Source of the DNA: Nitrospirota bacterium
GTDB lineage: Bacteria > Nitrospirota > Nitrospiria > Nitrospirales > Nitrospiraceae
Assembly: GCA_004296885.1 (NCBI GenBank)
Contig: SCVN01000003.1
Location: 62,001 to 126,000, forward strand
DNA length: 64,000 nucleotides
Direction of reading: 5' to 3'
Part shown: positions 1 through 64,000 of the stretch, piece after piece
How the letters are laid out: each line of letters starts with the position of its first letter
Position numbering within the stretch: the first letter of the stretch is position 1
Program-made: the position numbers and the translations under genes
Notes under the pieces: model-generated
What the model was told of the DNA's origin: nothing
Databases searched by the model: none
The model's input: the letters and a program-made list of their open reading frames with translations, nothing else

Positions 1-1
1 C

Positions 2-562
2 GAAGCGGGGACCGGTTCCGGAGCCCTCACCATGGCGCTGCTGCGCGCGGTGGGAAACCGTGGTGCGGTCGTGAGCTACGAAGCGCGCGAAGATTTCGCC
101 CGGACGGCGATGAAGAACATTGAGCGATACTTGGGACCGGTCCCCAATTTCACGCCGCGCATCCGTAATGTCTACGAAGGAATCGAGGCCGGCGACGGGC
201 CCTTCGACCGGCTGGTGCTGGACCTGCCGGAGCCCTGGCAGGTGGTACCGCACGCGGCCCAGGCGCTCCGGTCCGGCGGGGTGTATTTGAGCTATGTCCC
301 CACGGTGCCGCAAATCATGCAGACGGTGGAGGCGCTGGAGCGGGCCAACGTGTTTACGATGATCGAAACCTTCGAGACTCTGCTGCGGACCTGGAACATC
401 CAGGGGCGAAGCGTGAGGCCGGACCATCGGATGGTGGCCCATTCCGGCTTCATCACGGTGGCGCGGAAAGTCGAGCCGGGACTCCTGGGGCCCGGCCCGG
501 TCAGGGCCGAAACGGAGGACGAAGCCGATGGGCCCCAGTCCGACGAGGAGAACCAGGCATGA
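2..562 (+). CDS. trmI: tRNA (adenine-58-N1)-methyltransferase, 3' part
   Basis: This is the C-terminal part of a class I SAM-dependent methyltransferase; the gene begins before the window and is open from the first bases. Visible are the SAM-binding motif I (EAGTGSGALTMALL) at the very start and the catalytic-region motif VLDLPEPWQ about 65 residues later, a pairing typical of the TrmI family, which methylates A58 in the T-loop of tRNA. An acidic tail after the domain is poorly conserved. Its stop overlaps the start of the following oxidoreductase by four bases (ATGA), so the two are probably co-transcribed. The family call rests on motif recognition only. Confidence 0.85.
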   Translation, partial: EAGTGSGALTMALLRAVGNRGAVVSYEAREDFARTAMKNIERYLGPVPNFTPRIRNVYEGIEAGDGPFDRLVLDLPEPWQVVPHAAQALRSGGVYLSYVPTVPQIMQTVEALERANVFTMIETFETLLRTWNIQGRSVRPDHRMVAHSGFITVARKVEPGLLGPGPVRAETEDEADGPQSDEENQA

Positions 563-1314
563 GCCGCTTGCAGGGGAAGGTCGCGCTGATCACCGGCTGC
601 AGCGTCGGCATAGGGGAGGCGATCGCCCGGCGGTTCGCCCGCGAGGGGGCCTCGGTCGTCATCACCGGCCGGCGTAAGAATCTGCTCGACACGATCGTCG
701 CCGACCTCGCACACGAGGGAGGCCGGGCGATCGCGGTCGCCGGCTCCGTCACCGACAAGGAGCACGCGCGGACAGCCGTGGACCAGGCGGTGCGGACGTT
801 CGGCAAGCTCAATGTGCTGGTCAACAACGCGGGGATCGGCGCTTTCGGAAAGCAACTGCACGAGACAGACGATGCGACCTGGGACGAGGTCCTGGCCGTG
901 AACCTCACCGGCGCCTTCCGTATGACCAGAGCGTCGGTTCCCGCCATGCTCGCGGCCGGCGGCGGCTCGATCATCAACATCTCCTCGATCGCCTCGCTGG
1001 TCGGCATTCCCATGCTGGCTGCCTATTCGGCCAGCAAGGGAGGCATGGATTCGCTCACCCGCTGCACCGCGATCGACTATGCCAAGCAGGGCATCCGCTG
1101 CAACGCGGTGAACGCGGGGCTCGTGGATACGCCCATGGCCGCCGGCTTGATCAACGACCCGGAGAAGCTGGCCTGGGTGATGACCATGTATCCGCTCGGC
1201 CGGCCGGGCAAGCCGGAGGAAGTGGCGAGCCTGGTGCTCTATCTGGCTTCGGACGAATCGGCCTGGGTAACGGGCGGCCTGTTTCCGATCGACGGCGGCA
1301 TGACCGCCCAGTAA
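559..1314 (+). CDS. SDR-family NAD(P)-dependent oxidoreductase
   Basis: A 251-residue classical short-chain dehydrogenase/reductase. The Rossmann motif TGCSVGIG is at residues 12-19, NNAG at 89-92, the catalytic Asn at 115, Ser at 142/143, and the YxxxK pair at Tyr156 and Lys160. The length and the C-terminal GG-(L/I)-FPIDGG motif are standard for the FabG/glucose-1-dehydrogenase-like branch. Arg38-Arg39 after the second strand suggests NADP(H) preference, which is an inference. The substrate cannot be told from sequence. It overlaps the upstream tRNA methyltransferase gene by four bases and is followed 12 bases later by a small secreted protein. Confidence 0.9.
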   Translation: MSRLQGKVALITGCSVGIGEAIARRFAREGASVVITGRRKNLLDTIVADLAHEGGRAIAVAGSVTDKEHARTAVDQAVRTFGKLNVLVNNAGIGAFGKQLHETDDATWDEVLAVNLTGAFRMTRASVPAMLAAGGGSIINISSIASLVGIPMLAAYSASKGGMDSLTRCTAIDYAKQGIRCNAVNAGLVDTPMAAGLINDPEKLAWVMTMYPLGRPGKPEEVASLVLYLASDESAWVTGGLFPIDGGMTAQ

Positions 1315-1326
1315 ACGGAGGGCACG

Positions 1327-1659
1327 ATGGATAGGATTAGGCATAGACAGGGACTCTCGCGCCATCCGGTCGGCGCCATGCTGCTCGTCGGCCTCCTGTT
1401 GCTCGCGGCCGGAACCGCCTGGGCCCAGGCCGGTGTGGAATTTCCCGGAACCGTCCTGCTGGTTGACCCGGCGGCGGGCAAGCTGGCGGTGAAGAAGGAC
1501 GGCGGGGGCACGCGCTTCACCTTCGTAGTGAACGAAAAGACCCAGTTCGAAGGGACGATCAAGAGTCTGAAGGACGTGAAGAAAGACGACAAGGTCACCG
1601 TCCTCTATGCCGTGACGGGAAGCCAGTATCTGGCTCAGAAAGTGACGAAAGGAAAATGA
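1327..1659 (+). CDS. small secreted protein of unknown function
   Basis: A 110-residue protein with a positively charged start, a hydrophobic stretch at about residues 17-32 and a likely signal peptidase site after AWAQA. The mature part of about 75 residues is rich in beta-type alternation and lysine (LAVKKDGGGTRFTFVVN, KDVKKDDKVTVLYAV), which resembles small periplasmic beta-barrel/OB-like domains. No catalytic motif is visible. It follows the SDR gene by 12 bases with a GGAG element before the ATG and probably shares its transcript. The function is not recognised. Confidence 0.7.
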   Translation: MDRIRHRQGLSRHPVGAMLLVGLLLLAAGTAWAQAGVEFPGTVLLVDPAAGKLAVKKDGGGTRFTFVVNEKTQFEGTIKSLKDVKKDDKVTVLYAVTGSQYLAQKVTKGK

Positions 1660-1741
1660 GGTTGTCCGTCGTCAGTCTTCAGTTCTCAGTTTATGACCGA
1701 AAACTGATCACTGCTTACTGATCACTGTTTACCTCCCCATC

Positions 1742-2596
1742 ATGGAGATCAACGCCAGGACCCAGCTCTGCGGACTGCTCGGCAATCCGGTCGAGCATTC
1801 CCTCTCACCGGCCATCCACAATGCAGCCTTCCAAAAACTGGGTCTGAACTTCGTCTACCTCGCCTTCAAGGTCGAGGACCTCGACGGCGCCGTCCGCGGC
1901 ATCCGGGCACTGGGCAACCTGCGTGGATTCAGCGTGACGATTCCCCACAAGGTGGCGGTCATGCCGTTCCTCGACGAGGTGGAGCAGACGGCCAAGCACA
2001 TCGGCTCGGTCAATACGATCCTGGTGGAGCAGGGAAAACTGACCGGCTACAACACGGACGCCTCGGGCGCGTTGCGGGCCTTGCAGAGCGGGGGCGTTTC
2101 GCTCAAGGGCAACCAGGTCCTGCTGGTCGGCACGGGGGGTGCCGCCCGCGCCATCGCCTTCGCACTGGCGGCCACCAAGGAAGTCGGCGGGTTGATCCTG
2201 CTGGGCATCGACGAGAAGGAGCGGCTCAAGCTGGCGGAGGATTTGCGGGACCGGACCAAGCTGAATGTCGAATCTGTCCCCCTCACGGACCAGACGCTCC
2301 GCAGCGGCATCAAGAACTCGCAGGTCCTCATCCACAGCACGCCGATCGGCATGCATCCGAAGGTGGATGAGACCTGCATTCCCGCCTCCTTGCTCGCTCC
2401 GCACCTCACGGTCATGGACATCGTCTACAACCCGTTGGAGACCAGGCTGCTGCGCGAAGCGAAGGCCGCCGGTTGCCGGACGATCAGAGGCCTGGAGATG
2501 TTCCTGCACCAGGCGGTGGCCCAGTTCGAACTCTGGACCGGACAGGCGGCCCCCGTAGAGGTCATGCGGTCGGTCCTCGAGTCCCGGTTCTCCTGA
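1742..2596 (+). CDS. aroE: shikimate dehydrogenase (NADP+)
   Basis: AroE reduces 3-dehydroshikimate to shikimate with NADPH in the chorismate pathway. The 284-residue protein has the substrate-binding NPVEHSLSPAIHN near residues 15-27, the catalytic Lys70 in SVTIPHK, Asp106 in GYNTDASGA, and the glycine-rich NADP loop GTGGAARA near residue 130. The C-terminal GLEMFLHQAVAQFELWTG motif is typical of the family. The length is normal. It precedes aroK by 61 bases; the pair forms a shikimate module. The preceding intergenic region holds degenerate CAGT/TGATCACTG repeats rather than a clear ribosome-binding site. Confidence 0.96.
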   Translation: MEINARTQLCGLLGNPVEHSLSPAIHNAAFQKLGLNFVYLAFKVEDLDGAVRGIRALGNLRGFSVTIPHKVAVMPFLDEVEQTAKHIGSVNTILVEQGKLTGYNTDASGALRALQSGGVSLKGNQVLLVGTGGAARAIAFALAATKEVGGLILLGIDEKERLKLAEDLRDRTKLNVESVPLTDQTLRSGIKNSQVLIHSTPIGMHPKVDETCIPASLLAPHLTVMDIVYNPLETRLLREAKAAGCRTIRGLEMFLHQAVAQFELWTGQAAPVEVMRSVLESRFS

Positions 2597-2657
2597 TGCA
2601 ACGCGCGCTCCCGATCTTGTCGCTTCAGGCCGCACGCTTCACGTTTCACGCTGTCTT

Positions 2658-3158
2658 ATGAATATCGTTCTGATCGGCTACCGTGGCACCGGCAAAAGCA
2701 GCGTGGGGAGGCTCCTGGCGGAACGATTGGGCCGGCGGGTGATCTCCACCGACGCGGAAGTGGTCCGGCGGGCCGGTCTGCCCATCCCTGAAATCGTCAG
2801 GCAGTCGGGCTGGGAACATTTCCGGGACCTGGAGTCGGACGTCTGCAGGGACTTGGCCGGCCAGGACGGGTTGATCATCGACACCGGCGGGGGCGCCGTC
2901 TTGAGACCGCAGAATGTGGCCCGGCTCAAAACCCATGGGACGCTCGTCTGGCTGACGGCCGAGGTGGCGACGATCGTCGCGCGCATCGGCGGGGATAATC
3001 AGCGCCCGTCGCTGACCGGCACCAAGTCCTTCACCGAGGAGGTCGAGGAGGTGCTGCGCGAACGGAAGCCGATCTACGAAGCCGCCGCCGACCATGTCGT
3101 CGGCACGGACGGGCGATCGCCCACCGACATTGCGGACGCCATCCTCGCCCGGCTCTGA
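2658..3158 (+). CDS. aroK: shikimate kinase
   Basis: A 166-residue P-loop kinase that phosphorylates shikimate at the 3-hydroxyl. The Walker A motif GYRGTGKS is at residues 7-14, the substrate-binding Asp32 lies in STDAE, Arg in HFRDLE, and the GGGAV loop follows in the DTGGGAV segment. The lid region contains RPSLTG. The length fits the family. It lies just downstream of aroE on the same strand, so the two steps on either side of shikimate are encoded together. The short spacer contains a CACGTTTCACG motif seen again near 54.9 kb. Confidence 0.95.
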   Translation: MNIVLIGYRGTGKSSVGRLLAERLGRRVISTDAEVVRRAGLPIPEIVRQSGWEHFRDLESDVCRDLAGQDGLIIDTGGGAVLRPQNVARLKTHGTLVWLTAEVATIVARIGGDNQRPSLTGTKSFTEEVEEVLRERKPIYEAAADHVVGTDGRSPTDIADAILARL

Positions 3159-3180
3159 GCCGCCGAAACCCCGCCCGGAG

Positions 3181-3209
3181 TTGAACTCGTGTTTTCTCCA
3201 TGCTATGCT
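3181..3209 (+). promoter_or_regulatory. sigma-70 type promoter for the RRM protein
   Basis: TTGAAC at 3181-3186 and TATGCT at 3204-3209 are separated by exactly 17 bases. Transcription would start near 3216, giving a leader of about 190 bases before the RRM gene at 3407. A long leader is a known feature of cold-inducible RNA-binding protein mRNAs, so post-transcriptional control is plausible. Confidence 0.5.
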
Positions 3210-3406
3210 TTTTTTGCAATTCATCGCTGCGGGGCCGAGTGATGGAAAGCCAGGCAGAGTGGCCCTGACCCGACGTTGGCTTGCGAGCGGAAGCCGGCCG
3301 GAATGCTGAGTGACCTGATGGTGCAGATCGTCGCGCCCCTTGTCGCCTCTCCCTCTTCCCTCCGAACCCTCTCGACGAGACAATGTCACCAGCCGTGGAG
3401 GTAGCC

Positions 3407-3715
3407 GTGGGTACAAAATTGTATGTCGGCAGTCTTCCTTATTCCACCACCGAACAGGAACTGAGCCAGCTCTTTTCCCAGCACGGGACCGTGCAATCGG
3501 CCAAGGTCATCACGGACCGCTATACGGGCCAGTCTCGGGGATTCGGGTTCGTGGAGATGGCCACGGGCGAAGAAGCGCAGAAAGCCATCACCGCATTGAA
3601 CGGCACCGAGCTCGGCGGGCGGACGCTGGTCGTCAATGAGGCCCGGCCGCAAGAGAAGCGCTCCTTCGGCGGAGGAGGCGGGGGCGGGGGCGGCGAGAGC
3701 CGGGATCGCTGGTAA
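3407..3715 (+). CDS. RRM-domain RNA-binding protein
   Basis: A single RNA recognition motif with a short glycine-rich tail, about 102 residues. RNP2 is seen as LYVGSL near the start and RNP1 as RGFGFVEM about 40 residues later; the tail is a run of eight glycines plus ESRDRW. Such proteins resemble cyanobacterial and Nitrospira Rbp proteins that act as RNA chaperones, often cold-induced. I chose the GTG at 3407 because GGAGGT lies four bases upstream and the protein then begins MGTKLYVGSL, as usual in the family; an in-frame ATG at 3383 would add eight residues. A GC-rich hairpin follows the gene. Confidence 0.88.
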   Translation: MGTKLYVGSLPYSTTEQELSQLFSQHGTVQSAKVITDRYTGQSRGFGFVEMATGEEAQKAITALNGTELGGRTLVVNEARPQEKRSFGGGGGGGGGESRDRW

Positions 3716-3762
3716 GCCTCACAGGCTGCAGCGACATTGCTGATGGTGGTGATCTTATGGAG

Positions 3763-3792
3763 GGGCCGCCCGATCCTTCGCGGCCCTTCCTG
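3763..3792 (+). terminator. candidate terminator after the RRM gene
   Basis: GGGCCGC at 3763-3769 pairs with GCGGCCC at 3780-3786, with a 10-base loop, followed by the pyrimidine-rich TTCCTGTTCC. The stem is strong, but the T-tract is weak, so this is only a probable terminator. It separates the RRM gene from the tRNA gene. Confidence 0.4.
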
Positions 3793-3851
3793 TTCCATCC
3801 GAGAATAAGGTAGTCCCCGAGCACACGAAACCTGCTATCCTGCCCACCTGT

Positions 3852-3928
3852 GCGCCACTAGCTCAATTGGATAGAGCATCGGACTTCGGATCCGAGGGTT
3901 GGGGGTTCAAGTCCCTCGTGGCGCACCA
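3852..3928 (+). tRNA. tRNA-Arg (anticodon TCG)
   Basis: The 77-base sequence folds as a complete cloverleaf. The acceptor arm GCGCCAC pairs with GTGGCGC, the D-stem is GCTC/GAGC, the anticodon stem is TCGGA/TCCGA with loop CTTCGGA, and the T-arm carries TTCAAGT. The loop places TCG at the anticodon, reading CGA and by wobble CGG arginine codons. The 3' CCA is encoded. It stands alone, not in a tRNA cluster. Confidence 0.96.
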
Positions 3929-4196
3929 ATACGTTCCTGCAGGTCGTTCCGCGCAGGCCCTCGCAGGCCCATCCGATTTTGATGCTTGCCCCGGCTGTCC
4001 TTCCATCCTAAATCACTGCTCGCTCTGCCCGTCCCGCTGATGGCCCCCGGTTTGCAGCTGGGCGGACAGGCGACGGGGTTTGGCTTGTTTCGGTCACTAT
4101 GCTATTCTGCATCTGCGCGCCTGGCGCAGGGAGCGCAGGGATGGTGTGCGTCGCCGGGAGTTATAAATCGGCAGGTTCAAGTCGGTCCGGGCATGC

Positions 4197-4691
4197 ATGG
4201 CTGATGGAACGAGAAGGGGCGTCACGTTGATCGGTGGGTTCATTACCAGAGGCGGCGGCGCGTTGCTGGGACTGGCCTTGGCCGTTCTCTGCACAGGCTG
4301 CGGTTACCAGTACCGCTGGGCGGCCGTGGACGGAGACACGCCGGCGCTGGTCGCGCAACTGGACGCCGGATTGGACGTCAACACCCGCACCACCCTGTTG
4401 GGCACGCGCCTGCTTACCCTCGCCGCCGCTCACGGCCACATGGACACGGTGCAAGCCCTGCTGGAGAGAAAGGCCGACGTGAATGCCGCGGATATCACCG
4501 GCTGGGCGCCCATCCACGCCGCCGCCTACGGGGGCAAGCCGGAGATCGTGCAATTGCTCCTGGACCATGGCGCAGCGATCCCGCCGTCCAATTGGTATAC
4601 GCCGAGCCCCTTGGCGCTGGCGGAAATGCTCGGGCACACGGAAACCATCGACCTGTTGAAGAAGGTCTCTCCGGCCAAGGACAAGCGATAG
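4197..4691 (+). CDS. ankyrin-repeat lipoprotein
   Basis: A 164-residue protein with an N-terminal hydrophobic stretch ending in a lipobox (AVLCTGC), followed by about three ankyrin repeats: TRLLTLAAAHGHMDTVQALL, then GWAPIHAAAYGGKPEIVQLL, then a degenerate PLALAEMLGHTETIDLL. The likely location is membrane-anchored in the periplasm, and the role is protein binding. The start is uncertain: ATG 4197 gives a long n-region, while a TTG at 4227 lies behind AGAAGGGG and gives a more usual signal peptide. No partner can be named. Confidence 0.8.
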   Translation: MADGTRRGVTLIGGFITRGGGALLGLALAVLCTGCGYQYRWAAVDGDTPALVAQLDAGLDVNTRTTLLGTRLLTLAAAHGHMDTVQALLERKADVNAADITGWAPIHAAAYGGKPEIVQLLLDHGAAIPPSNWYTPSPLALAEMLGHTETIDLLKKVSPAKDKR

Positions 4692-4790
4692 CCTTGGCAA
4701 CGGCCGGCGCAGGGCCGTGCGAACGGCGCGGAGAATCCCGAAGGGCTTGGCGAAGGACGTGGCCATGGGGTGTGAACCAGGGAGGCAGCT

Positions 4791-5168
4791 ATGATGAGCG
4801 TGGTGGTGCTGGCCGCAACCTTATGGGTCTGCCCCGGGAACGTCTATTCGAACGAGCCGAAGGAAGGCTGCAAGCCCTTCCAGGAATCGAACAAGGAAGG
4901 CTTCAGCACGGTGCCGGAGCCTCGCTTCGAGACGGCACCGGCCGACGCGAATCCACCGGCGCCCAACCAGCCCCAGGTCCAACCGGAACCGTCCCGCACG
5001 CAGCCGGCCCCGTCCACCAATTCGGAGCTGTGCGCGCTCTACGCCGAATACCTGCAGCTGACCATGAAAGTCTCCGGAGGCCAGCTCGGCAACGAGTCGG
5101 AAGACCTGAACCGGTATGAACAGCTGCGCAATATCTTCGGGATGAATACCCGGCCCAACTGTCCGTGA
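4791..5168 (+). CDS. secreted proline-rich hypothetical protein
   Basis: A 125-residue protein with a short hydrophobic N-terminus (probable signal peptide, cleavage near VYSNE), a Pro/Gln/Glu-rich low-complexity middle at about residues 40-75, and a C-terminal segment with the pair SELCALYAEYL and TRPNC. Four cysteines in the mature part could form disulfides. A good ribosome-binding site (GGGAGG) lies before the ATG. Its end overlaps the region just upstream of the chlorite dismutase start and the two genes are probably one transcript. I do not recognise the family. Confidence 0.7.
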   Translation: MMSVVVLAATLWVCPGNVYSNEPKEGCKPFQESNKEGFSTVPEPRFETAPADANPPAPNQPQVQPEPSRTQPAPSTNSELCALYAEYLQLTMKVSGGQLGNESEDLNRYEQLRNIFGMNTRPNCP

Positions 5169-5179
5169 GGGGAATCGCC

Positions 5180-5968
5180 ATGACGACACGTATCGGCCTG
5201 GTTGCGTTGCTCTTCGCCTGGTTGGCTCTGGCCGTGCCCGCCCAGGCAGCCCTCGACCGGGAGAAGCTGCTGAGCGACCCCGGCGTCTATGGAACGTTTG
5301 CCGTCTTCAAAGTGGACGAAGACTGGTGGAAGTTGGACAAAGCGGCGCGGGCTTCGGCGACGGCGGAGGTGAAGGCCGTGTTTCAGAAGCACGGCGACCA
5401 TGTCGCAGCCGACACCTATTTGCTCCGGGGGCTGTCGGAACGGGCGGATTTTTTCGTCCGCCTCCATTCCACCGAGCTGCTGCACAACCAGAATTTTCTC
5501 GTGGACCTGATGGGGACGGGGCTCGGCAAGTATCTGGCGAACACCGCCACGTTCAACGGCCTGACCAAGAAGGCCAACTATGTGCCGGCGTTGCCCGACG
5601 ATCTCAAGGCCACGTTGAAAACCCCGCCCGATCCCGGTCCCAAGCCCTATGCGATCGTCGTGCCGATCCGCAAGGACGCAGACTGGTGGCAGGCCTCCCA
5701 GGATGAGCGCAACGCGATGATGAAGGAGCACACCGAGGCCTCGATCGCCTACCTGAAAACCGTCAAACGCAAGCTCTATCACGCCAGCGGGCTGGACGAC
5801 CTCGACTTCATCACCTACTTCGAAACCGCCAGGCTGGACGACTTCAACAACCTGATCATTGCGCTGGAGCGGGTGAAGGAGAACCGCCACAATCGACAAT
5901 TCGGGCATCCCACGCTGCTCGGTACCGTCCGCCCGCTGGATGAGATCCTGGACATTCTGACCCGGTAG
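5180..5968 (+). CDS. cld: chlorite dismutase, periplasmic
   Basis: A heme b enzyme that converts chlorite into chloride and dioxygen. With the ATG at 5180 (behind GAGGGG) the precursor has 262 residues, with a signal peptide ending at AQA near residue 23. In this numbering the proximal heme ligand is His184 in MKEHTE and the distal catalytic arginine is Arg197 in TVKRKLYH, 13 residues apart as in known enzymes. Distal Arg presence and full length (two Cld-fold halves) match the pentameric clade I enzymes of Nitrospira and perchlorate reducers rather than HemQ. A GTG at 5165 would add five residues. It supports a nitrite-oxidiser origin and chlorite tolerance. Confidence 0.95.
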   Translation: MTTRIGLVALLFAWLALAVPAQAALDREKLLSDPGVYGTFAVFKVDEDWWKLDKAARASATAEVKAVFQKHGDHVAADTYLLRGLSERADFFVRLHSTELLHNQNFLVDLMGTGLGKYLANTATFNGLTKKANYVPALPDDLKATLKTPPDPGPKPYAIVVPIRKDADWWQASQDERNAMMKEHTEASIAYLKTVKRKLYHASGLDDLDFITYFETARLDDFNNLIIALERVKENRHNRQFGHPTLLGTVRPLDEILDILTR

Positions 5969-6084
5969 ACCGGGCGCTTTCCTCGTTACGCCGGACGGGG
6001 ATTGTTCTCGGCCCGCCCCTTGCGCTATCCTGCCTCAGATTTTTCGCGCCCCATTCAGCACGCACAGCACGGAGTTGTTCCACG

Positions 6085-6582
6085 ATGCCACAGACCGCGC
6101 AACAAGCAGCCGAATCGGTGTTCACCCTGTTTTCCCCCACCCTCTCACCGGCCGCGCTGGAGGAGTACGGAGTCGAAGCGACCGCCGACCAGCGGCCTCA
6201 GATCACCCGAGAAATCCTCTCCCTGAACCTCTTCTGGGCCCACCATGCCTTGCTGAGCGTGTTGTCCAAGGTCGAGGGGGAACGGGTCTTCGACGAACTG
6301 TGCCGGTACGTCCGCGCCGCCTGGGAAACGATGCTCGGCTTGGAACAGTCGGCATTGGCGGGATACTTCGAGGAAGCGGCGGAGCGCCGTTCCCTGTACG
6401 ATCAGATCGTCCAGGAGGGCGGCAGTCCGATCGCGGTCTTCACGGAAACGGCGGCGATGGCGGAATCGGACGGCACGATCCAACCGGAAGATCGCCAGAA
6501 GTTTCTCGCGTTCCTGATCGATCTGATTCCGGTGGAGGCGATCGGGGAGACGGTGGAGGGGCTCGACCTGACGCACAAATAG
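6085..6582 (+). CDS. hypothetical alpha-helical protein
   Basis: A 165-residue acidic protein without signal peptide or membrane segment. It is predicted mostly helical from its composition, for example FWAHHALLSVLSKVEGERVFDELCRYV and EDRQKFLAFLIDLIPVEAI segments, and contains a paired histidine (HH) that could bind metal. It has a GGAG element ten bases before the ATG. It lies after cld on the same strand and ends 10 bases from the convergent gpmA gene. No family was recognised; the product looks cytoplasmic. Confidence 0.7.
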   Translation: MPQTAQQAAESVFTLFSPTLSPAALEEYGVEATADQRPQITREILSLNLFWAHHALLSVLSKVEGERVFDELCRYVRAAWETMLGLEQSALAGYFEEAAERRSLYDQIVQEGGSPIAVFTETAAMAESDGTIQPEDRQKFLAFLIDLIPVEAIGETVEGLDLTHK

Positions 6583-6592
6583 CCGGGCACCG

Positions 6593-7198
6593 CTATAAGT
6601 ACCGATGCTCGCGGACGGCGCCGGTCGCGTCGAACTCGTAGAGCAGGGGCGCGCCGGTCGGAATATTCAGCTCCAGGACTTGCTCCTTCGTCAGCCGATC
6701 CAGGTGCATGACCAGGGCCCGCAAGCTGTTCCCATGGGCGGTGACGATGACGGTGCGCCCGGCGAGAATCTGCGGCCAGATCTGTTTTTCATAGTAGGGA
6801 AGGGCCCGCTCCGCCGTGTCCTTCAAGCTTTCTCCGCCCGGCGGACGCACGTCGTAGCTGCGCCGCCAGATCTTCACCTGCTGCTCGCCATATTTCTGCG
6901 CCGTCTCGGCCTTGTTCAGCCCCTGCAAATCCCCATACATCCGTTCGTTCAGCGCCTGGGCCTGCTCGGTCGGCACGTTCGTCTGGCCGGTGATCTCCAA
7001 CACGATGCGCAATGTGTCGATCGCCCGTTTCAGGACCGACGTGTAGGCCCGGTCGAACCGAAAGCCTTTCAGCTTCTCCCCCGCTGCGCGGGCCTCCTGC
7101 TCGCCCTTGGGCGAGAGGGGTACATCCACCCAGCCCGTAAAGCGGTTTTCCAGATTCCACTGCGATTCTCCATGCCGCAACAAGACCAATCGGGCCAT
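6593..7198 (-). CDS. gpmA: 2,3-bisphosphoglycerate-dependent phosphoglycerate mutase
   Basis: The enzyme interconverts 3- and 2-phosphoglycerate by a phosphohistidine mechanism. The protein of 201 residues has the RHGES motif with catalytic His9, the acid/base Glu85 in LNERMYG, and the second histidine His155 in VTAHGNSLR. It is shorter than the 250-residue E. coli enzyme but fits the short bacterial dPGM group. I chose the ATG at 7198 because GGAGGT is six bases upstream; the ATG at 7204 directly abuts that site. A promoter with TTGACA and TATTCT lies at 7227-7254. It converges on the hypothetical gene at 6085. Confidence 0.95.
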
Positions 7199-7226
7199 CT
7201 GCATACCTCCACGTTGAGCGAGCTAG

Positions 7227-7254
7227 AGAATACGAAATCGACGAGCCATGTCAA
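7227..7254 (-). promoter_or_regulatory. sigma-70 promoter of gpmA
   Basis: On the minus strand TTGACA (7249-7254) and TATTCT (7227-7232) are 16 bases apart. The initiation site would lie near 7220, about 22 bases before the gpmA start, so the leader would just cover the GGAGGT ribosome-binding site. Confidence 0.6.
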
Positions 7255-7431
7255 GCGGCCTGCTTAATATCAGTTCTAGTGAGGAAGCCCAAAACTCCCA
7301 AAGACATTATATTTACTCTATCTGCATTCGAAAAAGTGCCAAAACCATTTCATTTATCGACACTTGTGCAACTCAATTATGAATAATGTCAACTGAGTAC
7401 CTTCCACCAATATTAGAGTTTAATATTCCAT

Positions 7432-7459
7432 TTGACATGTTGATTGAGAAGCCTATACT
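7432..7459 (+). promoter_or_regulatory. sigma-70 promoter of the AT-rich island gene pair
   Basis: A consensus TTGACA at 7432-7437 and TATACT at 7454-7459 with a 16-base spacer stand upstream of the lipoprotein gene at 7494. This is among the closest matches to consensus in the window and lies in an AT-rich intergenic region (7205-7493) that otherwise shows no gene. Confidence 0.65.
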
Positions 7460-7493
7460 TAGGCGCAAAAGAGCTTAACTTAAGAGGGTTATT

Positions 7494-7979
7494 ATGTTAC
7501 GTAAAATGAGAGTTTCGAGTTGTGTTATCGTTCTGTTTTCAATTAGTGCTAGTGGTTGCTGGCCGTGGTTTAGCGGTGGGGAGAACCAACAAGGAATTTG
7601 TGGTGACGGTCGACAGCCAGTTGATATTGAACAAGTAGCCCTTAAATACGATCGGATGGGGTTCAGCATTACGGGGAGCTGGCAAGGAATTGCGGTTACT
7701 GTTGGGGTCAAGCCTGAACAAGTTCAAAAAATACAAGAAACCACCCAGAACTGGAATGAATATATCAAGGGAGCCGCATTAGCCCATAATGGTTGCTCAG
7801 GCGCTAGAGATAGATTTGGAAAACTCTTAGAGCGGTATGACGCCCTGAAGAAATCGAAAGAGCTTCTCGTTGAGCTGATCAAGTCGATTCCCGCCAATGA
7901 AAATGCGTCACCTGAATTGCAAACTAGGCTCAAGGAAGGATTTGACAACTATTTCAAGCTGGTAAATCAACCTGTATAA
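7494..7979 (+). CDS. lipoprotein of unknown function, paralogue of the next gene
   Basis: A 161-residue protein with a signal peptide and lipobox SASGC near residue 22, so probably lipid-anchored. The mature part contains GICGDGRQPVDIEQ, then PEQVQKIQETTQNWNEYIKG, ALAHNGCSGARDRF and a helical end. The order and spacing CGD ... PxKxQxxxExTQNxNxY ... ALAHNxCS are repeated in the protein at 8007, which marks the two as paralogues. Two conserved cysteines may form a disulfide. The gene is clearly poorer in GC than its neighbours, has a near-consensus promoter and a GAGGG ribosome-binding site. The family is not recognised. Confidence 0.75.
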   Translation: MLRKMRVSSCVIVLFSISASGCWPWFSGGENQQGICGDGRQPVDIEQVALKYDRMGFSITGSWQGIAVTVGVKPEQVQKIQETTQNWNEYIKGAALAHNGCSGARDRFGKLLERYDALKKSKELLVELIKSIPANENASPELQTRLKEGFDNYFKLVNQPV

Positions 7980-8006
7980 GACAGCCAGACTCTAACGAGG
8001 CAGGCT

Positions 8007-9170
8007 ATGAAACAGAGAATCGCACCTTTAGGGCTAATGGGTGTCCTTATATTGTTGTGTATAACCACGGTCGAAGACCAGGCTGAAGCGGCACTCTTTG
8101 GATCAAATCAAATTTGCGGCGACAGGCTCGAGATCGATACAAGCTATCTCGTTATTAACTACAGCTCCACGAATGTGGCAGTAGAATTACCGTTTTTCCT
8201 TCAGGTAAAAATAGGCCCTCAAAAGCTTCAAATATTGCATGAATCAACTCAGAATTTTAATCAGTACGTGTTAGCCAAGGCGCTTGCTCACAATAGCTGC
8301 TCTTCTCTGAAAGATGAGTTTTCCCATGCAATTGACAGGTACAACAATATCAAAACCACCCACGGTATTTTAACTTCGTTAATTGCACAACTCCACAAAG
8401 ATGGCTTAAGTGGTAGTGAAGAAGTTCAACTTGTCGAGGCTTTTAATAAATACTTCGAGAGCTTAATCCGATTAGTTTATGAAAAAATGCCTGAGCCTGT
8501 TCTGTCTAGGTCAGTATTAGAATTCAAAGGCGGGCGCTTGGTAGATGTATTCACACTGACGAACTTAGGCAATGAAGACCTGTCCTGTGCCCCCAGCTTC
8601 CCTCGGTCTTTCTTAGTTTATAGCCCCGACGGGCGTAAAGTTTCCGCTGCAATTCCACCGAGAGACGAGCGGAGTCTCGTAGCACAACTAGCAGATCTTA
8701 CAGAATTGCCAAAGGACTCTGGCCCTATAGTTGTTCAAAAAGCCAACTTCACCTGTAACAGCAAATTAAATCCGCAGATAAGCTTGGACCTTAAGGTGAT
8801 GAAAGATGACATCAAAAGCTACGTCATAAACGTTGGATTACGTAGCAATTCATCAAATCCATCGGATATCAAGAACTTCATGGTCGAAGGAGTCTTTGAC
8901 GCTGAGCGTTCCGCTATAGCTTCAAAGGTCTCAGATGCGGGAGCGCAACTTGGGTGGGGCCAACTGCAATTGTCAGTTGGCAATACGCAAGCTGCCCTTG
9001 CATCGTTTGATGGGATTAGTTCAGATGCTGGCAAACTCCTGGCAACTACGGTTAATTCTCAGAAAGCCATAGGTAATTGGGGGACCCTGGCACAGGAGAA
9101 GGTAGGAATAAGCGAGTCCGCCAAGCCTTTCAAATTTTTAAACCAAATATCTTCTGAGGCTAAAAAATGA
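8007..9170 (+). CDS. secreted protein of unknown function, larger paralogue
   Basis: A 387-residue protein with an N-terminal signal peptide (cleavage near AEA at about residue 28). Residues 35-130 repeat the layout of the preceding lipoprotein: QICGDRLEID, GPQKLQILHESTQNFNQYV and ALAHNSCSSLKDEF. A second region of about 200 residues follows, beginning SRSVLEFKGGRLVDVFTLTNLGNEDLSC, with the look of a beta-sandwich. The gene is AT-rich compared with its surroundings and starts 27 bases after its partner, so the two form an operon. No enzyme motif is visible. Possible roles are surface or periplasmic binding; this is inference. Confidence 0.75.
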   Translation: MKQRIAPLGLMGVLILLCITTVEDQAEAALFGSNQICGDRLEIDTSYLVINYSSTNVAVELPFFLQVKIGPQKLQILHESTQNFNQYVLAKALAHNSCSSLKDEFSHAIDRYNNIKTTHGILTSLIAQLHKDGLSGSEEVQLVEAFNKYFESLIRLVYEKMPEPVLSRSVLEFKGGRLVDVFTLTNLGNEDLSCAPSFPRSFLVYSPDGRKVSAAIPPRDERSLVAQLADLTELPKDSGPIVVQKANFTCNSKLNPQISLDLKVMKDDIKSYVINVGLRSNSSNPSDIKNFMVEGVFDAERSAIASKVSDAGAQLGWGQLQLSVGNTQAALASFDGISSDAGKLLATTVNSQKAIGNWGTLAQEKVGISESAKPFKFLNQISSEAKK

Positions 9171-9233
9171 ACTGCTGACTAACTTCTCCCCCCGCGCCTT
9201 GCAATCATCCCCCTCCCTCGCTACCATGCCGCC

Positions 9234-10076
9234 ATGGAATCCCCACAAGCAACGCCGGAGCCGCCCTGGCAGGACATCGAGCGCTGGTGGGTCGGCATGG
9301 CGCAGCGCCTGGGTGTCGCCGAGCGGGGGCAGGTCTTTTTCAAGAACGCCCTGGGTCCCGGCAAAGTGCTGGCGCGGGCGGACACAGTCGGCGGCGATGT
9401 CCACTACGTTCTCTTTGTGCTGCTGCGCTACTGGATTCCGCCGGTCCTGCCGCCTCCGGGCCGCGAGCGGACGGCCAAACACGATCAGGACTACTGGCTG
9501 GAATCGCAGGAGATTCTCAAGACCGCCGTGGTCCGTCTGCGCGAGCTCAAACCGCTGATCGAGCTGTTGACCGCGGGCAATCCGCTGGCAGAAGCAGCCT
9601 CACCCGATACGCATGCGACCAAGCCGGTCGTGGAGGTGGAGCTGGCGAGCATGCTGGAAGGGATCGCGGAAGTGGCGGGGAGCTACGGAGGGCCGGACTA
9701 TACCTCGGTCATCAAGAACTTCGACCCGATCCCGTTGCGGCAGACGCAGCCCTTCAAACACAATAAGAAAAACAGCGCGGAGCTCTGGGTCCTGTTCCTG
9801 CTGCGGGAGCATTTCCGGGAACGGGGGCTGGGCAAGGACCGCTACTGGCCGCTGATCGCCGAGGTGGCCGCTGCGGCCGGCATCCACCAGCCATCCGGCA
9901 TTCCCTACCAGGCGGACGAACTCAAATCCTGGTGGCAGAAAAACTGGCCCCGCACCTACACGATGCTGGAGCAGAAAAGCACCGCGGCCGAACCCTCCGG
10001 CACAGCCTACAAGCACGATTTCGAATGGTTTCGGGCTTGGTTTCAGTGGCAGCTATCCCACCCGTCCCAGCTATAG
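9234..10076 (+). CDS. hypothetical protein
   Basis: A 280-residue soluble protein rich in tryptophan (WW pairs in IERWWVGM and LKSWWQKNWP). No signal peptide or membrane segment is visible. It contains long helices such as the LESQEILKTAVVRLRELK segment and a repeated aromatic pattern towards the C-terminus (FEWFRAWFQWQL). The base composition returns to the high GC of the core genome, so the AT-rich island ends before it. The function is not recognised. It converges on the DUF2628-type gene at 10097. Confidence 0.7.
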   Translation: MESPQATPEPPWQDIERWWVGMAQRLGVAERGQVFFKNALGPGKVLARADTVGGDVHYVLFVLLRYWIPPVLPPPGRERTAKHDQDYWLESQEILKTAVVRLRELKPLIELLTAGNPLAEAASPDTHATKPVVEVELASMLEGIAEVAGSYGGPDYTSVIKNFDPIPLRQTQPFKHNKKNSAELWVLFLLREHFRERGLGKDRYWPLIAEVAAAAGIHQPSGIPYQADELKSWWQKNWPRTYTMLEQKSTAAEPSGTAYKHDFEWFRAWFQWQLSHPSQL

Positions 10077-10096
10077 CCGAGCGTCGGCATCGCACA

Positions 10097-10753
10097 TCAG
10101 GATTCCAGCGACGCGCGGCTCCGTGGAACCGGCTTCAGCGGCGGGAGCTTGGTTCCCTCCGACGGTCCTTCCTGATAGGCCTTGATCAACAGGGCGAACA
10201 TGAGGATGTGCAAGGCCACCCCGACCCACACGACGTAGGGCTGGACGCCGCCCAAGTCCTTCAACGACTGCTCCTGCGCCCGGCCGCCCAGGCTGGCCTT
10301 CTCCTTGATGATCGCCACATGCTCCCGCACATGCCAGTAATAGATGTAGTTGGCGCTCGCGCCGGCCATGACACGCCAGACGACGCCGACCGTCAGATCG
10401 CCGGTGAAGTAGGCCGAGAGGACGGGGCCGATCGCGTAGACCGCCGCATACAGGTACATCTTCCGGTAGAGAAACCAGAGGAACGGATCGAAGAGGAAGG
10501 CCGGCCAATGCCAGGTCAGGGTGAACCGCGGTTCGCCGCTGCCGGTGAACTTGCGGAACTGCTCCAGGTACCGGTCGGCGTTCTGTCCGATGAAGGAGCG
10601 CCAGAGTTGCTGCTCGTCCAGGATCGGCGGAGCAGGTTTCTCCGCCGGCTGGTCCGTCGATGGCGCCGGTTCTTCCGCGAACAACGCACCGCATTGCGAG
10701 CAAAAGCGCGCGTCATCGGGGTTCTGTTGCTCGCATTGTGCGCAGGGTTTCAT
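10097..10753 (-). CDS. zinc-ribbon membrane protein, DUF2628-type
   Basis: A 218-residue protein that opens with a zinc ribbon (CAQCEQQNPDDARFCSQCG, four cysteines), has a proline-rich linker, and then a membrane region with aromatic motifs such as WHWPAFLFDPFLWFLYRKMY and a second hydrophobic segment AVYAIGPVLSAYF. This layout is characteristic of DUF2628 proteins, small inner-membrane proteins without assigned function. A last hydrophobic segment lies near residues 172-190. It stands alone on the minus strand between a hypothetical gene and argD. Confidence 0.8.
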   Translation of the reverse strand: MKPCAQCEQQNPDDARFCSQCGALFAEEPAPSTDQPAEKPAPPILDEQQLWRSFIGQNADRYLEQFRKFTGSGEPRFTLTWHWPAFLFDPFLWFLYRKMYLYAAVYAIGPVLSAYFTGDLTVGVVWRVMAGASANYIYYWHVREHVAIIKEKASLGGRAQEQSLKDLGGVQPYVVWVGVALHILMFALLIKAYQEGPSEGTKLPPLKPVPRSRASLES

Positions 10754-10924
10754 CCCCTGAGCTTATAACACTCTTGCTCAAAGCTCACAAGGGTGTCGCC
10801 GGCTCGTCTCGGTGAAATTCCTCAATAGGGAGAAGGAGATACGGCATTCCGGCAGGGAGTTTCATATTGCGTTCGGCGCCATCGATATGCTACGTTCTTT
10901 GAATTCTCTCGAGCTTGGAACGAC

Positions 10925-12118
10925 ATGCCGACCGACCTACTGCAAGAGGATGAAGCCCGCTACCTGATGCACACCTATGCCCGCTGGCCGGTCTCCATCG
11001 TCCGCGGCCGCGGGTGCAAGGTGTACGACCTGGAAGGACGCGAATATCTCGACTTCGTCGGCGGCATCGCCGTCAATCTGCTGGGGTATTCGCACCCGGA
11101 TCTGGTCGCGGCCATCCAGAAGCAGGCGCAGCAACTCCTGCATGCCTCCAACCTCTATTACACCGAGCCGCAAGTAAAGCTGGCCAAGACGCTGGTGGAC
11201 CATTCCTTCGCCGACAAGGTGTTTTTCGGCAACAGCGGCGCCGAGGCGAACGAGGCGGCGATCAAGCTGGCGCGCCGCTATGCCCATCTGAAGTATGGCC
11301 CCGACCGGTTCGAGATCGTGACGATGCAGCAGTCTTTTCACGGCCGCACCATGGCGACGCTGACCGCCACCGGCCAGGAGAAAGTGCAAAAGGGGTTCGA
11401 GCCGCTGCTGCCCGGCTTCACCTACGTACCCTTCAACGATCTGGCGGCGGTCGAACGGGCGCTGAGCCCTGCCACGGCGGCGGTGCTGCTGGAGCCGGTG
11501 CAAGGGGAGGGCGGGGTCCGCGTGGCCGACCGGGCCTACTTGCAGAGACTGCGCGAGTTGTGTCGCCAGCGGGACATCCTGCTGATCTTCGACGAGATCC
11601 AGACCGGCATGGGCCGCACCGGAACCCTGTTCGCCTACGAACAATTGGGCGTCGCGCCGGACATCATGACCCTCGCCAAGGGGCTGGGCGGCGGCGTGCC
11701 GATCGGCGCCTGCCTGGCGACGGACCCGGTGGCCGCAGCCTTCACGCCCGGGACCCATGCTTCCACCTTCGGCGGGAACCCCCTGGCCTGCGCCGCCGCC
11801 CTGGCGGTCTTCGAGGTTTTGCTGGAAGGCAAGGTGTTGGAGCAGGGGCGACGCATGGGGGAGTATTTGGCCAAGGGGCTGAAGGACATCGAAGAGCGGC
11901 TCCCCGTCGTGAAGGAGGCGCGCGGGCTCGGACTGCTGCAGGGCCTGGAACTCACGATCGACGGCAAGCCCGTCGCCGCGGACTGTCTGGCGCGCGGCCT
12001 CCTGATCAACTGCACGGCGGAACGGGTGCTGCGGTTCATTCCGCCCCTCATCATCGCCCAACGCGAGATCGACCGGTTGCTGGAGACCCTGTCCACGGTC
12101 CTCAGCAAGCGGGTCTAG
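10925..12118 (+). CDS. argD: acetylornithine aminotransferase
   Basis: A 397-residue class III PLP aminotransferase for the fourth step of arginine synthesis; the enzyme of many bacteria also serves as N-succinyl-DAP aminotransferase. The PLP lysine is Lys252 in TLAKGLGGGVPIG, with NSGAEANEAAIK near residue 103 and FDEIQTGMGRTG near 222. The length is standard. It opens the argD-argF-argG-argH series. The upstream 170 bases hold no obvious consensus promoter, only a TATGCT hexamer near 10886 without a matched -35 element. Confidence 0.95.
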   Translation: MPTDLLQEDEARYLMHTYARWPVSIVRGRGCKVYDLEGREYLDFVGGIAVNLLGYSHPDLVAAIQKQAQQLLHASNLYYTEPQVKLAKTLVDHSFADKVFFGNSGAEANEAAIKLARRYAHLKYGPDRFEIVTMQQSFHGRTMATLTATGQEKVQKGFEPLLPGFTYVPFNDLAAVERALSPATAAVLLEPVQGEGGVRVADRAYLQRLRELCRQRDILLIFDEIQTGMGRTGTLFAYEQLGVAPDIMTLAKGLGGGVPIGACLATDPVAAAFTPGTHASTFGGNPLACAAALAVFEVLLEGKVLEQGRRMGEYLAKGLKDIEERLPVVKEARGLGLLQGLELTIDGKPVAADCLARGLLINCTAERVLRFIPPLIIAQREIDRLLETLSTVLSKRV

Positions 12119-12167
12119 CCGGCGGCACGATACTCACTTTCGCGCAAGACCGTTACAATCGATAACC

Positions 12168-13214
12168 ATGGAGAGCGGGTCGGTGTTTTCACGAAGAGCA
12201 CAGACAGGAAAGCGGAGGGGGCCCCGTGGGCTTCGATCGGCTCTGTCGAACGGAAGCGGGCCGTCGGAAGGCAAGGACCTGTTGACGGTGGCGGCGATCC
12301 CGGCCGCAGGCGTCACCCGCCTGCTCGCGCTGGCCGCCAGGCTCAAAACCCTGCGGCGGCGACGCGCTTTGCATCAGCCCCTGCGCGGGATGACGCTGGG
12401 CCTCCTGTTCGAGAAACCCTCCACGCGCACGCGGGTCTCCTTCGAAGCCGGGATGAGCCAGCTCGGCGGGCAATCGCTGTTTCTCTCCGCGGCGGACATC
12501 CAGCTGTGCCGCGGCGAAAGCATCGCGGATACGGCCCGCGTGCTCTCCCGCTATCTGGACGGGCTCGTGATCCGGACCTATGACCATGCGATCGTCGAGG
12601 AGTGGGCGCGCGAAGCCACCATCCCCGTCATCAACGGGCTGACGGACCTCTGCCACCCCTGCCAGGCGCTGGCGGACCTGCTGACGATCAAGGAACGGAA
12701 GGGCCGGTTGCGCGGCATCAAGCTCGCCTACGTCGGGGACGGGAATAACGTGGCCAATTCGCTGATCGAAGCCGCGGCCCAAACCGGGATGGCGATCAGC
12801 CTGGCCTGTCCGAGCGGCTACGAGCCGGATCCGCGGATCGTCAAGGAGGCGCGCGCCGCGGCCGCCGGCACCGGCGCCTCGATCGAGCTCGTCCGAGACC
12901 CCCTGCTGGCGGTCAAGGAGGCCGACGTGCTGTACACCGACGTGTGGATCAGCATGGGACAGGAACGGGAACAAAACCGGCGCGTGAAGGAGCTGGCCCC
13001 GTACCAACTCAACGAACGCCTGGCCAAAGAGGCCAAGCCGGACGCCATCGTCATGCACTGCCTGCCGGCGCACCGCGGGCAGGAGATCACGGCCGGCCTG
13101 CTCGACGGCCCCCAATCCGTCGTGCTGGACCAGGCGGAAAACCGGCTGCACATGCAGAAAGCCATTTTGGTCGAATTGCTTTCCGGGCGCGGAGCCATGG
13201 ACTCGGGACACTAG
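12168..13214 (+). CDS. argF: ornithine carbamoyltransferase
   Basis: The enzyme forms citrulline from ornithine and carbamoyl phosphate. The carbamoyl-phosphate motif FEKPSTRTRVSFE is at residues 81-93, the ornithine-side HCLPAHR lies near residue 303, and DxxxSMGQE is present. The 348-residue length exceeds the usual 305-315; the first 35 residues are basic and do not look like family sequence. A TTG start within GKDLLTV (about 12282), behind GGAAGG, would give a normal N-terminus, so the true start is uncertain. It lies 49 bases after argD. Confidence 0.93.
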   Translation: MESGSVFSRRAQTGKRRGPRGLRSALSNGSGPSEGKDLLTVAAIPAAGVTRLLALAARLKTLRRRRALHQPLRGMTLGLLFEKPSTRTRVSFEAGMSQLGGQSLFLSAADIQLCRGESIADTARVLSRYLDGLVIRTYDHAIVEEWAREATIPVINGLTDLCHPCQALADLLTIKERKGRLRGIKLAYVGDGNNVANSLIEAAAQTGMAISLACPSGYEPDPRIVKEARAAAAGTGASIELVRDPLLAVKEADVLYTDVWISMGQEREQNRRVKELAPYQLNERLAKEAKPDAIVMHCLPAHRGQEITAGLLDGPQSVVLDQAENRLHMQKAILVELLSGRGAMDSGH

Positions 13215-13259
13215 GCATTGCCGTTTCGCGCCTCGCGCCCCACGGAGAAAGAAAAAGAC

Positions 13260-14474
13260 ATGAAGCATCGCAAGATCAACAAAGTCGTTTTGGCCTATTC
13301 TGGCGGTTTGGACACGTCCGTGATCCTCCGATGGCTGCTGGAAACCTACGACTGTACGGTCGTGGCCTTCTGCGCCGATCTGGGGCAGGGGGAAGACCTC
13401 AAAGCCGTGAAGGCCAAGGCCCTCGCAGTCGGCGCCTCGAAAGTCTACGTCGAAGACCTGCGCGAGACCTTCGTCAAAGACCATGTCTTCCCGATGCTGC
13501 GGGGCAACGCGGTCTACGAAGGCACCTATCTGTTGGGGACGTCGATCGCCAGGCCTTTGATCGCCAAGCGGCAGATCGAGCTGGCGCACAAGGAAGGGGC
13601 CGATGCGGTGTCGCACGGCGCGACCGGCAAGGGCAACGACCAGGTCCGGTTCGAGCTCACCTACATGGCCCTGGACCCGCGGGTGCGGATCATCGCCCCC
13701 TGGCGCGAATGGACGATGAAGTCGCGGCGCGAGTTGATTGAGTACGCGGAAAAATACGGGATTCCGGTCACCGCCACCAAAGCCAAGCCGTACAGTACGG
13801 ACCCGAACCTGTTTCACATCAGCTACGAAGGCGGCATTCTGGAGGACCCCTGGGCGGCGCCGCCAGATGAAATCTTCCAGTTGACGGTCTCGCCGGAGAA
13901 GGCGCCGAACAAGCCCCGCTTCGTCGAGATCGAGTACAAGCAGGGGGACCCGGTGGCGGTGGACGGGAAGCGCATGAGCCCGGCCACGCTCCTGGCCCAT
14001 TTGAATCGCCTGGGCGGCGAGCACGGGGTCGGACGGGTGGACTTGGTGGAGAATCGCTACGTGGGCATGAAGTCCCGCGGCGTGTACGAAACGCCGGGCG
14101 GCACGATCCTGCATGCGGCGCACCGGGGCTTGGAATCCTTGACGCTGGACCGGGAAGTCTTGCACCTGCGGGACAGCTTGATCCCCCGTTACGCCGAGCT
14201 GATCTACTACGGCTACTGGTATGCCCCGGAGCGGACGATGTTGCAGACCGCCTTCGACGAGGCGCAGAAAGACGTGAGCGGCACGGTTCGCGTGAAGCTC
14301 TACAAAGGCTCCTGCACGGTGGTGGGTCGGAAGTCGGACCGGTCGCTCTACCGGCTGGACCTGGCCACGTTCGAAGAAGACGAGGCCTATCGCCAGAAGG
14401 ACGCGGAAGGATTCATCCGCCTCAGCGCCCTGCGTCTGGCGATCCGGGCCCAGCGGCGAACGAAGCAACGATAA
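13260..14474 (+). CDS. argG: argininosuccinate synthase
   Basis: The enzyme joins citrulline and aspartate using ATP. The 404-residue protein has the N-type ATP pyrophosphatase loop SGGLDTS at residues 14-20 and [13 protein letters not shown] further on, both family hallmarks. I took the ATG at 13260 because the protein then starts [16 protein letters not shown] as expected and a GGAG element precedes it; a TTG at 13218 would add 14 residues. It lies 45 bases after argF and 12 before argH, consistent with one operon. Confidence 0.95.
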
Positions 14475-14486
14475 GCAAGGCTAAGC

Positions 14487-15887
14487 GTGAGAAAGAAGAA
14501 ACTCGCGGCTAAAGCAGGAAAGCTCTGGGCCGGCCGTTTCACGGAGCGGACCCACAAGTTGGTGGAGACCTTTACCTCCTCGCTGGCCTTCGATCGCCGC
14601 CTCTTTGCCCACGACATCGAGGGCAGCATCGCTCATGCGAAGACGCTGGGGAAAGCCGGGGTCCTGACGGGCCGGGAAGTCTCGGCCATCCTGCGCGGCC
14701 TGGCAGCCGTGCGGACGGAATTGGAGAAAAGCCGTTTTCCTTTCGTCCCCCAGGACGAGGACATTCACATGGCCATCGAACGCCGGCTCACGGAACTGAT
14801 CGGGCCGGTAGGCGGCAAGCTGCATACGGGCCGGAGCCGGAACGACCAGGTGGCTTTGGATCTGCGGCTCTACCTGCGGCAGGAACTCGGCCGGCTGCTC
14901 GAAGGCGTGACGCAACTCCAACGGTCGCTCGTCGGGCAGGCGCGCGCCCACCAGGACGTGGTCATGCCCGGCTACACGCACTTGCAACGCGCCCAACCGG
15001 TGCTGCTCGCCCATCACCTGCTGGCCTACGTGGAGATGCTGGAGCGGGACAAGGGACGCCTGCGCGATGCGCTGGCGCGAGCCAACGTCATGCCGCTGGG
15101 ATCCGGCGCGCTGGCCGGCAGCAATTATCCGGTGGACCGGGCCTACACGGCCAAGCTCCTGGGGTTCCCCCGTGTCACGGAAAACAGCCTGGATGCGGTC
15201 TCCGACCGGGATTTTGCGATCGAAGCCCTGGCGGCCCTGGCGCTGGTCATGATGCACCTGTCGCGGCTGAGCGAAGAATTGGTCCTCTGGTCCTCGCAGG
15301 AATTCCGGTTCGTGGACCTGCCGGACGCCTTCTGCACCGGCAGCAGCATGATGCCGCAGAAGAAGAACCCGGATGTGCCTGAATTGGTCCGCGGCAAGAC
15401 CGGCCGCGTGTACGGACACTTGCTGGCGTTGCTGACGACGATGAAAGGGCTGCCGCTCAGCTACAACCGCGACCTGCAGGAAGACAAGGAAGCCCTGTTC
15501 GACGCCCTGGATACGGTCGCCGCCTCGGTCGAGGTCCTGGCCGCCCTGCTCAAGGGACTCACCGTGAACCGCAAGATCCTGGCCGGGTCGGTCAACTCCG
15601 GCTACTTGCTGGCGACCGAGTTGGCCGATTATCTGGTGACGAAAGGCCTGCCGTTTCGCCAGGCCCATGCCGTGACCGGCCGCGTCGTCCGGGCTTGCCT
15701 CGATCGCAACCGGGACTTGCGCGACCTGACGCTGGCCGACTTGCGGTCCTTCTCGGACCGGTTCGGGAAGGACGCGCTCGCCGTGCTGACGGTCACAGGC
15801 GCCATCGAACGGAAAGCCCAGGTCGGCGGCACCGCGCACAAGCGGGTCGCGGCCCGGATCAAGCAGTGGGAGCAGTCCTTGCGATGA
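14487..15887 (+). CDS. argH: argininosuccinate lyase
   Basis: The last arginine step, cleaving argininosuccinate to arginine and fumarate. The 466-residue protein carries the superfamily signature GSSMMPQKKNPD near residue 290, TGRSRNDQVALDLRL near 112 and the GYTHLQRAQPV histidine segment near 160. It starts with GTG, 12 bases after argG, with an AAGG-type site upstream. Its TGA overlaps the ATG of a small lipoprotein gene by four bases, linking arginine genes to the lysine genes in one transcript. Confidence 0.95.
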   Translation: MRKKKLAAKAGKLWAGRFTERTHKLVETFTSSLAFDRRLFAHDIEGSIAHAKTLGKAGVLTGREVSAILRGLAAVRTELEKSRFPFVPQDEDIHMAIERRLTELIGPVGGKLHTGRSRNDQVALDLRLYLRQELGRLLEGVTQLQRSLVGQARAHQDVVMPGYTHLQRAQPVLLAHHLLAYVEMLERDKGRLRDALARANVMPLGSGALAGSNYPVDRAYTAKLLGFPRVTENSLDAVSDRDFAIEALAALALVMMHLSRLSEELVLWSSQEFRFVDLPDAFCTGSSMMPQKKNPDVPELVRGKTGRVYGHLLALLTTMKGLPLSYNRDLQEDKEALFDALDTVAASVEVLAALLKGLTVNRKILAGSVNSGYLLATELADYLVTKGLPFRQAHAVTGRVVRACLDRNRDLRDLTLADLRSFSDRFGKDALAVLTVTGAIERKAQVGGTAHKRVAARIKQWEQSLR

Positions 15888-16093
15888 GGCGCGCGTTCCT
15901 GATCGGCGCCCTGTGGCTCGCAATCCTGTCGGGCTGCGGGACGGTCGGACCGCCGATTCCCCCGGAGGACATCGGCGTGGCCGCCAAGCTGGAGAAGGAA
16001 AAGGCCAGGGCCAAGCTGCAACCGCCGCCGGAGAAGGACAAAGACGAGGATCGCCCGGAGGATGAAGAGCAGCAGTTGTCGCTCCCGAGGTGA
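15884..16093 (+). CDS. small lipoprotein, LptM (YifL)-like
   Basis: A 69-residue lipoprotein precursor. The hydrophobic signal ends in the lipobox ILSGC and the mature part starts CGTVGPPIPPED, followed by a charged Lys/Glu/Asp/Pro-rich tail. In E. coli and Pseudomonas a lipoprotein with a mature start CGxxGPxxxP (LptM, formerly YifL) lies next to dapF or lysA and assists LptD maturation. The same position here, between argH and lysA, supports a homologous role, though the tail is different. The gene overlaps argH by four bases. The match is by motif and neighbourhood only. Confidence 0.75.
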   Translation: MRRAFLIGALWLAILSGCGTVGPPIPPEDIGVAAKLEKEKARAKLQPPPEKDKDEDRPEDEEQQLSLPR

Positions 16094-16135
16094 GACGGTG
16101 CGTCGGGAGCCAGGATCGGGGAATGAGGATCGAGC

Positions 16136-17395
16136 ATGACCGACTTTCACTACAAGAACGGGGAACTCCACTGCGAGGACGTGGCGCTCAGCCGGATCGC
16201 CAAGGAGCTGGGCACGCCTTGCTATATCTACAGCCACGCCGCGCTGATCCGGCACTTTCGGGCCTTCGACAACGCGTTCCAGAGCGTGCCGCACATCGTG
16301 GCCTTTGCCATGAAATCCAATTCCAACATCGGTCTCCTGCGGCTCATGGCCAAAGAGGGGAGCGGCGCGGACATCGTGTCGGGCGGGGAACTGTACCGGG
16401 CGCTGAAGGCCGGGGTGTCGCCGGCCAAGATTGTCTTTGCCGGCGTGGGAAAGAACCGGGAGGAGATCCGCTATGCCCTCTCGACGGACATCCTGATGTT
16501 CAACGTCGAGTCGTCGGCCGAACTGCGCGCCATCGACGAGGTGGCGGCCGAGATGGGGTGCAAGGCCCGCGTGGCGTTGCGGATCAACCCGGACATCGAT
16601 CCCAAGACCCATCCCTATATTTCCACCGGCCTCAAGAAGAGCAAGTTCGGCATCAGCGCGGACCGGGCGCTGGAAGAGTTCAAGTTGGCCTCCTCGCTCA
16701 AGCACATCGAGGTCGTCGGGGTCCACAAGCACATCGGCTCGCAGTTGACGGACATCACGCCCTTCGTGGACGCGCTGAAGAAAGTGCTGGGGCTGGTGGA
16801 AGCGCTGAAGGCGCAGGGCTCGAACATCCGCTATATCAACATCGGCGGCGGCCTGGGCATTACCTATTCGGACGAGGTGCCGCCCCAGCCCCACCATCTG
16901 GCTGAAGCCATTGCGCCGCTGGTGCGGGATCTCAAGTGCATGCTCATCATGGAGCCGGGCCGCGTTATCGTCGGCAACGCCGGGATTCTGATGACGCGCG
17001 TCCTGTACAACAAAGAAGGCGAGGCCAAGCATTTCGTGATCGTGGACGCGGCCATGAACGACCTGATCCGCCCCAGCCTGTACGGGGCCTACCACGAGAT
17101 CAAGCCGGTGCGCGAAGCGACGGGCGCCAAAAAGCATCAGGTCGACGTGGTGGGGCCGGTCTGCGAATCGGGAGACTTCCTGGCCAAGGACCGGGCCATG
17201 CCGGACGTCAAGCCGGGCGACCTGCTGGCGGTGATGAGCGCCGGCGCCTATGGATTCGTGATGTCGTCGAATTACAATTCCCGGCCCCGCGTCCCGGAGG
17301 TGATGGTCAAGGGCGGGGAGATCCACGTGATCCGGTCGCGGGAAACTTACGAGGACCTGATCCGCGGCGAAGCCATTCCGGAGTTTTTGCGATGA
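16136..17395 (+). CDS. lysA: diaminopimelate decarboxylase
   Basis: The enzyme decarboxylates meso-DAP to L-lysine. The 419-residue fold type III PLP protein has the PLP lysine at Lys60 in AFAMKSNSN, the HKHIGSQ loop near residue 199, the phosphate-binding GGGLGITY near 240 and the active-site CESGDF near 346. Start and length are normal. It follows the LptM-like gene by 42 bases and overlaps dapF by four bases. Confidence 0.95.
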   Translation: MTDFHYKNGELHCEDVALSRIAKELGTPCYIYSHAALIRHFRAFDNAFQSVPHIVAFAMKSNSNIGLLRLMAKEGSGADIVSGGELYRALKAGVSPAKIVFAGVGKNREEIRYALSTDILMFNVESSAELRAIDEVAAEMGCKARVALRINPDIDPKTHPYISTGLKKSKFGISADRALEEFKLASSLKHIEVVGVHKHIGSQLTDITPFVDALKKVLGLVEALKAQGSNIRYINIGGGLGITYSDEVPPQPHHLAEAIAPLVRDLKCMLIMEPGRVIVGNAGILMTRVLYNKEGEAKHFVIVDAAMNDLIRPSLYGAYHEIKPVREATGAKKHQVDVVGPVCESGDFLAKDRAMPDVKPGDLLAVMSAGAYGFVMSSNYNSRPRVPEVMVKGGEIHVIRSRETYEDLIRGEAIPEFLR

Positions 17396-18288
17396 GCAGC
17401 TGGCGAAGGAGGGCGGCGGGGGTGAGCGCATCCAGAAAGACCGAACAACCGATTCCGTTCATGAAATTGTCCGGCAGCGGCAACGACTTCATTCTGGTGG
17501 ACAACCGGAAGAAGGTGGTGCATCCGCGCCGCGCCAGTGCGCTCGCCGCCAAGGTCTGCGCCCACCGCATGTCCGTGGGCGGCGACGGATTGATCCTGAT
17601 CGAGCCGTCCAAGCGGGCGGATTTCCGTTGGCGTCTGTTCAATGCGGACGGGAGCGAGGCGGAATTCAGCGGCAACGGCGCGCGCTGCGCCGCCCGGTTC
17701 GCGTTCCTCAAGCGGATCGCCCCCAAGAAGATGCGGTTCGAGACCCTGGCCGGGATGATCGAAGCAGAGATGGTCGCGGCCGCCCCCGGGCGCAAACCCG
17801 AGGCCGTCAAGGTTCGCTTCCCGGACCCGCAGGGGCTTCGGCTCAACCTCCGGGTGCCGATCGAAGGGACCGAGCGCGAGGCGCACTTTCTCGATTCGGG
17901 CGTCCCCCATTGCGTATACCTCGTGGACGATCCGGACCAGGTCAATGTGGTAGGCATCGGCCGGCCCACCCGCTACCATGCGCTGTTTCAGCCGGCCGGC
18001 GCCAACGTGAACTTCGTCAAGGTCCTGGACCCGCACCGCATCCGCATCCGGACGTACGAGCGGGGCGTGGAGGACGAGACCCTGGCCTGCGGGACCGGCT
18101 CCATCGCCTCGGCCCTGATCGCCAGCCTGGTGGCGAAGGTGGAGTCGCCGGTGACGTTGATCCCCCAGAGCGGGTTGGAGCTGACGGTGTATTTCTCGCG
18201 GCGCAACGGGTCGTTTACGGATGTCTACTTGCAAGGAGACGCCAGGGCGGTGTATGAAGGGCGCATTCTTCCGGACGCTTGGCAGTGA
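17392..18288 (+). CDS. dapF: diaminopimelate epimerase
   Basis: The enzyme converts LL-DAP to meso-DAP for lysine and peptidoglycan. The two catalytic cysteines are Cys99 in GNGARCAARF and Cys233 in LACGTGSIAS of a 298-residue protein. The family motif GSGNDF is at residues 28-33. The ATG at 17392 overlaps the lysA stop (ATGA); it adds about 20 residues before the conserved FMKLSGSGNDF, so an internal GTG near 17422 is an alternative. The order lysA-dapF-dapA-dapB places the whole late lysine branch in one block. Confidence 0.94.
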   Translation: MSSWRRRAAGVSASRKTEQPIPFMKLSGSGNDFILVDNRKKVVHPRRASALAAKVCAHRMSVGGDGLILIEPSKRADFRWRLFNADGSEAEFSGNGARCAARFAFLKRIAPKKMRFETLAGMIEAEMVAAAPGRKPEAVKVRFPDPQGLRLNLRVPIEGTEREAHFLDSGVPHCVYLVDDPDQVNVVGIGRPTRYHALFQPAGANVNFVKVLDPHRIRIRTYERGVEDETLACGTGSIASALIASLVAKVESPVTLIPQSGLELTVYFSRRNGSFTDVYLQGDARAVYEGRILPDAWQ

Positions 18289-18311
18289 CACGCCATCAGA
18301 TATCAGCCCTC

Positions 18312-18357
18312 AGCTGTCAGCACAGGATCAAGCGCTGATCGCTGAAAGCTGACAGCT
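18312..18357. repeat. inverted repeat between dapF and dapA
   Basis: AGCTGTCAGC at 18312-18321 and GCTGACAGCT at 18348-18357 form a perfect 10-base inverted repeat with a 26-base loop, followed by TCTTTT. It belongs to a loose family of CAGC/TCAG-rich intergenic sequence found several times in the window. It may attenuate transcription into dapA, but the long loop makes a classical terminator doubtful. Confidence 0.55.
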
Positions 18358-18374
18358 TCTTTTGCGAGGTTGTT

Positions 18375-19247
18375 ATGTTTACCGGCTCACATGTAGCCAT
18401 CGTCACCCCGTTCCGCAAGGGGCGGGTGGATGAGAAAGCCCTGGGCGACCTGATCGAGTTTCAGATCGCCAATGGGACGAACGGGATCGTGCCCTGCGGC
18501 ACCACCGGCGAATCGGCCACCCTGTCCCACGAAGAGCATGACCGGGTTGTGGCGTTGACGGTCGAGGTGGTCCGCCGGCGCGTCCCGGTGATCGCCGGCA
18601 CCGGTTCCAACAGCACCGACGAAGCCATCATGCTGACCAAGCACGCCAAGGCGGCCGGAGCCGACGGGGCCCTGCTGATCACGCCCTACTACAACAAGCC
18701 GACGCAAGAGGGACTGTTCCTCCATTACAAAGCCGTGGCCGAGGCGGTGGACATTCCCATCATCCTCTACAACATCCCGGGAAGGACCGGCGTGAACATG
18801 GCGCCGGCCACCGTGGCGCGGCTCGCCAAGATCCGCAACATCGTCGCGACCAAGGAAGGGGCCGGGTCGCTCCCGCAGGTCTCCGAGATCATCCAGGCGT
18901 GCGGGGGCCGGATGACGGTGCTGTCGGGCGACGACGCGCTCACGCTCCCCATGATGGCGGTAGGCGCCAAGGGCGTCATCACGGTGACCGCCAACATCGC
19001 CCCGGCCGACATGTCGGCGATGGTGGCCGCCTTCCTGGCCGGCAGGCAGGAAGAAGCCAGGTCGTTGCACTACAAGCTGTATCCCCTGTTTACGGCGCTG
19101 TTCTTCGAGACCAATCCGATTCCCGTGAAAACCGCGCTGGCCATGATGGGGAAGATCGACGGCGAACTCCGCCTGCCCTTGTGTCCGATGTCGGCGGAAC
19201 CGCGCGAGAAGCTGGCCCAGGCCATGAAAGATTACGGGCTGATCTGA
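18375..19247 (+). CDS. dapA: 4-hydroxy-tetrahydrodipicolinate synthase
   Basis: A TIM-barrel class I aldolase that condenses pyruvate and aspartate semialdehyde. The Schiff-base lysine is Lys160 in NIVATKEG, the proton-relay Tyr132 lies in YNIPGRTG, and GTTGES is at residues 42-47. The 290-residue length is standard. An ATG preceded by GAGGTT gives the start. It is separated from dapF by an 86-base spacer with an inverted repeat and from dapB by 23 bases. Confidence 0.96.
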   Translation: MFTGSHVAIVTPFRKGRVDEKALGDLIEFQIANGTNGIVPCGTTGESATLSHEEHDRVVALTVEVVRRRVPVIAGTGSNSTDEAIMLTKHAKAAGADGALLITPYYNKPTQEGLFLHYKAVAEAVDIPIILYNIPGRTGVNMAPATVARLAKIRNIVATKEGAGSLPQVSEIIQACGGRMTVLSGDDALTLPMMAVGAKGVITVTANIAPADMSAMVAAFLAGRQEEARSLHYKLYPLFTALFFETNPIPVKTALAMMGKIDGELRLPLCPMSAEPREKLAQAMKDYGLI

Positions 19248-19270
19248 CGATCGACGAAACGAGGCGAGAG

Positions 19271-20074
19271 ATGATCAAAGTCATTGTGGCGGGAGCGGCG
19301 GGCCGGATGGGCGGGCGGCTGGTCTGCCTGCTGAAGGAATCCGCGGCGCTCACGCTGGCCGGCGCCATCGAGAGCAAGGGCCATGTGTCCATCGGGGAGG
19401 ATGCCGGCGAGGTGGCCGGCTGCGGCCACAGCGGCGTGACGATCCGCGACGACTTCGCGGCCGTCATGGAACGGGGCGAGGTCGTGATCGACTTTTCGGC
19501 CCCCGCCGCCACGCTGGAACACTTGCGGGCGGCGGCCCAGTCCCGCCGGGCCATGGTGATCGGAACCACGGGGTTTTCCTCCCAGGAACTCGCCGAGCTC
19601 CGCAACCTGGCCAAATCCATCCCCTGCGTCTTCTCGCCGAACATGAGCGTGGGCGTGAACATCATTTTCAAAGCCATCGCGGAGATGGCCAAGACCTTTG
19701 GCGAGGATTACGACATTGAGGTCATCGAGGCCCATCATCGCTTGAAGAAAGACGCCCCCAGCGGGACCGCCCTCAAGATGGCCGAGGTCCTGGCCAAGGC
19801 CGTGAACCGGGACCTGGAGCAGGTCGGCGTCTATGCCCGCAAGGGGCTGATCGGCGAGCGTAAAAAAGGGGAGATCGGCATCCAGACGATCCGGGCCGGA
19901 GACATCGTGGGGGACCACACGGTCTTGTTCGGCGGCATGGGCGAGCGGGTGGAAGTGACCCATCGGGTGCAGAGCCGCGACACGTTTGCGCGGGGCGCGC
20001 TCCGCGCGGCCCGCTGGGTGGTCAAGCAGCCGCCCGGGCTCTATGACATGATGGATGTGTTGGGGCTGCGGTAA
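19271..20074 (+). CDS. dapB: 4-hydroxy-tetrahydrodipicolinate reductase
   Basis: The enzyme reduces hydroxy-tetrahydrodipicolinate with NAD(P)H. The 267-residue protein has the dinucleotide loop GAAGRMG at residues 8-14, the catalytic EAHHRLKKDAPSGTA segment near residue 158 (His-His and Lys) and a GMGERVEVTHRVQSRD end motif. The ATG at 19271 follows GAGGCGAG by six bases. It closes the arg-lys block; a bidirectional-looking hairpin follows at 20100-20129. Confidence 0.96.
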   Translation: MIKVIVAGAAGRMGGRLVCLLKESAALTLAGAIESKGHVSIGEDAGEVAGCGHSGVTIRDDFAAVMERGEVVIDFSAPAATLEHLRAAAQSRRAMVIGTTGFSSQELAELRNLAKSIPCVFSPNMSVGVNIIFKAIAEMAKTFGEDYDIEVIEAHHRLKKDAPSGTALKMAEVLAKAVNRDLEQVGVYARKGLIGERKKGEIGIQTIRAGDIVGDHTVLFGGMGERVEVTHRVQSRDTFARGALRAARWVVKQPPGLYDMMDVLGLR

Positions 20075-20090
20075 GGTTCTTGCTCGCCAT

Positions 20091-20129
20091 GAAAAAGAAA
20101 CGGGAGGAGCTGCACGCAGCCCCTCCCGT
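20091..20129 (-). terminator. rho-independent terminator between dapB and a convergent gene
   Basis: A 14-base stem with one mismatch (20100-20113 against 20116-20129, ACGGGAGG...CCTCCCGT) and a very short loop. On the minus strand it is followed by TTTCTTTTTC, which makes it a good terminator for the small membrane protein gene at 20155. On the plus strand there is no T-tract, though the hairpin may also slow dapB transcripts. Confidence 0.75.
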
Positions 20130-20154
20130 AGATCCCATCTCGAATTGACCCCAT

Positions 20155-20382
20155 TCAACCCTTCGGAAGCAGCATATACATCCCGAACACAATGATCGGG
20201 GCTGCCACGTACATGGTTTTCTTGCCGAAGACGTCGTAGACCCCGTACATCAGGATCACCGTGATGAATGTGAAATAAATTTGGGCGATCCCTTTATAGC
20301 TGCCTCCGGCCCCTTCCGCCAACGCCAACGTGGGCGTCCCCACCAGCGCCATGCCCGCCACCCATCCGAGTAGTCGCCTCAT
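20155..20382 (-). CDS. small membrane protein of unknown function
   Basis: A 75-residue protein. The first segment (LLGWVAGMALVGTPTLALA) is a probable signal peptide with cleavage after LALA; it is followed by two hydrophobic segments, YFTFITVILMYGVYDVFG and MYVAAPIIVFGMYMLL. The mature protein would be a two-span membrane peptide. It has a strong AAAGGAGG ribosome-binding site and its own terminator, so it is likely well expressed. I do not recognise the family. Confidence 0.75.
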   Translation of the reverse strand: MRRLLGWVAGMALVGTPTLALAEGAGGSYKGIAQIYFTFITVILMYGVYDVFGKKTMYVAAPIIVFGMYMLLPKG

Positions 20383-20644
20383 GTCCCTGCCTCCTTTGTG
20401 AGAAGGTTGCGCCGCAGAAACAACAACGCCTTCACAGGTCGCAGAAACCCGCGAAGGCGCACCAACATGGCCGCGATTTGTCTATGAGTGCGGAATGAGA
20501 ACGGCTGTCGGCCTACCCCGGTTCCATACGGGCCCTCCGACTGTGTGAGTGCCACACAGCTTGCGCTTGACTGGAATAAATGTCAACCGGATCATCGAGG
20601 CAAGGAGTGGCATCGATGATGCGGGCCGGAAACCCCTCCTTTGC

Positions 20645-20673
20645 TTGACACCTCTTCAGGCCTGACCTAGGCT
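20645..20673 (+). promoter_or_regulatory. sigma-70 promoter for the secreted protein pair
   Basis: TTGACA at 20645-20650 and TAGGCT at 20668-20673 with a 17-base spacer. Transcription would begin near 20680, about 58 bases before the gene at 20738. The rest of the gap from 20383 to 20737 holds no gene; it contains a GCCTTC/GAAGGC hairpin near 20430-20456. Confidence 0.5.
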
Positions 20674-20737
20674 AACCTGCGACTGCATCGTCAATGGGCG
20701 CCCGCGTTCCCGTCGTATCAACGAGAAGGAGGACTCC

Positions 20738-21085
20738 ATGACCCGGGCTCGACGGATACTCGTTCTTCCCTTCGCCCTTCTCGCCTCATTGGCGATGGCT
20801 CAACCCTCCGAAGCTCAGGAGGCCAACCCCGCTCATGATCTGGACGCCATGCAGAAACGGCTCGGCGAGGTGCAAGGTAAAAACACCATGCCGGCCAAGG
20901 AGGGGCTCAAGCGGCGGGACCTCAAAGGACAGGCCCTGTCCCAGCAAGCCGAGCCGGAGGGGCTGACGCCCGAGCAGAAGAAAATGTACGAAGACCTCCA
21001 GCAGCAACTGCAGCAGATCAAAGAAAACCGCGCGAAAAGCGATGCGGCGCTGGAGGAGCTGATGAAAGGGGAGGCGGGACGATGA
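20738..21085 (+). CDS. secreted coiled-coil protein
   Basis: A 115-residue protein with a signal peptide (cleavage near SEAQE at about residue 27) and a mature part rich in Gln, Glu and Lys. The segment EQKKMYEDLQQQLQQIKENRAK has heptad character and is probably a coiled coil. A strong AAGGAGG site precedes the ATG. Its end overlaps the following secreted-protein gene by four bases, which suggests that the products act together in the periplasm. The family is not recognised. Confidence 0.75.
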   Translation: MTRARRILVLPFALLASLAMAQPSEAQEANPAHDLDAMQKRLGEVQGKNTMPAKEGLKRRDLKGQALSQQAEPEGLTPEQKKMYEDLQQQLQQIKENRAKSDAALEELMKGEAGR

Positions 21086-21783
21086 CCGGGGGGCGCAGGG
21101 CGTTCACAGCCGGAGTCCTGCTGATCCTGGCGGGGTTCATGACGTTGACGGACGTCCGGGGAGCCTCGCTGGCCGGGCTGGCCAAGGAACAGGGAAACGG
21201 GTCCCGCTTCACGATGCACTCGCAGGGGAGCACCTTCGACCTGAACGTCGGGCTGGTGAAGGTGGACCCCGCCGCCTCGCGCGCGGTGATCGAGGTCTAT
21301 GCCGCAGCCCAGTTGTCCGATCCGCTTTGGCAACAATTCACGCTCGATGTCAAAGGCGATCGTCCGGCCGTCGAGTCCGGGTACATCCAAGTCGGCGACA
21401 AGGCCCCCATGACCCTTCCCAAGCAGTACCTCTCCGGCGTCGGTAGCCTGGATGTCAGCCTCTTTCTCCTTTCGGAATCGGACCTCCGAACCGGAACGAC
21501 CCGCGACCTGAAGAACATTGGGCAGGAGACCATCACCACCCCGGCGGGCGCGGTGCAATGCAGCCACTACCGGGTGGAGAAGGCCGGTCAAAAACTGGAT
21601 GTCTGGGTCAGCGACGAGGCCAGGCCGGTCGGATTGGTTCGGATGCAGTCCACGGGCAAGCAGAAAGAGGAGAACTATGATCTCGAGCTGCAGGAGCTGC
21701 TGTCCGGAGTGGCGCCCAAGATTGATCCGGCCAAGGCGAGGCCCCTCAGCGAGGAGATGAAGAAGCTCCTCGCCAAGCGTTGA
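21082..21783 (+). CDS. secreted protein of unknown function
   Basis: A 233-residue protein with an N-terminal hydrophobic segment (GVLLILAGFMTLTDVRGAS), probably a cleaved signal. The mature part contains beta-type segments and the run TPAGAVQCSHYRVEKAGQKLDVWVSD, a pattern found in small lipoprotein-type or DUF-type periplasmic proteins that bind hydrophobic ligands. It is translationally coupled to the coiled-coil gene by ATGA overlap. No function can be named. Confidence 0.75.
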   Translation: MTGGRRAFTAGVLLILAGFMTLTDVRGASLAGLAKEQGNGSRFTMHSQGSTFDLNVGLVKVDPAASRAVIEVYAAAQLSDPLWQQFTLDVKGDRPAVESGYIQVGDKAPMTLPKQYLSGVGSLDVSLFLLSESDLRTGTTRDLKNIGQETITTPAGAVQCSHYRVEKAGQKLDVWVSDEARPVGLVRMQSTGKQKEENYDLELQELLSGVAPKIDPAKARPLSEEMKKLLAKR

Positions 21784-21803
21784 ATCGGTGAATCAGGCGG
21801 CAA

Positions 21804-21986
21804 TCAGCCCGGCGTGACGGATTGGTCCAGCGATGGGGGCAGGGTCTGCCCCGACACCGTAGTGCCGCAGGCATGACACTGGACCAGGGACCGGAGTGGG
21901 TCATAGCTGATGAGCTGATAGCACTCGGGGCAGCAGACAAGCCGGGTCCGCGGCACGGTCGCGACTTTTGTAATGACGGGTTTCAT
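21804..21986 (-). CDS. small zinc-ribbon protein
   Basis: A 60-residue protein with two CxxC knuckles: CCPEC at about residues 18-22 and CHAC at about 37-40, separated by an 18-residue stretch as in zinc ribbons. No signal peptide is visible, so it is probably cytoplasmic. It converges on the secreted protein gene at 21082. A second tiny zinc-ribbon gene follows upstream on the same strand. The function is unknown. Confidence 0.65.
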   Translation of the reverse strand: MKPVITKVATVPRTRLVCCPECYQLISYDPLRSLVQCHACGTTVSGQTLPPSLDQSVTPG

Positions 21987-22130
21987 CGAGTTCTCATCCT
22001 ACCGCTTCTATCGTAACCCTGCCTGATTTTCAGACAATTTCCGGACGCCCTGCTTGAAGACAGAGCCATCCCCCGGCAGACAGAGATACCTCTGCCCTAC
22101 GAGGGAGGGAACGAGTAAGTCTGGCCTGGG

Positions 22131-22283
22131 TCAGTGCCGAGCCGTTAAGGGCCGGGGTTCGTTATCCACGGCTTTCCGACGCCCACAGTTCAGGCAGGCA
22201 AAAACCGTGATGGCGAGGCCGGCATCCATGTCCACCGCTCGTTCCAGCAGCATGGCGCCATTGCATTTATCGCAGGTTCTCAT
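22131..22283 (-). CDS. tiny zinc-ribbon protein (50 aa)
   Basis: Reading the minus strand from the ATG at 22283 gives a 50-residue protein, MRTCDKCNGAMLLE... with CxxC at residues 4-7 and CLNC at residues 30-33, ending at TGA 22131-22133. The two knuckles and the intervening ERAVDMDAG segment look like a zinc ribbon of the kind found in many small bacterial proteins. The ribosome-binding site is weak. It lies 145 bases upstream of the other zinc-ribbon gene on the same strand. Short length makes the call less certain, but the cysteine pattern argues against chance. Confidence 0.6.
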   Translation of the reverse strand: MRTCDKCNGAMLLERAVDMDAGLAITVFACLNCGRRKAVDNEPRPLTARH

Positions 22284-22443
22284 GTCCACAAGGTAACATT
22301 GGTCAAGCAGGCTGTCTATCGGTCGGAAGCCCCCACAAGAAAGGGCAAAGGGCCTCCTGTCCCAAGCCGGCCATGGGTCCTTCGGGCCCTGGGCGCATAG
22401 GCTAAAATCGGGCTGGCTTCAAGCCCCTGTCGTTTCGGCTGTC

Positions 22444-22472
22444 TTGACAGGCTGCAGGGGGTTCCATAGGAT
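22444..22472 (+). promoter_or_regulatory. sigma-70 promoter for the YHS protein
   Basis: TTGACA at 22444-22449 and TAGGAT at 22467-22472 are separated by 17 bases, upstream of the gene at 22547. The stretch 22284-22443 holds GC-rich short inverted repeats but no gene. Confidence 0.55.
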
Positions 22473-22546
22473 GGACGCGCTGCAGACGTTCAGGCCCTTG
22501 GTCGGCGCCATTTGCCGGCCCGTGAGAATCGAGGCAAGAAGGCTGT

Positions 22547-22798
22547 ATGTACCGACTGTTGCTCGTTGTAGGACTGCTGGTGGTCTTGTACTTCCTCTTG
22601 CGCAGCGCGATCCGGGAGCTGAAGGGAAAGAACGGACAGGAGCCGGCGCTACCGGGCAACAACGAGATGCTCCAGGATCCCGTGTGCCGGACCTATGTGC
22701 CCCGCGGCAACGCCGTTTCCGCCAGCATCGGGGGCCAGACCTATTACTTTTGCAGCCAGGACTGCGCGCAGACCTTTCGGAAACAACTGGCCGGGTAA
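22547..22798 (+). CDS. membrane-anchored YHS-domain protein
   Basis: An 83-residue protein with one N-terminal membrane segment (LLLVVGLLVVLYFLL) and a C-terminal YHS-like metal-binding domain: DPVCRTYVP near residue 45, then YYFCSQDCAQTF near 67-77. The cysteines (DPVC and FCSQDC) are the usual metal ligands of the family, which is linked to copper and other metal handling. The layout matches the PP0621-type small proteins. It is followed 17 bases later by a convergent lipoprotein gene. Confidence 0.8.
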   Translation: MYRLLLVVGLLVVLYFLLRSAIRELKGKNGQEPALPGNNEMLQDPVCRTYVPRGNAVSASIGGQTYYFCSQDCAQTFRKQLAG

Positions 22799-22815
22799 AT
22801 CCGGACCCTGTCCTG

Positions 22816-23121
22816 CTAACAACCAGAATAGCTGTACGAACTCAGCTTCTCGTCTTTTCCGAACTTCAGGGTAATCTGACACTGGTTGGGGGAAACGCTG
22901 AAGAGGCCGCTCTGGCTGCCCGCGATGCGAAAATAGGTCCAGGTTTCTCCGCCAAAAAACCGCGGCGCCTTCCCGCTGGGGTCGCCCCAATTCTTCTCGA
23001 ACCAAGCCTTGTCCTTGCCTTCGAACTCGGCCGGCTTCAGAGTGGCATCCAGGTACGGATTCCCTCCGCCGCACCCGATCAACAACGCGAATGCCAGCAG
23101 CAACCCGATCGTTCCCCGCAT
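22816..23121 (-). CDS. small lipoprotein of unknown function
   Basis: A 101-residue precursor with the lipobox LLIGC at about residues 13-17. The mature part has an aromatic motif KDKAWFEKNWGDPSGKAPRF, followed by GGETWTYFRI and a C-terminal SYSYSGC; the layout (W..GxP..........GxxxWxY) recalls SmpA/BamE-like small lipoproteins, in which a Gly-Pro turn precedes a beta-hairpin. The similarity is weak. A strong AAGGAGG site is present. The gene stands alone. Confidence 0.75.
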   Translation of the reverse strand: MRGTIGLLLAFALLIGCGGGNPYLDATLKPAEFEGKDKAWFEKNWGDPSGKAPRFFGGETWTYFRIAGSQSGLFSVSPNQCQITLKFGKDEKLSSYSYSGC

Positions 23122-23300
23122 GGTGCCCCGTCCTCCTTAACCCCGTGAATCACGCCGAGGTGATTGTACCGGCCGGCCGGGACCCTGTCAAAAGACCCGA
23201 CGAACCCGCCCTCGTTGCTTTCGGCTTCAGTTGTTCATAGAATAGCCGATACAGGGAAGTGGATGGGAGCGGCTTGCCCCGCGCACGAAAGGATGTCGTT

Positions 23301-23951
23301 ATGAAAATCTATCTCGATACCGCCAGCGTCAAGGAAATCCACGAAGCGGCCAGCTTCGGACTCATCGACGGAGTGACGACGAATCCCTCGTTGGTGGCCA
23401 AAGAAGGCCGCAGCTTTAAAGACGTGATCCACGAAATTTGCAGCCTCGTGGACGGCCCCATCAGCGCCGAAGTCGTGAGCGTCGAGGCCGACGCCATGAT
23501 CAAAGAAGGGCGCGAGCTGGCCAAGATTCACAAAAACATCGTGGTCAAGATTCCGCTCATTCCCGAAGGGCTCAAGGCGACGAAGAAGCTGGCCTCGGAA
23601 GGCATCCGGGTGAATGTTACGCTCTGCTTCTCGCCCACCCAGGCCCTGCTGGCCGCCAAGGCCGGCGCCTGGTGCGTTTCTCCGTTCATCGGCCGGCTGG
23701 ACGACATCAGCTCGGACGGCATGGCGCTCATTCGGCAGATTCTCGCAATCTATCGCAACTACGATTTCAAAACCCAGGTACTCGTCGCCAGCGTGCGGCA
23801 TCCGCAGCACGTCGTCGAGGCGGCCCTGGCCGGCGGGCATATCGCCACGATGCCCTACAGCGTATTCCAGGCGCTCTACAAGCACCCGCTCACCGACAGC
23901 GGGCTGAAGAAGTTCTTGGCGGATTGGAACGCCAGCCCGGCGGGCAAATAA
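23301..23951 (+). CDS. transaldolase-family protein (fructose-6-phosphate aldolase type)
   Basis: A 216-residue short transaldolase. The Schiff-base lysine is Lys83 in [37 protein letters not shown] and [10 protein letters not shown] are the standard motifs of the Fsa/TalC subfamily. It may act as fructose-6-phosphate aldolase or as transaldolase in the pentose phosphate pathway; the sequence does not separate the two with certainty. The ATG at 23301 has AAAGGA eight bases upstream; a start 42 bases earlier is unlikely. It ends nine bases from the convergent glycosylase gene. Confidence 0.92.
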
Positions 23952-23959
23952 CGAGTCCC

Positions 23960-24646
23960 TCAGTGGCCGGGCAGGCAGGCGCGGGCCTGCTTGAACACCG
24001 AGTGGAACATCGGTCTCGTCAGCTTGCCGGTGAAGGTATTCTGCTGGCTCGGATGATAGGATCCGATGAGGGTCACACCCCAAGGCAGGGGGTAGCGGAC
24101 CCCGTGGCCGAAGCGAAGCGCGGGGGACGGGATCTGATCCCCGAGCTCGCGGCAGGCCTTCAGATACTGGTCGAACGCGATTTTTCCCAACGCCACGACC
24201 ACGCGTAGCTGCGTCAGCAGGCGCAACTCCTCCAACAGATAGGGCCGGCAAGCCTCAAACTCGTCGGGAGTCGGCTTGTTGCCGGGCGGGGCGCAGCGCA
24301 CCGCCGCCGCGATGTAGCAATCCGCCAGCGCCAGCCCGTCCCCCTTGTGCGTCGACTCAGGCTGATTGGCGAACCCGAACCGGTGCAACGCCTCATAGAG
24401 CCAGTCGCCGCTGCGATCGCCGGTGAAGACCCGACCGGTGCGGTTGCCCCCGTGGGCGGCGGGGGCCAGACCGACCACGAAGAGGCGTGCCTTGGGATCG
24501 CCGAATCCAGGGATCGGGCGGCCCCAATAGGTCCAGTCCCGGAACTGTCGGCGTTTCTCGCGAGCCATGGCTTCCCGATGCGCCACCAGTCGCGGACAGC
24601 GTCGACAGCCCACAATCTGCTCGTTGAGAAGCGTCAGGTTGCGCAT
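23960..24646 (-). CDS. uracil-DNA glycosylase, family 5 (UdgB-type)
   Basis: A base-excision repair glycosylase with a 4Fe-4S cluster. In the 228-residue form starting at ATG 24646, the first two cluster cysteines are Cys14 and Cys17 (GCRRCPR); the others lie in AAVRCAPPGNKP and FEACRPYL. Motif A is GLAPAAHGGNRTGR and the DNA-binding motif B is SYHPSQQNTFTGKLT, both typical of UDGb rather than family 4. Alternative starts at 24664 and 24670 add up to eight residues; none has a clear ribosome-binding site. It removes uracil and probably hypoxanthine. Confidence 0.92.
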   Translation of the reverse strand: MRNLTLLNEQIVGCRRCPRLVAHREAMAREKRRQFRDWTYWGRPIPGFGDPKARLFVVGLAPAAHGGNRTGRVFTGDRSGDWLYEALHRFGFANQPESTHKGDGLALADCYIAAAVRCAPPGNKPTPDEFEACRPYLLEELRLLTQLRVVVALGKIAFDQYLKACRELGDQIPSPALRFGHGVRYPLPWGVTLIGSYHPSQQNTFTGKLTRPMFHSVFKQARACLPGH

Positions 24647-24752
24647 GGGCGGGCAGTCTAGCATAGGCACGGGAATAGCGCTTGCCGCTCCTAGGGCTTC
24701 CTGTTAGCATGAGCCGCCTGCAGGGGGAACCTTGAACGAGGAGGAGGGCTGG

Positions 24753-25832
24753 ATGGGACTTCGACTGATGGCGCTGTTCCTGGCCTGCCTCTCCCTCACC
24801 CTTGCGCTGGGCCGGCAACCGGCACAAGCGCAGCAGACAAGCGCGCCGTCTGACCCGGCTCCCCGCGACACCGTGTCTCCTGCCCCCTCGACGAACAAAC
24901 CACCAGCGGCCGAACCGGACAATGTTCCGGCCGAGACCCTGTATCCCAGCCCCGACGCGGAAGACCGGCTCGTGATCCTGCCGGAAATCAAGCGCGAGGG
25001 AGAACGGCGCTTCTTGAGCTCGTTCAAACTCCCGGACAAACTGGTGTTTGCCGGTGAAACCGTGCCGCTGGACAACTGGCAGGTGCGCGAACGGCTCGAA
25101 TACGAGTTCTACCAGTTCCTGGAAGACGAGGGCGACAGTATCATCCTGGCCAAACGCACCGGCCGTTGCTTTCCCCCCGTGGAGAAACAGCTCGCCGAGT
25201 CCGGCCTCCCCGACGACCTGAAGTTCATGCTGCTCGTGGAGAGCAAATGCGTCGCCGCGGCCTATTCCAAGGCCAAGGCGTCGGGTCCCTGGCAGTTCAT
25301 CGGGTCCACCGGCAAACGCTACAAACTGAACAGCAATCAGTGGCGGGACGATCGGCGGAACCTGGAAATGTCCACCGAGGCGGCGATCAAGTACTTGCGC
25401 TTCCTCAAACAGGATCTGGGCGACTGGTTCCTCGCCATGGCCGCCTACAACGCGGGCGAGGACCGAATCAGGAAGCTGCTCAAGGAACAGCGCGTGGACG
25501 ACTATTGGAAACTCCACTACGTGCGGGAGACGATGCGCTACGTGCCCCGGATCATCGTCGCCAAGGAGATTTACAGCCAGCCGGAGAAATATCTCGGCCT
25601 GACCAAGAAGGACCTCTATGCGCCGCTGGAACTGGAAACGGTCACCGTCACGATCAAGGAGCCGCAGCGGCATCTGGCCCTGATTGCGAAGGAATTCGGC
25701 TCGTACTTCCTGGAGGTCAAGATGCTCAACCCGGAGATCCGCAAAGAATACCTGCCCAAAGGCACCCATCAGCTCAAAGTCCCCAAGCAAGACTGCCCCA
25801 ACCGCTGCTTCAAGCAAGACAAAACTCCCTAA
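24753..25832 (+). CDS. membrane-bound lytic murein transglycosylase (MltD-like)
   Basis: A periplasmic peptidoglycan lyase. The 359-residue precursor has a signal peptide (cleavage near AQAQ, residue 26), a Pro-rich linker, and a Slt-type lysozyme fold with the catalytic Glu163 in MLLVESKC, then GPWQFIGSTGKRY and MAAYNAGEDRIRK. The final part (VTVTIKEPQRHLALIAKEFG... LPKGTHQLKVP) resembles a LysM-like or MltD tail. I chose the ATG at 24753 behind GAGGAGGAGGG; a TTG 21 bases upstream is less likely. It is followed four bases later by glycerate kinase. Confidence 0.9.
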   Translation: MGLRLMALFLACLSLTLALGRQPAQAQQTSAPSDPAPRDTVSPAPSTNKPPAAEPDNVPAETLYPSPDAEDRLVILPEIKREGERRFLSSFKLPDKLVFAGETVPLDNWQVRERLEYEFYQFLEDEGDSIILAKRTGRCFPPVEKQLAESGLPDDLKFMLLVESKCVAAAYSKAKASGPWQFIGSTGKRYKLNSNQWRDDRRNLEMSTEAAIKYLRFLKQDLGDWFLAMAAYNAGEDRIRKLLKEQRVDDYWKLHYVRETMRYVPRIIVAKEIYSQPEKYLGLTKKDLYAPLELETVTVTIKEPQRHLALIAKEFGSYFLEVKMLNPEIRKEYLPKGTHQLKVPKQDCPNRCFKQDKTP

Positions 25833-25836
25833 ACGC

Positions 25837-27186
25837 ATGCGCTCGGCCACCAGGCAGTCGCCTCTCCCGTGGACGGTGAACCGTCTGTTGGACCGTCTGA
25901 TCCGCGCCGCCCTGGCCGCAGCGGACCCGAAACTCGCCGTGCGCCGGACCGTGAAGCGGAGCGGCCCTGTAGTGCACGTCGATGGACGGTCGTACGACCT
26001 GCGCGCCTATGATCGTGTCGTGGCGGTGGGCGCCGGCAAGGCCTCGGCTCAGATGGCGGTGGCATTGGAACGCTGTTTGGGCGGTCGCTTGGAAGGCGGC
26101 CTGGTCGTCGTCAAAAACGGGTACGCCGCGGGCACTAAAACCATCCGGGTGCTGGAAGCGGGCCATCCGGTCCCGAATCGGGCCGGGCAGCAAAGCGCGG
26201 CCCGCTTGATGGCACTCGTTCACAACTGTTCCGATCGGGACCTGGTCTTTGTGTTGCTGTCGGGCGGAGCCTCCAGCTTGTTGCCCGCTCCGGCCGCCGG
26301 CCTGACTCTTGCGGACCTTCAACGGACAACCTCGCTGTTGCTCGCCTGCGGGGCCTCGATCCAGGATATCAATACGGTCCGTAAGCACCTCTCGGCGCTC
26401 CAAGGAGGCAGATTGGCGGCGGCGACCAAGGCACGTGTCGTGAGCCTGATCCTGTCCGACGTGCCGGGGGACGACCTGGGCGCCATCGGCTCGGGACCGA
26501 CCGCCCCGGATGCGACAACCTACGAGGACGCGAGCGAGATCTTGCGGCGGCACGAGATTTGGCGGTCCATCCCTGCCAAGGTTCGGACCCATTTGCTGGC
26601 CGGATGCAGAGGAGACCGGAACGAAACGCCGAAGCCCGGCGCGCCGCTGTTCCGCCGCGTGCAGAATCGGATCATCGGGAACAATGCTGGAGCCGTGCAC
26701 GCAGCGGCGCAGGCAGCCAGGCAGGCAGGGCTCAATCCGTTGATCCTCACCACCAGACTGGTCGGAGAGGCGAAGGAGGCGGCCAAGCTGTTCGGCGCCA
26801 TCGCGAAAGAGATCGCGGCCACCGGCAGGCCGATCCGGCGTCCGGCCTGTGTCATCGCCGGGGGCGAGTTGACCGTGACACGCAAAGGAACCGGCCGAGG
26901 CGGCCGCGCCCAGGAGTTTTCGCTGGCGGCGGCGATGGAGATCGCCGGGTTGCCCAACGTCTGGATAGCCGCCTTCGGAACCGACGGTACGGATGGGCCC
27001 ACCGATGCGGCTGGAGCCTGCGCGAATGGTTTCACGGCTGCCCGAGCCACGCGACTCGGCGTCGATCCGGCAACCATGCTTGCCCGCAACGATTCTTACG
27101 GCTTCTTCAAGAAAATCGGCGGGCACCTGCGAACCGGCCCCACCGGCACGAATGTGAACGACCTCTATCTGTTGCTCGCCCTCTAG
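25837..27186 (+). CDS. gckA: glycerate 2-kinase (MOFRL family)
   Basis: The enzyme phosphorylates D-glycerate to 2-phosphoglycerate. The 449-residue protein has the GAGKAS loop in VAVGAGKASAQMA, the nucleotide-binding LSGGASSLLPAP segment, SDVPGDDLGAIGSGPT, and the C-terminal MOFRL domain with GRGGRAQEFSLAAA and FGTDGTDGPTDAAGA. The ATG at 25837 lies four bases after the lytic transglycosylase stop. The next gene, an RPH-like dikinase, starts two bases after the stop, so both are likely one unit; 2-phosphoglycerate made here can feed to PEP through enolase. Confidence 0.92.
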   Translation: MRSATRQSPLPWTVNRLLDRLIRAALAAADPKLAVRRTVKRSGPVVHVDGRSYDLRAYDRVVAVGAGKASAQMAVALERCLGGRLEGGLVVVKNGYAAGTKTIRVLEAGHPVPNRAGQQSAARLMALVHNCSDRDLVFVLLSGGASSLLPAPAAGLTLADLQRTTSLLLACGASIQDINTVRKHLSALQGGRLAAATKARVVSLILSDVPGDDLGAIGSGPTAPDATTYEDASEILRRHEIWRSIPAKVRTHLLAGCRGDRNETPKPGAPLFRRVQNRIIGNNAGAVHAAAQAARQAGLNPLILTTRLVGEAKEAAKLFGAIAKEIAATGRPIRRPACVIAGGELTVTRKGTGRGGRAQEFSLAAAMEIAGLPNVWIAAFGTDGTDGPTDAAGACANGFTAARATRLGVDPATMLARNDSYGFFKKIGGHLRTGPTGTNVNDLYLLLAL

Positions 27187-27188
27187 CC

Positions 27189-29768
27189 ATGGCTGCGCGC
27201 CTCGTTCTCCCACTAGAAGCCTGTGACGATCCAACTCTCGTTGGGGGCAAAGGAGCCGGCCTTTGCCGCCTAATCCGACGCGGGTTCCAGGTCCCGCCCG
27301 GCCTCTGCGTCACGATCCAAGCCTATCGCGAGAGCCTGCGGTCGGGAGTCTTCGACGATGCCGCCCGCTGGGCGCTTTTGCGCCAAGCATCGGATGAGCA
27401 CAGGCAGGCGATGCTGGAAGAAGATCGCCGTCTCGTCACGTCTTTGTCTTTATCCCAGTCCCTCCTTGACCTCATCGATGAAGAATTGCATCGCCTGGGG
27501 CTTGGGCGCGAGGCGACATTCGCTGTCCGCTCCTCCGCCTCCGATGAAGATGGAGCCAAGGCCACGTTTGCCGGCCTGTACCGCACCCAGTTGGGAGTGT
27601 CCCGCGAGGGACTCGCCCAGGCCATCCTCGCCTGCTGGGCCTCCCTCCGGACCGACGCAGCTTTGGCCTATCGCCTCCGGGTCGGCGGAAGAAGCGCCAT
27701 GCCGGCCATGGCGGTCATTATCCAAGCCATGTTGGCGCCGCGTACAGCCGGTGTCGCCTATTCCCGCCACCCGATCACGGGCGAACCACAACAGGTGTTG
27801 ATCAATGCGGTCTTCGGCCTGGCTGAACCGCTCGTGTCCGGCACCGTGACGCCGGATCAGTACGTCGTGGACGTCGGGGACGGGACCGGCTCAAGAACTG
27901 TCATCGAACGGCGACTCGCCGAACCGGATCAAGCGGCGCCGGCCCTGGACGAACGAGAGATCCTGGCCCTGGCCGGCTTGGTCAAAGACGTCGAAAGGCG
28001 GATGGGCTTTCCCGCAGACATCGAATGGGCCACGGACGACCAAGGCACCTGGTTGCTCCAGGCCCGGCCGATCCCCGAGCCCCGCCTGCCGGTGGCCGAA
28101 CGCCGCATCGTCTGGTCCCGCGCCAACTTCAAGGAGACGATGCCCGATGTGCCCAGCCCCCTCGGTATCTCATTCCTGGAAGCGTTCATGGCAACCAACA
28201 TCGTCAACCATTACCGAGAGCTAGGCTGCCATATTCCGCCCGGTTGGCCAACGGTTCGGATCATGCGGGGACGTCCCTACATCAACGTGTCCCTCTTCCA
28301 ATCCTTCACCGTTCAATTAGGTGGCGACCCCAGGCTGGTCGTCGAACAAATGGGCGGCGAGGACCGGCCGCCGATCGAAGGCCCCCCGCGCCTGCCTTGG
28401 TGGAACATCCTCCGAGCCGGACTCTTGATGGAAAGAAAAATCCGCCGCGCGGCCAAGCAGGCGCCGGCTTGGTTCGCGGAAATGCAACGGATGGCGACGG
28501 ACCCGTCCGACGAGCAGATGATTCGAGACAAGCCGGTCGATCTGTTGGCCCGGCTGGATCGGCTGAACAAGCGGCTGCGAGACGCAGATCTGACGTTTGC
28601 GATTGTGGCCGGAGTCTCCCAAGGATTGTATGCGCTCGGATTGCTACTGCCGCGACGGATCGGTCCGAACTGGCGGCCGCTGCTGAACGAAGCGCTCCAA
28701 GGGGTGGGGACGATCATCAGCGCCAAGCAAATCCTCTGGCTGACCGAACTGGCGGACCGGGCCCGGCAAGAACCGGTTGCACGGGAGTTCCTGCTGGCCG
28801 AGCCCTGGGCGCCGTTTTCATTCCGGAGCAAGCTGGCCGGGACCAACTTCTTGCACGGCTTCGAGGCGTATCTTGCTGAGTACGGGCACCGGGCCGTGGG
28901 CGAATCCGACCCCATGGCCACCCGTTTCGCGGAGATGCCGGACTATCTACTCGGCGTCATCAGGGGCCACCTGCAAGCGCCCAGCGCCAGGCCAAGCAGA
29001 TCTGCCGACGCCGTTCGCCGAGAGCAAGAAGCAGCCCGTATCAAAGCTTTGGAGCGCATTCGCAAGGCCTTCGGTCGGCGGTGGCTTGCATGGGGCTTGT
29101 TCCGTTACATCTACAACCGACTCTGTCGCTTCCTCGCCCTGCGTGAGGCCAACCGCCATCACCTGATGCACTTCACGGCCGCCGCGCGCCAAGGCGAGTT
29201 GCAACTAGGGGACACGTTCGTCGCGCTGGACTTGTTACAGTCGAAGGAAGATATTTTCTTCCTGACGCCGGACGAAATTCGAGCCGCCGTAATCGATCCG
29301 ACCAAGGATTGGAGAGCCTTGGTGGCCGCCCGCCAAACGGAACGGGCGCAGCATAGGCGGCTCGACGCGCCGGACACGGTGATCGAAGGGGCGGACGAAA
29401 TGCCTCGGGAAGCCGTTGCCCATGGCGAAACGCTCACCGGCATTCCTATCAGCTCCGGCTATGCGGCAGGGCCGGCCCGCATCGTCTGCTCGCCGGAAGA
29501 CCTGAAGAGAGTTCGGCGGGGGGATATTCTGGTGGTCCCGGTGATCGATCCGGGGATGGCGCCGGTGCTGGGGCTGGCGGCAGGTCTGGTGGTGGAGATG
29601 GGCGGGACGCTCTCACACGGCGCGATCATCGCCCGCGAATACGGGCTCCCCGCAGTGGCCAACGTGCAGGGGGCCTGTCGATGCTTGCAGGATGGAGACT
29701 GGGTGGCGGTGGACGCGTCGCGCGGAGAGGTCAACATCCTGGGACGATCGAAAGACCAGACCGGATAA
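27189..29768 (+). CDS. rifampicin-phosphotransferase-like PEP synthase family protein
   Basis: An 859-residue dikinase. It has an N-terminal PEP-synthase-type ATP-grasp domain (LVGGKGAGLCRLIRRGFQ at about 18-35, VRSSASDEDG near 114, AGVAYSRHP near 186), a middle domain with EYGHRAVGESDPMATRF, and a C-terminal swivelling phosphohistidine domain with His810 in GGTLSHGAIIAREYG. The C-terminal PEP/pyruvate TIM barrel of true PpsA or PPDK is absent. This layout matches rifampicin phosphotransferase, in which the middle domain binds the substrate. The start at ATG 27189 is two bases after gckA. The substrate is unknown; a non-drug substrate is likely. Confidence 0.85.
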   Translation: MAARLVLPLEACDDPTLVGGKGAGLCRLIRRGFQVPPGLCVTIQAYRESLRSGVFDDAARWALLRQASDEHRQAMLEEDRRLVTSLSLSQSLLDLIDEELHRLGLGREATFAVRSSASDEDGAKATFAGLYRTQLGVSREGLAQAILACWASLRTDAALAYRLRVGGRSAMPAMAVIIQAMLAPRTAGVAYSRHPITGEPQQVLINAVFGLAEPLVSGTVTPDQYVVDVGDGTGSRTVIERRLAEPDQAAPALDEREILALAGLVKDVERRMGFPADIEWATDDQGTWLLQARPIPEPRLPVAERRIVWSRANFKETMPDVPSPLGISFLEAFMATNIVNHYRELGCHIPPGWPTVRIMRGRPYINVSLFQSFTVQLGGDPRLVVEQMGGEDRPPIEGPPRLPWWNILRAGLLMERKIRRAAKQAPAWFAEMQRMATDPSDEQMIRDKPVDLLARLDRLNKRLRDADLTFAIVAGVSQGLYALGLLLPRRIGPNWRPLLNEALQGVGTIISAKQILWLTELADRARQEPVAREFLLAEPWAPFSFRSKLAGTNFLHGFEAYLAEYGHRAVGESDPMATRFAEMPDYLLGVIRGHLQAPSARPSRSADAVRREQEAARIKALERIRKAFGRRWLAWGLFRYIYNRLCRFLALREANRHHLMHFTAAARQGELQLGDTFVALDLLQSKEDIFFLTPDEIRAAVIDPTKDWRALVAARQTERAQHRRLDAPDTVIEGADEMPREAVAHGETLTGIPISSGYAAGPARIVCSPEDLKRVRRGDILVVPVIDPGMAPVLGLAAGLVVEMGGTLSHGAIIAREYGLPAVANVQGACRCLQDGDWVAVDASRGEVNILGRSKDQTG

Positions 29769-29779
29769 GTGGCCCGGCG

Positions 29780-30385
29780 TTACTGCACCCGGACGTGCGC
29801 CCGACGGTTCTTTTGCCAGCAGGCTTTGCTGTGGTCGGTACAGACCGGCCGTTCTTTGCCGAAGCTGGTGGTCTGGATCTGGGCCGCCAAGACGCCCTGA
29901 CTTTCCAGATATTGCTTCGCCGCCTTGGCCCGTCTCTCGCCGAGCGCCAGATTGTAGGCGCTGGTGCCTCGTTCATCGCAATGGCCCTCGATGGCCACCG
30001 CCTGTTCGGCGTTCTTCTTGAGCCGTTCCGAAATCTCGCTCAGTGCGACTTTATCCGCGTCGCTCAGCTTGAGCGCGTCGCGGTCATAGTCAAAGTAGAG
30101 GTCCAACGGCTCCGGCAGCTGCACGACAGGTGGAGACGGGGGAGGGGGCGGAGGCGGCGGCGGGGGTGCCTCAGGTTCAGCCACACGCGTTTCCTCAACC
30201 GGCGCCGGCGGCGCCTGGGCTTCCATCTGCTTCTCCTGCACCTTGGGCGCTTCGACGGGTGGTGCGGCGACGGACACATCGGCTTGGTTTTCGCTTGTGG
30301 CGCAGCCGGCGATCAGAAACGAGAGCAGGCAGACGGGCAGGCTCAGACGCATGAAACCGACCAGGGGGATTCTCGCTTTCGGCAT
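29780..30385 (-). CDS. pal: peptidoglycan-associated lipoprotein, OmpA family
   Basis: A 201-residue outer-membrane lipoprotein with the lipobox FLIAGC (Cys28), a long Pro/Glu-rich linker including ten successive prolines, and an OmpA-C domain: LYFDYDRDALKLSD, then GHCDERGTSAYNLALGERRA, the peptidoglycan-binding segment. In Tol-Pal systems this protein ties the outer membrane to the wall; the usual tolB and ybgF neighbours are not beside it. The start at ATG 30385 has TTGAGGTG upstream. The gene is divergent from rmuC. Confidence 0.88.
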   Translation of the reverse strand: MPKARIPLVGFMRLSLPVCLLSFLIAGCATSENQADVSVAAPPVEAPKVQEKQMEAQAPPAPVEETRVAEPEAPPPPPPPPPPSPPVVQLPEPLDLYFDYDRDALKLSDADKVALSEISERLKKNAEQAVAIEGHCDERGTSAYNLALGERRAKAAKQYLESQGVLAAQIQTTSFGKERPVCTDHSKACWQKNRRAHVRVQ

Positions 30386-30592
30386 CGTACACCTCAACAT
30401 CAAGCCGGCCGTGGAGGACAAGCGTTGCTGCGAGCCGCGATATGGGAACCATATCTACCACAGGCATCCGTTGCCTGCTAGTGGAAAGTCCCCCTGCCCG
30501 TCGGGCCGGTTGACGGGAGTCGGTTCCTTGACGCGCCTGGGCGATTCCCGTACCCTTGCCTCCAGCTTCGGTGAGTGCCCGGGGAGCAGGGG

Positions 30593-31987
30593 ATGACGGA
30601 CTTTTCGATGATCGCGACAGCCGCAGCAGGACTCGTGACCGGCCTGATTCTGGGCGGGCTGCTGGCCTGGCTCTGGAGCAGCGCGCGCCTCCGGGCCGAA
30701 TCTCACGCGACACTGATCGAAGCAGCCGAGCGGACACAACGGGCCGAAGCCTCCGCCGAGGAACTCCGAAAGCAGACGGAAGAGGAGCGGGCGGAACTGA
30801 CCCGGCTGCGTGACCAGCTTGCCAGCGCCCAGCAGGCGCGCACGGCGGCGGACACCCGCAGCGAAGAGGCGCTCAAGAGCTTGCAGGAGCAGAAGGCGCT
30901 GCTCTCCCAGGCCCGCGGCGAAATGGCCGAAGCCTTCAAGGCCCTGTCGGGCGAGGCCCTGAAGACCAACAACGAAGCCTTCCTCTCCCTCGCCCGGACG
31001 TCGTTCGAACGGCTCCATGCCGAAGCGAAGGGCGACCTGTCGCAGCGCCAGCAAGCCATCGATGAGATGGTGAAACCGCTGCAAGAAGCCCTGTTGCGTT
31101 ACGAGTCCCAGATTCATCTCCTGGAACAATCACGTCAGTCGGCCTACGGCGGACTGGACCAGCACCTCAAAAGCCTGGCGGACTCCCATCAGAAGCTCCA
31201 GCAGGAAACCGGCAACCTGGTCAAGGCCCTGCGCGCCCCGACGGTCAGGGGCCGCTGGGGCGAGATCACACTCAAGCGCGTGGCTGAGCTCGCCGGGATG
31301 GTCGAACATTGCGACTTCACCGAGCAAGTGAGCGTCGAGGGAGACGACGGGCGTCTCCGCCCGGACATGGTGGTGCACCTTCCGGGCGATCGCCAGATCA
31401 TCGTGGACGCCAAGGCGGTCTTGTCCGCGTATTTGGAAGCCCACGCCGCGCAAGACGAGACGCAACGGCTGGCTTTTCTGCGGCAGCACGCGGCGCAAGT
31501 GCGGTCGCGCATGGAAGACTTGAGCGCCAAAGCGTACTGGTCGCAATTTCCCCAGACCCCGAAATATGTCGTCCTCTTCCTGCCGGGCGAACAGTACCTG
31601 GGGGCGGCGCTCGAACAGGATCCCAAGCTGATCGAGGACGGGCTGTCCCGCAGCGTCCTGATCGCCACCCCCACCACGCTGATCGCGCTGCTGCACGCCG
31701 GCGCCTACGGCTGGCGGCAGGAACAACTGAGCGAGCACGCGCAGCAGGCGGGCCGATTGGGCAAAGACTTGTACGACCGGATGGCGGTCCTGACCGAACA
31801 TTTGGACGATATCGGGCAATCGCTCGCCAAGAGCGTGCAGGCGTACAACAAGGCTGTGGGCTCGATCGAGACCCGCGTCCTGCCGGCGGCCCGCAAGTTC
31901 AAGGAGCTGGGAATCGCCTCCGACAAAGACCTGCCCCGGCTCGAGCCGATCGATTCAGTCCCGAGATCCGCACCACCTTCAGAATGA
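30593..31987 (+). CDS. rmuC: DNA recombination protein RmuC
   Basis: A 464-residue protein with an N-terminal membrane segment (AAAGLVTGLILGGLLAWLW), a long coiled coil at about residues 40-220, and an RmuC nuclease-like domain with VRGRWGEITLKR, then DMVVHLPGDRQIIVDAKAVLSAYL, where Asp and the DAK motif belong to a PD-(D/E)XK-type core. RmuC proteins limit inversion at short inverted repeats. ATG 30593 follows GGGGAGCAGGGG; a GTG 18 bases earlier is less likely. Confidence 0.93.
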   Translation: MTDFSMIATAAAGLVTGLILGGLLAWLWSSARLRAESHATLIEAAERTQRAEASAEELRKQTEEERAELTRLRDQLASAQQARTAADTRSEEALKSLQEQKALLSQARGEMAEAFKALSGEALKTNNEAFLSLARTSFERLHAEAKGDLSQRQQAIDEMVKPLQEALLRYESQIHLLEQSRQSAYGGLDQHLKSLADSHQKLQQETGNLVKALRAPTVRGRWGEITLKRVAELAGMVEHCDFTEQVSVEGDDGRLRPDMVVHLPGDRQIIVDAKAVLSAYLEAHAAQDETQRLAFLRQHAAQVRSRMEDLSAKAYWSQFPQTPKYVVLFLPGEQYLGAALEQDPKLIEDGLSRSVLIATPTTLIALLHAGAYGWRQEQLSEHAQQAGRLGKDLYDRMAVLTEHLDDIGQSLAKSVQAYNKAVGSIETRVLPAARKFKELGIASDKDLPRLEPIDSVPRSAPPSE

Positions 31988-32017
31988 CAGGCACCTTATG
32001 AATGGAAAGGATCGCGC

Positions 32018-32431
32018 ATGACCGAGGCGCAACGAATGGTCGAGGAGTTTCATCGCCGGTTCGAGATCATGATCGGAGCAGCCCCGGCCTTGCCCGACGA
32101 GGGCACGCGCTCGCTCCGACTCCGGTTGATCCAGGAAGAGTTCGACGAGCTGCGCGAAGCGCTGAGCCGGCCGGATGTCCCCGCCGTGGCCAAGGAGCTG
32201 GCGGACCTGCTGTACGTGGTATACGGCACGGCGGTGTCCTGCGGCATCGACATGGAGCCGGTCTTCCGGGAAGTCCATCGGTCGAACATGAGCAAAGTCG
32301 GGGGCCACAAGCGGGCGGACGGCAAGTGGGTCAAGCCTCCCGGCTATTCGCCCGCCGACTTGCAGCCCATCCTGGCCGCGCAAGAGCCGGCCGTCCGACC
32401 CATGCAGCAGGCTAGACGGACAGAGGCCTGA
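32018..32431 (+). CDS. MazG-like nucleotide pyrophosphohydrolase family protein
   Basis: A 137-residue all-alpha NTP-PPase. The metal-binding EExxE motif is in IQEEFDELREAL and ExxD in KELADLLYVVYGTA. The domain resembles the phosphoribosyl-ATP pyrophosphatase/MazG superfamily, whose members hydrolyse non-canonical nucleotides. The C-terminal 40 residues extend beyond the domain. The stop overlaps the next gene's start by one base (TGATG), so the PilZ gene is translationally coupled. The substrate is not known. Confidence 0.85.
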   Translation: MTEAQRMVEEFHRRFEIMIGAAPALPDEGTRSLRLRLIQEEFDELREALSRPDVPAVAKELADLLYVVYGTAVSCGIDMEPVFREVHRSNMSKVGGHKRADGKWVKPPGYSPADLQPILAAQEPAVRPMQQARRTEA

Positions 32432-32940
32432 TGGAGCCGCGGTGCCCCAACTGCAAGCAACGCTATACGCAGCGAATCCATCGGCAGGGGTGGTTCGAGC
32501 ATGTCTTGAGCGTTATCTGCGTCTATCCCTTCCGCTGCCAGCTCTGCACCTGCCGCTTTCGTGCTCTGGCCTGGGGACACCGTTACACAAAAGAACACGT
32601 TGACCAGCGCCAGCTCGAGCGGTTCCCGGTCAACTGCCCGGCTCGGTTTTCCGTCAGTCAGACTCGGGGACCGGACCTGGAAGGAGACGCCACCGTGACG
32701 GATCTGTCGATGGGAGGCTGTGGGCTTGAAACCCGGTCCATGCTTGAGCCCGGCATGCTGCTGCGGTTGCAGATTCAGACCTGGGAGGATCAGCAGGCGG
32801 TCCACGTGACGCCCGCCGTGGTCCGAGCCGTCCGTCCACGGGTCATCGGAGTAGAGTTTCTGGAATTCCAGCCGCCAGAGAAGCAGCGCCTCGGCCAGTT
32901 CGTGCAAAGTCTCTTCCTCATCAACCGAGGCCGACGCTAA
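32431..32940 (+). CDS. PilZ-domain protein with N-terminal zinc ribbon (first of pair)
   Basis: A 169-residue protein. Residues 1-45 form a zinc ribbon (CPNC and CQLC), and the rest is a PilZ domain: RQLER (the RxxxR c-di-GMP motif) near residue 60 and DLSMGG (D/NxSxxG) about 30 residues later. The protein should bind cyclic di-GMP. It is translationally coupled to the MazG-like gene. A near-paralogue with the same domain order is at 33263, about 320 bases downstream. The effector role is unknown. Confidence 0.85.
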   Translation: MEPRCPNCKQRYTQRIHRQGWFEHVLSVICVYPFRCQLCTCRFRALAWGHRYTKEHVDQRQLERFPVNCPARFSVSQTRGPDLEGDATVTDLSMGGCGLETRSMLEPGMLLRLQIQTWEDQQAVHVTPAVVRAVRPRVIGVEFLEFQPPEKQRLGQFVQSLFLINRGRR

Positions 32941-33262
32941 CGAGCAGCCCCGTCCATCCGATGAAGCACGGGGGCTCTGGATTGACCCCGATCCGAGTAC
33001 AGGGGCACGTACACCTCGATTACCCGCTGCGTATCGCCTGGTTCCTCATTTTCTTGGCCCTCCAACGCCAGTTCGTTCGTCCAAAGACCTGCCGGCTCAA
33101 GGACCTCGGGATCGCGACCGATACACAAAGAGGCAACCCCGACCCGTCCGACAGGGCTACGTGCCGGCCGGACAAATCCAATCGGTCTCCGGCACCGTAT
33201 TTGGAGAAGGAGCGCCGTTACTCAACCCTGGCGTACGGGAGGCCTCGAGAAGGGTAGTGGGA
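32941..33262. other. gap between the two PilZ genes, no gene seen
   Basis: The 322-base stretch holds no convincing gene. A hairpin just after the stop (GAGC-AG-CCCCGT at 32942-32953 with ACGGGGGCTC at 32968-32977) could act as a weak terminator but lacks a T-tract. No promoter close to consensus was found for the second PilZ gene. Confidence 0.5.
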
Positions 33263-33778
33263 ATGACTATGGGCTTACACTGTCCAGAGTGCGACGCAAC
33301 GGCCGTGCGGCGCACGCCGCGCAGGGGGTTGCTCGAGAATCTGTTGAGCACCGCCTATATCTACCCCTACCGGTGCGAGGTCTGCAGTTCCCGCTTCCGC
33401 AGCCTGGAATGGGGACGTCGCTATCGGAAGGAGACTCCGTCCGGCGACCGCCGGCAGCATGAACGATTTGAGATCCGCTGCCCGGCCTGGTTCTCGACGG
33501 ACGAGGGGGGGCCGCCCAGTCAACAGGGCGAAGCCGTCCTCACGGACCTGTCGTTGGGCGGATGCGGACTGGAAACCGACGTGCCGCTGGAGGCGGGGAC
33601 GGTCCTGCGGCTACAGATGCAGACCTGGGAAGATCAATTGCCGATCCGGGTGGATCGCGCCGTGGTGCGTTCGATCCGTCCGCGCATCGTGGGGTTGGAA
33701 TTTCTGCAGTTTCAGCCGAGAGAAAAACACCGCCTTGGGCTGTTCGTGAAAGGCCTCCTCGCCGTGGGCCGCTGCTGA
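33263..33778 (+). CDS. PilZ-domain protein with N-terminal zinc ribbon (second of pair)
   Basis: A 171-residue protein with the same plan as its upstream neighbour: a zinc ribbon with CPEC and CEVC, the RxxxR motif RQHER near residue 66, and DLSLGGCGLET about 32 residues later. C-terminal segments RAVVRSIRPRIVGLEFLQFQP and RAVVRAVRPRVIGVEFLEFQP correspond between the two proteins, which shows duplication. The first ATG (33263) is taken as start; a second ATG at 33269 is possible. It should bind cyclic di-GMP. Confidence 0.85.
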   Translation: MTMGLHCPECDATAVRRTPRRGLLENLLSTAYIYPYRCEVCSSRFRSLEWGRRYRKETPSGDRRQHERFEIRCPAWFSTDEGGPPSQQGEAVLTDLSLGGCGLETDVPLEAGTVLRLQMQTWEDQLPIRVDRAVVRSIRPRIVGLEFLQFQPREKHRLGLFVKGLLAVGRC

Positions 33779-33806
33779 GCTCCGCACTCACCCCGCCTAT
33801 CGGCGG

Positions 33807-34652
33807 TTACAATGTCACCAACAGATTGTCGATCAACCGGACGCGGCCGAGGCGGATGGCGCCGAGGAGCACGGCCGTCTTGGTGATGCGCGGGAGCGGT
33901 TCCAGGGTCCGCGGGTCGCAGCAGGCCAGATAGTCCACCCGGACGCCCGGTTCCTGCTCCACGACGTGCTGCATCGCGCGCGCGACCTGCGCGCCGAACC
34001 TGATGCCCCGCAGGATGGCCGTCCGCCCTGCCTGGAGCGCGTCGTGGAGCACCGGCGCGACTTGTCGCTGCGCCCGGGTGAGGTACTGGTTCCGCGAGCT
34101 CATCGCCAGCCCGTCGGCTTCGCGCACCGTCGGGCAGACGAGGATCTTCACCCCGAGGTTCAGGTCTTCCGCCAACCGCTGCACGATCACCGATTGCTGA
34201 AAATCCTTCTGTCCGAAAAAAGCCCGGTCCGGCCGGACGATCGAGAAGAGCTTCGTGACGATCGTCGCCACGCCGTCAAAATGGCCGGGCCGGACGACCC
34301 CCTCCCATCGTCGCCCCGCAGCACCGGCGACCACCTCGGTTTCAAAACCGGTCGGATACATGGCGGCGGCGGAAGGCGCGAACAGCACGTCTACCCCTTC
34401 GCGGCGACAGAGCGCCGCATCGTCCTTGAACATCCGCGGATATCTGGCGTAATCCTCGCCGGGGCCGAACTGGCTCGGGTTTACGAAGAGACTGACGACG
34501 AGAGCTTCGCAGGACAAGCGCGCCTTGCGAATCAGCGACCGGTGCCCCTCATGCAACGCCCCCATGGTGGGGACCATCCCGACGCCGACCCCTTCACGCC
34601 GGAGGCCGAGACTCCACATGGTCATGGCCGGGACCGATCGGATGATGCGCAT
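33807..34652 (-). CDS. panC: pantothenate synthetase
   Basis: The enzyme joins pantoate and beta-alanine using ATP. The 281-residue protein has the HxGH-type motif PTMGALHEGH at residues 28-37, FGQKDFQQ near 152 and the KMSKS-like segment AMSSRNQYL. The length is standard. It overlaps the folK stop by one base (TGATG-type junction at 34652), so folK and panC are translated from one message. Confidence 0.95.
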   Translation of the reverse strand: MRIIRSVPAMTMWSLGLRREGVGVGMVPTMGALHEGHRSLIRKARLSCEALVVSLFVNPSQFGPGEDYARYPRMFKDDAALCRREGVDVLFAPSAAAMYPTGFETEVVAGAAGRRWEGVVRPGHFDGVATIVTKLFSIVRPDRAFFGQKDFQQSVIVQRLAEDLNLGVKILVCPTVREADGLAMSSRNQYLTRAQRQVAPVLHDALQAGRTAILRGIRFGAQVARAMQHVVEQEPGVRVDYLACCDPRTLEPLPRITKTAVLLGAIRLGRVRLIDNLLVTL

Positions 34653-35218
34653 CAGGCGGAATCCTTCGCCGCGGCTGCGGAGCTGCAGGAAGGACGGCTC
34701 CCATAGCGCAAACTGGGTTGCGGGTCGAGTCTGCGCACGACCGAGCGATCGTCGAGCGAAGCCAGTAACTCCGCCACGGTCTCGTTCAGCACGGGGTGCC
34801 GCAAGTCCGGCGTCAATTCCACCAGTGGCTCCAGAACAAACCGCCGGAGGTGCAACCGGGGATGAGGCACGATCAAGCCAGGCTCGTTGATGACGCGGGC
34901 GCCATAGAGCAGGATGTCCAGGTCCAATGTGCGGGGTCCGCTTCGATCGTCCTGGTCCCGCCCCAATGACTTCTCCACTTCACGGCAGACCTCCAGCAAG
35001 CTCCGCGGCGCGAGGTCTGTTTCGAGGCGGACGATGCCGTTCAGAAACCACTGGGGACCCGGGTTATTCTCCGGCAGGGGCTCCGTTTCGTAGAGCGACG
35101 AGACTCCCGTCACAAGGGAGTGCGGCAGGAGGTTCAGAAGCGTGACCGCGCGATCACAAAAATCCAGCCTGTTCCCCAGGTTCGATCCGAAACCGATGTA
35201 GACGATCTCGCGTGACAT
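34652..35218 (-). CDS. folK: 2-amino-4-hydroxy-6-hydroxymethyldihydropteridine pyrophosphokinase
   Basis: The enzyme transfers pyrophosphate to the pterin in folate synthesis. The 188-residue protein has GFGSNLGNR near the start, the YETEP substrate loop, and the signature DRSGPRTLDLDILLYG with the two metal-binding aspartates. The length fits, with a short C-terminal extension. It lies upstream of panC; the next gene upstream is dapL, 40 bases away across a spacer of CTGATGGCT-like repeats. Confidence 0.93.
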   Translation of the reverse strand: MSREIVYIGFGSNLGNRLDFCDRAVTLLNLLPHSLVTGVSSLYETEPLPENNPGPQWFLNGIVRLETDLAPRSLLEVCREVEKSLGRDQDDRSGPRTLDLDILLYGARVINEPGLIVPHPRLHLRRFVLEPLVELTPDLRHPVLNETVAELLASLDDRSVVRRLDPQPSLRYGSRPSCSSAAAAKDSA

Positions 35219-35257
35219 CGTTTGTCAGAGCCTATGACTGATGGCTAAGGCTGATAG

Positions 35258-36433
35258 CTAAAATCCGGCTTTCTTAATCCGTTCCACCGCCTCCGCCAGC
35301 CGTTCCTTCGTCGTGCAGACGGTCATACGGATGTAACCCTCGCCCGGCGCGCCGAACCCGTTGCCCGGTGTCGTCACGATCCCGGCCTTTTCCAGCAAGT
35401 GCGCGGTGAACGAGGCGGAGGTATAGCCCTTGGGCACCGTCACCCAGACGTAGAAGGCGGCTGGAGGCGGGTCCACGTCCAAGCCGAGCTTCTTGAGCCC
35501 CGGCACCAGCACGTCCCGGCGCTCCTGATACACCTTGCGCAGCCCGTCGGTCACGTTGTCATCCAACTGCAGCGCCGCGATGCCCGCTTCCTGCACGGCC
35601 TGGAACACGCCCGAATCCAGGTTGCTCTTCACCTTCCCCAGCCCGGTCAGGACCTGTTTGTGGCCCACCGCGAAGCCGAGGCGCCAACCGGTCATGTTGT
35701 AGGTCTTGGAGAGGGAGTGGAACTCGATGCCGACGTCCTTGGCTCCGTCAACCTCCAGGAAGCTGGCCGGCCGCTTGCCGTCGTAGAAAATCTCCGAATA
35801 GGCCGCATCGTGACAGACGATCACCTGATGTTCCTGCGCGAAGGCCACCACCTTTTTGAAATAGTCCTTGCTCATGACTACGGAGGTCGGATTGTTCGGA
35901 GAGTTCAGGAACATGAGCTTGGCTTTTTTGGCCACGTCCTTGGGAACTGCGTTCAGATCGGGGAGAAACCCGTTTTTCTTTTCCAGGGGCATGAGGTGCG
36001 AGATCCCGCCGGCAAAGCCGGTCCCCACCGGATAGACCGGGTAGCCGGGGCTCGGCACTAGGACAATGTCGCCCGGATCCACGAAAGCCAGGGGAATATG
36101 GCCGATGCCTTCCTTGGACCCGATCAACGTGAGGACCTCGGAGGCCGGGTCCAGCGCGACATTGAACCGCCGCTTGTACCAGTCCGCCACTTCCTTGCGG
36201 AACGCGAGCATTCCCTCATAGGACGGATATTGATGGTTCTTGGGATCGGCGGCGGCGCGGCTGAGCGCATCAATAATCGGCTTCGGTGTCGGCAGGTCCG
36301 GGTCGCCGATGCCCAGGTTGATGATATCCACGCCCCGCGCGATCGCCTTCTGCTTCATTTCGTCGATGGCGGCAAACAAGTAGGGCGGCAGGGTCTTGAT
36401 CCGGCCCGCGAACTCAATCGGAAATCCGGCCAT
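35258..36433 (-). CDS. dapL: LL-diaminopimelate aminotransferase
   Basis: A fold type I PLP aminotransferase (391 residues) that converts tetrahydrodipicolinate directly to LL-DAP. PLP Lys243 lies in SLSKTYNMTGWRLGF, with NSPNNPTSVV near 178 and YPSYEGMLAFR near 70. Given the dapA, dapB and dapF genes in this window and no succinylase genes, this enzyme plausibly supplies the missing steps. The ATG at 36433 follows GGAGC by six bases; an upstream start would add 11 residues. Related alanine/aspartate aminotransferases are an alternative. Confidence 0.85.
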   Translation of the reverse strand: MAGFPIEFAGRIKTLPPYLFAAIDEMKQKAIARGVDIINLGIGDPDLPTPKPIIDALSRAAADPKNHQYPSYEGMLAFRKEVADWYKRRFNVALDPASEVLTLIGSKEGIGHIPLAFVDPGDIVLVPSPGYPVYPVGTGFAGGISHLMPLEKKNGFLPDLNAVPKDVAKKAKLMFLNSPNNPTSVVMSKDYFKKVVAFAQEHQVIVCHDAAYSEIFYDGKRPASFLEVDGAKDVGIEFHSLSKTYNMTGWRLGFAVGHKQVLTGLGKVKSNLDSGVFQAVQEAGIAALQLDDNVTDGLRKVYQERRDVLVPGLKKLGLDVDPPPAAFYVWVTVPKGYTSASFTAHLLEKAGIVTTPGNGFGAPGEGYIRMTVCTTKERLAEAVERIKKAGF

Positions 36434-36523
36434 TCTTGCTCCTTTTGTTAGCTTGCTATCTGCCATCAGCCATCAGCTCTTGGCTGCTGGAGCGTCTAGG
36501 TTACTTCAGGAGGAGGGCCGCAA

Positions 36524-37210
36524 TCAATGGACGGGCGCTGTGAGGTGGGCGATAAGCCGCTCGGCGATCGAATGCAAGCGGGGCAGATGCGGCTCGGCGC
36601 GGCTGAGCAGGGAGGAAGGGTCCTGGCCGGCCTTGGTCACGTCCTCCGGACATTCCTGGCACAGGGCTTCGATGCCGTCCCGCTGCATTTCCAGGTGGAA
36701 CAGGACTCCGTAGGCTTGCAGCCCGAACCGGAAGGCCTGCAAGGGGAACAAGTAGGAGGAGGCCAGGGGCACCGCCCCGTCGGGCAGGTCGAAGGCCTCG
36801 CCATGCCATTGGAACACCTCGAACGGATCGGGCAACGTCCCGAAGACCGGATCCTCACGGCCCTGGTCGGTCACGTGTATCGGCGTCATGCCGATCTCTA
36901 CCCCGGGCCCCGGTGCGACTTGTGCGCCAAGCGCCTTGGCCAGCAACTGCGCCCCCAGACAGACCCCAAGCACCGGCGTTCCGCTCTCCACCGCTTCCCG
37001 GATGAAGGCCGTCTCCGTCTCAATCCACGGTTCCGGATCGTTGACCGACATGGGGCCGCCCATCACGAGCAGCACATCCCCCGCATCGGGCGGCAAGCCG
37101 ACCTTGGGGACCAGGTGGTTGGAAATGATGAAGTCCTTGCCGACCAGGAGATCGGCAAAGGCCCCGGGCCCTTCGAAGGCGACATGTTGAAGGCAGATCG
37201 CGCGCTTCAT
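36524..37210 (-). CDS. class I glutamine amidotransferase family protein
   Basis: A 228-residue GATase1 domain protein related to the GMP synthase glutaminase. The nucleophile is Cys84 in GVCLGAQLL, the oxyanion region is MGGPMSVND, and WHGEAFDLP and LFHLEM carry the histidine/acid side of the triad. It is not fused to a synthetase domain, so its partner or direct substrate is unknown; some relatives hydrolyse gamma-glutamyl compounds. The start ATG 37210 has GAGGGAAC upstream; an upstream start adds 36 poorly coded residues. Confidence 0.88.
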   Translation of the reverse strand: MKRAICLQHVAFEGPGAFADLLVGKDFIISNHLVPKVGLPPDAGDVLLVMGGPMSVNDPEPWIETETAFIREAVESGTPVLGVCLGAQLLAKALGAQVAPGPGVEIGMTPIHVTDQGREDPVFGTLPDPFEVFQWHGEAFDLPDGAVPLASSYLFPLQAFRFGLQAYGVLFHLEMQRDGIEALCQECPEDVTKAGQDPSSLLSRAEPHLPRLHSIAERLIAHLTAPVH

Positions 37211-37417
37211 GGTTCCCTCAAAAATGAATGAGGGATTACAAGAACACAGGGGATGATGGGCCGTCAATAGCACACGACGTTGTATGAGGTGGACATCTTG
37301 ACCTATTCCACCAGGCAACTAATTGACAGTTCGGTGTAACGGAGCTACCTTCGGTCCAAGTTTTCTAGAAACGCCCCCCTTATCAACTCATCTATCTCAG
37401 GTTCATGTGTATTAGAA

Positions 37418-38266
37418 ATGAGTGACAAAATCGCCGACTACAAGGCCTTGCTTGATTTATACATGCGAGCCGTCCAGACGATGGCTGGGAAGCAGCCCTC
37501 CGTCGAAGAAACCTGGATGGTCGAAGCAGAGCACCTCGCCCAGAAGCTGTTCATGCATCTTGCATCCCTCCTCTATCTTCGTTCTGGAACCCGAATAGAT
37601 GAATTTACTGGTCAAAGAATCCATTTCTTCGACTTCGCTTCATCCGCCGTACTCGCACGGACTGCTTACGAGACCTATTTAACGTTCTATTTCATCTTCG
37701 CTGTTCCCAAAGCTGCGCAGGAACGCTGCTTTCGATGTCAAGTATGGAAGCTTGGTGGACTTTTGGATAGGCAACGCTTTCCTCCGATTTCTCAAGAAGG
37801 AAAGCAACGTCTCGAACAAGAAACGATCCAAATCCAAGAACTTCGCAGCCGAATCGAACAGAGTCCAGCCTTCATTGGACTGCCAGTGAAGCGGCAGAAA
37901 GATGTACTTAAAGGTAGATGGAAGCTCGGGAAAACCTGGAAAGAGATCGCCATGGTCACAGGTTCAAGTAAACGCTATTTTGTCGGGCTCTACGCCTATC
38001 TGTCATCGTATACACACTCAGGTTATCTTAGCGCACTTCAAGTTGGGCAGGCCGAAGGCAAAGATGTACAGTACAAACTAGGCGAGTTACATGTTGGGGT
38101 CGGCCTCTCTCTCATGAGTCATTTTCTCGACGCCTACAGCTCGCTGTTCCCACCGGTTAAGCACCTCATTGATGCTGATTCTGCGAGTAAGAAGTTACTC
38201 GAGAAGTGGCTCATTACCGGGCAAGATATGGATCGCTTATACGACTCTCCTAGTACAATTCGTTGA
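37418..38266 (+). CDS. hypothetical protein, DUF5677-like
   Basis: A 282-residue protein with alpha-helical character. The segment YFVGLYAYLSSYTHSGYLSALQ contains the S-x-x-x-H type helix end seen in DUF5677 and related HEPN-like proteins; this is a weak family match from memory. The rest is helical with hydrophobic stretches (AYETYLTFYFIFAVP) that do not form a clear membrane segment. The gene is AT-rich against its surroundings. A possible promoter, TTGACA at 37323-37328 and TACCTT at 37346-37351, lies 17 bases apart upstream. The function is unknown. Confidence 0.65.
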   Translation: MSDKIADYKALLDLYMRAVQTMAGKQPSVEETWMVEAEHLAQKLFMHLASLLYLRSGTRIDEFTGQRIHFFDFASSAVLARTAYETYLTFYFIFAVPKAAQERCFRCQVWKLGGLLDRQRFPPISQEGKQRLEQETIQIQELRSRIEQSPAFIGLPVKRQKDVLKGRWKLGKTWKEIAMVTGSSKRYFVGLYAYLSSYTHSGYLSALQVGQAEGKDVQYKLGELHVGVGLSLMSHFLDAYSSLFPPVKHLIDADSASKKLLEKWLITGQDMDRLYDSPSTIR

Positions 38267-38368
38267 CAGAGTCTGGGCTAGAGGACTACCCTGGTTCTCA
38301 AATAATATATCCTGGGCTGGCAAGCATCCCTTATATAAGAATACCCATTTCAAGTTCGTCACTTTTTT

Positions 38369-38905
38369 ATGCCTCTTGATCCATTACGCCTTTATCGCCT
38401 TGTGCTGGATGTGGCTCTTCGCGAGAACATTGCTCTTCTCAACGTAGGCGAAGGTATTTTTTTCTTGCCAGAGCGCGCATTTGTCTACAATGTAGGTAAA
38501 GCGATTGCTGTAAATGCAACGTCTCTATTTGGCTCAGACAGGGTCAGGTGGCTGCCTGAAACGAAAGTTGGATCGGGAGGTCCATCGGATTTGGTTTATG
38601 AGGTCGAAGGACAAAAGGGCTTGGTCATTGAATTTAAACGGAGGGGAAATATTGACAGGAATCTACAAGACCTCACTAAATTAGCTGATCTCGACGGTAA
38701 TAAATATCACCGCTTTTTCTGTGTTCTCGTTGATGCTTGGCCAGAAAAATTGCACGAAGATCCGCGTATTACCAATATCGAATCTTGCCTTTCACCGCCT
38801 AAAAAAGTTGCTCGCGTCAAAAGTCAATTCGACTTTTTTTCAACGCTAGATCGTGATTTTGTCAACCAAGTGTGCTGTGTTGTGTGCTTATGGGAGATCA
38901 CATAG
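38369..38905 (+). CDS. hypothetical protein with PD-(D/E)XK nuclease-like motif
   Basis: A 178-residue protein. Asp74 in GGPSDLVYEV is followed 14 residues later by Glu88 and Lys90 in LVIEFKRRG, exactly the D...ExK spacing of PD-(D/E)XK nucleases, with beta-strand-like residues around both. A helix with Asn/Asp/Lys follows (RNLQDLTKLAD). A start 102 bases after the previous gene gives MPLDPLRLYRLV. The AT-rich composition matches its neighbours on both sides. Whether it is an active nuclease is not known. Confidence 0.65.
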   Translation: MPLDPLRLYRLVLDVALRENIALLNVGEGIFFLPERAFVYNVGKAIAVNATSLFGSDRVRWLPETKVGSGGPSDLVYEVEGQKGLVIEFKRRGNIDRNLQDLTKLADLDGNKYHRFFCVLVDAWPEKLHEDPRITNIESCLSPPKKVARVKSQFDFFSTLDRDFVNQVCCVVCLWEIT

Positions 38906-39003
38906 CACGCTTGCGGCATGTCTTTTAATCACTGCTTCTGTCGAAATGCTCCGCAAGCTGCACGCTGGTTAACCTAGGATTTAGGCACACCCGCGGAGAC
39001 ACC

Positions 39004-39963
39004 GTGAAGTGCAAGCATCGCTTCAAGATCTACGGTCGAGTTCGGCCTCAGGCGCTACTTCCAATTCAATCCCGTTTCTATCTATGGGAATTTGAGGCCC
39101 ATGATGGACTGCTAACGCACCTTACGGCGACTGTCAACATTCCCAACCGAGACGACTGGCCAATGACAACCATGAGCCCCAAGCCAGGTGTTGCAGCACT
39201 TGTTAACCTGAAAGCACCTCACTTACCGTTCATTCAGTTCGAGCTCTATACGATTCAGGGGCTCTTGTCTCTATTCGGTGTGCGCTCGATCGATGTCCAG
39301 AAACCCGAACTTGAATGGATAGCCGAGAACGAAGAAGAGCGAGCAGCTCTCCATATTCATTCCTTCAAAAGTGGATATACTGAACCCGATCCACGTTCCA
39401 TGCCCCTATTACCATTCGATCTACTTGCACGCTCCGTCCTCGCAGCCGAAAAAGCTCATGAAATTGAGATCCCCCTCAACTTCTTCCGCCGTTCTCTGGT
39501 CGACATTTTCGAGAAGCAGTATATCGAGGCTATTTATGACCTTTACTTTGTGCTCGAGACGGCATTCGGAAATGGCCAAACAAAGAAGGGTGCAATTCTC
39601 AATGAATTCAAAACTTCTCCTGGCTTGCGCGAAGCAGTGGATAGGGCACTCCGAGACCCTGGTCCCGCCGTCGTCCATGAGCAGCGGGTACGACACGATT
39701 ACGAGTTGAAGTACCGCTGCAAATCCCCCGATGATTACCTACGGCACATTGTGGAACTCCGCGGATTTCTCCATCACCACACCCAGCGTCGCAAGGGCAT
39801 CTGGCACCCTGAGCGCCAAGAGAAATATGAGACGGAAGCACTTGTGCTTCAAGCCGTCGCATTCAACGTAATCTTTCCACTTGCATTGAAATACCTTGAT
39901 GATCAGGAGGTGGTTGCCCTCTATCACCAGAATATCGACCGATTCCAATCTGGCCCGAGTTAG
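39004..39963 (+). CDS. hypothetical protein with HEPN-like C-terminal motif
   Basis: A 319-residue protein beginning with GTG behind GCGGAGA. The N-terminal half is beta-rich; the C-terminal half is helical and contains IVELRGFLHHHTQRRKG, in which Arg253 and His258/His259 fit the RX4-6H motif of HEPN RNases. Many Apea-type or restriction-linked HEPN proteins carry such helices. It is the last of three AT-rich genes on the same strand. The motif is suggestive only, and no known family is recognised. Confidence 0.65.
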   Translation: MKCKHRFKIYGRVRPQALLPIQSRFYLWEFEAHDGLLTHLTATVNIPNRDDWPMTTMSPKPGVAALVNLKAPHLPFIQFELYTIQGLLSLFGVRSIDVQKPELEWIAENEEERAALHIHSFKSGYTEPDPRSMPLLPFDLLARSVLAAEKAHEIEIPLNFFRRSLVDIFEKQYIEAIYDLYFVLETAFGNGQTKKGAILNEFKTSPGLREAVDRALRDPGPAVVHEQRVRHDYELKYRCKSPDDYLRHIVELRGFLHHHTQRRKGIWHPERQEKYETEALVLQAVAFNVIFPLALKYLDDQEVVALYHQNIDRFQSGPS

Positions 39964-40031
39964 ATCCACATCTAACAAGACGCCAGCCCCACTCGAGTCC
40001 GAGCAGGGGTTTCGTCATACCTATCAGGCTG

Positions 40032-40991
40032 CTACGGAATCAACACGATCTTGCCGTATGCTCCCGCCTCCATCACCGCCTTGTGGGCCTGCGGAGCCTC
40101 GGCCAGCGGCAACTCCCGTCCCGTGACCGGCCGCAAGGTGTCGTTCTCCAGCCCGGCCACCAGAGCCGCATGGATGCTCGCGGTTTCCGAAGGCGTCGCA
40201 TTGAAGAGGACCATGCCGAGGACGGTGGCATCACGCACCATGAGTTCCCGCGGGCTGACCTCGACCGAGCCCCGGCTCCCGATCACGACCACACGGCCGC
40301 CCGGCGCCATGATGGTCAGGTCCTTCCCCAGATTGACGTTGGCCAACATCTCCAGGACGACGTCCACCCCACGCCCATCCGAGAGTCCGATCACCTGGGC
40401 CAGGTAGTCCGGCTTCCGATGGTCCAACACATGGTGGGCGCCCTGCTCCTTAACGAGCGCCAGCCCCCGGTCGGACCCGGCGGTGCCGATCACGATCAGG
40501 CCCGCGGCCCGCGCAATCTGCACGGCGGCCACTCCGACCCCGCCGCTCGCGCCGTGGACGAGGACGACCTCTCCGCCTTTGGCCCGCGCTTTCTGAAACA
40601 ACGAGCGGTAGGCCGTCGCATAGGGCACATTCATCCCGGCCCCTTGCGCGAAGGTCACCTTGTCCGGGAGCCGATGTACCTGCTCGACCTTGCAGAGGGT
40701 TTTATCCGCATAGGCGCCGGTGAGGGTGCCCGACGTATAGACACGATCGCCCGCCTTGAAGACCTTTACGCCCACGCCGACCGATTCCACCGTCCCCGCC
40801 GCGTCCAGGCCCGGCGTATAGGGCATCGGCAGCTTCCCGTAGGAGCCGGCCCGGATGTAGGTGTCTACGGGATTCACGCCGGCGGCCTTGACCCGTACGA
40901 GCACTTCGCCGGGACCCGGCGATGGATCCGGCACGGTTTCCAGCTTCATGACGTCCGGTTCGCCGAATTGATGGACTCTGATCGCCTTCAT
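40032..40991 (-). CDS. NADPH:quinone reductase / zinc-less alcohol dehydrogenase family
   Basis: A 319-residue medium-chain reductase of the quinone oxidoreductase branch. The NADP-binding loop is HGASGGVGVAAVQIA near residue 146, and the N-terminal GroES-like part has GVNPVDTYIRAG. Structural and catalytic zinc ligands are absent, as usual for Qor-type enzymes. The ATG at 40991 has GAGGAGG upstream. It follows an NmrA-like gene by 40 bases on the same strand; the two could protect against quinones or electrophiles. Confidence 0.9.
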   Translation of the reverse strand: MKAIRVHQFGEPDVMKLETVPDPSPGPGEVLVRVKAAGVNPVDTYIRAGSYGKLPMPYTPGLDAAGTVESVGVGVKVFKAGDRVYTSGTLTGAYADKTLCKVEQVHRLPDKVTFAQGAGMNVPYATAYRSLFQKARAKGGEVVLVHGASGGVGVAAVQIARAAGLIVIGTAGSDRGLALVKEQGAHHVLDHRKPDYLAQVIGLSDGRGVDVVLEMLANVNLGKDLTIMAPGGRVVVIGSRGSVEVSPRELMVRDATVLGMVLFNATPSETASIHAALVAGLENDTLRPVTGRELPLAEAPQAHKAVMEAGAYGKIVLIP

Positions 40992-41031
40992 GCGTTCCTC
41001 CTCGGGCTTCGGTCGGGGGCGTTTCCGATGA

Positions 41032-41889
41032 TTATTCCCTGGCCCAGTCGGCCGAAGCAATCACTTCCGTGAATTTCGTCAGCGGGATGCCGTACCTCCG
41101 CTCAAGTTCCTCGATGTCCCCCTGATAGCCTTGTTCGTTGAACCACCGGAACATCGCGGCCAAATCGTCCCCGAAGGCGGCCGGAGCCTGGTCGTCCGGG
41201 ACTTGTTGGAACCGGATGGGGCGCCCCATGGTGCGCGACAGGTACGTCACCACCTCGATCATGGTCAGTTCGTCTCCCGCCAGTTCGATCGCCTGGCCGA
41301 GAAAGTCATCGGGCCGCATGAAGGCGGCCGCCCCGAACTCGCCGATGTCCTGGAGCGCAATCATCTGCAGCTTCCGGTCGGGTCTCATCGGGAGCGCCAG
41401 CGTGCCTTGCAGGATGAAGGGGCGGCAAAAGGTGCCGAAGTTTTCCATGAACCAGACGGGCCGGAGAATCGTGGCGGGGAGATCGATCCTTTGGATGTGC
41501 TGCTCCACCTGCCACTTGGTGTCGAAATGAGGAATGCCGGTGTTGCGCTCGGCCCCGCCGACCGAGGTATAGACATAGTGTCGCACCCCGGCCTGCTTGG
41601 CCAGATCGGCCAGCATCGTGCCTTGCGCAACCTCTTCGTCCATCCCGGCTTCGAAGGGCGTGGACATGGCGAACACGCCCTGCACCCCCTGCAGCGCCGC
41701 CCGGAGCGAAGCCGAATCGGTGAGATCGCCCTGCGCCACCTCGGCGCCTTCCTGCACCAGCCAGGCCGCTTTGGCCGGATTGCGGGTGAGGGCGCGGATC
41801 TTCTGGCCTCGGCGCAACAGGCTCCTGGCCACCGCCCCTCCCTGTTGTCCCGTGGCACCCGTGACCAAAATGATCTGCGTTTCGCTCAT
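41032..41889 (-). CDS. NmrA-like NAD(P)-binding protein
   Basis: A 285-residue atypical SDR with the dinucleotide motif VTGATGQQGG at about residues 8-17 and the second segment RALTRNPAKAAWL. No YxxxK dyad is placed as in catalytic SDRs, consistent with the NmrA/HSCARG group, which includes redox sensors and reductases. It ends 40 bases before the quinone reductase gene on the same strand. The ATG follows GGAGGAAGCCC. The substrate, if any, is unknown. Confidence 0.85.
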   Translation of the reverse strand: MSETQIILVTGATGQQGGAVARSLLRRGQKIRALTRNPAKAAWLVQEGAEVAQGDLTDSASLRAALQGVQGVFAMSTPFEAGMDEEVAQGTMLADLAKQAGVRHYVYTSVGGAERNTGIPHFDTKWQVEQHIQRIDLPATILRPVWFMENFGTFCRPFILQGTLALPMRPDRKLQMIALQDIGEFGAAAFMRPDDFLGQAIELAGDELTMIEVVTYLSRTMGRPIRFQQVPDDQAPAAFGDDLAAMFRWFNEQGYQGDIEELERRYGIPLTKFTEVIASADWARE

Positions 41890-41926
41890 GGGCTTCCTCC
41901 TGTATGCATTCGCGACGGCCTGGTCA

Positions 41927-42898
41927 TCAGCCGCGTATCGCCACCGTGGGGGCGGTCGTCGCCGCCGGCCTGGCTTCGACCGGATAGTTGCGCTCGCGCC
42001 ACGCGTCGATGCCGCCTTCCAGGGGCCGGACCCGCGTGATGCCTTTCCGTTTCAACATGAGCGCCGTCCTGGCGCTGGTCACTTCGTTGGGGCAGGCGCA
42101 ATAGAGCACGATGTCCCGATCGCGGGGAATCTCATGGTGGCGCTGCTCGAGTTCCTCCATCGGCATGTGCCGGGCGCCGGGGATCATGTGCGGATCGACC
42201 TCCAGGTCCATGGGGTGCCGCAAATCCACAATGGTCACCTCGTCGCCTGCCTCCAGCCGTTCCCGGAGTTCGTCCACCGTAATCCGCGCCATCCGCAGTT
42301 CCCGCAAGAACAGCTGCCGCTGAAACACCTTGTAGCCCAGGTACGCGACAAAGGCGCCGACGAGCACTTGCAGGAAGGCGGCCCCCGCCTGGGCCAGGAG
42401 CAGGGCGAGCCGCTCCAACTGGCTGCTGAACAGATACCCGAGGCCCACGCAGACACCCGCCCAGAGGAACGCGCCCAGGCCGTCGTAGAGGAGGAAGCGC
42501 CGCAGACTCATGTGGAACATGCCGGCCAGCGGCGGTGTGACCGTGCTCAAACCCGGCACGAACTTGGCCATGATGAGAGTGCGGACACCGTGCAGAAAGA
42601 ACATCTGCTCCGTCCGGCGCACGCAGGAATCCGGCTCCAGCGAGATGCGGCAGAGGAAGCTCAGGACCCGACCGCCTCGGTGGCGGCCCAGGTAATACCA
42701 AAACAGATCGGGCCCGAGCGACGCGAGGATCGGGAGACCGACGGCGGCCCAGGCGCTCATGGTGCCGGCGCCGGCCAACGCGCCGGCCGCGATAAGCAGG
42801 GGAATAGCGGGGATCGGCAGCCCGATCTGCTCGGCAAAGACCACCCAGAAGAGGACGGACTCGCCATGGTGGAGCAGGAATTCACTGGCTTCATTCAT
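41927..42898 (-). CDS. DedA-family membrane protein fused to a rhodanese domain
   Basis: A 323-residue fusion. Residues 1-200 form a DedA/SNARE-associated membrane domain (EQIGLPIPAIPLLIAAGAL; FVPGLSTVTPPLAGM with the conserved Arg/Gly region) with several membrane spans. Residues 210-315 are a rhodanese domain with DLRHPMDLE and the active-site loop YCACPNEVTSA; either Cys of CAC may be the sulfur carrier. The domain would face the cytoplasm. DedA proteins act in membrane lipid recycling; the rhodanese link suggests sulfur or redox coupling. Confidence 0.92.
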   Translation of the reverse strand: MNEASEFLLHHGESVLFWVVFAEQIGLPIPAIPLLIAAGALAGAGTMSAWAAVGLPILASLGPDLFWYYLGRHRGGRVLSFLCRISLEPDSCVRRTEQMFFLHGVRTLIMAKFVPGLSTVTPPLAGMFHMSLRRFLLYDGLGAFLWAGVCVGLGYLFSSQLERLALLLAQAGAAFLQVLVGAFVAYLGYKVFQRQLFLRELRMARITVDELRERLEAGDEVTIVDLRHPMDLEVDPHMIPGARHMPMEELEQRHHEIPRDRDIVLYCACPNEVTSARTALMLKRKGITRVRPLEGGIDAWRERNYPVEARPAATTAPTVAIRG

Positions 42899-42984
42899 GG
42901 AACATTCCCCAGAGCAAGAGGATCGGCCGCATCATCCCATAGGCGCGGGCCGAGGGCAAACCGACGAACAACCCCACGTCTTTC

Positions 42985-43431
42985 TTAAAGTCGGAGCGGT
43001 TTGATCGGCGACAACACGGCTCCCGGATTATTCCTCCACACCGATGCGTCGGCGTCCACATAAAGCTCCACCTCGTTGCCGTCCGGATCGTGGAGATAGA
43101 GACTCTGGCTGACCGTGTGGTCGCTCATGCCGCCGATCGTGATGCCGGCCGCTTCCAGCTCGCGCTTGGCCGCGCGTAATTCGTCCAAGCTGTCGCCGAC
43201 CTTGATGCCGATATGATAGAGCCCCCGACGCCTTCCGGCCGGAGGACCCGGTGCGTCTCCGACCTGGATCAGGAGCAGCTCGTGGTGCGTGCGTCCCGAC
43301 GTCAATGCCGCCGCCGCGCCGTTGAAGATCCGTCCCACTTCTTGGAATCCCAACACATCGCGATAGAACGACAGCGACCGTTCGAGATCCCTGACATAGA
43401 ACACCACATGACCGAGATAATGGACCTTCAT
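42985..43431 (-). CDS. VOC family (glyoxalase/dioxygenase-like) protein
   Basis: A 148-residue protein of two beta-alpha-beta-beta-beta modules. HVVFYVRDLERSLSFYRDVLGF at the start and LYHIGIKVGDSLDEL plus HDPDGNEVELYVD further on supply the His/Glu metal sites. The pattern fits extradiol dioxygenase-like or fosfomycin/glyoxalase-like proteins; the substrate is unknown. It is divergent from ada, with about 70 bases between the start codons. Confidence 0.88.
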   Translation of the reverse strand: MKVHYLGHVVFYVRDLERSLSFYRDVLGFQEVGRIFNGAAAALTSGRTHHELLLIQVGDAPGPPAGRRRGLYHIGIKVGDSLDELRAAKRELEAAGITIGGMSDHTVSQSLYLHDPDGNEVELYVDADASVWRNNPGAVLSPIKPLRL

Positions 43432-43503
43432 GTTCGACCTCCCGCTAATTCTCTGCCTGAATATCGGCGGCGACGGATATCGCGAATCCTGTAGAATGTG
43501 CGC

Positions 43504-44637
43504 ATGACAGACTGGCTGCTACGATCCACATCGATTCGGGACGGGGTGGCAGTATCCCCGTTGCCGCCGACCGGCTTGGCGACGCTTCCAACCAGGAAAC
43601 GGATGCTCCGCGCCTTTCTTACCGGTGATCCGGCTGCGGAAGGCCTGTTCTTTGCGGCGGTGACCACCACCGGCATCTTCTGTCGTCCGACCTGCACTGC
43701 GCGAAAACCCGATCCCCGCAACGTCGAGTTCTTCGCCACCGTAAGTGACGCGCTCCACAGCGGCTACCGACCGTGCAAACGATGCCGCCCCATGGACGTT
43801 GCGCGACGCCCTCCCGCCCTTGTCGAACGCTTGCGCGACGCCATTGAGCGGAACCCGACCGGACGGTTGACCGACAAGGACCTGGCCGCGATGGGCATCG
43901 AGCCATCGACGGCCCGTCGGCAATTTAAAACATACACTGGGGCAACGTTTCATGCCTACCATCGCGCCCGTCGAATGGGTCTTGCTTTGCACGACATACG
44001 CAACGGGCGCGGTCTCCTCGACATCCAGCTGGACCGGGGATTCGAGTCGGCCAGCGCATTCCGCGGCGCATTCACCAAAATGTTCGGCGTGCCCCCCAGC
44101 AAGGCCAAGGACAGGGACTGTCTCCTCGTTCGCCGGTTCGAGACTCCGCTCGGCACGATGCTGGCCCTCGCAAACGATCAGGGCCTGCACCTGCTCGATT
44201 TTGTCGAGCGGCGAGGCCTCGAGCGCAAACTGCTGACGCTCCGCGAGCGCCTGCACGCGGCGATTGTGCCGGGCAACCACGAGCATCTCGACGCCATAGC
44301 GATTCAGCTTCGTCGATATTTCGCGGGTGAGCAGCTCACCTTTGATGTGCCGCTCGTCCTCACCGGGTCGCCTTGGGAGCAACGTGTGTGGCGCCGCTTG
44401 CTCACCATCCCGCCCGGACGGACGAAATCGTACTCCCAGATGGCCAAAGAATTGAGGCGCCCCGAAGCCCGTCGCGCCGTCGGCCGCGCGAACGGCATGA
44501 ACTACCTGGCGCTTGTCATCCCCTGCCACCGCGTCATCCGCGCCGACGGCTCGCTCTGCGGCTACGGCGGCGGCCTCTGGCGCAAGCACTGGCTGCTCGA
44601 GCATGAGCGTCGCAGCCTCGCGCCATCTTCCCGGTGA
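43504..44637 (+). CDS. ada: bifunctional Ada: methylphosphotriester sensor and O6-alkylguanine-DNA methyltransferase
   Basis: A 377-residue alkylation-repair protein. The N-terminal Ada domain has zinc ligands Cys60, Cys64, Cys91 and Cys94; Cys60 (TGIFCRPTC) would accept methyl from DNA phosphotriesters. An AraC-type helix-turn-helix follows at about residues 105-210, and the C-terminal Ogt domain has the acceptor Cys341 in LVIPCHRVIR. ATG 43504 is taken, a GTG at 43498 would add two residues. An extra N-terminal stretch of about 20 residues precedes the domain. It probably controls itself. Confidence 0.95.
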   Translation: MTDWLLRSTSIRDGVAVSPLPPTGLATLPTRKRMLRAFLTGDPAAEGLFFAAVTTTGIFCRPTCTARKPDPRNVEFFATVSDALHSGYRPCKRCRPMDVARRPPALVERLRDAIERNPTGRLTDKDLAAMGIEPSTARRQFKTYTGATFHAYHRARRMGLALHDIRNGRGLLDIQLDRGFESASAFRGAFTKMFGVPPSKAKDRDCLLVRRFETPLGTMLALANDQGLHLLDFVERRGLERKLLTLRERLHAAIVPGNHEHLDAIAIQLRRYFAGEQLTFDVPLVLTGSPWEQRVWRRLLTIPPGRTKSYSQMAKELRRPEARRAVGRANGMNYLALVIPCHRVIRADGSLCGYGGGLWRKHWLLEHERRSLAPSSR

Positions 44638-44650
44638 TGCGGCGGAAGCC

Positions 44651-45061
44651 TTACGAGACGAACGTGATCCCGGCCTTCTGGACCTCCTGATAGGGGAGCA
44701 GCCACACCAACGATTCGTCGCTGAGATCGCCCACCTGAATCCGGTTGCCCCAGGGATCACGGAAGTCGCAGCGGAAATCCGGGTGCAGTTTCAGTTTATA
44801 TTTCTTGGTGAGCTTGCGCCGCACTTCCCGGATCTGTTGTTCATCCCGCACCATCAGTCCGAAGTGCTTGACGCGATCCGGTTGGAGCTGCTCCACCTCG
44901 AAGATCGCCATGAACTGATGCTCGCCCAGCTTGCACCAGGCCGCGCCTTCGCCGCCCCGGAGCATCTTCAACCCGAAGACGTCCGCATAGAACTTCACGG
45001 CTTTTTGGGCGTCGGTGACTTCGATCACGATATGGTTGCACCCGTAGACGTGAACCGCCAT
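44651..45061 (-). CDS. VOC family protein
   Basis: A 136-residue glyoxalase-fold protein. GCNHIVIEVTDAQKAVKFYADVFGLK opens the first module and DFRDPWGNRIQVGDLSDE carries the second acid/His ligand region. HQFMAIFEVEQLQPDR suggests metal or aromatic ligand binding. Substrate unknown. It converges on ada and is 25 bases from the pirin gene on the same strand, so pirin and this gene are probably co-transcribed. Confidence 0.87.
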   Translation of the reverse strand: MAVHVYGCNHIVIEVTDAQKAVKFYADVFGLKMLRGGEGAAWCKLGEHQFMAIFEVEQLQPDRVKHFGLMVRDEQQIREVRRKLTKKYKLKLHPDFRCDFRDPWGNRIQVGDLSDESLVWLLPYQEVQKAGITFVS

Positions 45062-45086
45062 CAGCGCACCTCCTTCACCGCTTCCG

Positions 45087-45995
45087 TCAAATTGCCAGAT
45101 GTCCCATCTTGCCCGCCTGATAGTCCCGCACCGCCTGCACCAGTTCCTCTTTCGTGTTCATCACAAACGGGCCATACCGGGCGATCGGCTCGTGGATCGG
45201 CTCCCCCGCCATCACCAGTATCGTCGCATCCTGTTGCGCCTCCACGAGGATCGGCGCGCCGGAGCTTCCGATCACCGCCAACTGCGCCTCGGTCGCCGGC
45301 TCCGATCCGTTCACCGTCACCTGTCCATCGAGCAGGAATAGGGCCACATTCCACCCGGTCGCAAATCTGAGCGTCGTTCCATGCCGAGCCTTCACGCGCA
45401 GGTCATAGAGCTGTACCGGCGTGAACGTCGTGGCCGGCCCCTTCGTTCCGTTGAACTCGCCCGCGATCACTCGAACCGACCCCGCATCTCCGTTCAGTGA
45501 AACGACGGGAATCCGCTCCTTCACCAGCGTCTGGTATCGCGGGGCCGTCATCTTGAACGCGGCGGGCAAGTTGACCCAGAGTTGGATCGCCTGCAACGTG
45601 CCTCCTCGTTTCGCCCACTCCCGCTCGTGCAGTTCCTCGTGGACGACCCCGGAAGCCGCCGTCATCCACTGCACGTCGCCGGGACCGATGACGCCAGCAT
45701 TCCCCGCCGAATCTCGATGCGCCACCATCCCTTGATAGACAATGGTCACCGTCTCGAATCCGCGGTGGGGATGTTCTCCCACGCCGCGCGGCTGACCGGT
45801 CGGGGGATAGTGCGTCGGACCCGCATAATCCAACATCAAGAAGGGGCTCACGTCTCGGTCGAGGTCGTGGCTCGGGAACAGATTGCGGACGTGGAAGCCG
45901 TCTCCGACGACATGGGTCGAGCCCGGCGAATAGATCCGGGGCCGACCGCCGATCGTTGGTTCTTTCGCTGCCGCCTGCCTGGTTGGTTGAGTCAT
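45087..45995 (-). CDS. pirin family protein
   Basis: A 302-residue bicupin. The N-terminal cupin has the metal motif HPHRGFETVTIVYQG and a further histidine/glutamate segment ASGVVHEELHERE, the standard pirin ligands. Bacterial pirins may act as quercetinases or as redox-sensitive regulators. ATG 45995 is taken with AGGTGG upstream; a start 45 bases earlier is less likely. The promoter at 46049-46077 carries an inverted repeat that is probably a repressor operator. Confidence 0.92.
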   Translation of the reverse strand: MTQPTRQAAAKEPTIGGRPRIYSPGSTHVVGDGFHVRNLFPSHDLDRDVSPFLMLDYAGPTHYPPTGQPRGVGEHPHRGFETVTIVYQGMVAHRDSAGNAGVIGPGDVQWMTAASGVVHEELHEREWAKRGGTLQAIQLWVNLPAAFKMTAPRYQTLVKERIPVVSLNGDAGSVRVIAGEFNGTKGPATTFTPVQLYDLRVKARHGTTLRFATGWNVALFLLDGQVTVNGSEPATEAQLAVIGSSGAPILVEAQQDATILVMAGEPIHEPIARYGPFVMNTKEELVQAVRDYQAGKMGHLAI

Positions 45996-46048
45996 GACCC
46001 ACCTGCCTTCCTTTTCGCACCGCCTACGGCCGACGATCACGAGAACTT

Positions 46049-46077
46049 ATGATAGTCCTAGCTAGAACTAAAGTCAA
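46049..46077 (-). promoter_or_regulatory. pirin promoter with inverted-repeat operator
   Basis: On the minus strand TTGACT (46072-46077) and TATCAT (46049-46054) are 17 bases apart. An 18-base near-palindrome at 46053-46070 (TAGTCCTAGCTAGAACTA) fills the spacer and overlaps the -10 element, a typical place for a MarR- or HxlR-type repressor. No regulator gene of these families is next to it in the window. Confidence 0.6.
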
Positions 46078-46158
46078 GGGCCTGGCCCGCCCGGGCCGAA
46101 CCGGTACGTTTTCATTGCTTTGTGGCTCTTGGGGCCGCGATTCCGCTAGAATGCATCC

Positions 46159-47061
46159 ATGAAGTACCGGATCAAGACCGGCGAGGAGCTGGCCTGGCTG
46201 CTGGACCATACCCACGCCTTTCAGGGCGGCCAGGTGACCGATTTGCACGTCCGCAAGCAGCGGCTCTATGACGAGTCCACGGGACTGCACATCACGGCGG
46301 GCACCACCATCACCGCCATCATCCGCTACGACCTGGCGGTCCGGGGCGATGCCGGACTCTATCCCCTCACCCGCGTGGCCAAGCTGACGATGGCCGGGGC
46401 CACGGACTTCTCGATTTTCGAGCAGGAAGGGGCGGACTGTTCCGAGATCGGAACCATCCATGCCGAAACGTCCGGGGGCCGGCTCCGGTTTTGGTTCGAT
46501 CCGCACGGAGAGCTCTACGTCATTTGCGATGAGGCGATGCTGGAAGAAGTCTCCGTGCCGGGAGCCGGCCGTCCCAGCCGCACCGGGATGACCGAATGGA
46601 CCTTTCAGGCCCCAACCGGCAACCTGCCGACCGTGAAATGGCTGTTGGACCAGTTGGACCGTGCCGGGGTCCCCTGCACCTGGCAGGCGGGAAAACGCTC
46701 GTCCGGGGCACACCAGACGTTGCGGTGGGAAGGCCGCCTGGTGCCGGCGCCGTACCGGCCCCGCGGAAGCCAGGGCCAGCCTCGGAGCGGCGGCGTGCTC
46801 GTTCAGGCTTACGGGCCTCTCGACGGCTGCGCCTTTGTGATCGCGCTCCGCGCCGCCTCTCCCCAGGACGGTGCGACCGGCCGGCTGTTCATCGCCCTGG
46901 CCGACCTCATCGCCCGCAGCTTTCCGGGCATGTGCCTCACCGGCGATCAGGTGATGGGCGGGGAGGAATGGCTGGGGCACGGGTTGGAGGGACAACCGGC
47001 TCCGCGGGGCGCGCCGGATCAGGCCGGAGAAGTCATTCGTCGGATGCAACCGGCAGAGTAA
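46159..47061 (+). CDS. hypothetical protein
   Basis: A 300-residue cytoplasmic protein. It opens MKYRIKTGEELAWLLDHTHAF and has a beta-rich middle; a long helical segment near residues 165-185 (LPTVKWLLDQLDRAGVP) precedes GRLVPAPYRPRG. Cysteines are scattered, without a motif. No signal peptide is visible. Its stop is ten bases before the inverted-repeat element at 47071. I do not recognise a family. Confidence 0.65.
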   Translation: MKYRIKTGEELAWLLDHTHAFQGGQVTDLHVRKQRLYDESTGLHITAGTTITAIIRYDLAVRGDAGLYPLTRVAKLTMAGATDFSIFEQEGADCSEIGTIHAETSGGRLRFWFDPHGELYVICDEAMLEEVSVPGAGRPSRTGMTEWTFQAPTGNLPTVKWLLDQLDRAGVPCTWQAGKRSSGAHQTLRWEGRLVPAPYRPRGSQGQPRSGGVLVQAYGPLDGCAFVIALRAASPQDGATGRLFIALADLIARSFPGMCLTGDQVMGGEEWLGHGLEGQPAPRGAPDQAGEVIRRMQPAE

Positions 47062-47070
47062 CGCGCCGCG

Positions 47071-47267
47071 CTAGTGTTGCGTCCCGGAAATACATTCGTG
47101 GTGAGCCCTTCGAGAAACCAACCGTTCGGCCTGAGGCTCTCGAAGGAGACGGTTGGTTTCCTCAGGGCGGGCCTGTCGAACCATGAACGGATTGCGTGAG
47201 AGCTCGCGCCCTTCGACAAGCTCAGGGCAAACGGATTATCATTGGAACTTATGGGACGCAACACTAG
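47071..47267. repeat. MITE-like inverted-repeat element
   Basis: Perfect 15-base terminal inverted repeats, CTAGTGTTGCGTCCC at 47071-47085 and its complement at 47253-47267, bound a 197-base unit. Inside, a 12-base perfect inverted repeat (47114-47125 and 47149-47160) and two TGTCGAA-type half-sites (CTGTCGAACC and CCCTTCGACAAG) form further hairpins. No protein is encoded. The right end covers the TAG stop of the methyltransferase gene at 47264. It resembles mobile or REP-type units; no target duplication is clear. Confidence 0.75.
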
Positions 47268-47953
47268 TGGGAAGCGTGGCCGTTTCCGTTTCCAGATCCG
47301 TTGCCCTTCCCATGGCCGTTCCCGGATCCGTTCCCGTTCTTCCGATTCACGCACTCCACAAGATGCCAGAACCGCAGCGGGTTGACCTTCTCCTTCCGCG
47401 CCACCAGCAACGACGTGCCCTCCAGCACATGATTCAGCGAGAGGTCGGTCCGGAACCCGATGTGCTTGCAGAGCGGGGAGATCACTTTTTCCACCGCGGC
47501 GATCAGCTTGTTCCCGTTGCTGAAGTGGTTCAGCATGATGATCCGTCCCCCCGGCCGGCAGACCCGGATCATCTCGGTCACCACCTTGCGATAGTCGGGA
47601 ACCGCCGTCACCACGTAGGCGGCCATGACGGTGTCGAAGCTGTCGTCCGGAAATTCCATCTGCCCCGCGTCCATGCGGGACAGCTCGACGTGCTCCAGCC
47701 CATACATCCGCACCCGTTCCCTCGCCTTCTCCAGCATGCCGGTGGAGAGATCAATGCCCACCAGGCGGCAATGTCTGGGGTAGAGCGGCAGCGACAGGCC
47801 GGTGCCGACCCCGACTTCGAGGATTCGCTCCCCCTGTGCGACGGGCAGCCGGCGGACCGTGGATTCGCGCGACTCGTGGAAAATCCTGCCGAAAATCTGG
47901 TCGTAGACCCCTGCGTAGTTCGAGTAGACCCGTTCAACTTTTTCCAGATCCAT
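47264..47953 (-). CDS. SAM-dependent methyltransferase with Gly/Asn/His-rich tail
   Basis: A 229-residue class I methyltransferase. Motif I is ILEVGVGTGLSLPLYP near residue 45, then LVGIDLSTGMLEKARER and motif IV DDSFDTVMAAYVVTAVPD. It resembles UbiE/PmtA-type enzymes, possibly phospholipid N-methylation; the substrate is not certain. The last 25 residues are almost all Gly, Asn, Ser, Lys and His (GNGSGNGHGKGNGSGNGNGH), perhaps a metal-binding tail. The TAG stop lies inside the terminal repeat of the element at 47071. The ATG follows GGAGG. Confidence 0.88.
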   Translation of the reverse strand: MDLEKVERVYSNYAGVYDQIFGRIFHESRESTVRRLPVAQGERILEVGVGTGLSLPLYPRHCRLVGIDLSTGMLEKARERVRMYGLEHVELSRMDAGQMEFPDDSFDTVMAAYVVTAVPDYRKVVTEMIRVCRPGGRIIMLNHFSNGNKLIAAVEKVISPLCKHIGFRTDLSLNHVLEGTSLLVARKEKVNPLRFWHLVECVNRKNGNGSGNGHGKGNGSGNGNGHASH

Positions 47954-48310
47954 GCATCCTCCGTCCCCGTTTAATCTTGTCCCAGGACTCGACTCCCGGA
48001 CGAAGCTCGCCGGGACAGGCCCCGGGGCCTTGAGCTGAGACAGCGCGGGGGTGTAACCGAGGCGGGAAACCGAGTTCGTAACACTGAACGATAAGGCCCG
48101 CCTGAACAAGAAAACGGGGCTACTCTATCCAAGTTGAGGAGAAGAGTCAACCGCGCCACAGGCGCAGCCTGCGGCACATCGCTGCGGTCGGCCTACGGTC
48201 GGATAGGCGAAAATCTTGCCCCGCCCTTGCGCTCGCCCCCCACGCCTTCCGATCTCCTGATCGGTGTGATATCGTGCGCGACTTGGCGGCTAAATGGATG
48301 AGGTGAGTCC

Positions 48311-48937
48311 ATGGTCCTGGCGGGATTCTTCGGCGCACTGCTGTTCCTGGCCCTGGTGATCGGGGACTGGTTCTACTTCTCCGGCAAATCGGCGGAGGCC
48401 GGCACCTACGGATGCCGGATTGCGGGAGCGCCGGACCAGGCTCCCTGGCCGTCCATGGCGGATATCGGCTCGCGCTTCGACGCCAATGGCCGGCTCAGGC
48501 TGCCGAACGGCTTCGCCCATTGCTTCCCGACCGAACGACGGATCGTCCTGCGCTCGCAGCAGGGCTTCCTCCCCAGCCGGTTCCGGACCGCCTGGCCCCT
48601 GAAGGCCTCGTTGGAATTCGCGCCCGAGGGACGGACCACCAGGGTCACCTGCATCAAGCGGATTCCCTGGTGCTCCGCGATCCTGACCTCCTTGTGGTTC
48701 CTTACCGTGGGAGCCGGCACGCTGACCTTCGTCGTTCTGTACCTGGCCGACGGAGGCCTGGCGTCGCTCCAAGGTATTTTGATGGGGCTCGGCATCCTGG
48801 GCATCGGCCTGTTGGTGCTGGCCTTCGGCCTCGTCACGATCGCCTTTGCCTATCGGCTGGAGAATCACCGGCTGACCCTGGTTTATCAGGACTTGCGGGC
48901 CGCCCTCGAGAAGCCGTCAGACCATCAGGACAAATAG
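48311..48937 (+). CDS. hypothetical membrane protein
   Basis: A 208-residue protein with three hydrophobic segments: LAGFFGALLFLALVIGDWF at the N-terminus, LTSLWFLTVGAGTLTFVVLYL and GILMGLGILGIGLLVLAFGLV. A soluble loop of about 90 residues lies between the first and second. The last 15 residues extend past the second membrane pair. Its end overlaps the convergent gene at 48925 by 13 bases. The family is not recognised; location is the inner membrane. Confidence 0.7.
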   Translation: MVLAGFFGALLFLALVIGDWFYFSGKSAEAGTYGCRIAGAPDQAPWPSMADIGSRFDANGRLRLPNGFAHCFPTERRIVLRSQQGFLPSRFRTAWPLKASLEFAPEGRTTRVTCIKRIPWCSAILTSLWFLTVGAGTLTFVVLYLADGGLASLQGILMGLGILGIGLLVLAFGLVTIAFAYRLENHRLTLVYQDLRAALEKPSDHQDK

Positions 48938-49251
48938 GCGTCCAGGAAGACCTGGTGTTCGGCGGGGAGACCGGTCTTGCCGGAACGGGCAAGGCCGGCG
49001 ATGATGCCTCGATGTTTCTGGCTCAAGCCGGATTCGACGAAGGCCGTCTTGTACTGAGCCCATTTCAAGGCCGGCTCCGAGGCCACGCGCGCCCGCTCCT
49101 CCGGAGCCATCGCCTTGAGCGAAGCGGTCAGGTGCGCGATGGCTTTTTCCACGCTGTGGTAGGGCGGCGCCAGCTTCAGTTGCGCATAGAACTGCTCCAG
49201 GTGCCCCCGGAACTCGTCGCGGATCGCTTGGGTCTGCCGGTCGTCGGCCAT
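48925..49251 (-). CDS. hypothetical helical protein
   Basis: A 108-residue charged protein without signal peptide. It begins MADDRQTQAIRDEFRGHL and is helical by composition (HLEQFYAQLK, EKAIAHLTASLKAM). It contains LSQKHRGIIAGLARSGKTGLP, in which GLARSGKTG only loosely recalls a P-loop (GxxxxGKT) and is not at a strand end, so ATP binding is not claimed. Its stop overlaps the convergent membrane protein gene. No family recognised. Confidence 0.65.
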   Translation of the reverse strand: MADDRQTQAIRDEFRGHLEQFYAQLKLAPPYHSVEKAIAHLTASLKAMAPEERARVASEPALKWAQYKTAFVESGLSQKHRGIIAGLARSGKTGLPAEHQVFLDAYLS

Positions 49252-49333
49252 CGTCGTGTGCCTCGCTCGCTACCCAGCAAGATAGCGGATCGCCGGCGGC
49301 TGAGCAAGACGGCGAATATGGTATGATCCGCGC

Positions 49334-50143
49334 ATGTCGACTCCTGTCCTCCCTTCACCGTCTCTGCGTGCGCAACTCAAGGCCACGGCCCTGGAAGCGG
49401 CCCGGGTGGCCGGTTCCATCCTGACCGACGCGGCCAGCAACGGATTCCAAGTCGAATATAAAGACACGGTCAATCTGGTCACGGACGCGGACCGGCGCTC
49501 GGAGCAGGCCGTGATCGAGGTGATCCGCAAGAGCTTCCCCGCGCACCGGATTCTGGCGGAGGAGGGAGGCGCGCAAGCGGGCAGCGACCTGGAATACCAG
49601 TGGGTGATCGATCCGCTGGACGGCACGACCAACTTCGCCCATGGCTATCCGGCCTACTGCATCTCCATCGGTGTAGAGTATCGGGGCGACTGCATCTTCG
49701 GCGTCGTATTGGACCCGACACGGCAAGAACTCTTCACGGCGGAGGCGGGGAGCGGGGCCTTCCTGAACGGGGTCCCTCTGCACGTCTCCCGCACCCCGAG
49801 GCTGGATGGGGCGTTGCTGGTCACCGGGTTCGCCTACGACATCCGCGTCAGCGCCCAGAACAACCTGGACAACTTTTCACGCTTTGCCCTCACGGCGCAA
49901 GGTGTTCGCCGCACCGGCACGGCGGCCCTGGACATGTGCTACGTGGCCGCCGGACGCTTCGACGGCTTCTGGGAACTCAAGCTGCATCCCTGGGACACGG
50001 CGGCCGGCCTGGTCATTCTGCGCGAGGCGGGCGGACGCGTCACCGATTTCAAAGGGACGCCCTACTCGATCTACGAACCGTCCATCGTGGCCAGCAACGG
50101 CCTGATCCACGAGGAAATGTTGAAGGTTCTCGGCCTCACGTGA
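49334..50143 (+). CDS. suhB: inositol monophosphatase family protein
   Basis: A 269-residue lithium-sensitive phosphatase. Metal-binding motifs are LAEEGGAQ near residue 75, WVIDPLDGTTNFAHG at about 91-105, and the C-terminal LHPWDTAAGLVILREAGG. The length is standard. It may dephosphorylate inositol-1-phosphate or related sugar phosphates; SuhB also has a role in rRNA maturation in E. coli. A GTG for the next gene overlaps its TGA by four bases. Confidence 0.93.
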   Translation: MSTPVLPSPSLRAQLKATALEAARVAGSILTDAASNGFQVEYKDTVNLVTDADRRSEQAVIEVIRKSFPAHRILAEEGGAQAGSDLEYQWVIDPLDGTTNFAHGYPAYCISIGVEYRGDCIFGVVLDPTRQELFTAEAGSGAFLNGVPLHVSRTPRLDGALLVTGFAYDIRVSAQNNLDNFSRFALTAQGVRRTGTAALDMCYVAAGRFDGFWELKLHPWDTAAGLVILREAGGRVTDFKGTPYSIYEPSIVASNGLIHEEMLKVLGLT

Positions 50144-50760
50144 CCAGCTATCGGGTGGGAATCCTGCTGTTCCCCGACGTCGAGGTCCTGGATTTCTGCG
50201 GACCGTACGAAGTCTTCTCCGTCACACGCCTCCATGAAGAGCGCCGCCGTGAGGAACCGTCACCGTTCGAGGTGGTCTTGGTCGCCGAAGAGCCGGGACC
50301 TGTGACGGCGACCGGCGGCTTGCGGGTGCTGCCCGACCATCGGCTGGTGAGCTGTCCGCCGCTCGACATTCTGGTCGTGCCAGGGGGCTGGGGAACGAGG
50401 AAAGAGATCGCCAACGAACGACTCCTCGCCTGGATCGCCGAGCGGGGCGCACAAGTGGAAACGCTGGCCTCGGTTTGTACCGGCGCGCTGTTGCTGGGGC
50501 AAGCCGGGCTGCTCGACGGCCGCCGGGCTACCACGCATTGGCAGTCCCTGGAGTGGATGCGCCGGTCTTTTCCGGCGGTCACGGTGGAGGAGGCGCTACA
50601 GGTGGTTGAAGACGGGCACATACTCACGTCCGCCGGCATCTCCGCCGGAATCGATCTGGCCCTCAGGGTGGTGATGCGCTACTGCGGCGAGGAGGTTGCG
50701 CGGGCCACCGCCCGTCACATGGAGTATCCGTTCCCTGAACACAATCGTCGGCGCATCTAG
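50140..50760 (+). CDS. DJ-1/PfpI family protein
   Basis: A 206-residue protein of the GATase1-like DJ-1/PfpI group. The nucleophile elbow carries Cys in LASVCTGALLLGQAGLL, followed by GRRATTHWQSLE, and the glycine-rich VVPGGWGTRKE is near residue 84. This arrangement is typical of the N-terminal half of AraC-type GlxA regulators, but no DNA-binding domain is present. GTG 50140 overlaps the suhB stop. Function could be isonitrile hydratase-like or glyoxalase-like; not resolved. Confidence 0.9.
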   Translation: MTSYRVGILLFPDVEVLDFCGPYEVFSVTRLHEERRREEPSPFEVVLVAEEPGPVTATGGLRVLPDHRLVSCPPLDILVVPGGWGTRKEIANERLLAWIAERGAQVETLASVCTGALLLGQAGLLDGRRATTHWQSLEWMRRSFPAVTVEEALQVVEDGHILTSAGISAGIDLALRVVMRYCGEEVARATARHMEYPFPEHNRRRI

Positions 50761-50824
50761 GTGTGCGATGCGCCTGCGGATATTGTATGATGGCCCGCCG
50801 ATTCACCGTTGAAAGAGGAATCAC

Positions 50825-51115
50825 ATGGCGACACAAACTCCCCCTTCAGGACGGCCGCCGGCCGGCAAACCGGGACAGCCGGGACTTACGGACCAACCGC
50901 CAGGACGCGACGCCGAGCTGCTCAAGGTCGTGGTGTCCCGCGCCGGACAACAGGTGAATGCCCAGTGGGCCATTCATCCTCAGATCAAGCACGATCTCAA
51001 GCCGGAGGAATGGAAAGAAATCTCGGACCTAATGGGCAAGGTGACCGGCATCGTCGGGAACCGTTTCTCGAAAGTCCTGGCCGAGGCGGAGCCGGATCAA
51101 CCGGGAACGGCGTGA
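50825..51115 (+). CDS. small hypothetical protein
   Basis: A 96-residue soluble protein. The first 30 residues are Pro/Gly-rich and probably disordered; the rest is helical (DLKPEEWKEISDLMGKVTGIVGNRFSKVL). The ATG follows GAAAGAGGAATCAC. A short hydrophobic stretch is not long enough for a membrane anchor. No family recognised. The following 100 bases are degenerate GGTTGAGG/GGTTAAGG repeat. Confidence 0.65.
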   Translation: MATQTPPSGRPPAGKPGQPGLTDQPPGRDAELLKVVVSRAGQQVNAQWAIHPQIKHDLKPEEWKEISDLMGKVTGIVGNRFSKVLAEAEPDQPGTA

Positions 51116-51125
51116 ACAGCAGAAA

Positions 51126-51204
51126 CAGGTTGAGGTTTAGGCTGAGGCTGAGTGAAGCAGGCTCAGACGAATCTTAACCTTGATCTCCCTCAACCTTAAC
51201 CTTC
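51126..51204. repeat. degenerate GGTTGAGG intergenic repeat
   Basis: GGTTGAGGTTTAGGCTGAGGCTGAG on one side and CTCAACCTTAACCTTCTT on the other face each other across an AT-richer centre, forming an imperfect inverted repeat. It is one of several low-complexity intergenic sequences of this kind in the window. Confidence 0.45.
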
Positions 51205-51219
51205 TTAAAAGGTGACTCA

Positions 51220-51552
51220 ATGGACACCTACTATCATCCCAAGGACCTGGGCAAGTTCGCCGACATGGGCAAGGGAAACAAGGACCTTTGGGACAAGTTC
51301 ATGAGCTACTACTCCGCCGTGTTCGCGGAGGGAGCGCTGACCGAGCGGGAGAAGGCCTTGATCGCGCTCGGCGTCGCCCACGGGGTCCAGTGTCCCTACT
51401 GCATCGACGCCTACACGCAGGCCTGCCTGGAAAAAGGCTCGAACGTCGAGGAGATGACGGAAGCGGTCCACGTGGCCTGCGCGATCCGGGGCGGGGCCTC
51501 GCTCGTCCACGGGGTGCAGATGCGCAACGTGGCCGAGAAACTGTCGATGTAG
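51220..51552 (+). CDS. carboxymuconolactone decarboxylase (AhpD-like) family protein
   Basis: A 110-residue all-alpha protein with the peroxidase-like CxxC of AhpD proteins, QCPYCIDAYTQACLEKG near residue 58, followed by the His-containing helix AVHVACAIRGGASLVHG. It resembles a subgroup annotated as linked to arsenosugar synthesis, but no other arsenic gene lies beside it here, so only the fold and thiol chemistry are claimed. An AAGGTGA site precedes the ATG. Confidence 0.88.
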   Translation: MDTYYHPKDLGKFADMGKGNKDLWDKFMSYYSAVFAEGALTEREKALIALGVAHGVQCPYCIDAYTQACLEKGSNVEEMTEAVHVACAIRGGASLVHGVQMRNVAEKLSM

Positions 51553-51621
51553 CAGGGCGCCTTAAGGTCATTTTGGTGGGGATAGACTGACCAGCCTACT
51601 TAATAGTTAGAACTCAGAATC

Positions 51622-51999
51622 ATGGCACTCACTCTCATTGCCTTCGATGATCCACCGAGTCGATTTGCAGCGACGAAGGTTGGAGCTACCGTGCCAGACG
51701 GTCGGTTCTTTCTAGACTTCACGCGAAAACTTGAAGTCATCAGATGGTTCGGCGTCAGAAATCGGCACATCGGTCCAGCGGTCGGTTTGCTCGTCCCTGT
51801 AGTCCACGAAGCAGAGAGGTCGGGGGGCTACGTGATCGGCGTCAGCATAGGTGATCCGTACTTTCGAGATCTCCGCAAACTGTGGAAGACACACTTTCCA
51901 TCAAATCTTGCAGCGGTTCCTCAAGAAGCAGACGGCCTCAAAATCATTGCCGATTTCGCAACGCAGTTCCCAGATGACTGCCAACCACCAAAGGCGTAA
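51622..51999 (+). CDS. hypothetical protein, lower-GC region
   Basis: A 125-residue soluble protein. It has two short beta-type segments (TLIAFDDPPS, GYVIGVSIGDPYF) and ends in a helix with LKIIADFATQF. No motif is recognised. Codon use is less GC-rich than that of the neighbouring core genes, and the upstream region contains AGTTAGAACTCAGAATC, without a convincing ribosome-binding site. The gene may be recently acquired. Confidence 0.55.
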   Translation: MALTLIAFDDPPSRFAATKVGATVPDGRFFLDFTRKLEVIRWFGVRNRHIGPAVGLLVPVVHEAERSGGYVIGVSIGDPYFRDLRKLWKTHFPSNLAAVPQEADGLKIIADFATQFPDDCQPPKA

Positions 52000-52127
52000 T
52001 GGCTCCTAAAGTCCTAACCCGCCACTCTAGAGGGACCTACGCCAGCAAGCCGGCTCCGAGGAGAAAGAAAGGGGTCATTGTTCGACATGAGCGCAACTGT
52101 TAGCCACATCGTGTTGCATCGGTTTTT

Positions 52128-52772
52128 ATGTCCTTCCTGTTCGGCATCATAGCCCTTCTCGTTGTCGCTACTGTTGTGTGGCTCGTGGTGTCGCGCCGCC
52201 AGTCCCTGCCATGCCCGGTCTGGTTACGTTGGTGTGTTGAACTCGACAACCCCTTCGCGAAAAACAACCGAGCGGCGGTTATCCTCGACCATCTGGACCT
52301 TCAACCCGGCATGACCGTGCTGGATCTTGGTTGTGGACCCGGGCGGCTCACGGTGCCGGCTGCGCAACGAGTGGGGTCTGGCGGTCGCGTGGTGGCGATG
52401 GACCTTCAAGCGGGCATGCTGGCCCGAGCGAAGGAAAAGGCTCACGCCGCAAATCTGTCAAACATTGAATTTATCCAGGCTGGAGCCGGTGAAGAGAAGT
52501 TGGGTCGTGGCCGGTTCGACCGGGCGCTCCTCGTCACGGTCTTGGGGGAGATTCCGGATCGCACGAGGACGCTGAAAGAGATTTTTGACGCTCTGAAACC
52601 AAGCGGCATCCTATCCGTGACCGAAACTCTGTTTGATCCTCACTACCAGAGCCGTCAGACGGTCGCGAGGCTCGCCGGCGAAGTTGGATTCAGAGAGCGT
52701 GGCTGCTTCGGCAATCGCCTGGCCTATACCGTGCACCTGGAGAAACCAACCAACGACGCACACGCCGATTGA
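52128..52772 (+). CDS. membrane-anchored class I SAM-dependent methyltransferase
   Basis: A 214-residue methyltransferase with an N-terminal membrane segment (IIALLVVATVVWLVVS) and motif I VLDLGCGPGRLTVPAA near residue 66, then VVAMDLQAGMLARA. Motif IV is FDRALLVTVLGEIPDR. The layout resembles UbiE/menaquinone-type or arsenite methyltransferase-like enzymes; no Cys triad for arsenite is seen. The region before the ATG lacks a good ribosome-binding site. The substrate is unknown. Confidence 0.85.
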   Translation: MSFLFGIIALLVVATVVWLVVSRRQSLPCPVWLRWCVELDNPFAKNNRAAVILDHLDLQPGMTVLDLGCGPGRLTVPAAQRVGSGGRVVAMDLQAGMLARAKEKAHAANLSNIEFIQAGAGEEKLGRGRFDRALLVTVLGEIPDRTRTLKEIFDALKPSGILSVTETLFDPHYQSRQTVARLAGEVGFRERGCFGNRLAYTVHLEKPTNDAHAD

Positions 52773-52872
52773 TCGGCTCGCCTCGCTCGCGTTGACGCGT
52801 CGCTCTCCGCGCTGTTTCTTGGTACGTTCGATGCGCAGTGAATCTCAAGAGAGGGGGCTTTGTACGCGCAAC

Positions 52873-53577
52873 TCAGGGATTCCGATGAGAGTTTTGTTTG
52901 CGATCAATGATGAGCAGGGCTTCGTGTTCTTGAGGAAGATTCCTCAAAGAAGCCCACCAAGGCGGGGGCTCGCTAGGATGAGGTGGCCTCCAATCTCTCG
53001 TGTCCTCGCTTCTCACCGGTGTAAACCTTGTCTTTACCAAGAGGCGAGAGGGATTGAAGTCCGCGCCTCGTAAGTCGGGGCAGTGCGGACGAATTTGTTC
53101 GATAATTGAGATGATTGCCTGCGGCGGATGACATTCGCCCAAGTAGGGTACTCCTCCGACGGCTCGGATAATCACCAGTGCCGCGATCGGGTTCGGAGTT
53201 GCACAGCCAATCCACGGGTCATCAGAGACGACCGCGAGAAACTGCGTGACAAGCCTGGTAGCAATGCCTCTCCGGCGATGGTCCGGCAGCACCGCAAGAG
53301 AATCGATCCATCCGACCGTCCCATTCTGTGCTCTGATCTCCCTGGCATAAAGATATCCCGTAAAATTGTTCTTGGTGTCCTGAGCAACGAACACATGACT
53401 TGTGCTCAGTAGGCGCTCTTTGGTCGTTCTTGGCCCGAGCCTATACGGTTCATTATTGCGAGGGTTTGTCCCGAAGCTGTGGCTGAACACGTAGGAGATA
53501 CCTTCCACGACTCCTTCAACATTTGCAGCTTCTGGTCCAGGGAAATAATGGAAGCGGTAGGCGTCAGGTTGGCTCAT
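52873..53577 (-). CDS. GNAT-family acetyltransferase (first of tandem pair)
   Basis: A 234-residue protein with an N-terminal GNAT domain: the acetyl-CoA loop DHRRRGIATRLV (R/Q-x-x-G-x-A) after SLAVLP, near residue 105. The second half contains the unusual block CATPNPIAALVIIRAVGG, then CPDLRGADFNP, that is shared with the next gene. The acceptor substrate is unknown. The G+C is lower than in the surrounding genome. Confidence 0.85.
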   Translation of the reverse strand: MSQPDAYRFHYFPGPEAANVEGVVEGISYVFSHSFGTNPRNNEPYRLGPRTTKERLLSTSHVFVAQDTKNNFTGYLYAREIRAQNGTVGWIDSLAVLPDHRRRGIATRLVTQFLAVVSDDPWIGCATPNPIAALVIIRAVGGVPYLGECHPPQAIISIIEQIRPHCPDLRGADFNPSRLLVKTRFTPVRSEDTRDWRPPHPSEPPPWWASLRNLPQEHEALLIIDRKQNSHRNP

Positions 53578-53634
53578 GGGTGCCGACTTCTACTTTGAAG
53601 AAACCGCGAGCGAGAACGCGAAGGTTACGTGAGC

Positions 53635-54432
53635 TTAGGACTCAATAAGAAGGAGGGCTTCAAACTCATTGGGAAGGTGCTGTATCCAGGCCCACCAATG
53701 AGGCGGCGCTTGCGGTGTTCGTGGACTCCAATCGCGTTCATCAGATCGAGACAGAGGACTAAACCCCGTTTTTATCGTCAGCGTCCGTTCATCAATCGAA
53801 CAACCGCGCAGATCAAAGCAATTCTGCTTGATTTCCTTGAGAAGTCTGCGCAAGTGATGGGGAGGATCGCTTTGCCCAACATACAATTTGCCTGGTACCA
53901 CTCGACTGACTATCAACGCTGCAATTGGGTTTGGAGTCGCGCAGCCAAAGCGTGGCGCATTCTTAGTGGCTTGCCAGAAACGCTTCACCATCGCGGTGGC
54001 AATACCACGCCGCCGGTAAAGCGGAAGAACCGCCATGGACTCAATCCATGCGATTCTTCCCTGAGAAGACGTGATCTCCTTCCCAAAAAGATAGCCGACG
54101 CCGGATTGTTCGTCACCTGCCACAAAGAGATGGTCTGTTTCCTGCAATCTCTCTGATACGGATTTAGGACCGAGACGATACGGCCTTCCGTCTGGGCGAT
54201 ACCCGAAGCTCTCATTAAAAATGTGGGAGACTAATTTGACGAGCTGAGGATTAGTAGCCGCAATAGGAGCTGCGTACGCCTGTATGCCGGCTGCTGAGGC
54301 CTCAGCAGCGTCCGTCAGAACAGCGCCTAGCTCGGATTGAAGGAGAATATCTTCGGGCGTCCCAGTCGGCAGCGAATCTTGAGACTGAATAGCCCCGACA
54401 CCTGCAAAATGGCTTTGAGAGAATAGGTCCAT
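53635..54432 (-). CDS. GNAT-family acetyltransferase (second of tandem pair)
   Basis: A 265-residue paralogue of the next gene downstream on the minus strand. It has the same blocks in the same order: FGYRPDGRPYRLGPKSVSERL, then VLPLYRRRGIATAMV (acetyl-CoA loop), CATPNPIAALIVSRVVPG, CFDLRGCSIDERTL and PPHWWAWIQHLPNEFEALLLI. The first 40 residues are extra. The pair clearly arose by duplication. The C-terminal region beyond GNAT is unlike any I recognise. Confidence 0.85.
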   Translation of the reverse strand: MDLFSQSHFAGVGAIQSQDSLPTGTPEDILLQSELGAVLTDAAEASAAGIQAYAAPIAATNPQLVKLVSHIFNESFGYRPDGRPYRLGPKSVSERLQETDHLFVAGDEQSGVGYLFGKEITSSQGRIAWIESMAVLPLYRRRGIATAMVKRFWQATKNAPRFGCATPNPIAALIVSRVVPGKLYVGQSDPPHHLRRLLKEIKQNCFDLRGCSIDERTLTIKTGFSPLSRSDERDWSPRTPQAPPHWWAWIQHLPNEFEALLLIES

Positions 54433-54548
54433 CTGTGTCCTTCAGGTGGACGCGTGCGGGAGGGATGCGCCAGCTTATAAGACACTGGAGGCGCCAAGTC
54501 AATCGAAAAGGCTTCGAGAGTCTTCTTGCAGAGTTAGCCTTGCTCAGC

Positions 54549-54893
54549 TCAGGCCATCTTGAAGGACTCGAACTCCCGGTCGGCCTTGGCCGCCATGTAG
54601 AAATCGCTCTCGGTCAGCCCGTTGATCTTGTGGGTCCAGAGCTCGACCTTGCATTTGCCCCAGGCCAACAACAAGTCCGGATGATGGCCCTCTTCCTCGG
54701 CCACCGCGCCCACCTTGTTCACGAAGGCCAGTGCTTCGGCAAAATCCTTGAACGTATAGAGGCGCTCGAGGTGCCCGGCCTGATTGAGCGACCAGCCCCG
54801 CCCCAGTTGCGTCAACAGTTCCTGCGTTCTTGCCGGCGGCAAGGGCGGCACGCCGCCTTTACACGGTACGCATTTATTGTCAGCTAATCCCAT
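54549..54893 (-). CDS. 4a-hydroxytetrahydrobiopterin dehydratase (pterin-4a-carbinolamine dehydratase)
   Basis: A 114-residue protein of the PhhB/PCD family. The catalytic histidines lie in EEEGHHPDLLLAWGK near residues 66-80; WSLNQAGHLERLYTFKDF and ELWTHKINGLTESDF are the other family motifs. The N-terminal CVPCKGGVPPL segment is also usual. It may recycle pterin cofactors or serve in molybdopterin metabolism. It follows the cyclase gene on the same strand by 37 bases. Confidence 0.92.
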   Translation of the reverse strand: MGLADNKCVPCKGGVPPLPPARTQELLTQLGRGWSLNQAGHLERLYTFKDFAEALAFVNKVGAVAEEEGHHPDLLLAWGKCKVELWTHKINGLTESDFYMAAKADREFESFKMA

Positions 54894-54930
54894 ATTTCTC
54901 TCCTTTCACTTTTTACCTTTCACGTTTCAC

Positions 54931-56766
54931 TCATTCTTTGATCCGGCACAAGGTCAACGGCTGCGCAAGCCCGCGCAGCGTCGAGGTCCATTCGGCGACG
55001 ATGGACGCCTGGCTCTCCGCCAAGGCGGCGCCGGCCCGCGCATCGTCCAAATATTCCTTCACCAACACCAAGTCGCCGCCCAGGCTTTCGCGGAGCACGC
55101 GCGCGGCGACGTTCACCGTCCGTCCGAAGTAATCCAGCAACCCGTTGGCGTTGATGGCGATGGCCGGCCCGTGATGCAGGCCGAGCTTGACGACCAGGGG
55201 AGGGCGGTCCGGCAGGGAGGCATTGAAGGCCGCAAGTTCCCGTTGGATGGCCAGGCAACAGCGCAGCCCGTCCGCCGGTTGATGGAACACCGCCATCACG
55301 GCATCGCCGATCGTCTTGACCACCGCGCCCTGATGCCGGGCGATCCGTTCCTTCAAGAAATCGAAGTGTCGCCGGACGTGCCCATAGGCCGGGGCATCGC
55401 CCGACTCTTCGTAGAGACGCGTGGACTCTTTCAGATCGCTGAACAGGATCGTGACCGAATCCACACCGATCTCCAGGCCGGGGGCCAGCACTTCCGAACC
55501 GAAGAGGTCGCGGAATTCCTGCAGGGCGGCCACCTTGGCCGCGCTCACCGCCCGGTCGTCCCACCGGAGGCGCTCCAGCACGACCCCGATAGTCTGTTGC
55601 GTGTCGTTCTTCCAGGCCAGCGAGAACGGACCAGGATGAAACGACCGCTCGGCCTCCTCCCAGCCCTGCTCGCGATAGATCACCGGCCGAGAGTCGCCTC
55701 CGCCCGTGTGGCCCGGTACCAGCAGCAGGGAGTCGTTGCTCCGGAGCGTCCTGATCCGATAGGCCTCGTCGTCGAGCGTCGCGGTACACTCGCGCGTATC
55801 GCCGGGCCGCAGCAAGTGCTGGACGAGGATGTGGGGGGCGCTGTAAGGCCCGCCGAAACAGTAGACCATCTCCTCCGCCGGGCGGATCGTCGGATGGACC
55901 CGGAAGCGCAGCTCCACATACCGATCCAGGTTCGCATCGTAAGTGATCCCGCAGGTATCGCAATGGAACTGCTTGTCCACGCCGGACAGCGTCTCCGCTT
56001 CACCTTTCGGGACCCGGCAATTGGGGCACATGAGCTGCCACTGGAGGCTGAGCAGGCCCAGGCGCGTGGCATGCAGGAAGACGCGCAACGTTTCGTGGGG
56101 ATCGGTCCGCCAGCGGGCGGCCAGGGCGTAGGGCTGCATGCGGATGACTTCATCTTCGCCTGCCTCGTCCAGGTGGCGCAGCAGACAACCGACGATCCCC
56201 CGATCCAACGACGTGACATGCCCCAGCCGGCGGGCACATTGCCGGAGTGCCGTCCCGTCGGCCTGGTTCGCGCGGCCGGCTGTCAGCGCCCCCGGAGCGG
56301 CGGGAGGGTCGGCTTGTGAGGCCCGGAGCCGGGCGATGGCCTTGGCGCAATAGGCCTTGGCCTTCTTCATGGTGTCGCGGCCGACCAGGGGGGCGGCCAG
56401 TTTGCCGAGCAGGGTACGCGGCGTGAGCTCCGCGAACATCCGCACCCGGCAGCCGGTCCCGGCCGGCTCGATTTCCACGCCCCCGCGGAAGCGGACCAGC
56501 GGGCCCTTCGTGTAGTCCCGCTGGACGGAATAATTCGCGCCCCTGATCCACTCGAAGGGGTACTCGACCCAGCTCAAGGGGAACAGCCCGTACAGGCGGG
56601 CCTGCACCGGCCGGCCGATGTCTTCATCTTCAAAGGAACTGACCTGCACGGAGGGAAGCCCCGCATCGCGGTTGAGCCGGTCCGTGTGGCCGAGGACTTC
56701 CCAGACCAGCGACGCAGGCGCGTCCACGGTCCATTCCTGCTCGACGCGCTGGGGCGGAAAGGGCAT
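54931..56766 (-). CDS. class III nucleotide cyclase with SRPBCC-like and DUF5939-type regions
   Basis: A 611-residue signalling protein. The N-terminal 150 residues look like an SRPBCC (START-like) domain (VEQEWTVDAPASLVWEVLGHTD). A cysteine-rich region (CPNCRVPKGEAETL and CDTCG) follows, then a middle part with VHPTIRPAEEMVYCFGG, as in DUF5939. The C-terminal cyclase has VTILFSDLKEST (metal Asp), KTIGDAVMAVF (second Asp) and NVAAR (transition-state Asn and Arg). The likely product is cAMP. Only four bases separate it from the ParB-like gene upstream. Confidence 0.85.
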   Translation of the reverse strand: MPFPPQRVEQEWTVDAPASLVWEVLGHTDRLNRDAGLPSVQVSSFEDEDIGRPVQARLYGLFPLSWVEYPFEWIRGANYSVQRDYTKGPLVRFRGGVEIEPAGTGCRVRMFAELTPRTLLGKLAAPLVGRDTMKKAKAYCAKAIARLRASQADPPAAPGALTAGRANQADGTALRQCARRLGHVTSLDRGIVGCLLRHLDEAGEDEVIRMQPYALAARWRTDPHETLRVFLHATRLGLLSLQWQLMCPNCRVPKGEAETLSGVDKQFHCDTCGITYDANLDRYVELRFRVHPTIRPAEEMVYCFGGPYSAPHILVQHLLRPGDTRECTATLDDEAYRIRTLRSNDSLLLVPGHTGGGDSRPVIYREQGWEEAERSFHPGPFSLAWKNDTQQTIGVVLERLRWDDRAVSAAKVAALQEFRDLFGSEVLAPGLEIGVDSVTILFSDLKESTRLYEESGDAPAYGHVRRHFDFLKERIARHQGAVVKTIGDAVMAVFHQPADGLRCCLAIQRELAAFNASLPDRPPLVVKLGLHHGPAIAINANGLLDYFGRTVNVAARVLRESLGGDLVLVKEYLDDARAGAALAESQASIVAEWTSTLRGLAQPLTLCRIKE

Positions 56767-56769
56767 GAG

Positions 56770-57777
56770 CTACTCGTCGTCGGGGGCGCCGCCCGATCGA
56801 GCCAAGTCGTCCATCTTGATTTTCTCGGGATTGAACTTGGTGGCCGCCTTGGCCATTCGGTCCAGCGCGTCATCGAACGACAGGGGCTCCGCCTCTTTCG
56901 GCCGGAAACGCACCGGGTTGATTCGCGCCACCACGAAGCTTTTCAGATAGGGACTCGTCAAGCCCTTGGCCTTCAAGGCCTCGACTTGCTGAATCACGAC
57001 GTCGTCCAAGGCCAGCAAGCCCGTGGCCCGCGCCTGCCGGACTGTAAGCGCCGCGTGCAGCGGCTTGTTCAAGAAAGTCTCCACGCGTTTCAGCACCGGC
57101 TGGTAGGCACCGCCGCTGAAGCGGGGGCGCTCTTCGTAACAGAGCCCCAGCGTGATGAAGGACGGCTCTTCGAACTCCAGCGCGTAGGTCTCTTCCGTCG
57201 CGTCATCCAGCCGGGCCAGCTCTTTGTACATGCGAATCACTTCCAGGGCCTTCTCGCGGAGGTTGTGGGCCTTCTCGGTGTTCAACGCCAGGATCTGGTA
57301 GGCCGCCGCAGCCTCCGGCACGACGATGGCGGTGATGCTCTTGGCCCCCAAGGTCTTCATGGCCGAGAGTCGGTGGTGGCCGTTGGGCGTCCAGTACCCC
57401 ACGCCTCCCTCCGTCCCTGCCTTGGCCCGCACCGCGATGATCGGGTCCAGGAACCGGCCGAGCTTGCCGATCACCCCTTCCAGTTTACGCACGTGGGTAT
57501 CGGACAGATTTCTCTGGTAGGGGGTCGGGGCCACTTTTTCGATCGGCAGGGCCGCCAGGACCACCCAGCGACCGCCGTAGGGTTCGCGATACACGGCCAG
57601 GACCCGGCCCCCGTCATCGTCGATCGTCCGGTGCAACGCCGCTACCTCGCCGGGCGGGGCTGCGGCCTGCAGCTCCGTCGCGGCGAGTCCGGTGGAGACC
57701 CCGGCCGGTTTCCGGCGGCGGCGGGGCGCCCCGGCGGTCGCCGCCTTCCTGGGTTTCCTGGACTTATTCTCCGCCAT
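56770..57777 (-). CDS. ParB/Srx-domain protein
   Basis: A 335-residue protein. A basic N-terminus (KSRKPRKAATAGAPRRRRKPAG) is followed by a ParB-like N-terminal nuclease/CTPase fold: LPIEKVAPTPYQRNLSDTHVRKLEGVIGKLGRFLDPIIAV, with the GYWTPNGHHRLSAMKTLG segment in the place of the GERR motif. The C-terminal part has no clear helix-turn-helix. A chromosomal parA is not adjacent, so a role in partition is uncertain. It lies directly upstream of the cyclase gene and is probably co-transcribed. Confidence 0.82.
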   Translation of the reverse strand: MAENKSRKPRKAATAGAPRRRRKPAGVSTGLAATELQAAAPPGEVAALHRTIDDDGGRVLAVYREPYGGRWVVLAALPIEKVAPTPYQRNLSDTHVRKLEGVIGKLGRFLDPIIAVRAKAGTEGGVGYWTPNGHHRLSAMKTLGAKSITAIVVPEAAAAYQILALNTEKAHNLREKALEVIRMYKELARLDDATEETYALEFEEPSFITLGLCYEERPRFSGGAYQPVLKRVETFLNKPLHAALTVRQARATGLLALDDVVIQQVEALKAKGLTSPYLKSFVVARINPVRFRPKEAEPLSFDDALDRMAKAATKFNPEKIKMDDLARSGGAPDDE

Positions 57778-57849
57778 GACGTGGTATGGTAGGGGAGTCC
57801 GTCGACAAAAGAAAGCCCCGCGTCACCCCCAACGAAAGGCACCAGGCTG

Positions 57850-58518
57850 ATGCTCCGAATCGGACATAGAGGCGCAGCCGGCTATGCGCCGGAAAATACG
57901 CTGTCCTCCATCAAGAAGGCCGTGACGCTCAAGGTGGATTTCGTCGAGCTGGATATCCAGGCGACGAAAGACCGTCAGTTGGTGATCTTCCACGATCGCC
58001 GCGTGGATCGCCTCACGATCGGCAAGGGCGCCGTGGCGGACTTGAGCCTGGCCGATCTGCGGCGGCTGACGCTCCCCGGCGGTCATGCGATCCCGACGCT
58101 CGAGGAAGGGCTGAAAGCGGCGGAGGGCAAGGTCGGAGTGATGCTGGAGTTGAAGGTCCCCGGTCTGGTGGAGCCGGTCTTGGAAGCCCTCAAGCGAAGC
58201 GGATTTTCAGGCTCCGTGATCGTCGCGTCGTTCTTTCACGACGAGTTGCTGCACCTGCGCCGGCTGCAGCCGGCGGCGCAGACGCTCGCGCTGCTCGTCG
58301 GGCAGCCGATCACGCCCGCCGGGTTTGCGCTCGAGGCCAAGGCCACCCACGTCGGCATCGCGTTTGACACGCTCGGCAAAGCCTACGTGGAAGGCCTCCA
58401 CTCGGCGGGGCTCCAGGTCTTCGCCTTCACCGTCAACGACCCCGCCGACATCCAGCGGGTCGCGGCCCTCGGAGTGGACGGGATCATTTCGGATTTCCCG
58501 GACCGGATCCAGAAGTAG
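57850..58518 (+). CDS. glycerophosphodiester phosphodiesterase
   Basis: A 222-residue GDPD TIM barrel. The catalytic histidine and arginine are His6 and Arg7 in GHRGAAGYAPENT, followed by the glutamate/aspartate in VELDIQATKDRQLVIFHDRRVDRLT. No signal peptide is present, so it is cytoplasmic. It hydrolyses glycerophosphodiesters to glycerol-3-phosphate. Its 3' end overlaps the convergent BON lipoprotein gene by 35 bases. Confidence 0.93.
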   Translation: MLRIGHRGAAGYAPENTLSSIKKAVTLKVDFVELDIQATKDRQLVIFHDRRVDRLTIGKGAVADLSLADLRRLTLPGGHAIPTLEEGLKAAEGKVGVMLELKVPGLVEPVLEALKRSGFSGSVIVASFFHDELLHLRRLQPAAQTLALLVGQPITPAGFALEAKATHVGIAFDTLGKAYVEGLHSAGLQVFAFTVNDPADIQRVAALGVDGIISDFPDRIQK

Positions 58519-59203
58519 CCGGTCCTCCGTTCCTGGTCTGCGGCTGAGGCGACGAGGCGGCCGATGAGGCCGGCTTGGCTTCGCCCTTGGGCTCGTCCGG
58601 AGGCGGCGCTGGCGGCTTGATCCGGATGTGGGTGATGAGGCGCTCGACCTCGGTGATGCCGCGGACCTTGTCGTAGACCGCGTCATACTCCTCCTCGGTC
58701 TGCGCAATACCGAAGAGATAGACGGTCCCGTTGGTCGCCCGCCAACGGTAGTTGGGGTAGCGGAAGCCGGCGCCGGACATGACGGCGAACTTCACCTTGA
58801 GTTCGATGCCCGAGTCCCGCACCGACTCGCGCATGCCGAAATCTTCCGTGATGTGCATCTCGTTATAGACCTGGCTGACCCCCTCGACCTTTTTCACCAA
58901 CGCTTCGGCTTTCTGATCGTCCCCCGCCGTCTTCACCGCCCCCGTCATCAGGACGTCCCCCTGGTACACATCCACGCTCACCGCCAGGAACAGGTCTTTT
59001 CCCTCGCCGGCCAGAGCCTGCAGGATGCTGGTCTTCACCTTGAGGTCATCCCCCATCTCATCCAATGTCCGTTCGTCCACGGCCATTTCCGTCGCGGTCA
59101 TGGCGACGGACACGGGCGTGGTGTAGGGATTGGGCATCATGACATCGCAGCCGGTCAGGAGGGTGACGATCAGAAGCAAGGCCGGACGAAGTACGGCGGT
59201 CAT
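58484..59203 (-). CDS. BON-domain lipoprotein
   Basis: A 239-residue outer-membrane-type lipoprotein with the lipobox LLTGC (about residue 19). Two BON domains follow: DDLKVKTSILQALAGEG...VDVYQGDVLMTGAVK, then DSGIELKVKFAVMSG...NGTVYLFGIAQTEEEYD, as in DolP/OsmY. The C-terminal tail is Pro/Ser/Gly-rich. The start ATG 59203 has no Shine-Dalgarno site; the region before it carries a terminator-like hairpin about 30 bases upstream. The 3' end overlaps the convergent diesterase gene. Confidence 0.85.
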   Translation of the reverse strand: MTAVLRPALLLIVTLLTGCDVMMPNPYTTPVSVAMTATEMAVDERTLDEMGDDLKVKTSILQALAGEGKDLFLAVSVDVYQGDVLMTGAVKTAGDDQKAEALVKKVEGVSQVYNEMHITEDFGMRESVRDSGIELKVKFAVMSGAGFRYPNYRWRATNGTVYLFGIAQTEEEYDAVYDKVRGITEVERLITHIRIKPPAPPPDEPKGEAKPASSAASSPQPQTRNGGPATSGSGPGNPK

Positions 59204-59227
59204 GGAGGAAGCATAAGAGGAGGAGGA

Positions 59228-59265
59228 GAAAAAAGAAAGCCCCCGCGCCTTTGGAAGCCGGGGGC
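59228..59265 (-). terminator. rho-independent terminator before the BON lipoprotein gene
   Basis: On the minus strand GCCCCCG (59259-59265) pairs with CGGGGGC (59239-59245) across a 13-base loop, followed by TTTCTTTTTTC (59228-59238). It lies downstream of ssrA and 25 bases upstream of the BON gene start, so it may end the ssrA message or act as an attenuator for the BON gene. Confidence 0.75.
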
Positions 59266-59489
59266 CTGGAGGGGTTGCTCCGGCGGCATCAATTGCGATG
59301 CATCGCAAAAGAGCCGCCGGTTCAACCGAAGGTTGGTATGGCGGCCGGCACACGCCGAGCTTGATATGAACGTCGCGTCCCTCGCGACACCTTTCCATGG
59401 GCCGGGAAAATCATGGCCCGTTGGTAGGGTTAGCGCGCCACTGCCCGCTGGCCAAGCGACAGGGTATTTTCTATCGCGCTAAAGAGGTT
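59266..59489 (-). ncRNA. candidate structured RNA leader/3' extension between ssrA and the BON gene
   Basis: A 224-base stretch without coding sequence but with many strong hairpins. A palindrome TTGCGATGCATCGCAA at 59293-59308 sits inside an 8-base stem (59280-59287 with 59313-59320). The GCCGCC at 59313-59318 could instead pair with GGCGGC at 59340-59345. Further hairpins include GTCGCGAGGGACGCGAC (59373-59389) and an AACCTTCGGTT hairpin. It could be an independent RNA, part of the ssrA message, or a leader. It has no known match. Confidence 0.45.
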
Positions 59490-59840
59490 TGGTGGAGGTG
59501 GCGGGAATTGAACCCGCGTCCGAAGACCTTCAGCGCAACGGATCTACGTGTGTAGCCGATCGTTTAAGTTTCGCAACCGCCCACGCCCACCGGCAGGCTT
59601 AGAACGGCCGCTAGCCCAGTATTGTCTCGTCCTCAGCCGCTGAGCACCAGCTTTGGACCAGCCCGCTGCATCGCGCCCCTTCCACCCCCGCGGGCCTCAG
59701 GCGGAGGGACGTCGCGGTCAGTTAAGCCGCGAGTGCCAGTTCTTGGTTGGCAGTTGCTAGTTTCCCGGAGGTTTAACGAGACCCCGAGAGCTCGACACGC
59801 ACCGCTGGCCTCTGAATCCCCGTCGAAGCCAATCACCCCC
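59490..59840 (-). ncRNA. ssrA: tmRNA
   Basis: A 351-base transfer-messenger RNA. The 5' end GGGGGTGATTGGCTTCGACG pairs with the 3' CACCTCC-ACCA acceptor strand, and the T-arm GCGGGTTCAATTCCCGC precedes it. The tag reading frame ends GAA CTG GCA CTC GCG GCT TAA, coding ...ANQELALAA (ANQELALAA or, with an earlier resume codon, ATANQELALAA), the usual LAA ending. Its promoter is at 59859-59887. The partner gene smpB lies 1.4 kb away on the same strand. tmRNA with SmpB rescues stalled ribosomes. Confidence 0.95.
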
Positions 59841-59858
59841 CTTTCATAGGCTGGCTTC

Positions 59859-59887
59859 ACTATACCCGACGAATGCCCCGCCGACAA
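59859..59887 (-). promoter_or_regulatory. sigma-70 promoter of ssrA
   Basis: On the minus strand TTGTCG (59882-59887) and TATAGT (59859-59864) are separated by 17 bases. Transcription would start about 12 bases before the mature tmRNA 5' end at 59840, leaving a short leader for RNase P to remove. Confidence 0.6.
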
Positions 59888-59956
59888 CTAGAGAGCCTGC
59901 TTCAGCCTCCAGGCTGTGGGCAGCGGCGCCCGCCTGTGCTATCCTTGCAACTTGGT

Positions 59957-60673
59957 ATGCCGACCGTCCCTCACGATATCGCCGCAGGCTTTTTCCTCCT
60001 CCCGTTGGCGGTGCTCACTGTCCTGGCGGTCCTTCTGATGAGATGCTCCCGCAATCTCCGGTGGGCGGTCACGATCATGGTCGCCTGGGCGGCCCTCACC
60101 GCCGCCCTGGCCGCTTCGGGAACCCTGGCCGACTTCGGGACCGGGCATCCACGCATTCCCATCCTGGTGCTGACCCAATTGGTGTTCGTGGTCTGGCTGG
60201 CCTGGTTCTCCCGTTGGAGCGGAGACTTGGCGCAGATGCCGCAGCTGTATCTGGTCGGCCTCCAATGCTTTCGGATTCCCGTCGAGCTGATGATGGCGGA
60301 ACTGGCGGCGCAGAATCTGTTGGCGGTCGAGATGACCTTTTACGGGAGGAACTTCGACGTGCTCACGGGAGTCACGGCCGTCATCCTGGCGATCTGGGTG
60401 CACCGGGACGGCGAGGAGCCCATGAGGCATATTCTCATCGGATGGAACCTGATGGGTCTGTCCTTCTTAACCGCCGCGCTGGCTCACGGTCTGCTCTCGG
60501 TGCCTTATCCGTTCCAGCTCTTGCACCTGTCGGTCCCTACGTTCGTGATCGCCTCATTCCCCCTGGTCTGGCTCCCGACGGTGCTCGTCCCGATCGCCTA
60601 TCTCCTGCATTTTGTCTCACTGAAACGCTGCCTCGCGGAGCGGCCCGGCGCCTCCGAGAGCGTCTCGGGCTAA
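59957..60673 (+). CDS. multi-pass membrane protein of unknown function
   Basis: A 238-residue protein with about seven hydrophobic segments, for example AGFFLLPLAVLTVLAVLLM, WAVTIMVAWAALTAALAAS, ILVLTQLVFVVWLAWF, GVTAVILAIWV, GWNLMGLSFLTAALAHGLL and PLVWLPTVLVPIAYLLHFV. The family is not recognised; it may be a small transporter or sensor. ATG 59957 is taken because the longer form from 59873 would overlap the ssrA promoter and its extra residues are not hydrophobic. Weak ribosome-binding site. Confidence 0.65.
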   Translation: MPTVPHDIAAGFFLLPLAVLTVLAVLLMRCSRNLRWAVTIMVAWAALTAALAASGTLADFGTGHPRIPILVLTQLVFVVWLAWFSRWSGDLAQMPQLYLVGLQCFRIPVELMMAELAAQNLLAVEMTFYGRNFDVLTGVTAVILAIWVHRDGEEPMRHILIGWNLMGLSFLTAALAHGLLSVPYPFQLLHLSVPTFVIASFPLVWLPTVLVPIAYLLHFVSLKRCLAERPGASESVSG

Positions 60674-60770
60674 CAACCCCGTCTCGACTGGGGATCGGTA
60701 GGCGGGTGGAAACGATTATGAACGTTGGCAACCGGTGGCCCTGAACGTCCCAGATGGCCGGAGAATTCCT

Positions 60771-60896
60771 GCAGGATGTTCAAAATGGCCGTTCAGCGGG
60801 GCCGCATGGAATGAGGCCCCCGAGGCATACTGAAGAACTACGTTGAGGGGGTCGAAAGACCGAGAACAAAGCTGACGGCCGTTTTCAACATCCTGC
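60771..60896. repeat. MITE/REP-like inverted-repeat element
   Basis: The arms GCAGGATGTTCAAAATGGCC... (60771-60792) and ...GGCCGTTTTCAACATCCTGC (60875-60896) are 22-base inverted repeats with two mismatches. The inside holds GGCCGCATGGAATGAGGCCC and TTGAGGGGGTCGAAAGACCG with smaller hairpins. No protein is encoded. The right arm ends in the TAG stop of the lipoprotein gene. It resembles a dispersed repeat family; copies elsewhere in the genome cannot be checked here. Confidence 0.7.
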
Positions 60897-61261
60897 TAGA
60901 GGGTGCCGCAAGGCTGTCGCGTCCAATAGTTCAGAATCTGCTTGCTGTCGAACCTGAGAATATAGTCCATACAGGGCGCGCCGCCCCTCATATCGCCCCG
61001 CAGGCCCGGGAACGAGTTGACCTCATACCGATAGGTCCAAACTTGGGTCTGGTCTGGAAGCGTTTTGGTCTGGTGGGGTTCCCCAAGCCGATCCTTAACC
61101 TCTTCCTGGGTCGCGTGGCCGTTGGCCCGCCCCAGATACTCCCACTGCGACGGCATGCAAGCGGCCAGCGAGAGCGTCAGGCTTGCGATCACCGCGAACG
61201 CCCACCCCTCTGCCGGCAACCGGCCCGATTCGACCGGCCTTCTGGTCTCAGTCCCCATCAT
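60896..61261 (-). CDS. small lipoprotein, SmpA/BamE-like
   Basis: A 121-residue precursor with a lipobox SLAAC (about residue 35) and a short mature domain containing HATQEEVKDRLGEPHQTKTLPDQTQVWTYRYEV, a SmpA/OmlA-type pattern of helix, GxP turn and beta-strand WxYxY. BamE-like proteins assist outer-membrane assembly. Start at 61261 overlaps the smpB stop; the next ATG at 61258 is nearly as good. The stop lies in the arm of the repeat at 60771. A long n-region precedes the signal. Confidence 0.8.
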   Translation of the reverse strand: MMGTETRRPVESGRLPAEGWAFAVIASLTLSLAACMPSQWEYLGRANGHATQEEVKDRLGEPHQTKTLPDQTQVWTYRYEVNSFPGLRGDMRGGAPCMDYILRFDSKQILNYWTRQPCGTL

Positions 61262-61755
61262 TTTCTCCCTTGATCGCCACGGCGTTCGCTCTTCATTGCC
61301 CGCTCCACCTCGCGGCCCGCTTCGCGGCCCTTGATCGCCTCACGACGGTCGTGCTGCTTCTTGCCTTTGGCCAGGGCAAGTTCGAGCTTTGCCTGGCCGC
61401 GGGGGTTGAAGTACAAACGCAGCGGCACGAGCGTGAGGCCTTTCTGCTGGGTCTGGCCCAGCAGGCGGCTGATCTCCTTCCGGTGCAGCAACAGCTTGCG
61501 CGGCCGGAGGGGATCGTGGTTCATGATGTTCCCGTGGCTGTAGGGGCTGATGTGGCAGTTGTGGAGAATCACCTCGCCGCGCTGGTCCACGCTGGCATAG
61601 CTCTCCTTCAGGTTGACCAGGCCGGCGCGCAGAGACTTGACCTCCGTGCCCTTCAGCACGATCCCGGCTTCCAGTTTCTCTTCGATATGATAGTCGTAGA
61701 AGGCCTTCCGGTTCGAGGCCACGACTTTCTCGCCGCTGTCTTTTTCCTTCGCCAT
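61258..61755 (-). CDS. smpB: SsrA-binding protein SmpB
   Basis: A 165-residue tmRNA partner protein. It begins VVASNRKAFYDYHIEEKLEAGI, with the family motif GTEVKSLRAG near residue 37, SYASVDQRGEV and a basic C-terminal tail (KKQHDRREAIKGREAGREVERA). It binds the tRNA-like domain of tmRNA and brings it to stalled ribosomes. The tmRNA gene lies 1.4 kb upstream in the window on the same strand. It overlaps the downstream lipoprotein gene by four bases. Confidence 0.96.
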   Translation of the reverse strand: MAKEKDSGEKVVASNRKAFYDYHIEEKLEAGIVLKGTEVKSLRAGLVNLKESYASVDQRGEVILHNCHISPYSHGNIMNHDPLRPRKLLLHRKEISRLLGQTQQKGLTLVPLRLYFNPRGQAKLELALAKGKKQHDRREAIKGREAGREVERAMKSERRGDQGRK

Positions 61756-61884
61756 CGCCAGCCACTATAACATGGCCCTTCCCGCAGGGCACCTCCAAGG
61801 CCTCCCGCTTCCAGCCCATTTACGGTAATATACAGCCCTATCGGGCTCCGCCCCTACGGCTTTTCGCCACCCAAGAAGAGGACC

Positions 61885-62256
61885 GTGGAATACACCATTA
61901 CGACGTGCCTGCGCGACAATGTCCTGGAGATTGCGATCTCGGGATCGGGCGGCCGGGAGAACGCCGACGCCATCGCCCAAGACGTGATCGCGGCGATCCG
62001 CACCGAGCAGGCGGGCAAGATACTCATCGATGTGCGCCCGTTTCAGGGCCGCATGGGCGTGGCGGATACCTTCTTCCATGTGAGGCGCTACCCGCTTGAC
62101 CTGAGACACGTGAGGACCGCGGTCATCGATTTGAAAGAACACAGCGCCTTTACTTCGTTTTTCGAGACGACCGCCTCGACCCTCGGGTTTTCCATCCGCT
62201 ACTTCAACGAGATTCCCGACGCCCTCGCCTGGCTCCAATCCGAATCGTCGGCGTAG
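61885..62256 (+). CDS. STAS/SpoIIAA-like protein
   Basis: A 123-residue soluble protein starting with GTG. The alternation EYTITTCLRDNVLEIAISGSG, then KILIDVRPFQGRMGVADTF, recalls the STAS fold in which a beta-strand, a helix and a regulatory loop follow each other; the Ser/Thr site of anti-sigma antagonists is not clear. RTAVIDLKEHSAFTSFFETTASTLG resembles the SpoIIAA-like DUF3478-type group, but this is from memory. The gene stands alone. Confidence 0.6.
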   Translation: MEYTITTCLRDNVLEIAISGSGGRENADAIAQDVIAAIRTEQAGKILIDVRPFQGRMGVADTFFHVRRYPLDLRHVRTAVIDLKEHSAFTSFFETTASTLGFSIRYFNEIPDALAWLQSESSA

Positions 62257-62325
62257 ACTCCGACCCGTCCAGCACGGCGGCCCGAACTTGGCATCAGCCT
62301 GGTTGCCGTAATTCGTCCTCCATAC

Positions 62326-62354
62326 TTGCTGTCCAGGGTCGATGTGATTACAAT
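62326..62354 (+). promoter_or_regulatory. sigma-70 promoter of mazEF
   Basis: TTGCTG at 62326-62331 and TACAAT at 62349-62354 are 17 bases apart. The initiation site near 62361 gives a leader of about 19 bases holding the CTGGAGG ribosome-binding site for mazE. The MazE product usually represses this kind of promoter. Confidence 0.6.
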
Positions 62355-62379
62355 GTAGCAACCGTTCTGGAGGTTCGCC

Positions 62380-62631
62380 ATGAAAGCACAGATCGTTCGG
62401 ATCGGCAATTCACGAGGCATCCGTCTGCCCAAGGTCCTGATTGAGGAAGCGCAACTCGAAAACGAAGTCGAACTCCAGGCCGAGCCCGGCCGCATCGTGA
62501 TTTGCAGGACGACCCAGCCGCGCGCCGGCTGGGCCGCGGCCGCCCGGCGCATGCGTGAGAAGGATGAAGACCGTCTTCTCGACAAGCCTACGGCGACGCG
62601 ATTCGACCAGAAAGAGTGGACGTGGAGGTAG
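62380..62631 (+). CDS. mazE: MazE-type antitoxin, AbrB family
   Basis: An 83-residue protein. The N-terminal AbrB swapped-hairpin domain is seen as MKAQIVRIGNSRGIRLPKVLIEEA, with the DNA-binding GNSRGIRLP motif, and the C-terminal part is charged and probably disordered until it binds the toxin. It ends five bases before mazF. A strong GGAGG site is present. It would neutralise MazF and repress the operon. Confidence 0.92.
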   Translation: MKAQIVRIGNSRGIRLPKVLIEEAQLENEVELQAEPGRIVICRTTQPRAGWAAAARRMREKDEDRLLDKPTATRFDQKEWTWR

Positions 62632-62636
62632 CGCAG

Positions 62637-62960
62637 ATGGCTCTGGCACGGGGCGACGTGTACTTGATGGATCTGGACCCGACGCGCGGAAGTGAGATCC
62701 GCAAGACCAGGCCCTGCCTGGTCGTTTCCCCGGATGAGTTGAACCACCATCTGCGAACCGTGATCGTGGCCCCGATGACGACCGGAGGGCAGGCCTATCC
62801 CTGGCGCGTCCGGTGCCGCTTTCGCGGTCGAGCCGGATTCGTGGCTATGGACCAGCTTCGCACCGTCGATACGGAACGACTGGTGAAACGGCTTGGACGG
62901 CTGGCCCCCGGCCCGTTCGCGTCCGTGCTCGCGGTGTTGCAAGAGATGTTCGCCCCGTAA
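62637..62960 (+). CDS. mazF: MazF-type endoribonuclease toxin
   Basis: A 107-residue PemK/MazF protein. RGDVYLMDLDPTRGSEIRKTRPCLVVSPDELN carries the conserved Arg and the loop of the ribonuclease site; VIVAPMTTG is the second family motif. It cleaves mRNA at specific short sequences. ATG 62637 follows GGAGGT by seven bases; a GTG 21 bases earlier, inside mazE, is less likely. Confidence 0.93.
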   Translation: MALARGDVYLMDLDPTRGSEIRKTRPCLVVSPDELNHHLRTVIVAPMTTGGQAYPWRVRCRFRGRAGFVAMDQLRTVDTERLVKRLGRLAPGPFASVLAVLQEMFAP

Positions 62961-63096
62961 GTTGAGCCATGGAGATGGGCTACGGCGGTTGGCCGCCACC
63001 TTGATCGGGACGTGTTCCCCCACGCCGTCTGAGCCAAGCTCATGATGGATGATCACAAGACCTGATCCCCATAACCTTCATTTTCTACTCTGAATC

Positions 63097-64000
63097 GTGA
63101 TCACACCAAAACTGCCCGACATCTGCAGTTGTGACGTTGAGGATAAGGAGCAATTGGCGCTGTATCGTCGATGTCGCGAGCGCTGGCTTTCTTGGATACT
63201 TGGAGACGATGAGCACGCCATCGGTAAACAGATAACACAAATTATTTGGGATGACGCGATCTTCAGAACTCTGAACGAGGCTCGTCGTATAGCTGCCGAG
63301 TCCCCGGGAAGGCACTTCAATTCGGACTTGCTAAGCCTCCTTGATCGCGGGTTTGTCACAGCACAAGTAATGGCCTTACGTCGTCTGACTGACCCAGGAT
63401 TTCATGACCCCAAAAAAGAAGTGGTTTCCCTTGTACGCCTCTTGAAGGATATCGACTCTAACCGAGACCTCCTGACGCGTGAGCATTACATCTGCTATGA
63501 CGGCACTCCTTTCTGCCCTTCGGAGGGCGAGCTAGACATGCGTTCTGACCGGGAGCGTATGAACAAAAGGTTCGATCAACTGTCAGGAACCTCCAGGGAA
63601 TGCAGGTCCCGGAAAGATTGCGTGAAGGAGAACATCATCAACAAAGTTATTCAATCACTGAAGGTCTGTGACGACTTTCGCGATTATGCAAACAAGTTCG
63701 TTGCACATGCTGCAGCGCCTTCACCTTCACGAGAACGAATTCGCGAGGAGAGCCGAATTACGCTGGATAAGTTTAACCAAGCTCACCGCGCGGTTATACG
63801 TGCAGCCTCGTTCGTCGGAGCGGACATACTCTTCGAGAGCACACTAGGCCGAGTTCCCGCCCCTCTATACAATCATCTTGAGCACCTTGATAAACCGCTG
63901 GTCCTGTCCTCAGATTCTAAGCGGCTGAAAGAGTTTTGGCATGCTCGCGTGAAAGAAGTTGATGGATGGTCAGAGGATCGCTTATCAGAGTATATAGATG
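63097..64000 (+). CDS. hypothetical HEPN/AbiU2-like protein, 3' end beyond window
   Basis: An open reading frame starting at GTG 63097 runs in frame to the window end (301 codons seen, no stop). The protein is helical: IRRCRERWLSWIL-type helices at the start, then NKVIQSLKVCDDFRDYANKFVAHAAAP near residues 180-208. The Arg195...His204 pair and the NKFVAHA motif recall AbiU2-like HEPN proteins, which are linked to phage abortive infection. The gene is poorer in GC than mazEF. The GTG start has no good ribosome-binding site. Confidence 0.6.
   Translation, partial: MITPKLPDICSCDVEDKEQLALYRRCRERWLSWILGDDEHAIGKQITQIIWDDAIFRTLNEARRIAAESPGRHFNSDLLSLLDRGFVTAQVMALRRLTDPGFHDPKKEVVSLVRLLKDIDSNRDLLTREHYICYDGTPFCPSEGELDMRSDRERMNKRFDQLSGTSRECRSRKDCVKENIINKVIQSLKVCDDFRDYANKFVAHAAAPSPSRERIREESRITLDKFNQAHRAVIRAASFVGADILFESTLGRVPAPLYNHLEHLDKPLVLSSDSKRLKEFWHARVKEVDGWSEDRLSEYID

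Follow-up and report, generated by a model that had tools for sequence, protein, structure and literature searches.

An AT-rich segment at a variable chromosomal site carries a predicted two-domain HEPN ribonuclease beside a DUF5677 protein and an orphan protein with a PD-(D/E)XK-like motif

The window, by which we mean the whole stretch of 64,000 nucleotides that was analysed, contains a foreign-looking segment of 2.75 kb that holds three genes; a glutamine-amidotransferase-like gene borders the insertion on the left, and a quinone-oxidoreductase-type gene on the right. The features are as follows.

36524 to 37228, minus strand: left flanking host gene, class-I glutamine amidotransferase-like; it lies in DNA that is 87-89% identical in two same-genus genomes (G001 and G003)
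37271 to 40025, no strand: foreign-looking AT-rich segment, GC 0.485
37418 to 38266, plus strand: gene 1, a DUF5677 protein of 282 aa
38369 to 38905, plus strand: gene 2, an orphan protein of 178 aa with a PD-(D/E)XK-like motif (D74, E88, K90)
39004 to 39963, plus strand: gene 3, a protein of 319 aa with an N-terminal alpha+beta domain (1-117) and a predicted C-terminal HEPN domain (about 147-300)
39760 to 39777, plus strand: R-x4-H motif of gene 3, the predicted RNase active site, from R253 to H258
40032 to 41060, minus strand: right flanking host gene, quinone oxidoreductase-type; it lies in DNA that is 89-91% identical in same-genus genomes

All three genes are intact, full-length frames on one strand, separated by gaps of about 100 bp, and gene 3 begins with GTG. 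Counted over 1-kb intervals, the GC content is 0.46-0.51 across 37-40 kb versus 0.60-0.66 in the surrounding DNA, and the individual values are 0.488 for gene 1, 0.443 for gene 2, and 0.507 for gene 3. The GC content of third codon positions (GC3) is 0.51, 0.40, and 0.53, respectively, against 0.81-0.83 in four flanking genes, and this gap indicates that the three genes do not share the codon use of the host. A preceding sequence-only reading of this DNA had described three same-strand genes poorer in GC than their neighbours, with which the coordinates, strand, GC, and GC3 all agree. Elsewhere in the window, the DNA is also AT-rich at positions 7494-9170 (GC 0.43-0.47). This patch contains a tandem pair of genes for proteins of 161 and 387 aa, which resemble each other in their N-terminal parts (ICGD..., TQN.N.Y...ALAHN.CS), both have signal-like starts, and gave no Pfam match. 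Positions 52876-54432 form a lower-GC patch (0.53-0.56) that carries two tandem GNAT acetyltransferase paralogues on the minus strand with long stretches in common.

The site of the segment was compared with three further genomes of the same genus (G001, G002, and G003). The flanks are joined in G003, with about 93 bp between the aligned ends (window positions 37211 and 40025), while the same site in G001 and G002 is occupied by about 2-2.4 kb of host-like DNA with GC 0.60-0.61, in which genes for two proteins were recognized when the translations were read by eye: a putative lipase of the alpha/beta hydrolase type, with AHSMGG, and a protein that resembles carbonic anhydrase. The site is a variable spot at which related genomes carry different genes or none, and the segment in the window represents an acquired alternative. 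Base composition and the empty site in a same-genus genome together place the term "foreign island" beyond chance, in line with the foreign look noted in the sequence-only reading, and the segment is cargo gained by horizontal transfer. Neither an integrase nor a tRNA nor clear end repeats were found to mark it; at its two ends, candidate promoters, terminators, and repeats were not above chance, and no clear direct repeats were seen. Homologous recombination in the conserved flanks would be a conceivable way of exchange, but this is a guess. As for the alternative occupants of this chromosomal spot in the two same-genus genomes (L028 3140-5531 and L029 8519-10585), the lipase-like frame is broken in L029 and the carbonic-anhydrase-like frame appears to be broken in L028.

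A profile search with gene 3 found seven relatives in proteobacterial and Chloracidobacterium records, which align over most of its length with 23-45% identity. A second rhizobial copy exists on a Sinorhizobium plasmid, and a broken copy with a stop exists in a genome of the same order. R253, G254, H258, E185, and K194 are invariant in the alignment of eight homologues. The AF2 model built from this eight-sequence alignment is of good confidence (pLDDT 83.5, pTM 0.79) and predicts an alpha+beta domain at residues 1-117, followed by a helical domain with helices at 151-169, 173-188, 242-257, and 269-298, the last of which is the long helix 4. In the model, the R253/H258 motif spans the point where helix 3 (242-257) gives way to the following loop, and the invariant acidic residue E185 lies in helix 2 (173-188), after which comes an insert. 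In the HEPN layout published by Anantharaman et al. 2013 (PMC3710099), R-x4-6-H is placed at the end of helix 3 and the start of the loop to helix 4, and helix 2 bears an acidic residue; the helix order, the place of the motif, and the helix-2 acid of gene 3 correspond to this layout. The residue that follows the motif arginine is typically, although not universally, a polar one (N, D, or H) in HEPN RNases (PMC3710099), instead of which gene 3 has the invariant Gly254. Arg253 and His258 are present as the sequence-only reading had pointed out, but they are not inside a helix as it had supposed.

A Foldseek search with the gene 3 model gave no significant match. When its 1000 top chains were realigned with a second aligner, the five highest structures were 2hsb (Z 8.1), 1ufb (7.4), 3o10 (7.0), 1o3u (6.9), and 2q00 (5.9), which superimpose with rmsd of 3.7-5.2 over 96-114 residues, the chains being 120-137 residues long; the best unrelated row had a Z of 5.0, and the KEN RNase domain of IRE1 had 4.0. 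Three of the five are titled as HEPN proteins, and 1ufb and 2q00, whose titles do not contain the term, are HEPN proteins as well. For a helical bundle, a Z of about 8 would alone be weak evidence, since it can reflect an arrangement of helices that is widespread, and the HEPN assignment is made because the top rows agree with one another, cover nearly the whole domain, and are accompanied by a conserved motif at the published position. The view that the gene 3 protein consists of two domains, of which the C-terminal one is a HEPN domain, is therefore well supported by the predicted fold and the conserved R253 and H258, and the HEPN likeness proposed from the motif is borne out.

The place of gene 3 among named families is less direct. 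PDB sequence searches with genes 2 and 3 and with both family profiles yielded nothing meaningful, and gene 3 itself matches neither Pfam MauJ (PF17419) nor HEPN_Apea (PF18739). Its homologue L016, which is 30% identical to gene 3, scores above the MauJ cut-off with its HEPN region (E 2.1e-6) and shows a weak similarity to HEPN_Apea (E 0.12) below the cut-off. These matches suggest that MauJ, too, may be a family of HEPN proteins. L016 is, however, the one member of eight in the gene 3 family that matches MauJ, and gene 3 has no genes for methylamine utilisation in its vicinity. Like gene 3, ApeA is a one-gene protein in which an N-terminal domain precedes a HEPN domain that bears R-x4-6-H (PMC3710099). 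Gene 3 differs from ApeA in having no match to the HEPN_Apea profile and in its N-terminal domain, which is alpha+beta and about 117 aa long, whereas ApeA-NTD1 is described as mostly beta and about 300 aa long.

The surroundings of the gene 3 relatives are mixed. The Sinorhizobium homologue lies about 0.2-0.5 kb, depending on the choice of start codon, from lmuA (E 1.6e-204), a Lamassu gene; others neighbour a PLD-type nuclease (L011), a PIN protein (L016), or a Fic protein (L015), one lies within a phage-like element (L013), and two have ordinary neighbours (L012 and L014). In G101, reading by eye showed a decayed copy of gene 3 that has remnants of a transposase and a PIN gene of VapC-like appearance in its vicinity. 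Searches of phage collections with all three proteins of the segment found no relatives.

Gene 1 had been said to resemble DUF5677, a Pfam family of unknown function, and it indeed scores above the family cut-off (PF18928; E 4e-8, 33.9 bits versus 27.1). Its homologues share 27-33% identity over most of the length, and its nearer relatives are found by Lamassu and Septu genes and in a prophage. On a Comamonas plasmid, the homologue is located between LmuA/LmuB of Lamassu (E 2e-43 and 1e-87) and PtuA/PtuB of Septu (E 5e-112 and 5e-63); on a Pantoea plasmid, it adjoins phage replication P genes and an integrase; and on an IMG/VR prophage contig (L033 3229-4842), it has an umuC-like gene on one side and tail genes on the other. 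In a genome of the same phylum (G224), a relative of gene 1 is split, with IstA/IstB-like genes, read by eye, in between. A profile-profile comparison of genes 1 and 3, which asked if DUF5677 is a HEPN family, detected no relation (probability 0.3%), and a relation is still conceivable. The single match of gene 1 among PADLOC models is a weak one to REase_II (E 0.026, 11.8 bits).

Two of these loci are worth describing in their own right. The region at 574-9929 of L007, from the Comamonas endophytica plasmid NZ_CP106883.1, is a compact defence island that contains a HEPN/Toprim-associated protein, Lamassu (LmuA, a middle component, and LmuB), the DUF5677 protein, and Septu (PtuA and PtuB). On the prophage contig L033, the DUF5677 gene adjoins an uncharacterised protein of 257 aa that looks HNH-like by eye (CYMCDEPATSVEHVPPKCIF) and gave no Pfam match; the two genes are a possible pair of prophage cargo.

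Gene 2 probably is a real gene, given its 178-aa frame, 44% GC, and uneven GC at the three codon positions (0.57/0.36/0.40). D74, E88, and K90 are present with the spacing that had led to the proposal of a PD-(D/E)XK protein, and the stretch PSDLVYEVEGQKGLVIEFK resembles this motif, D-x(n)-(D/E)-x-K in a context of hydrophobic strands. The pattern PSDLV...LVIEFK has the usual look of PD-(D/E)XK nucleases, and a regular expression that includes the hydrophobic context matches 0.6% of composition shuffles of gene 2. Among several hundred proteins compared, the expression matched, besides copies of gene 2, only the RmuC of the window, which we take to be a PD-(D/E)XK-type protein itself. Because the expression was composed after inspection of the gene 2 sequence, this result is supportive and not proof. 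In difference from such nucleases, gene 2 has neither a profile match nor a homologue: Pfam, PADLOC, NCBIfam, and PHROGs gave nothing meaningful, searches of plasmids, phages, and viral contigs found no homologue, and no relative turned up in a close-relative scan of 84,980 species genomes or in 395 genomes of the phylum. A single-sequence AlphaFold model of gene 2 had a pLDDT of 32.9 and is useless as evidence of fold. The identification of gene 2 as a PD-(D/E)XK nuclease is made from the motif and is plausible. A weak match to gene 2 in G059 overlaps a long radA-like frame and was taken as chance; another weak match occurs in G014.

The sequence-only reading had proposed that the three genes constitute one defence module, in which a DUF5677 protein, a nuclease, and an RNase would act jointly. 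Such a module would be consistent with their position on one strand, their common AT-rich composition, and the short distances between them, but each fetched locus was searched with each protein, and at none of the loci with a gene 3 relative (about nine) or a gene 1 relative (four) did the search detect a protein related to either of the other two. For the fourth gene 1 locus, L033, this was judged by eye from the listed frames. In this small sample, therefore, relatives of genes 1 and 3 are never neighbours, a pattern that the reading itself had named as speaking against joint function, and gene 2 has no detectable relatives in the collections searched. The gaps of about 100 bp, which are too wide for translational coupling, and the differing GC3 values also agree with separate cargo. 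A joint module is for these reasons quite improbable, and the case shows that genes strung together in a short foreign-looking stretch do not have to make up a single system. Given the absence of co-occurrence, genes 1 and 2 are most likely independent cargo rather than subunits of one machine.

What remains of the earlier proposal is a role in defence as such, for which the neighbours of the relatives (Lamassu, Septu, and prophage genes) give circumstantial support. These contexts of genes 1 and 3, which comprise the few neighbourhoods of about nine and four loci and have no chance control, point to defence cargo. According to PADLOC, none of the genes in the window is a component of Lamassu or Septu, although a relative of gene 3 in Sinorhizobium and one of gene 1 in Comamonas neighbour such systems, and no PADLOC model matches the three proteins apart from the weak similarity of gene 1 mentioned above. 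In the literature collection that was searched, no link of DUF5677 or MauJ to defence was found.

The reading that we favour, to which we give about an even chance, is that the segment is independent mobile cargo in which gene 3 acts as a stand-alone HEPN RNase of the ApeA-like or abortive-infection kind. If gene 3 works like ApeA or Abi HEPN proteins, as seems most likely, it would be inactive in healthy cells, and its N-terminal alpha+beta domain would probably sense or regulate. On phage infection, the protein would then act as a metal-independent endoribonuclease on RNA of the host or the phage, and the cleavage would lead to arrest or death of the cell and thereby stop phage multiplication. 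Genes 1 and 2 would most likely be independent cargo of the same type, as the absence of co-occurrence suggests. In this scheme we infer the RNase activity, the phage trigger, the cell arrest, and the nuclease nature of gene 2.

Since HEPN domains are common toxins (PMC3710099), gene 3 might instead be a member of a toxin-antitoxin or stress-response pair, or a housekeeping RNA-processing factor, that serves maintenance of a plasmid or island and is not directed against phages. Several of its homologues lie near PIN or Fic genes, and the surroundings of the decayed copy in G101 fit this explanation as well. The homologues do not, however, share a conserved neighbour that resembles an antitoxin, and gene 3 is larger than typical HEPN toxins owing to its own N-terminal domain, so we regard a maintenance role as unlikely, if far from negligible. 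The genes might also have arrived by horizontal transfer and be neutral or decaying, without a function at present: the distribution of the families is very patchy, with each found in 1-2 of about 150-400 genomes of the phylum, and the copies in the phylum are broken, the gene 3 relative by a stop and the gene 1 relative by the split around IstA/IstB-like genes. The intactness of all three genes in the window and the retention of the active-site residues in gene 3 argue against such inertness, which we consider quite improbable.

Gene 3 and its relatives, eight of which were aligned, come from proteobacterial, Chloracidobacterium, and same-phylum genomes, and several have Lamassu genes or other genes of defence or toxin type as neighbours. 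It is tentatively proposed, as less likely than not, that they constitute an undescribed family of single-gene abortive-infection proteins in which an alpha+beta sensor is joined to a MauJ/ApeA-like HEPN RNase. The DUF5677 gene within the Comamonas defence island may also merit testing. Gene 3 is a concrete one-gene RNase candidate that is unnamed by Pfam or PADLOC and has defined, predicted active-site residues, and its family hints that MauJ, an obscure family, might consist of HEPN RNases.
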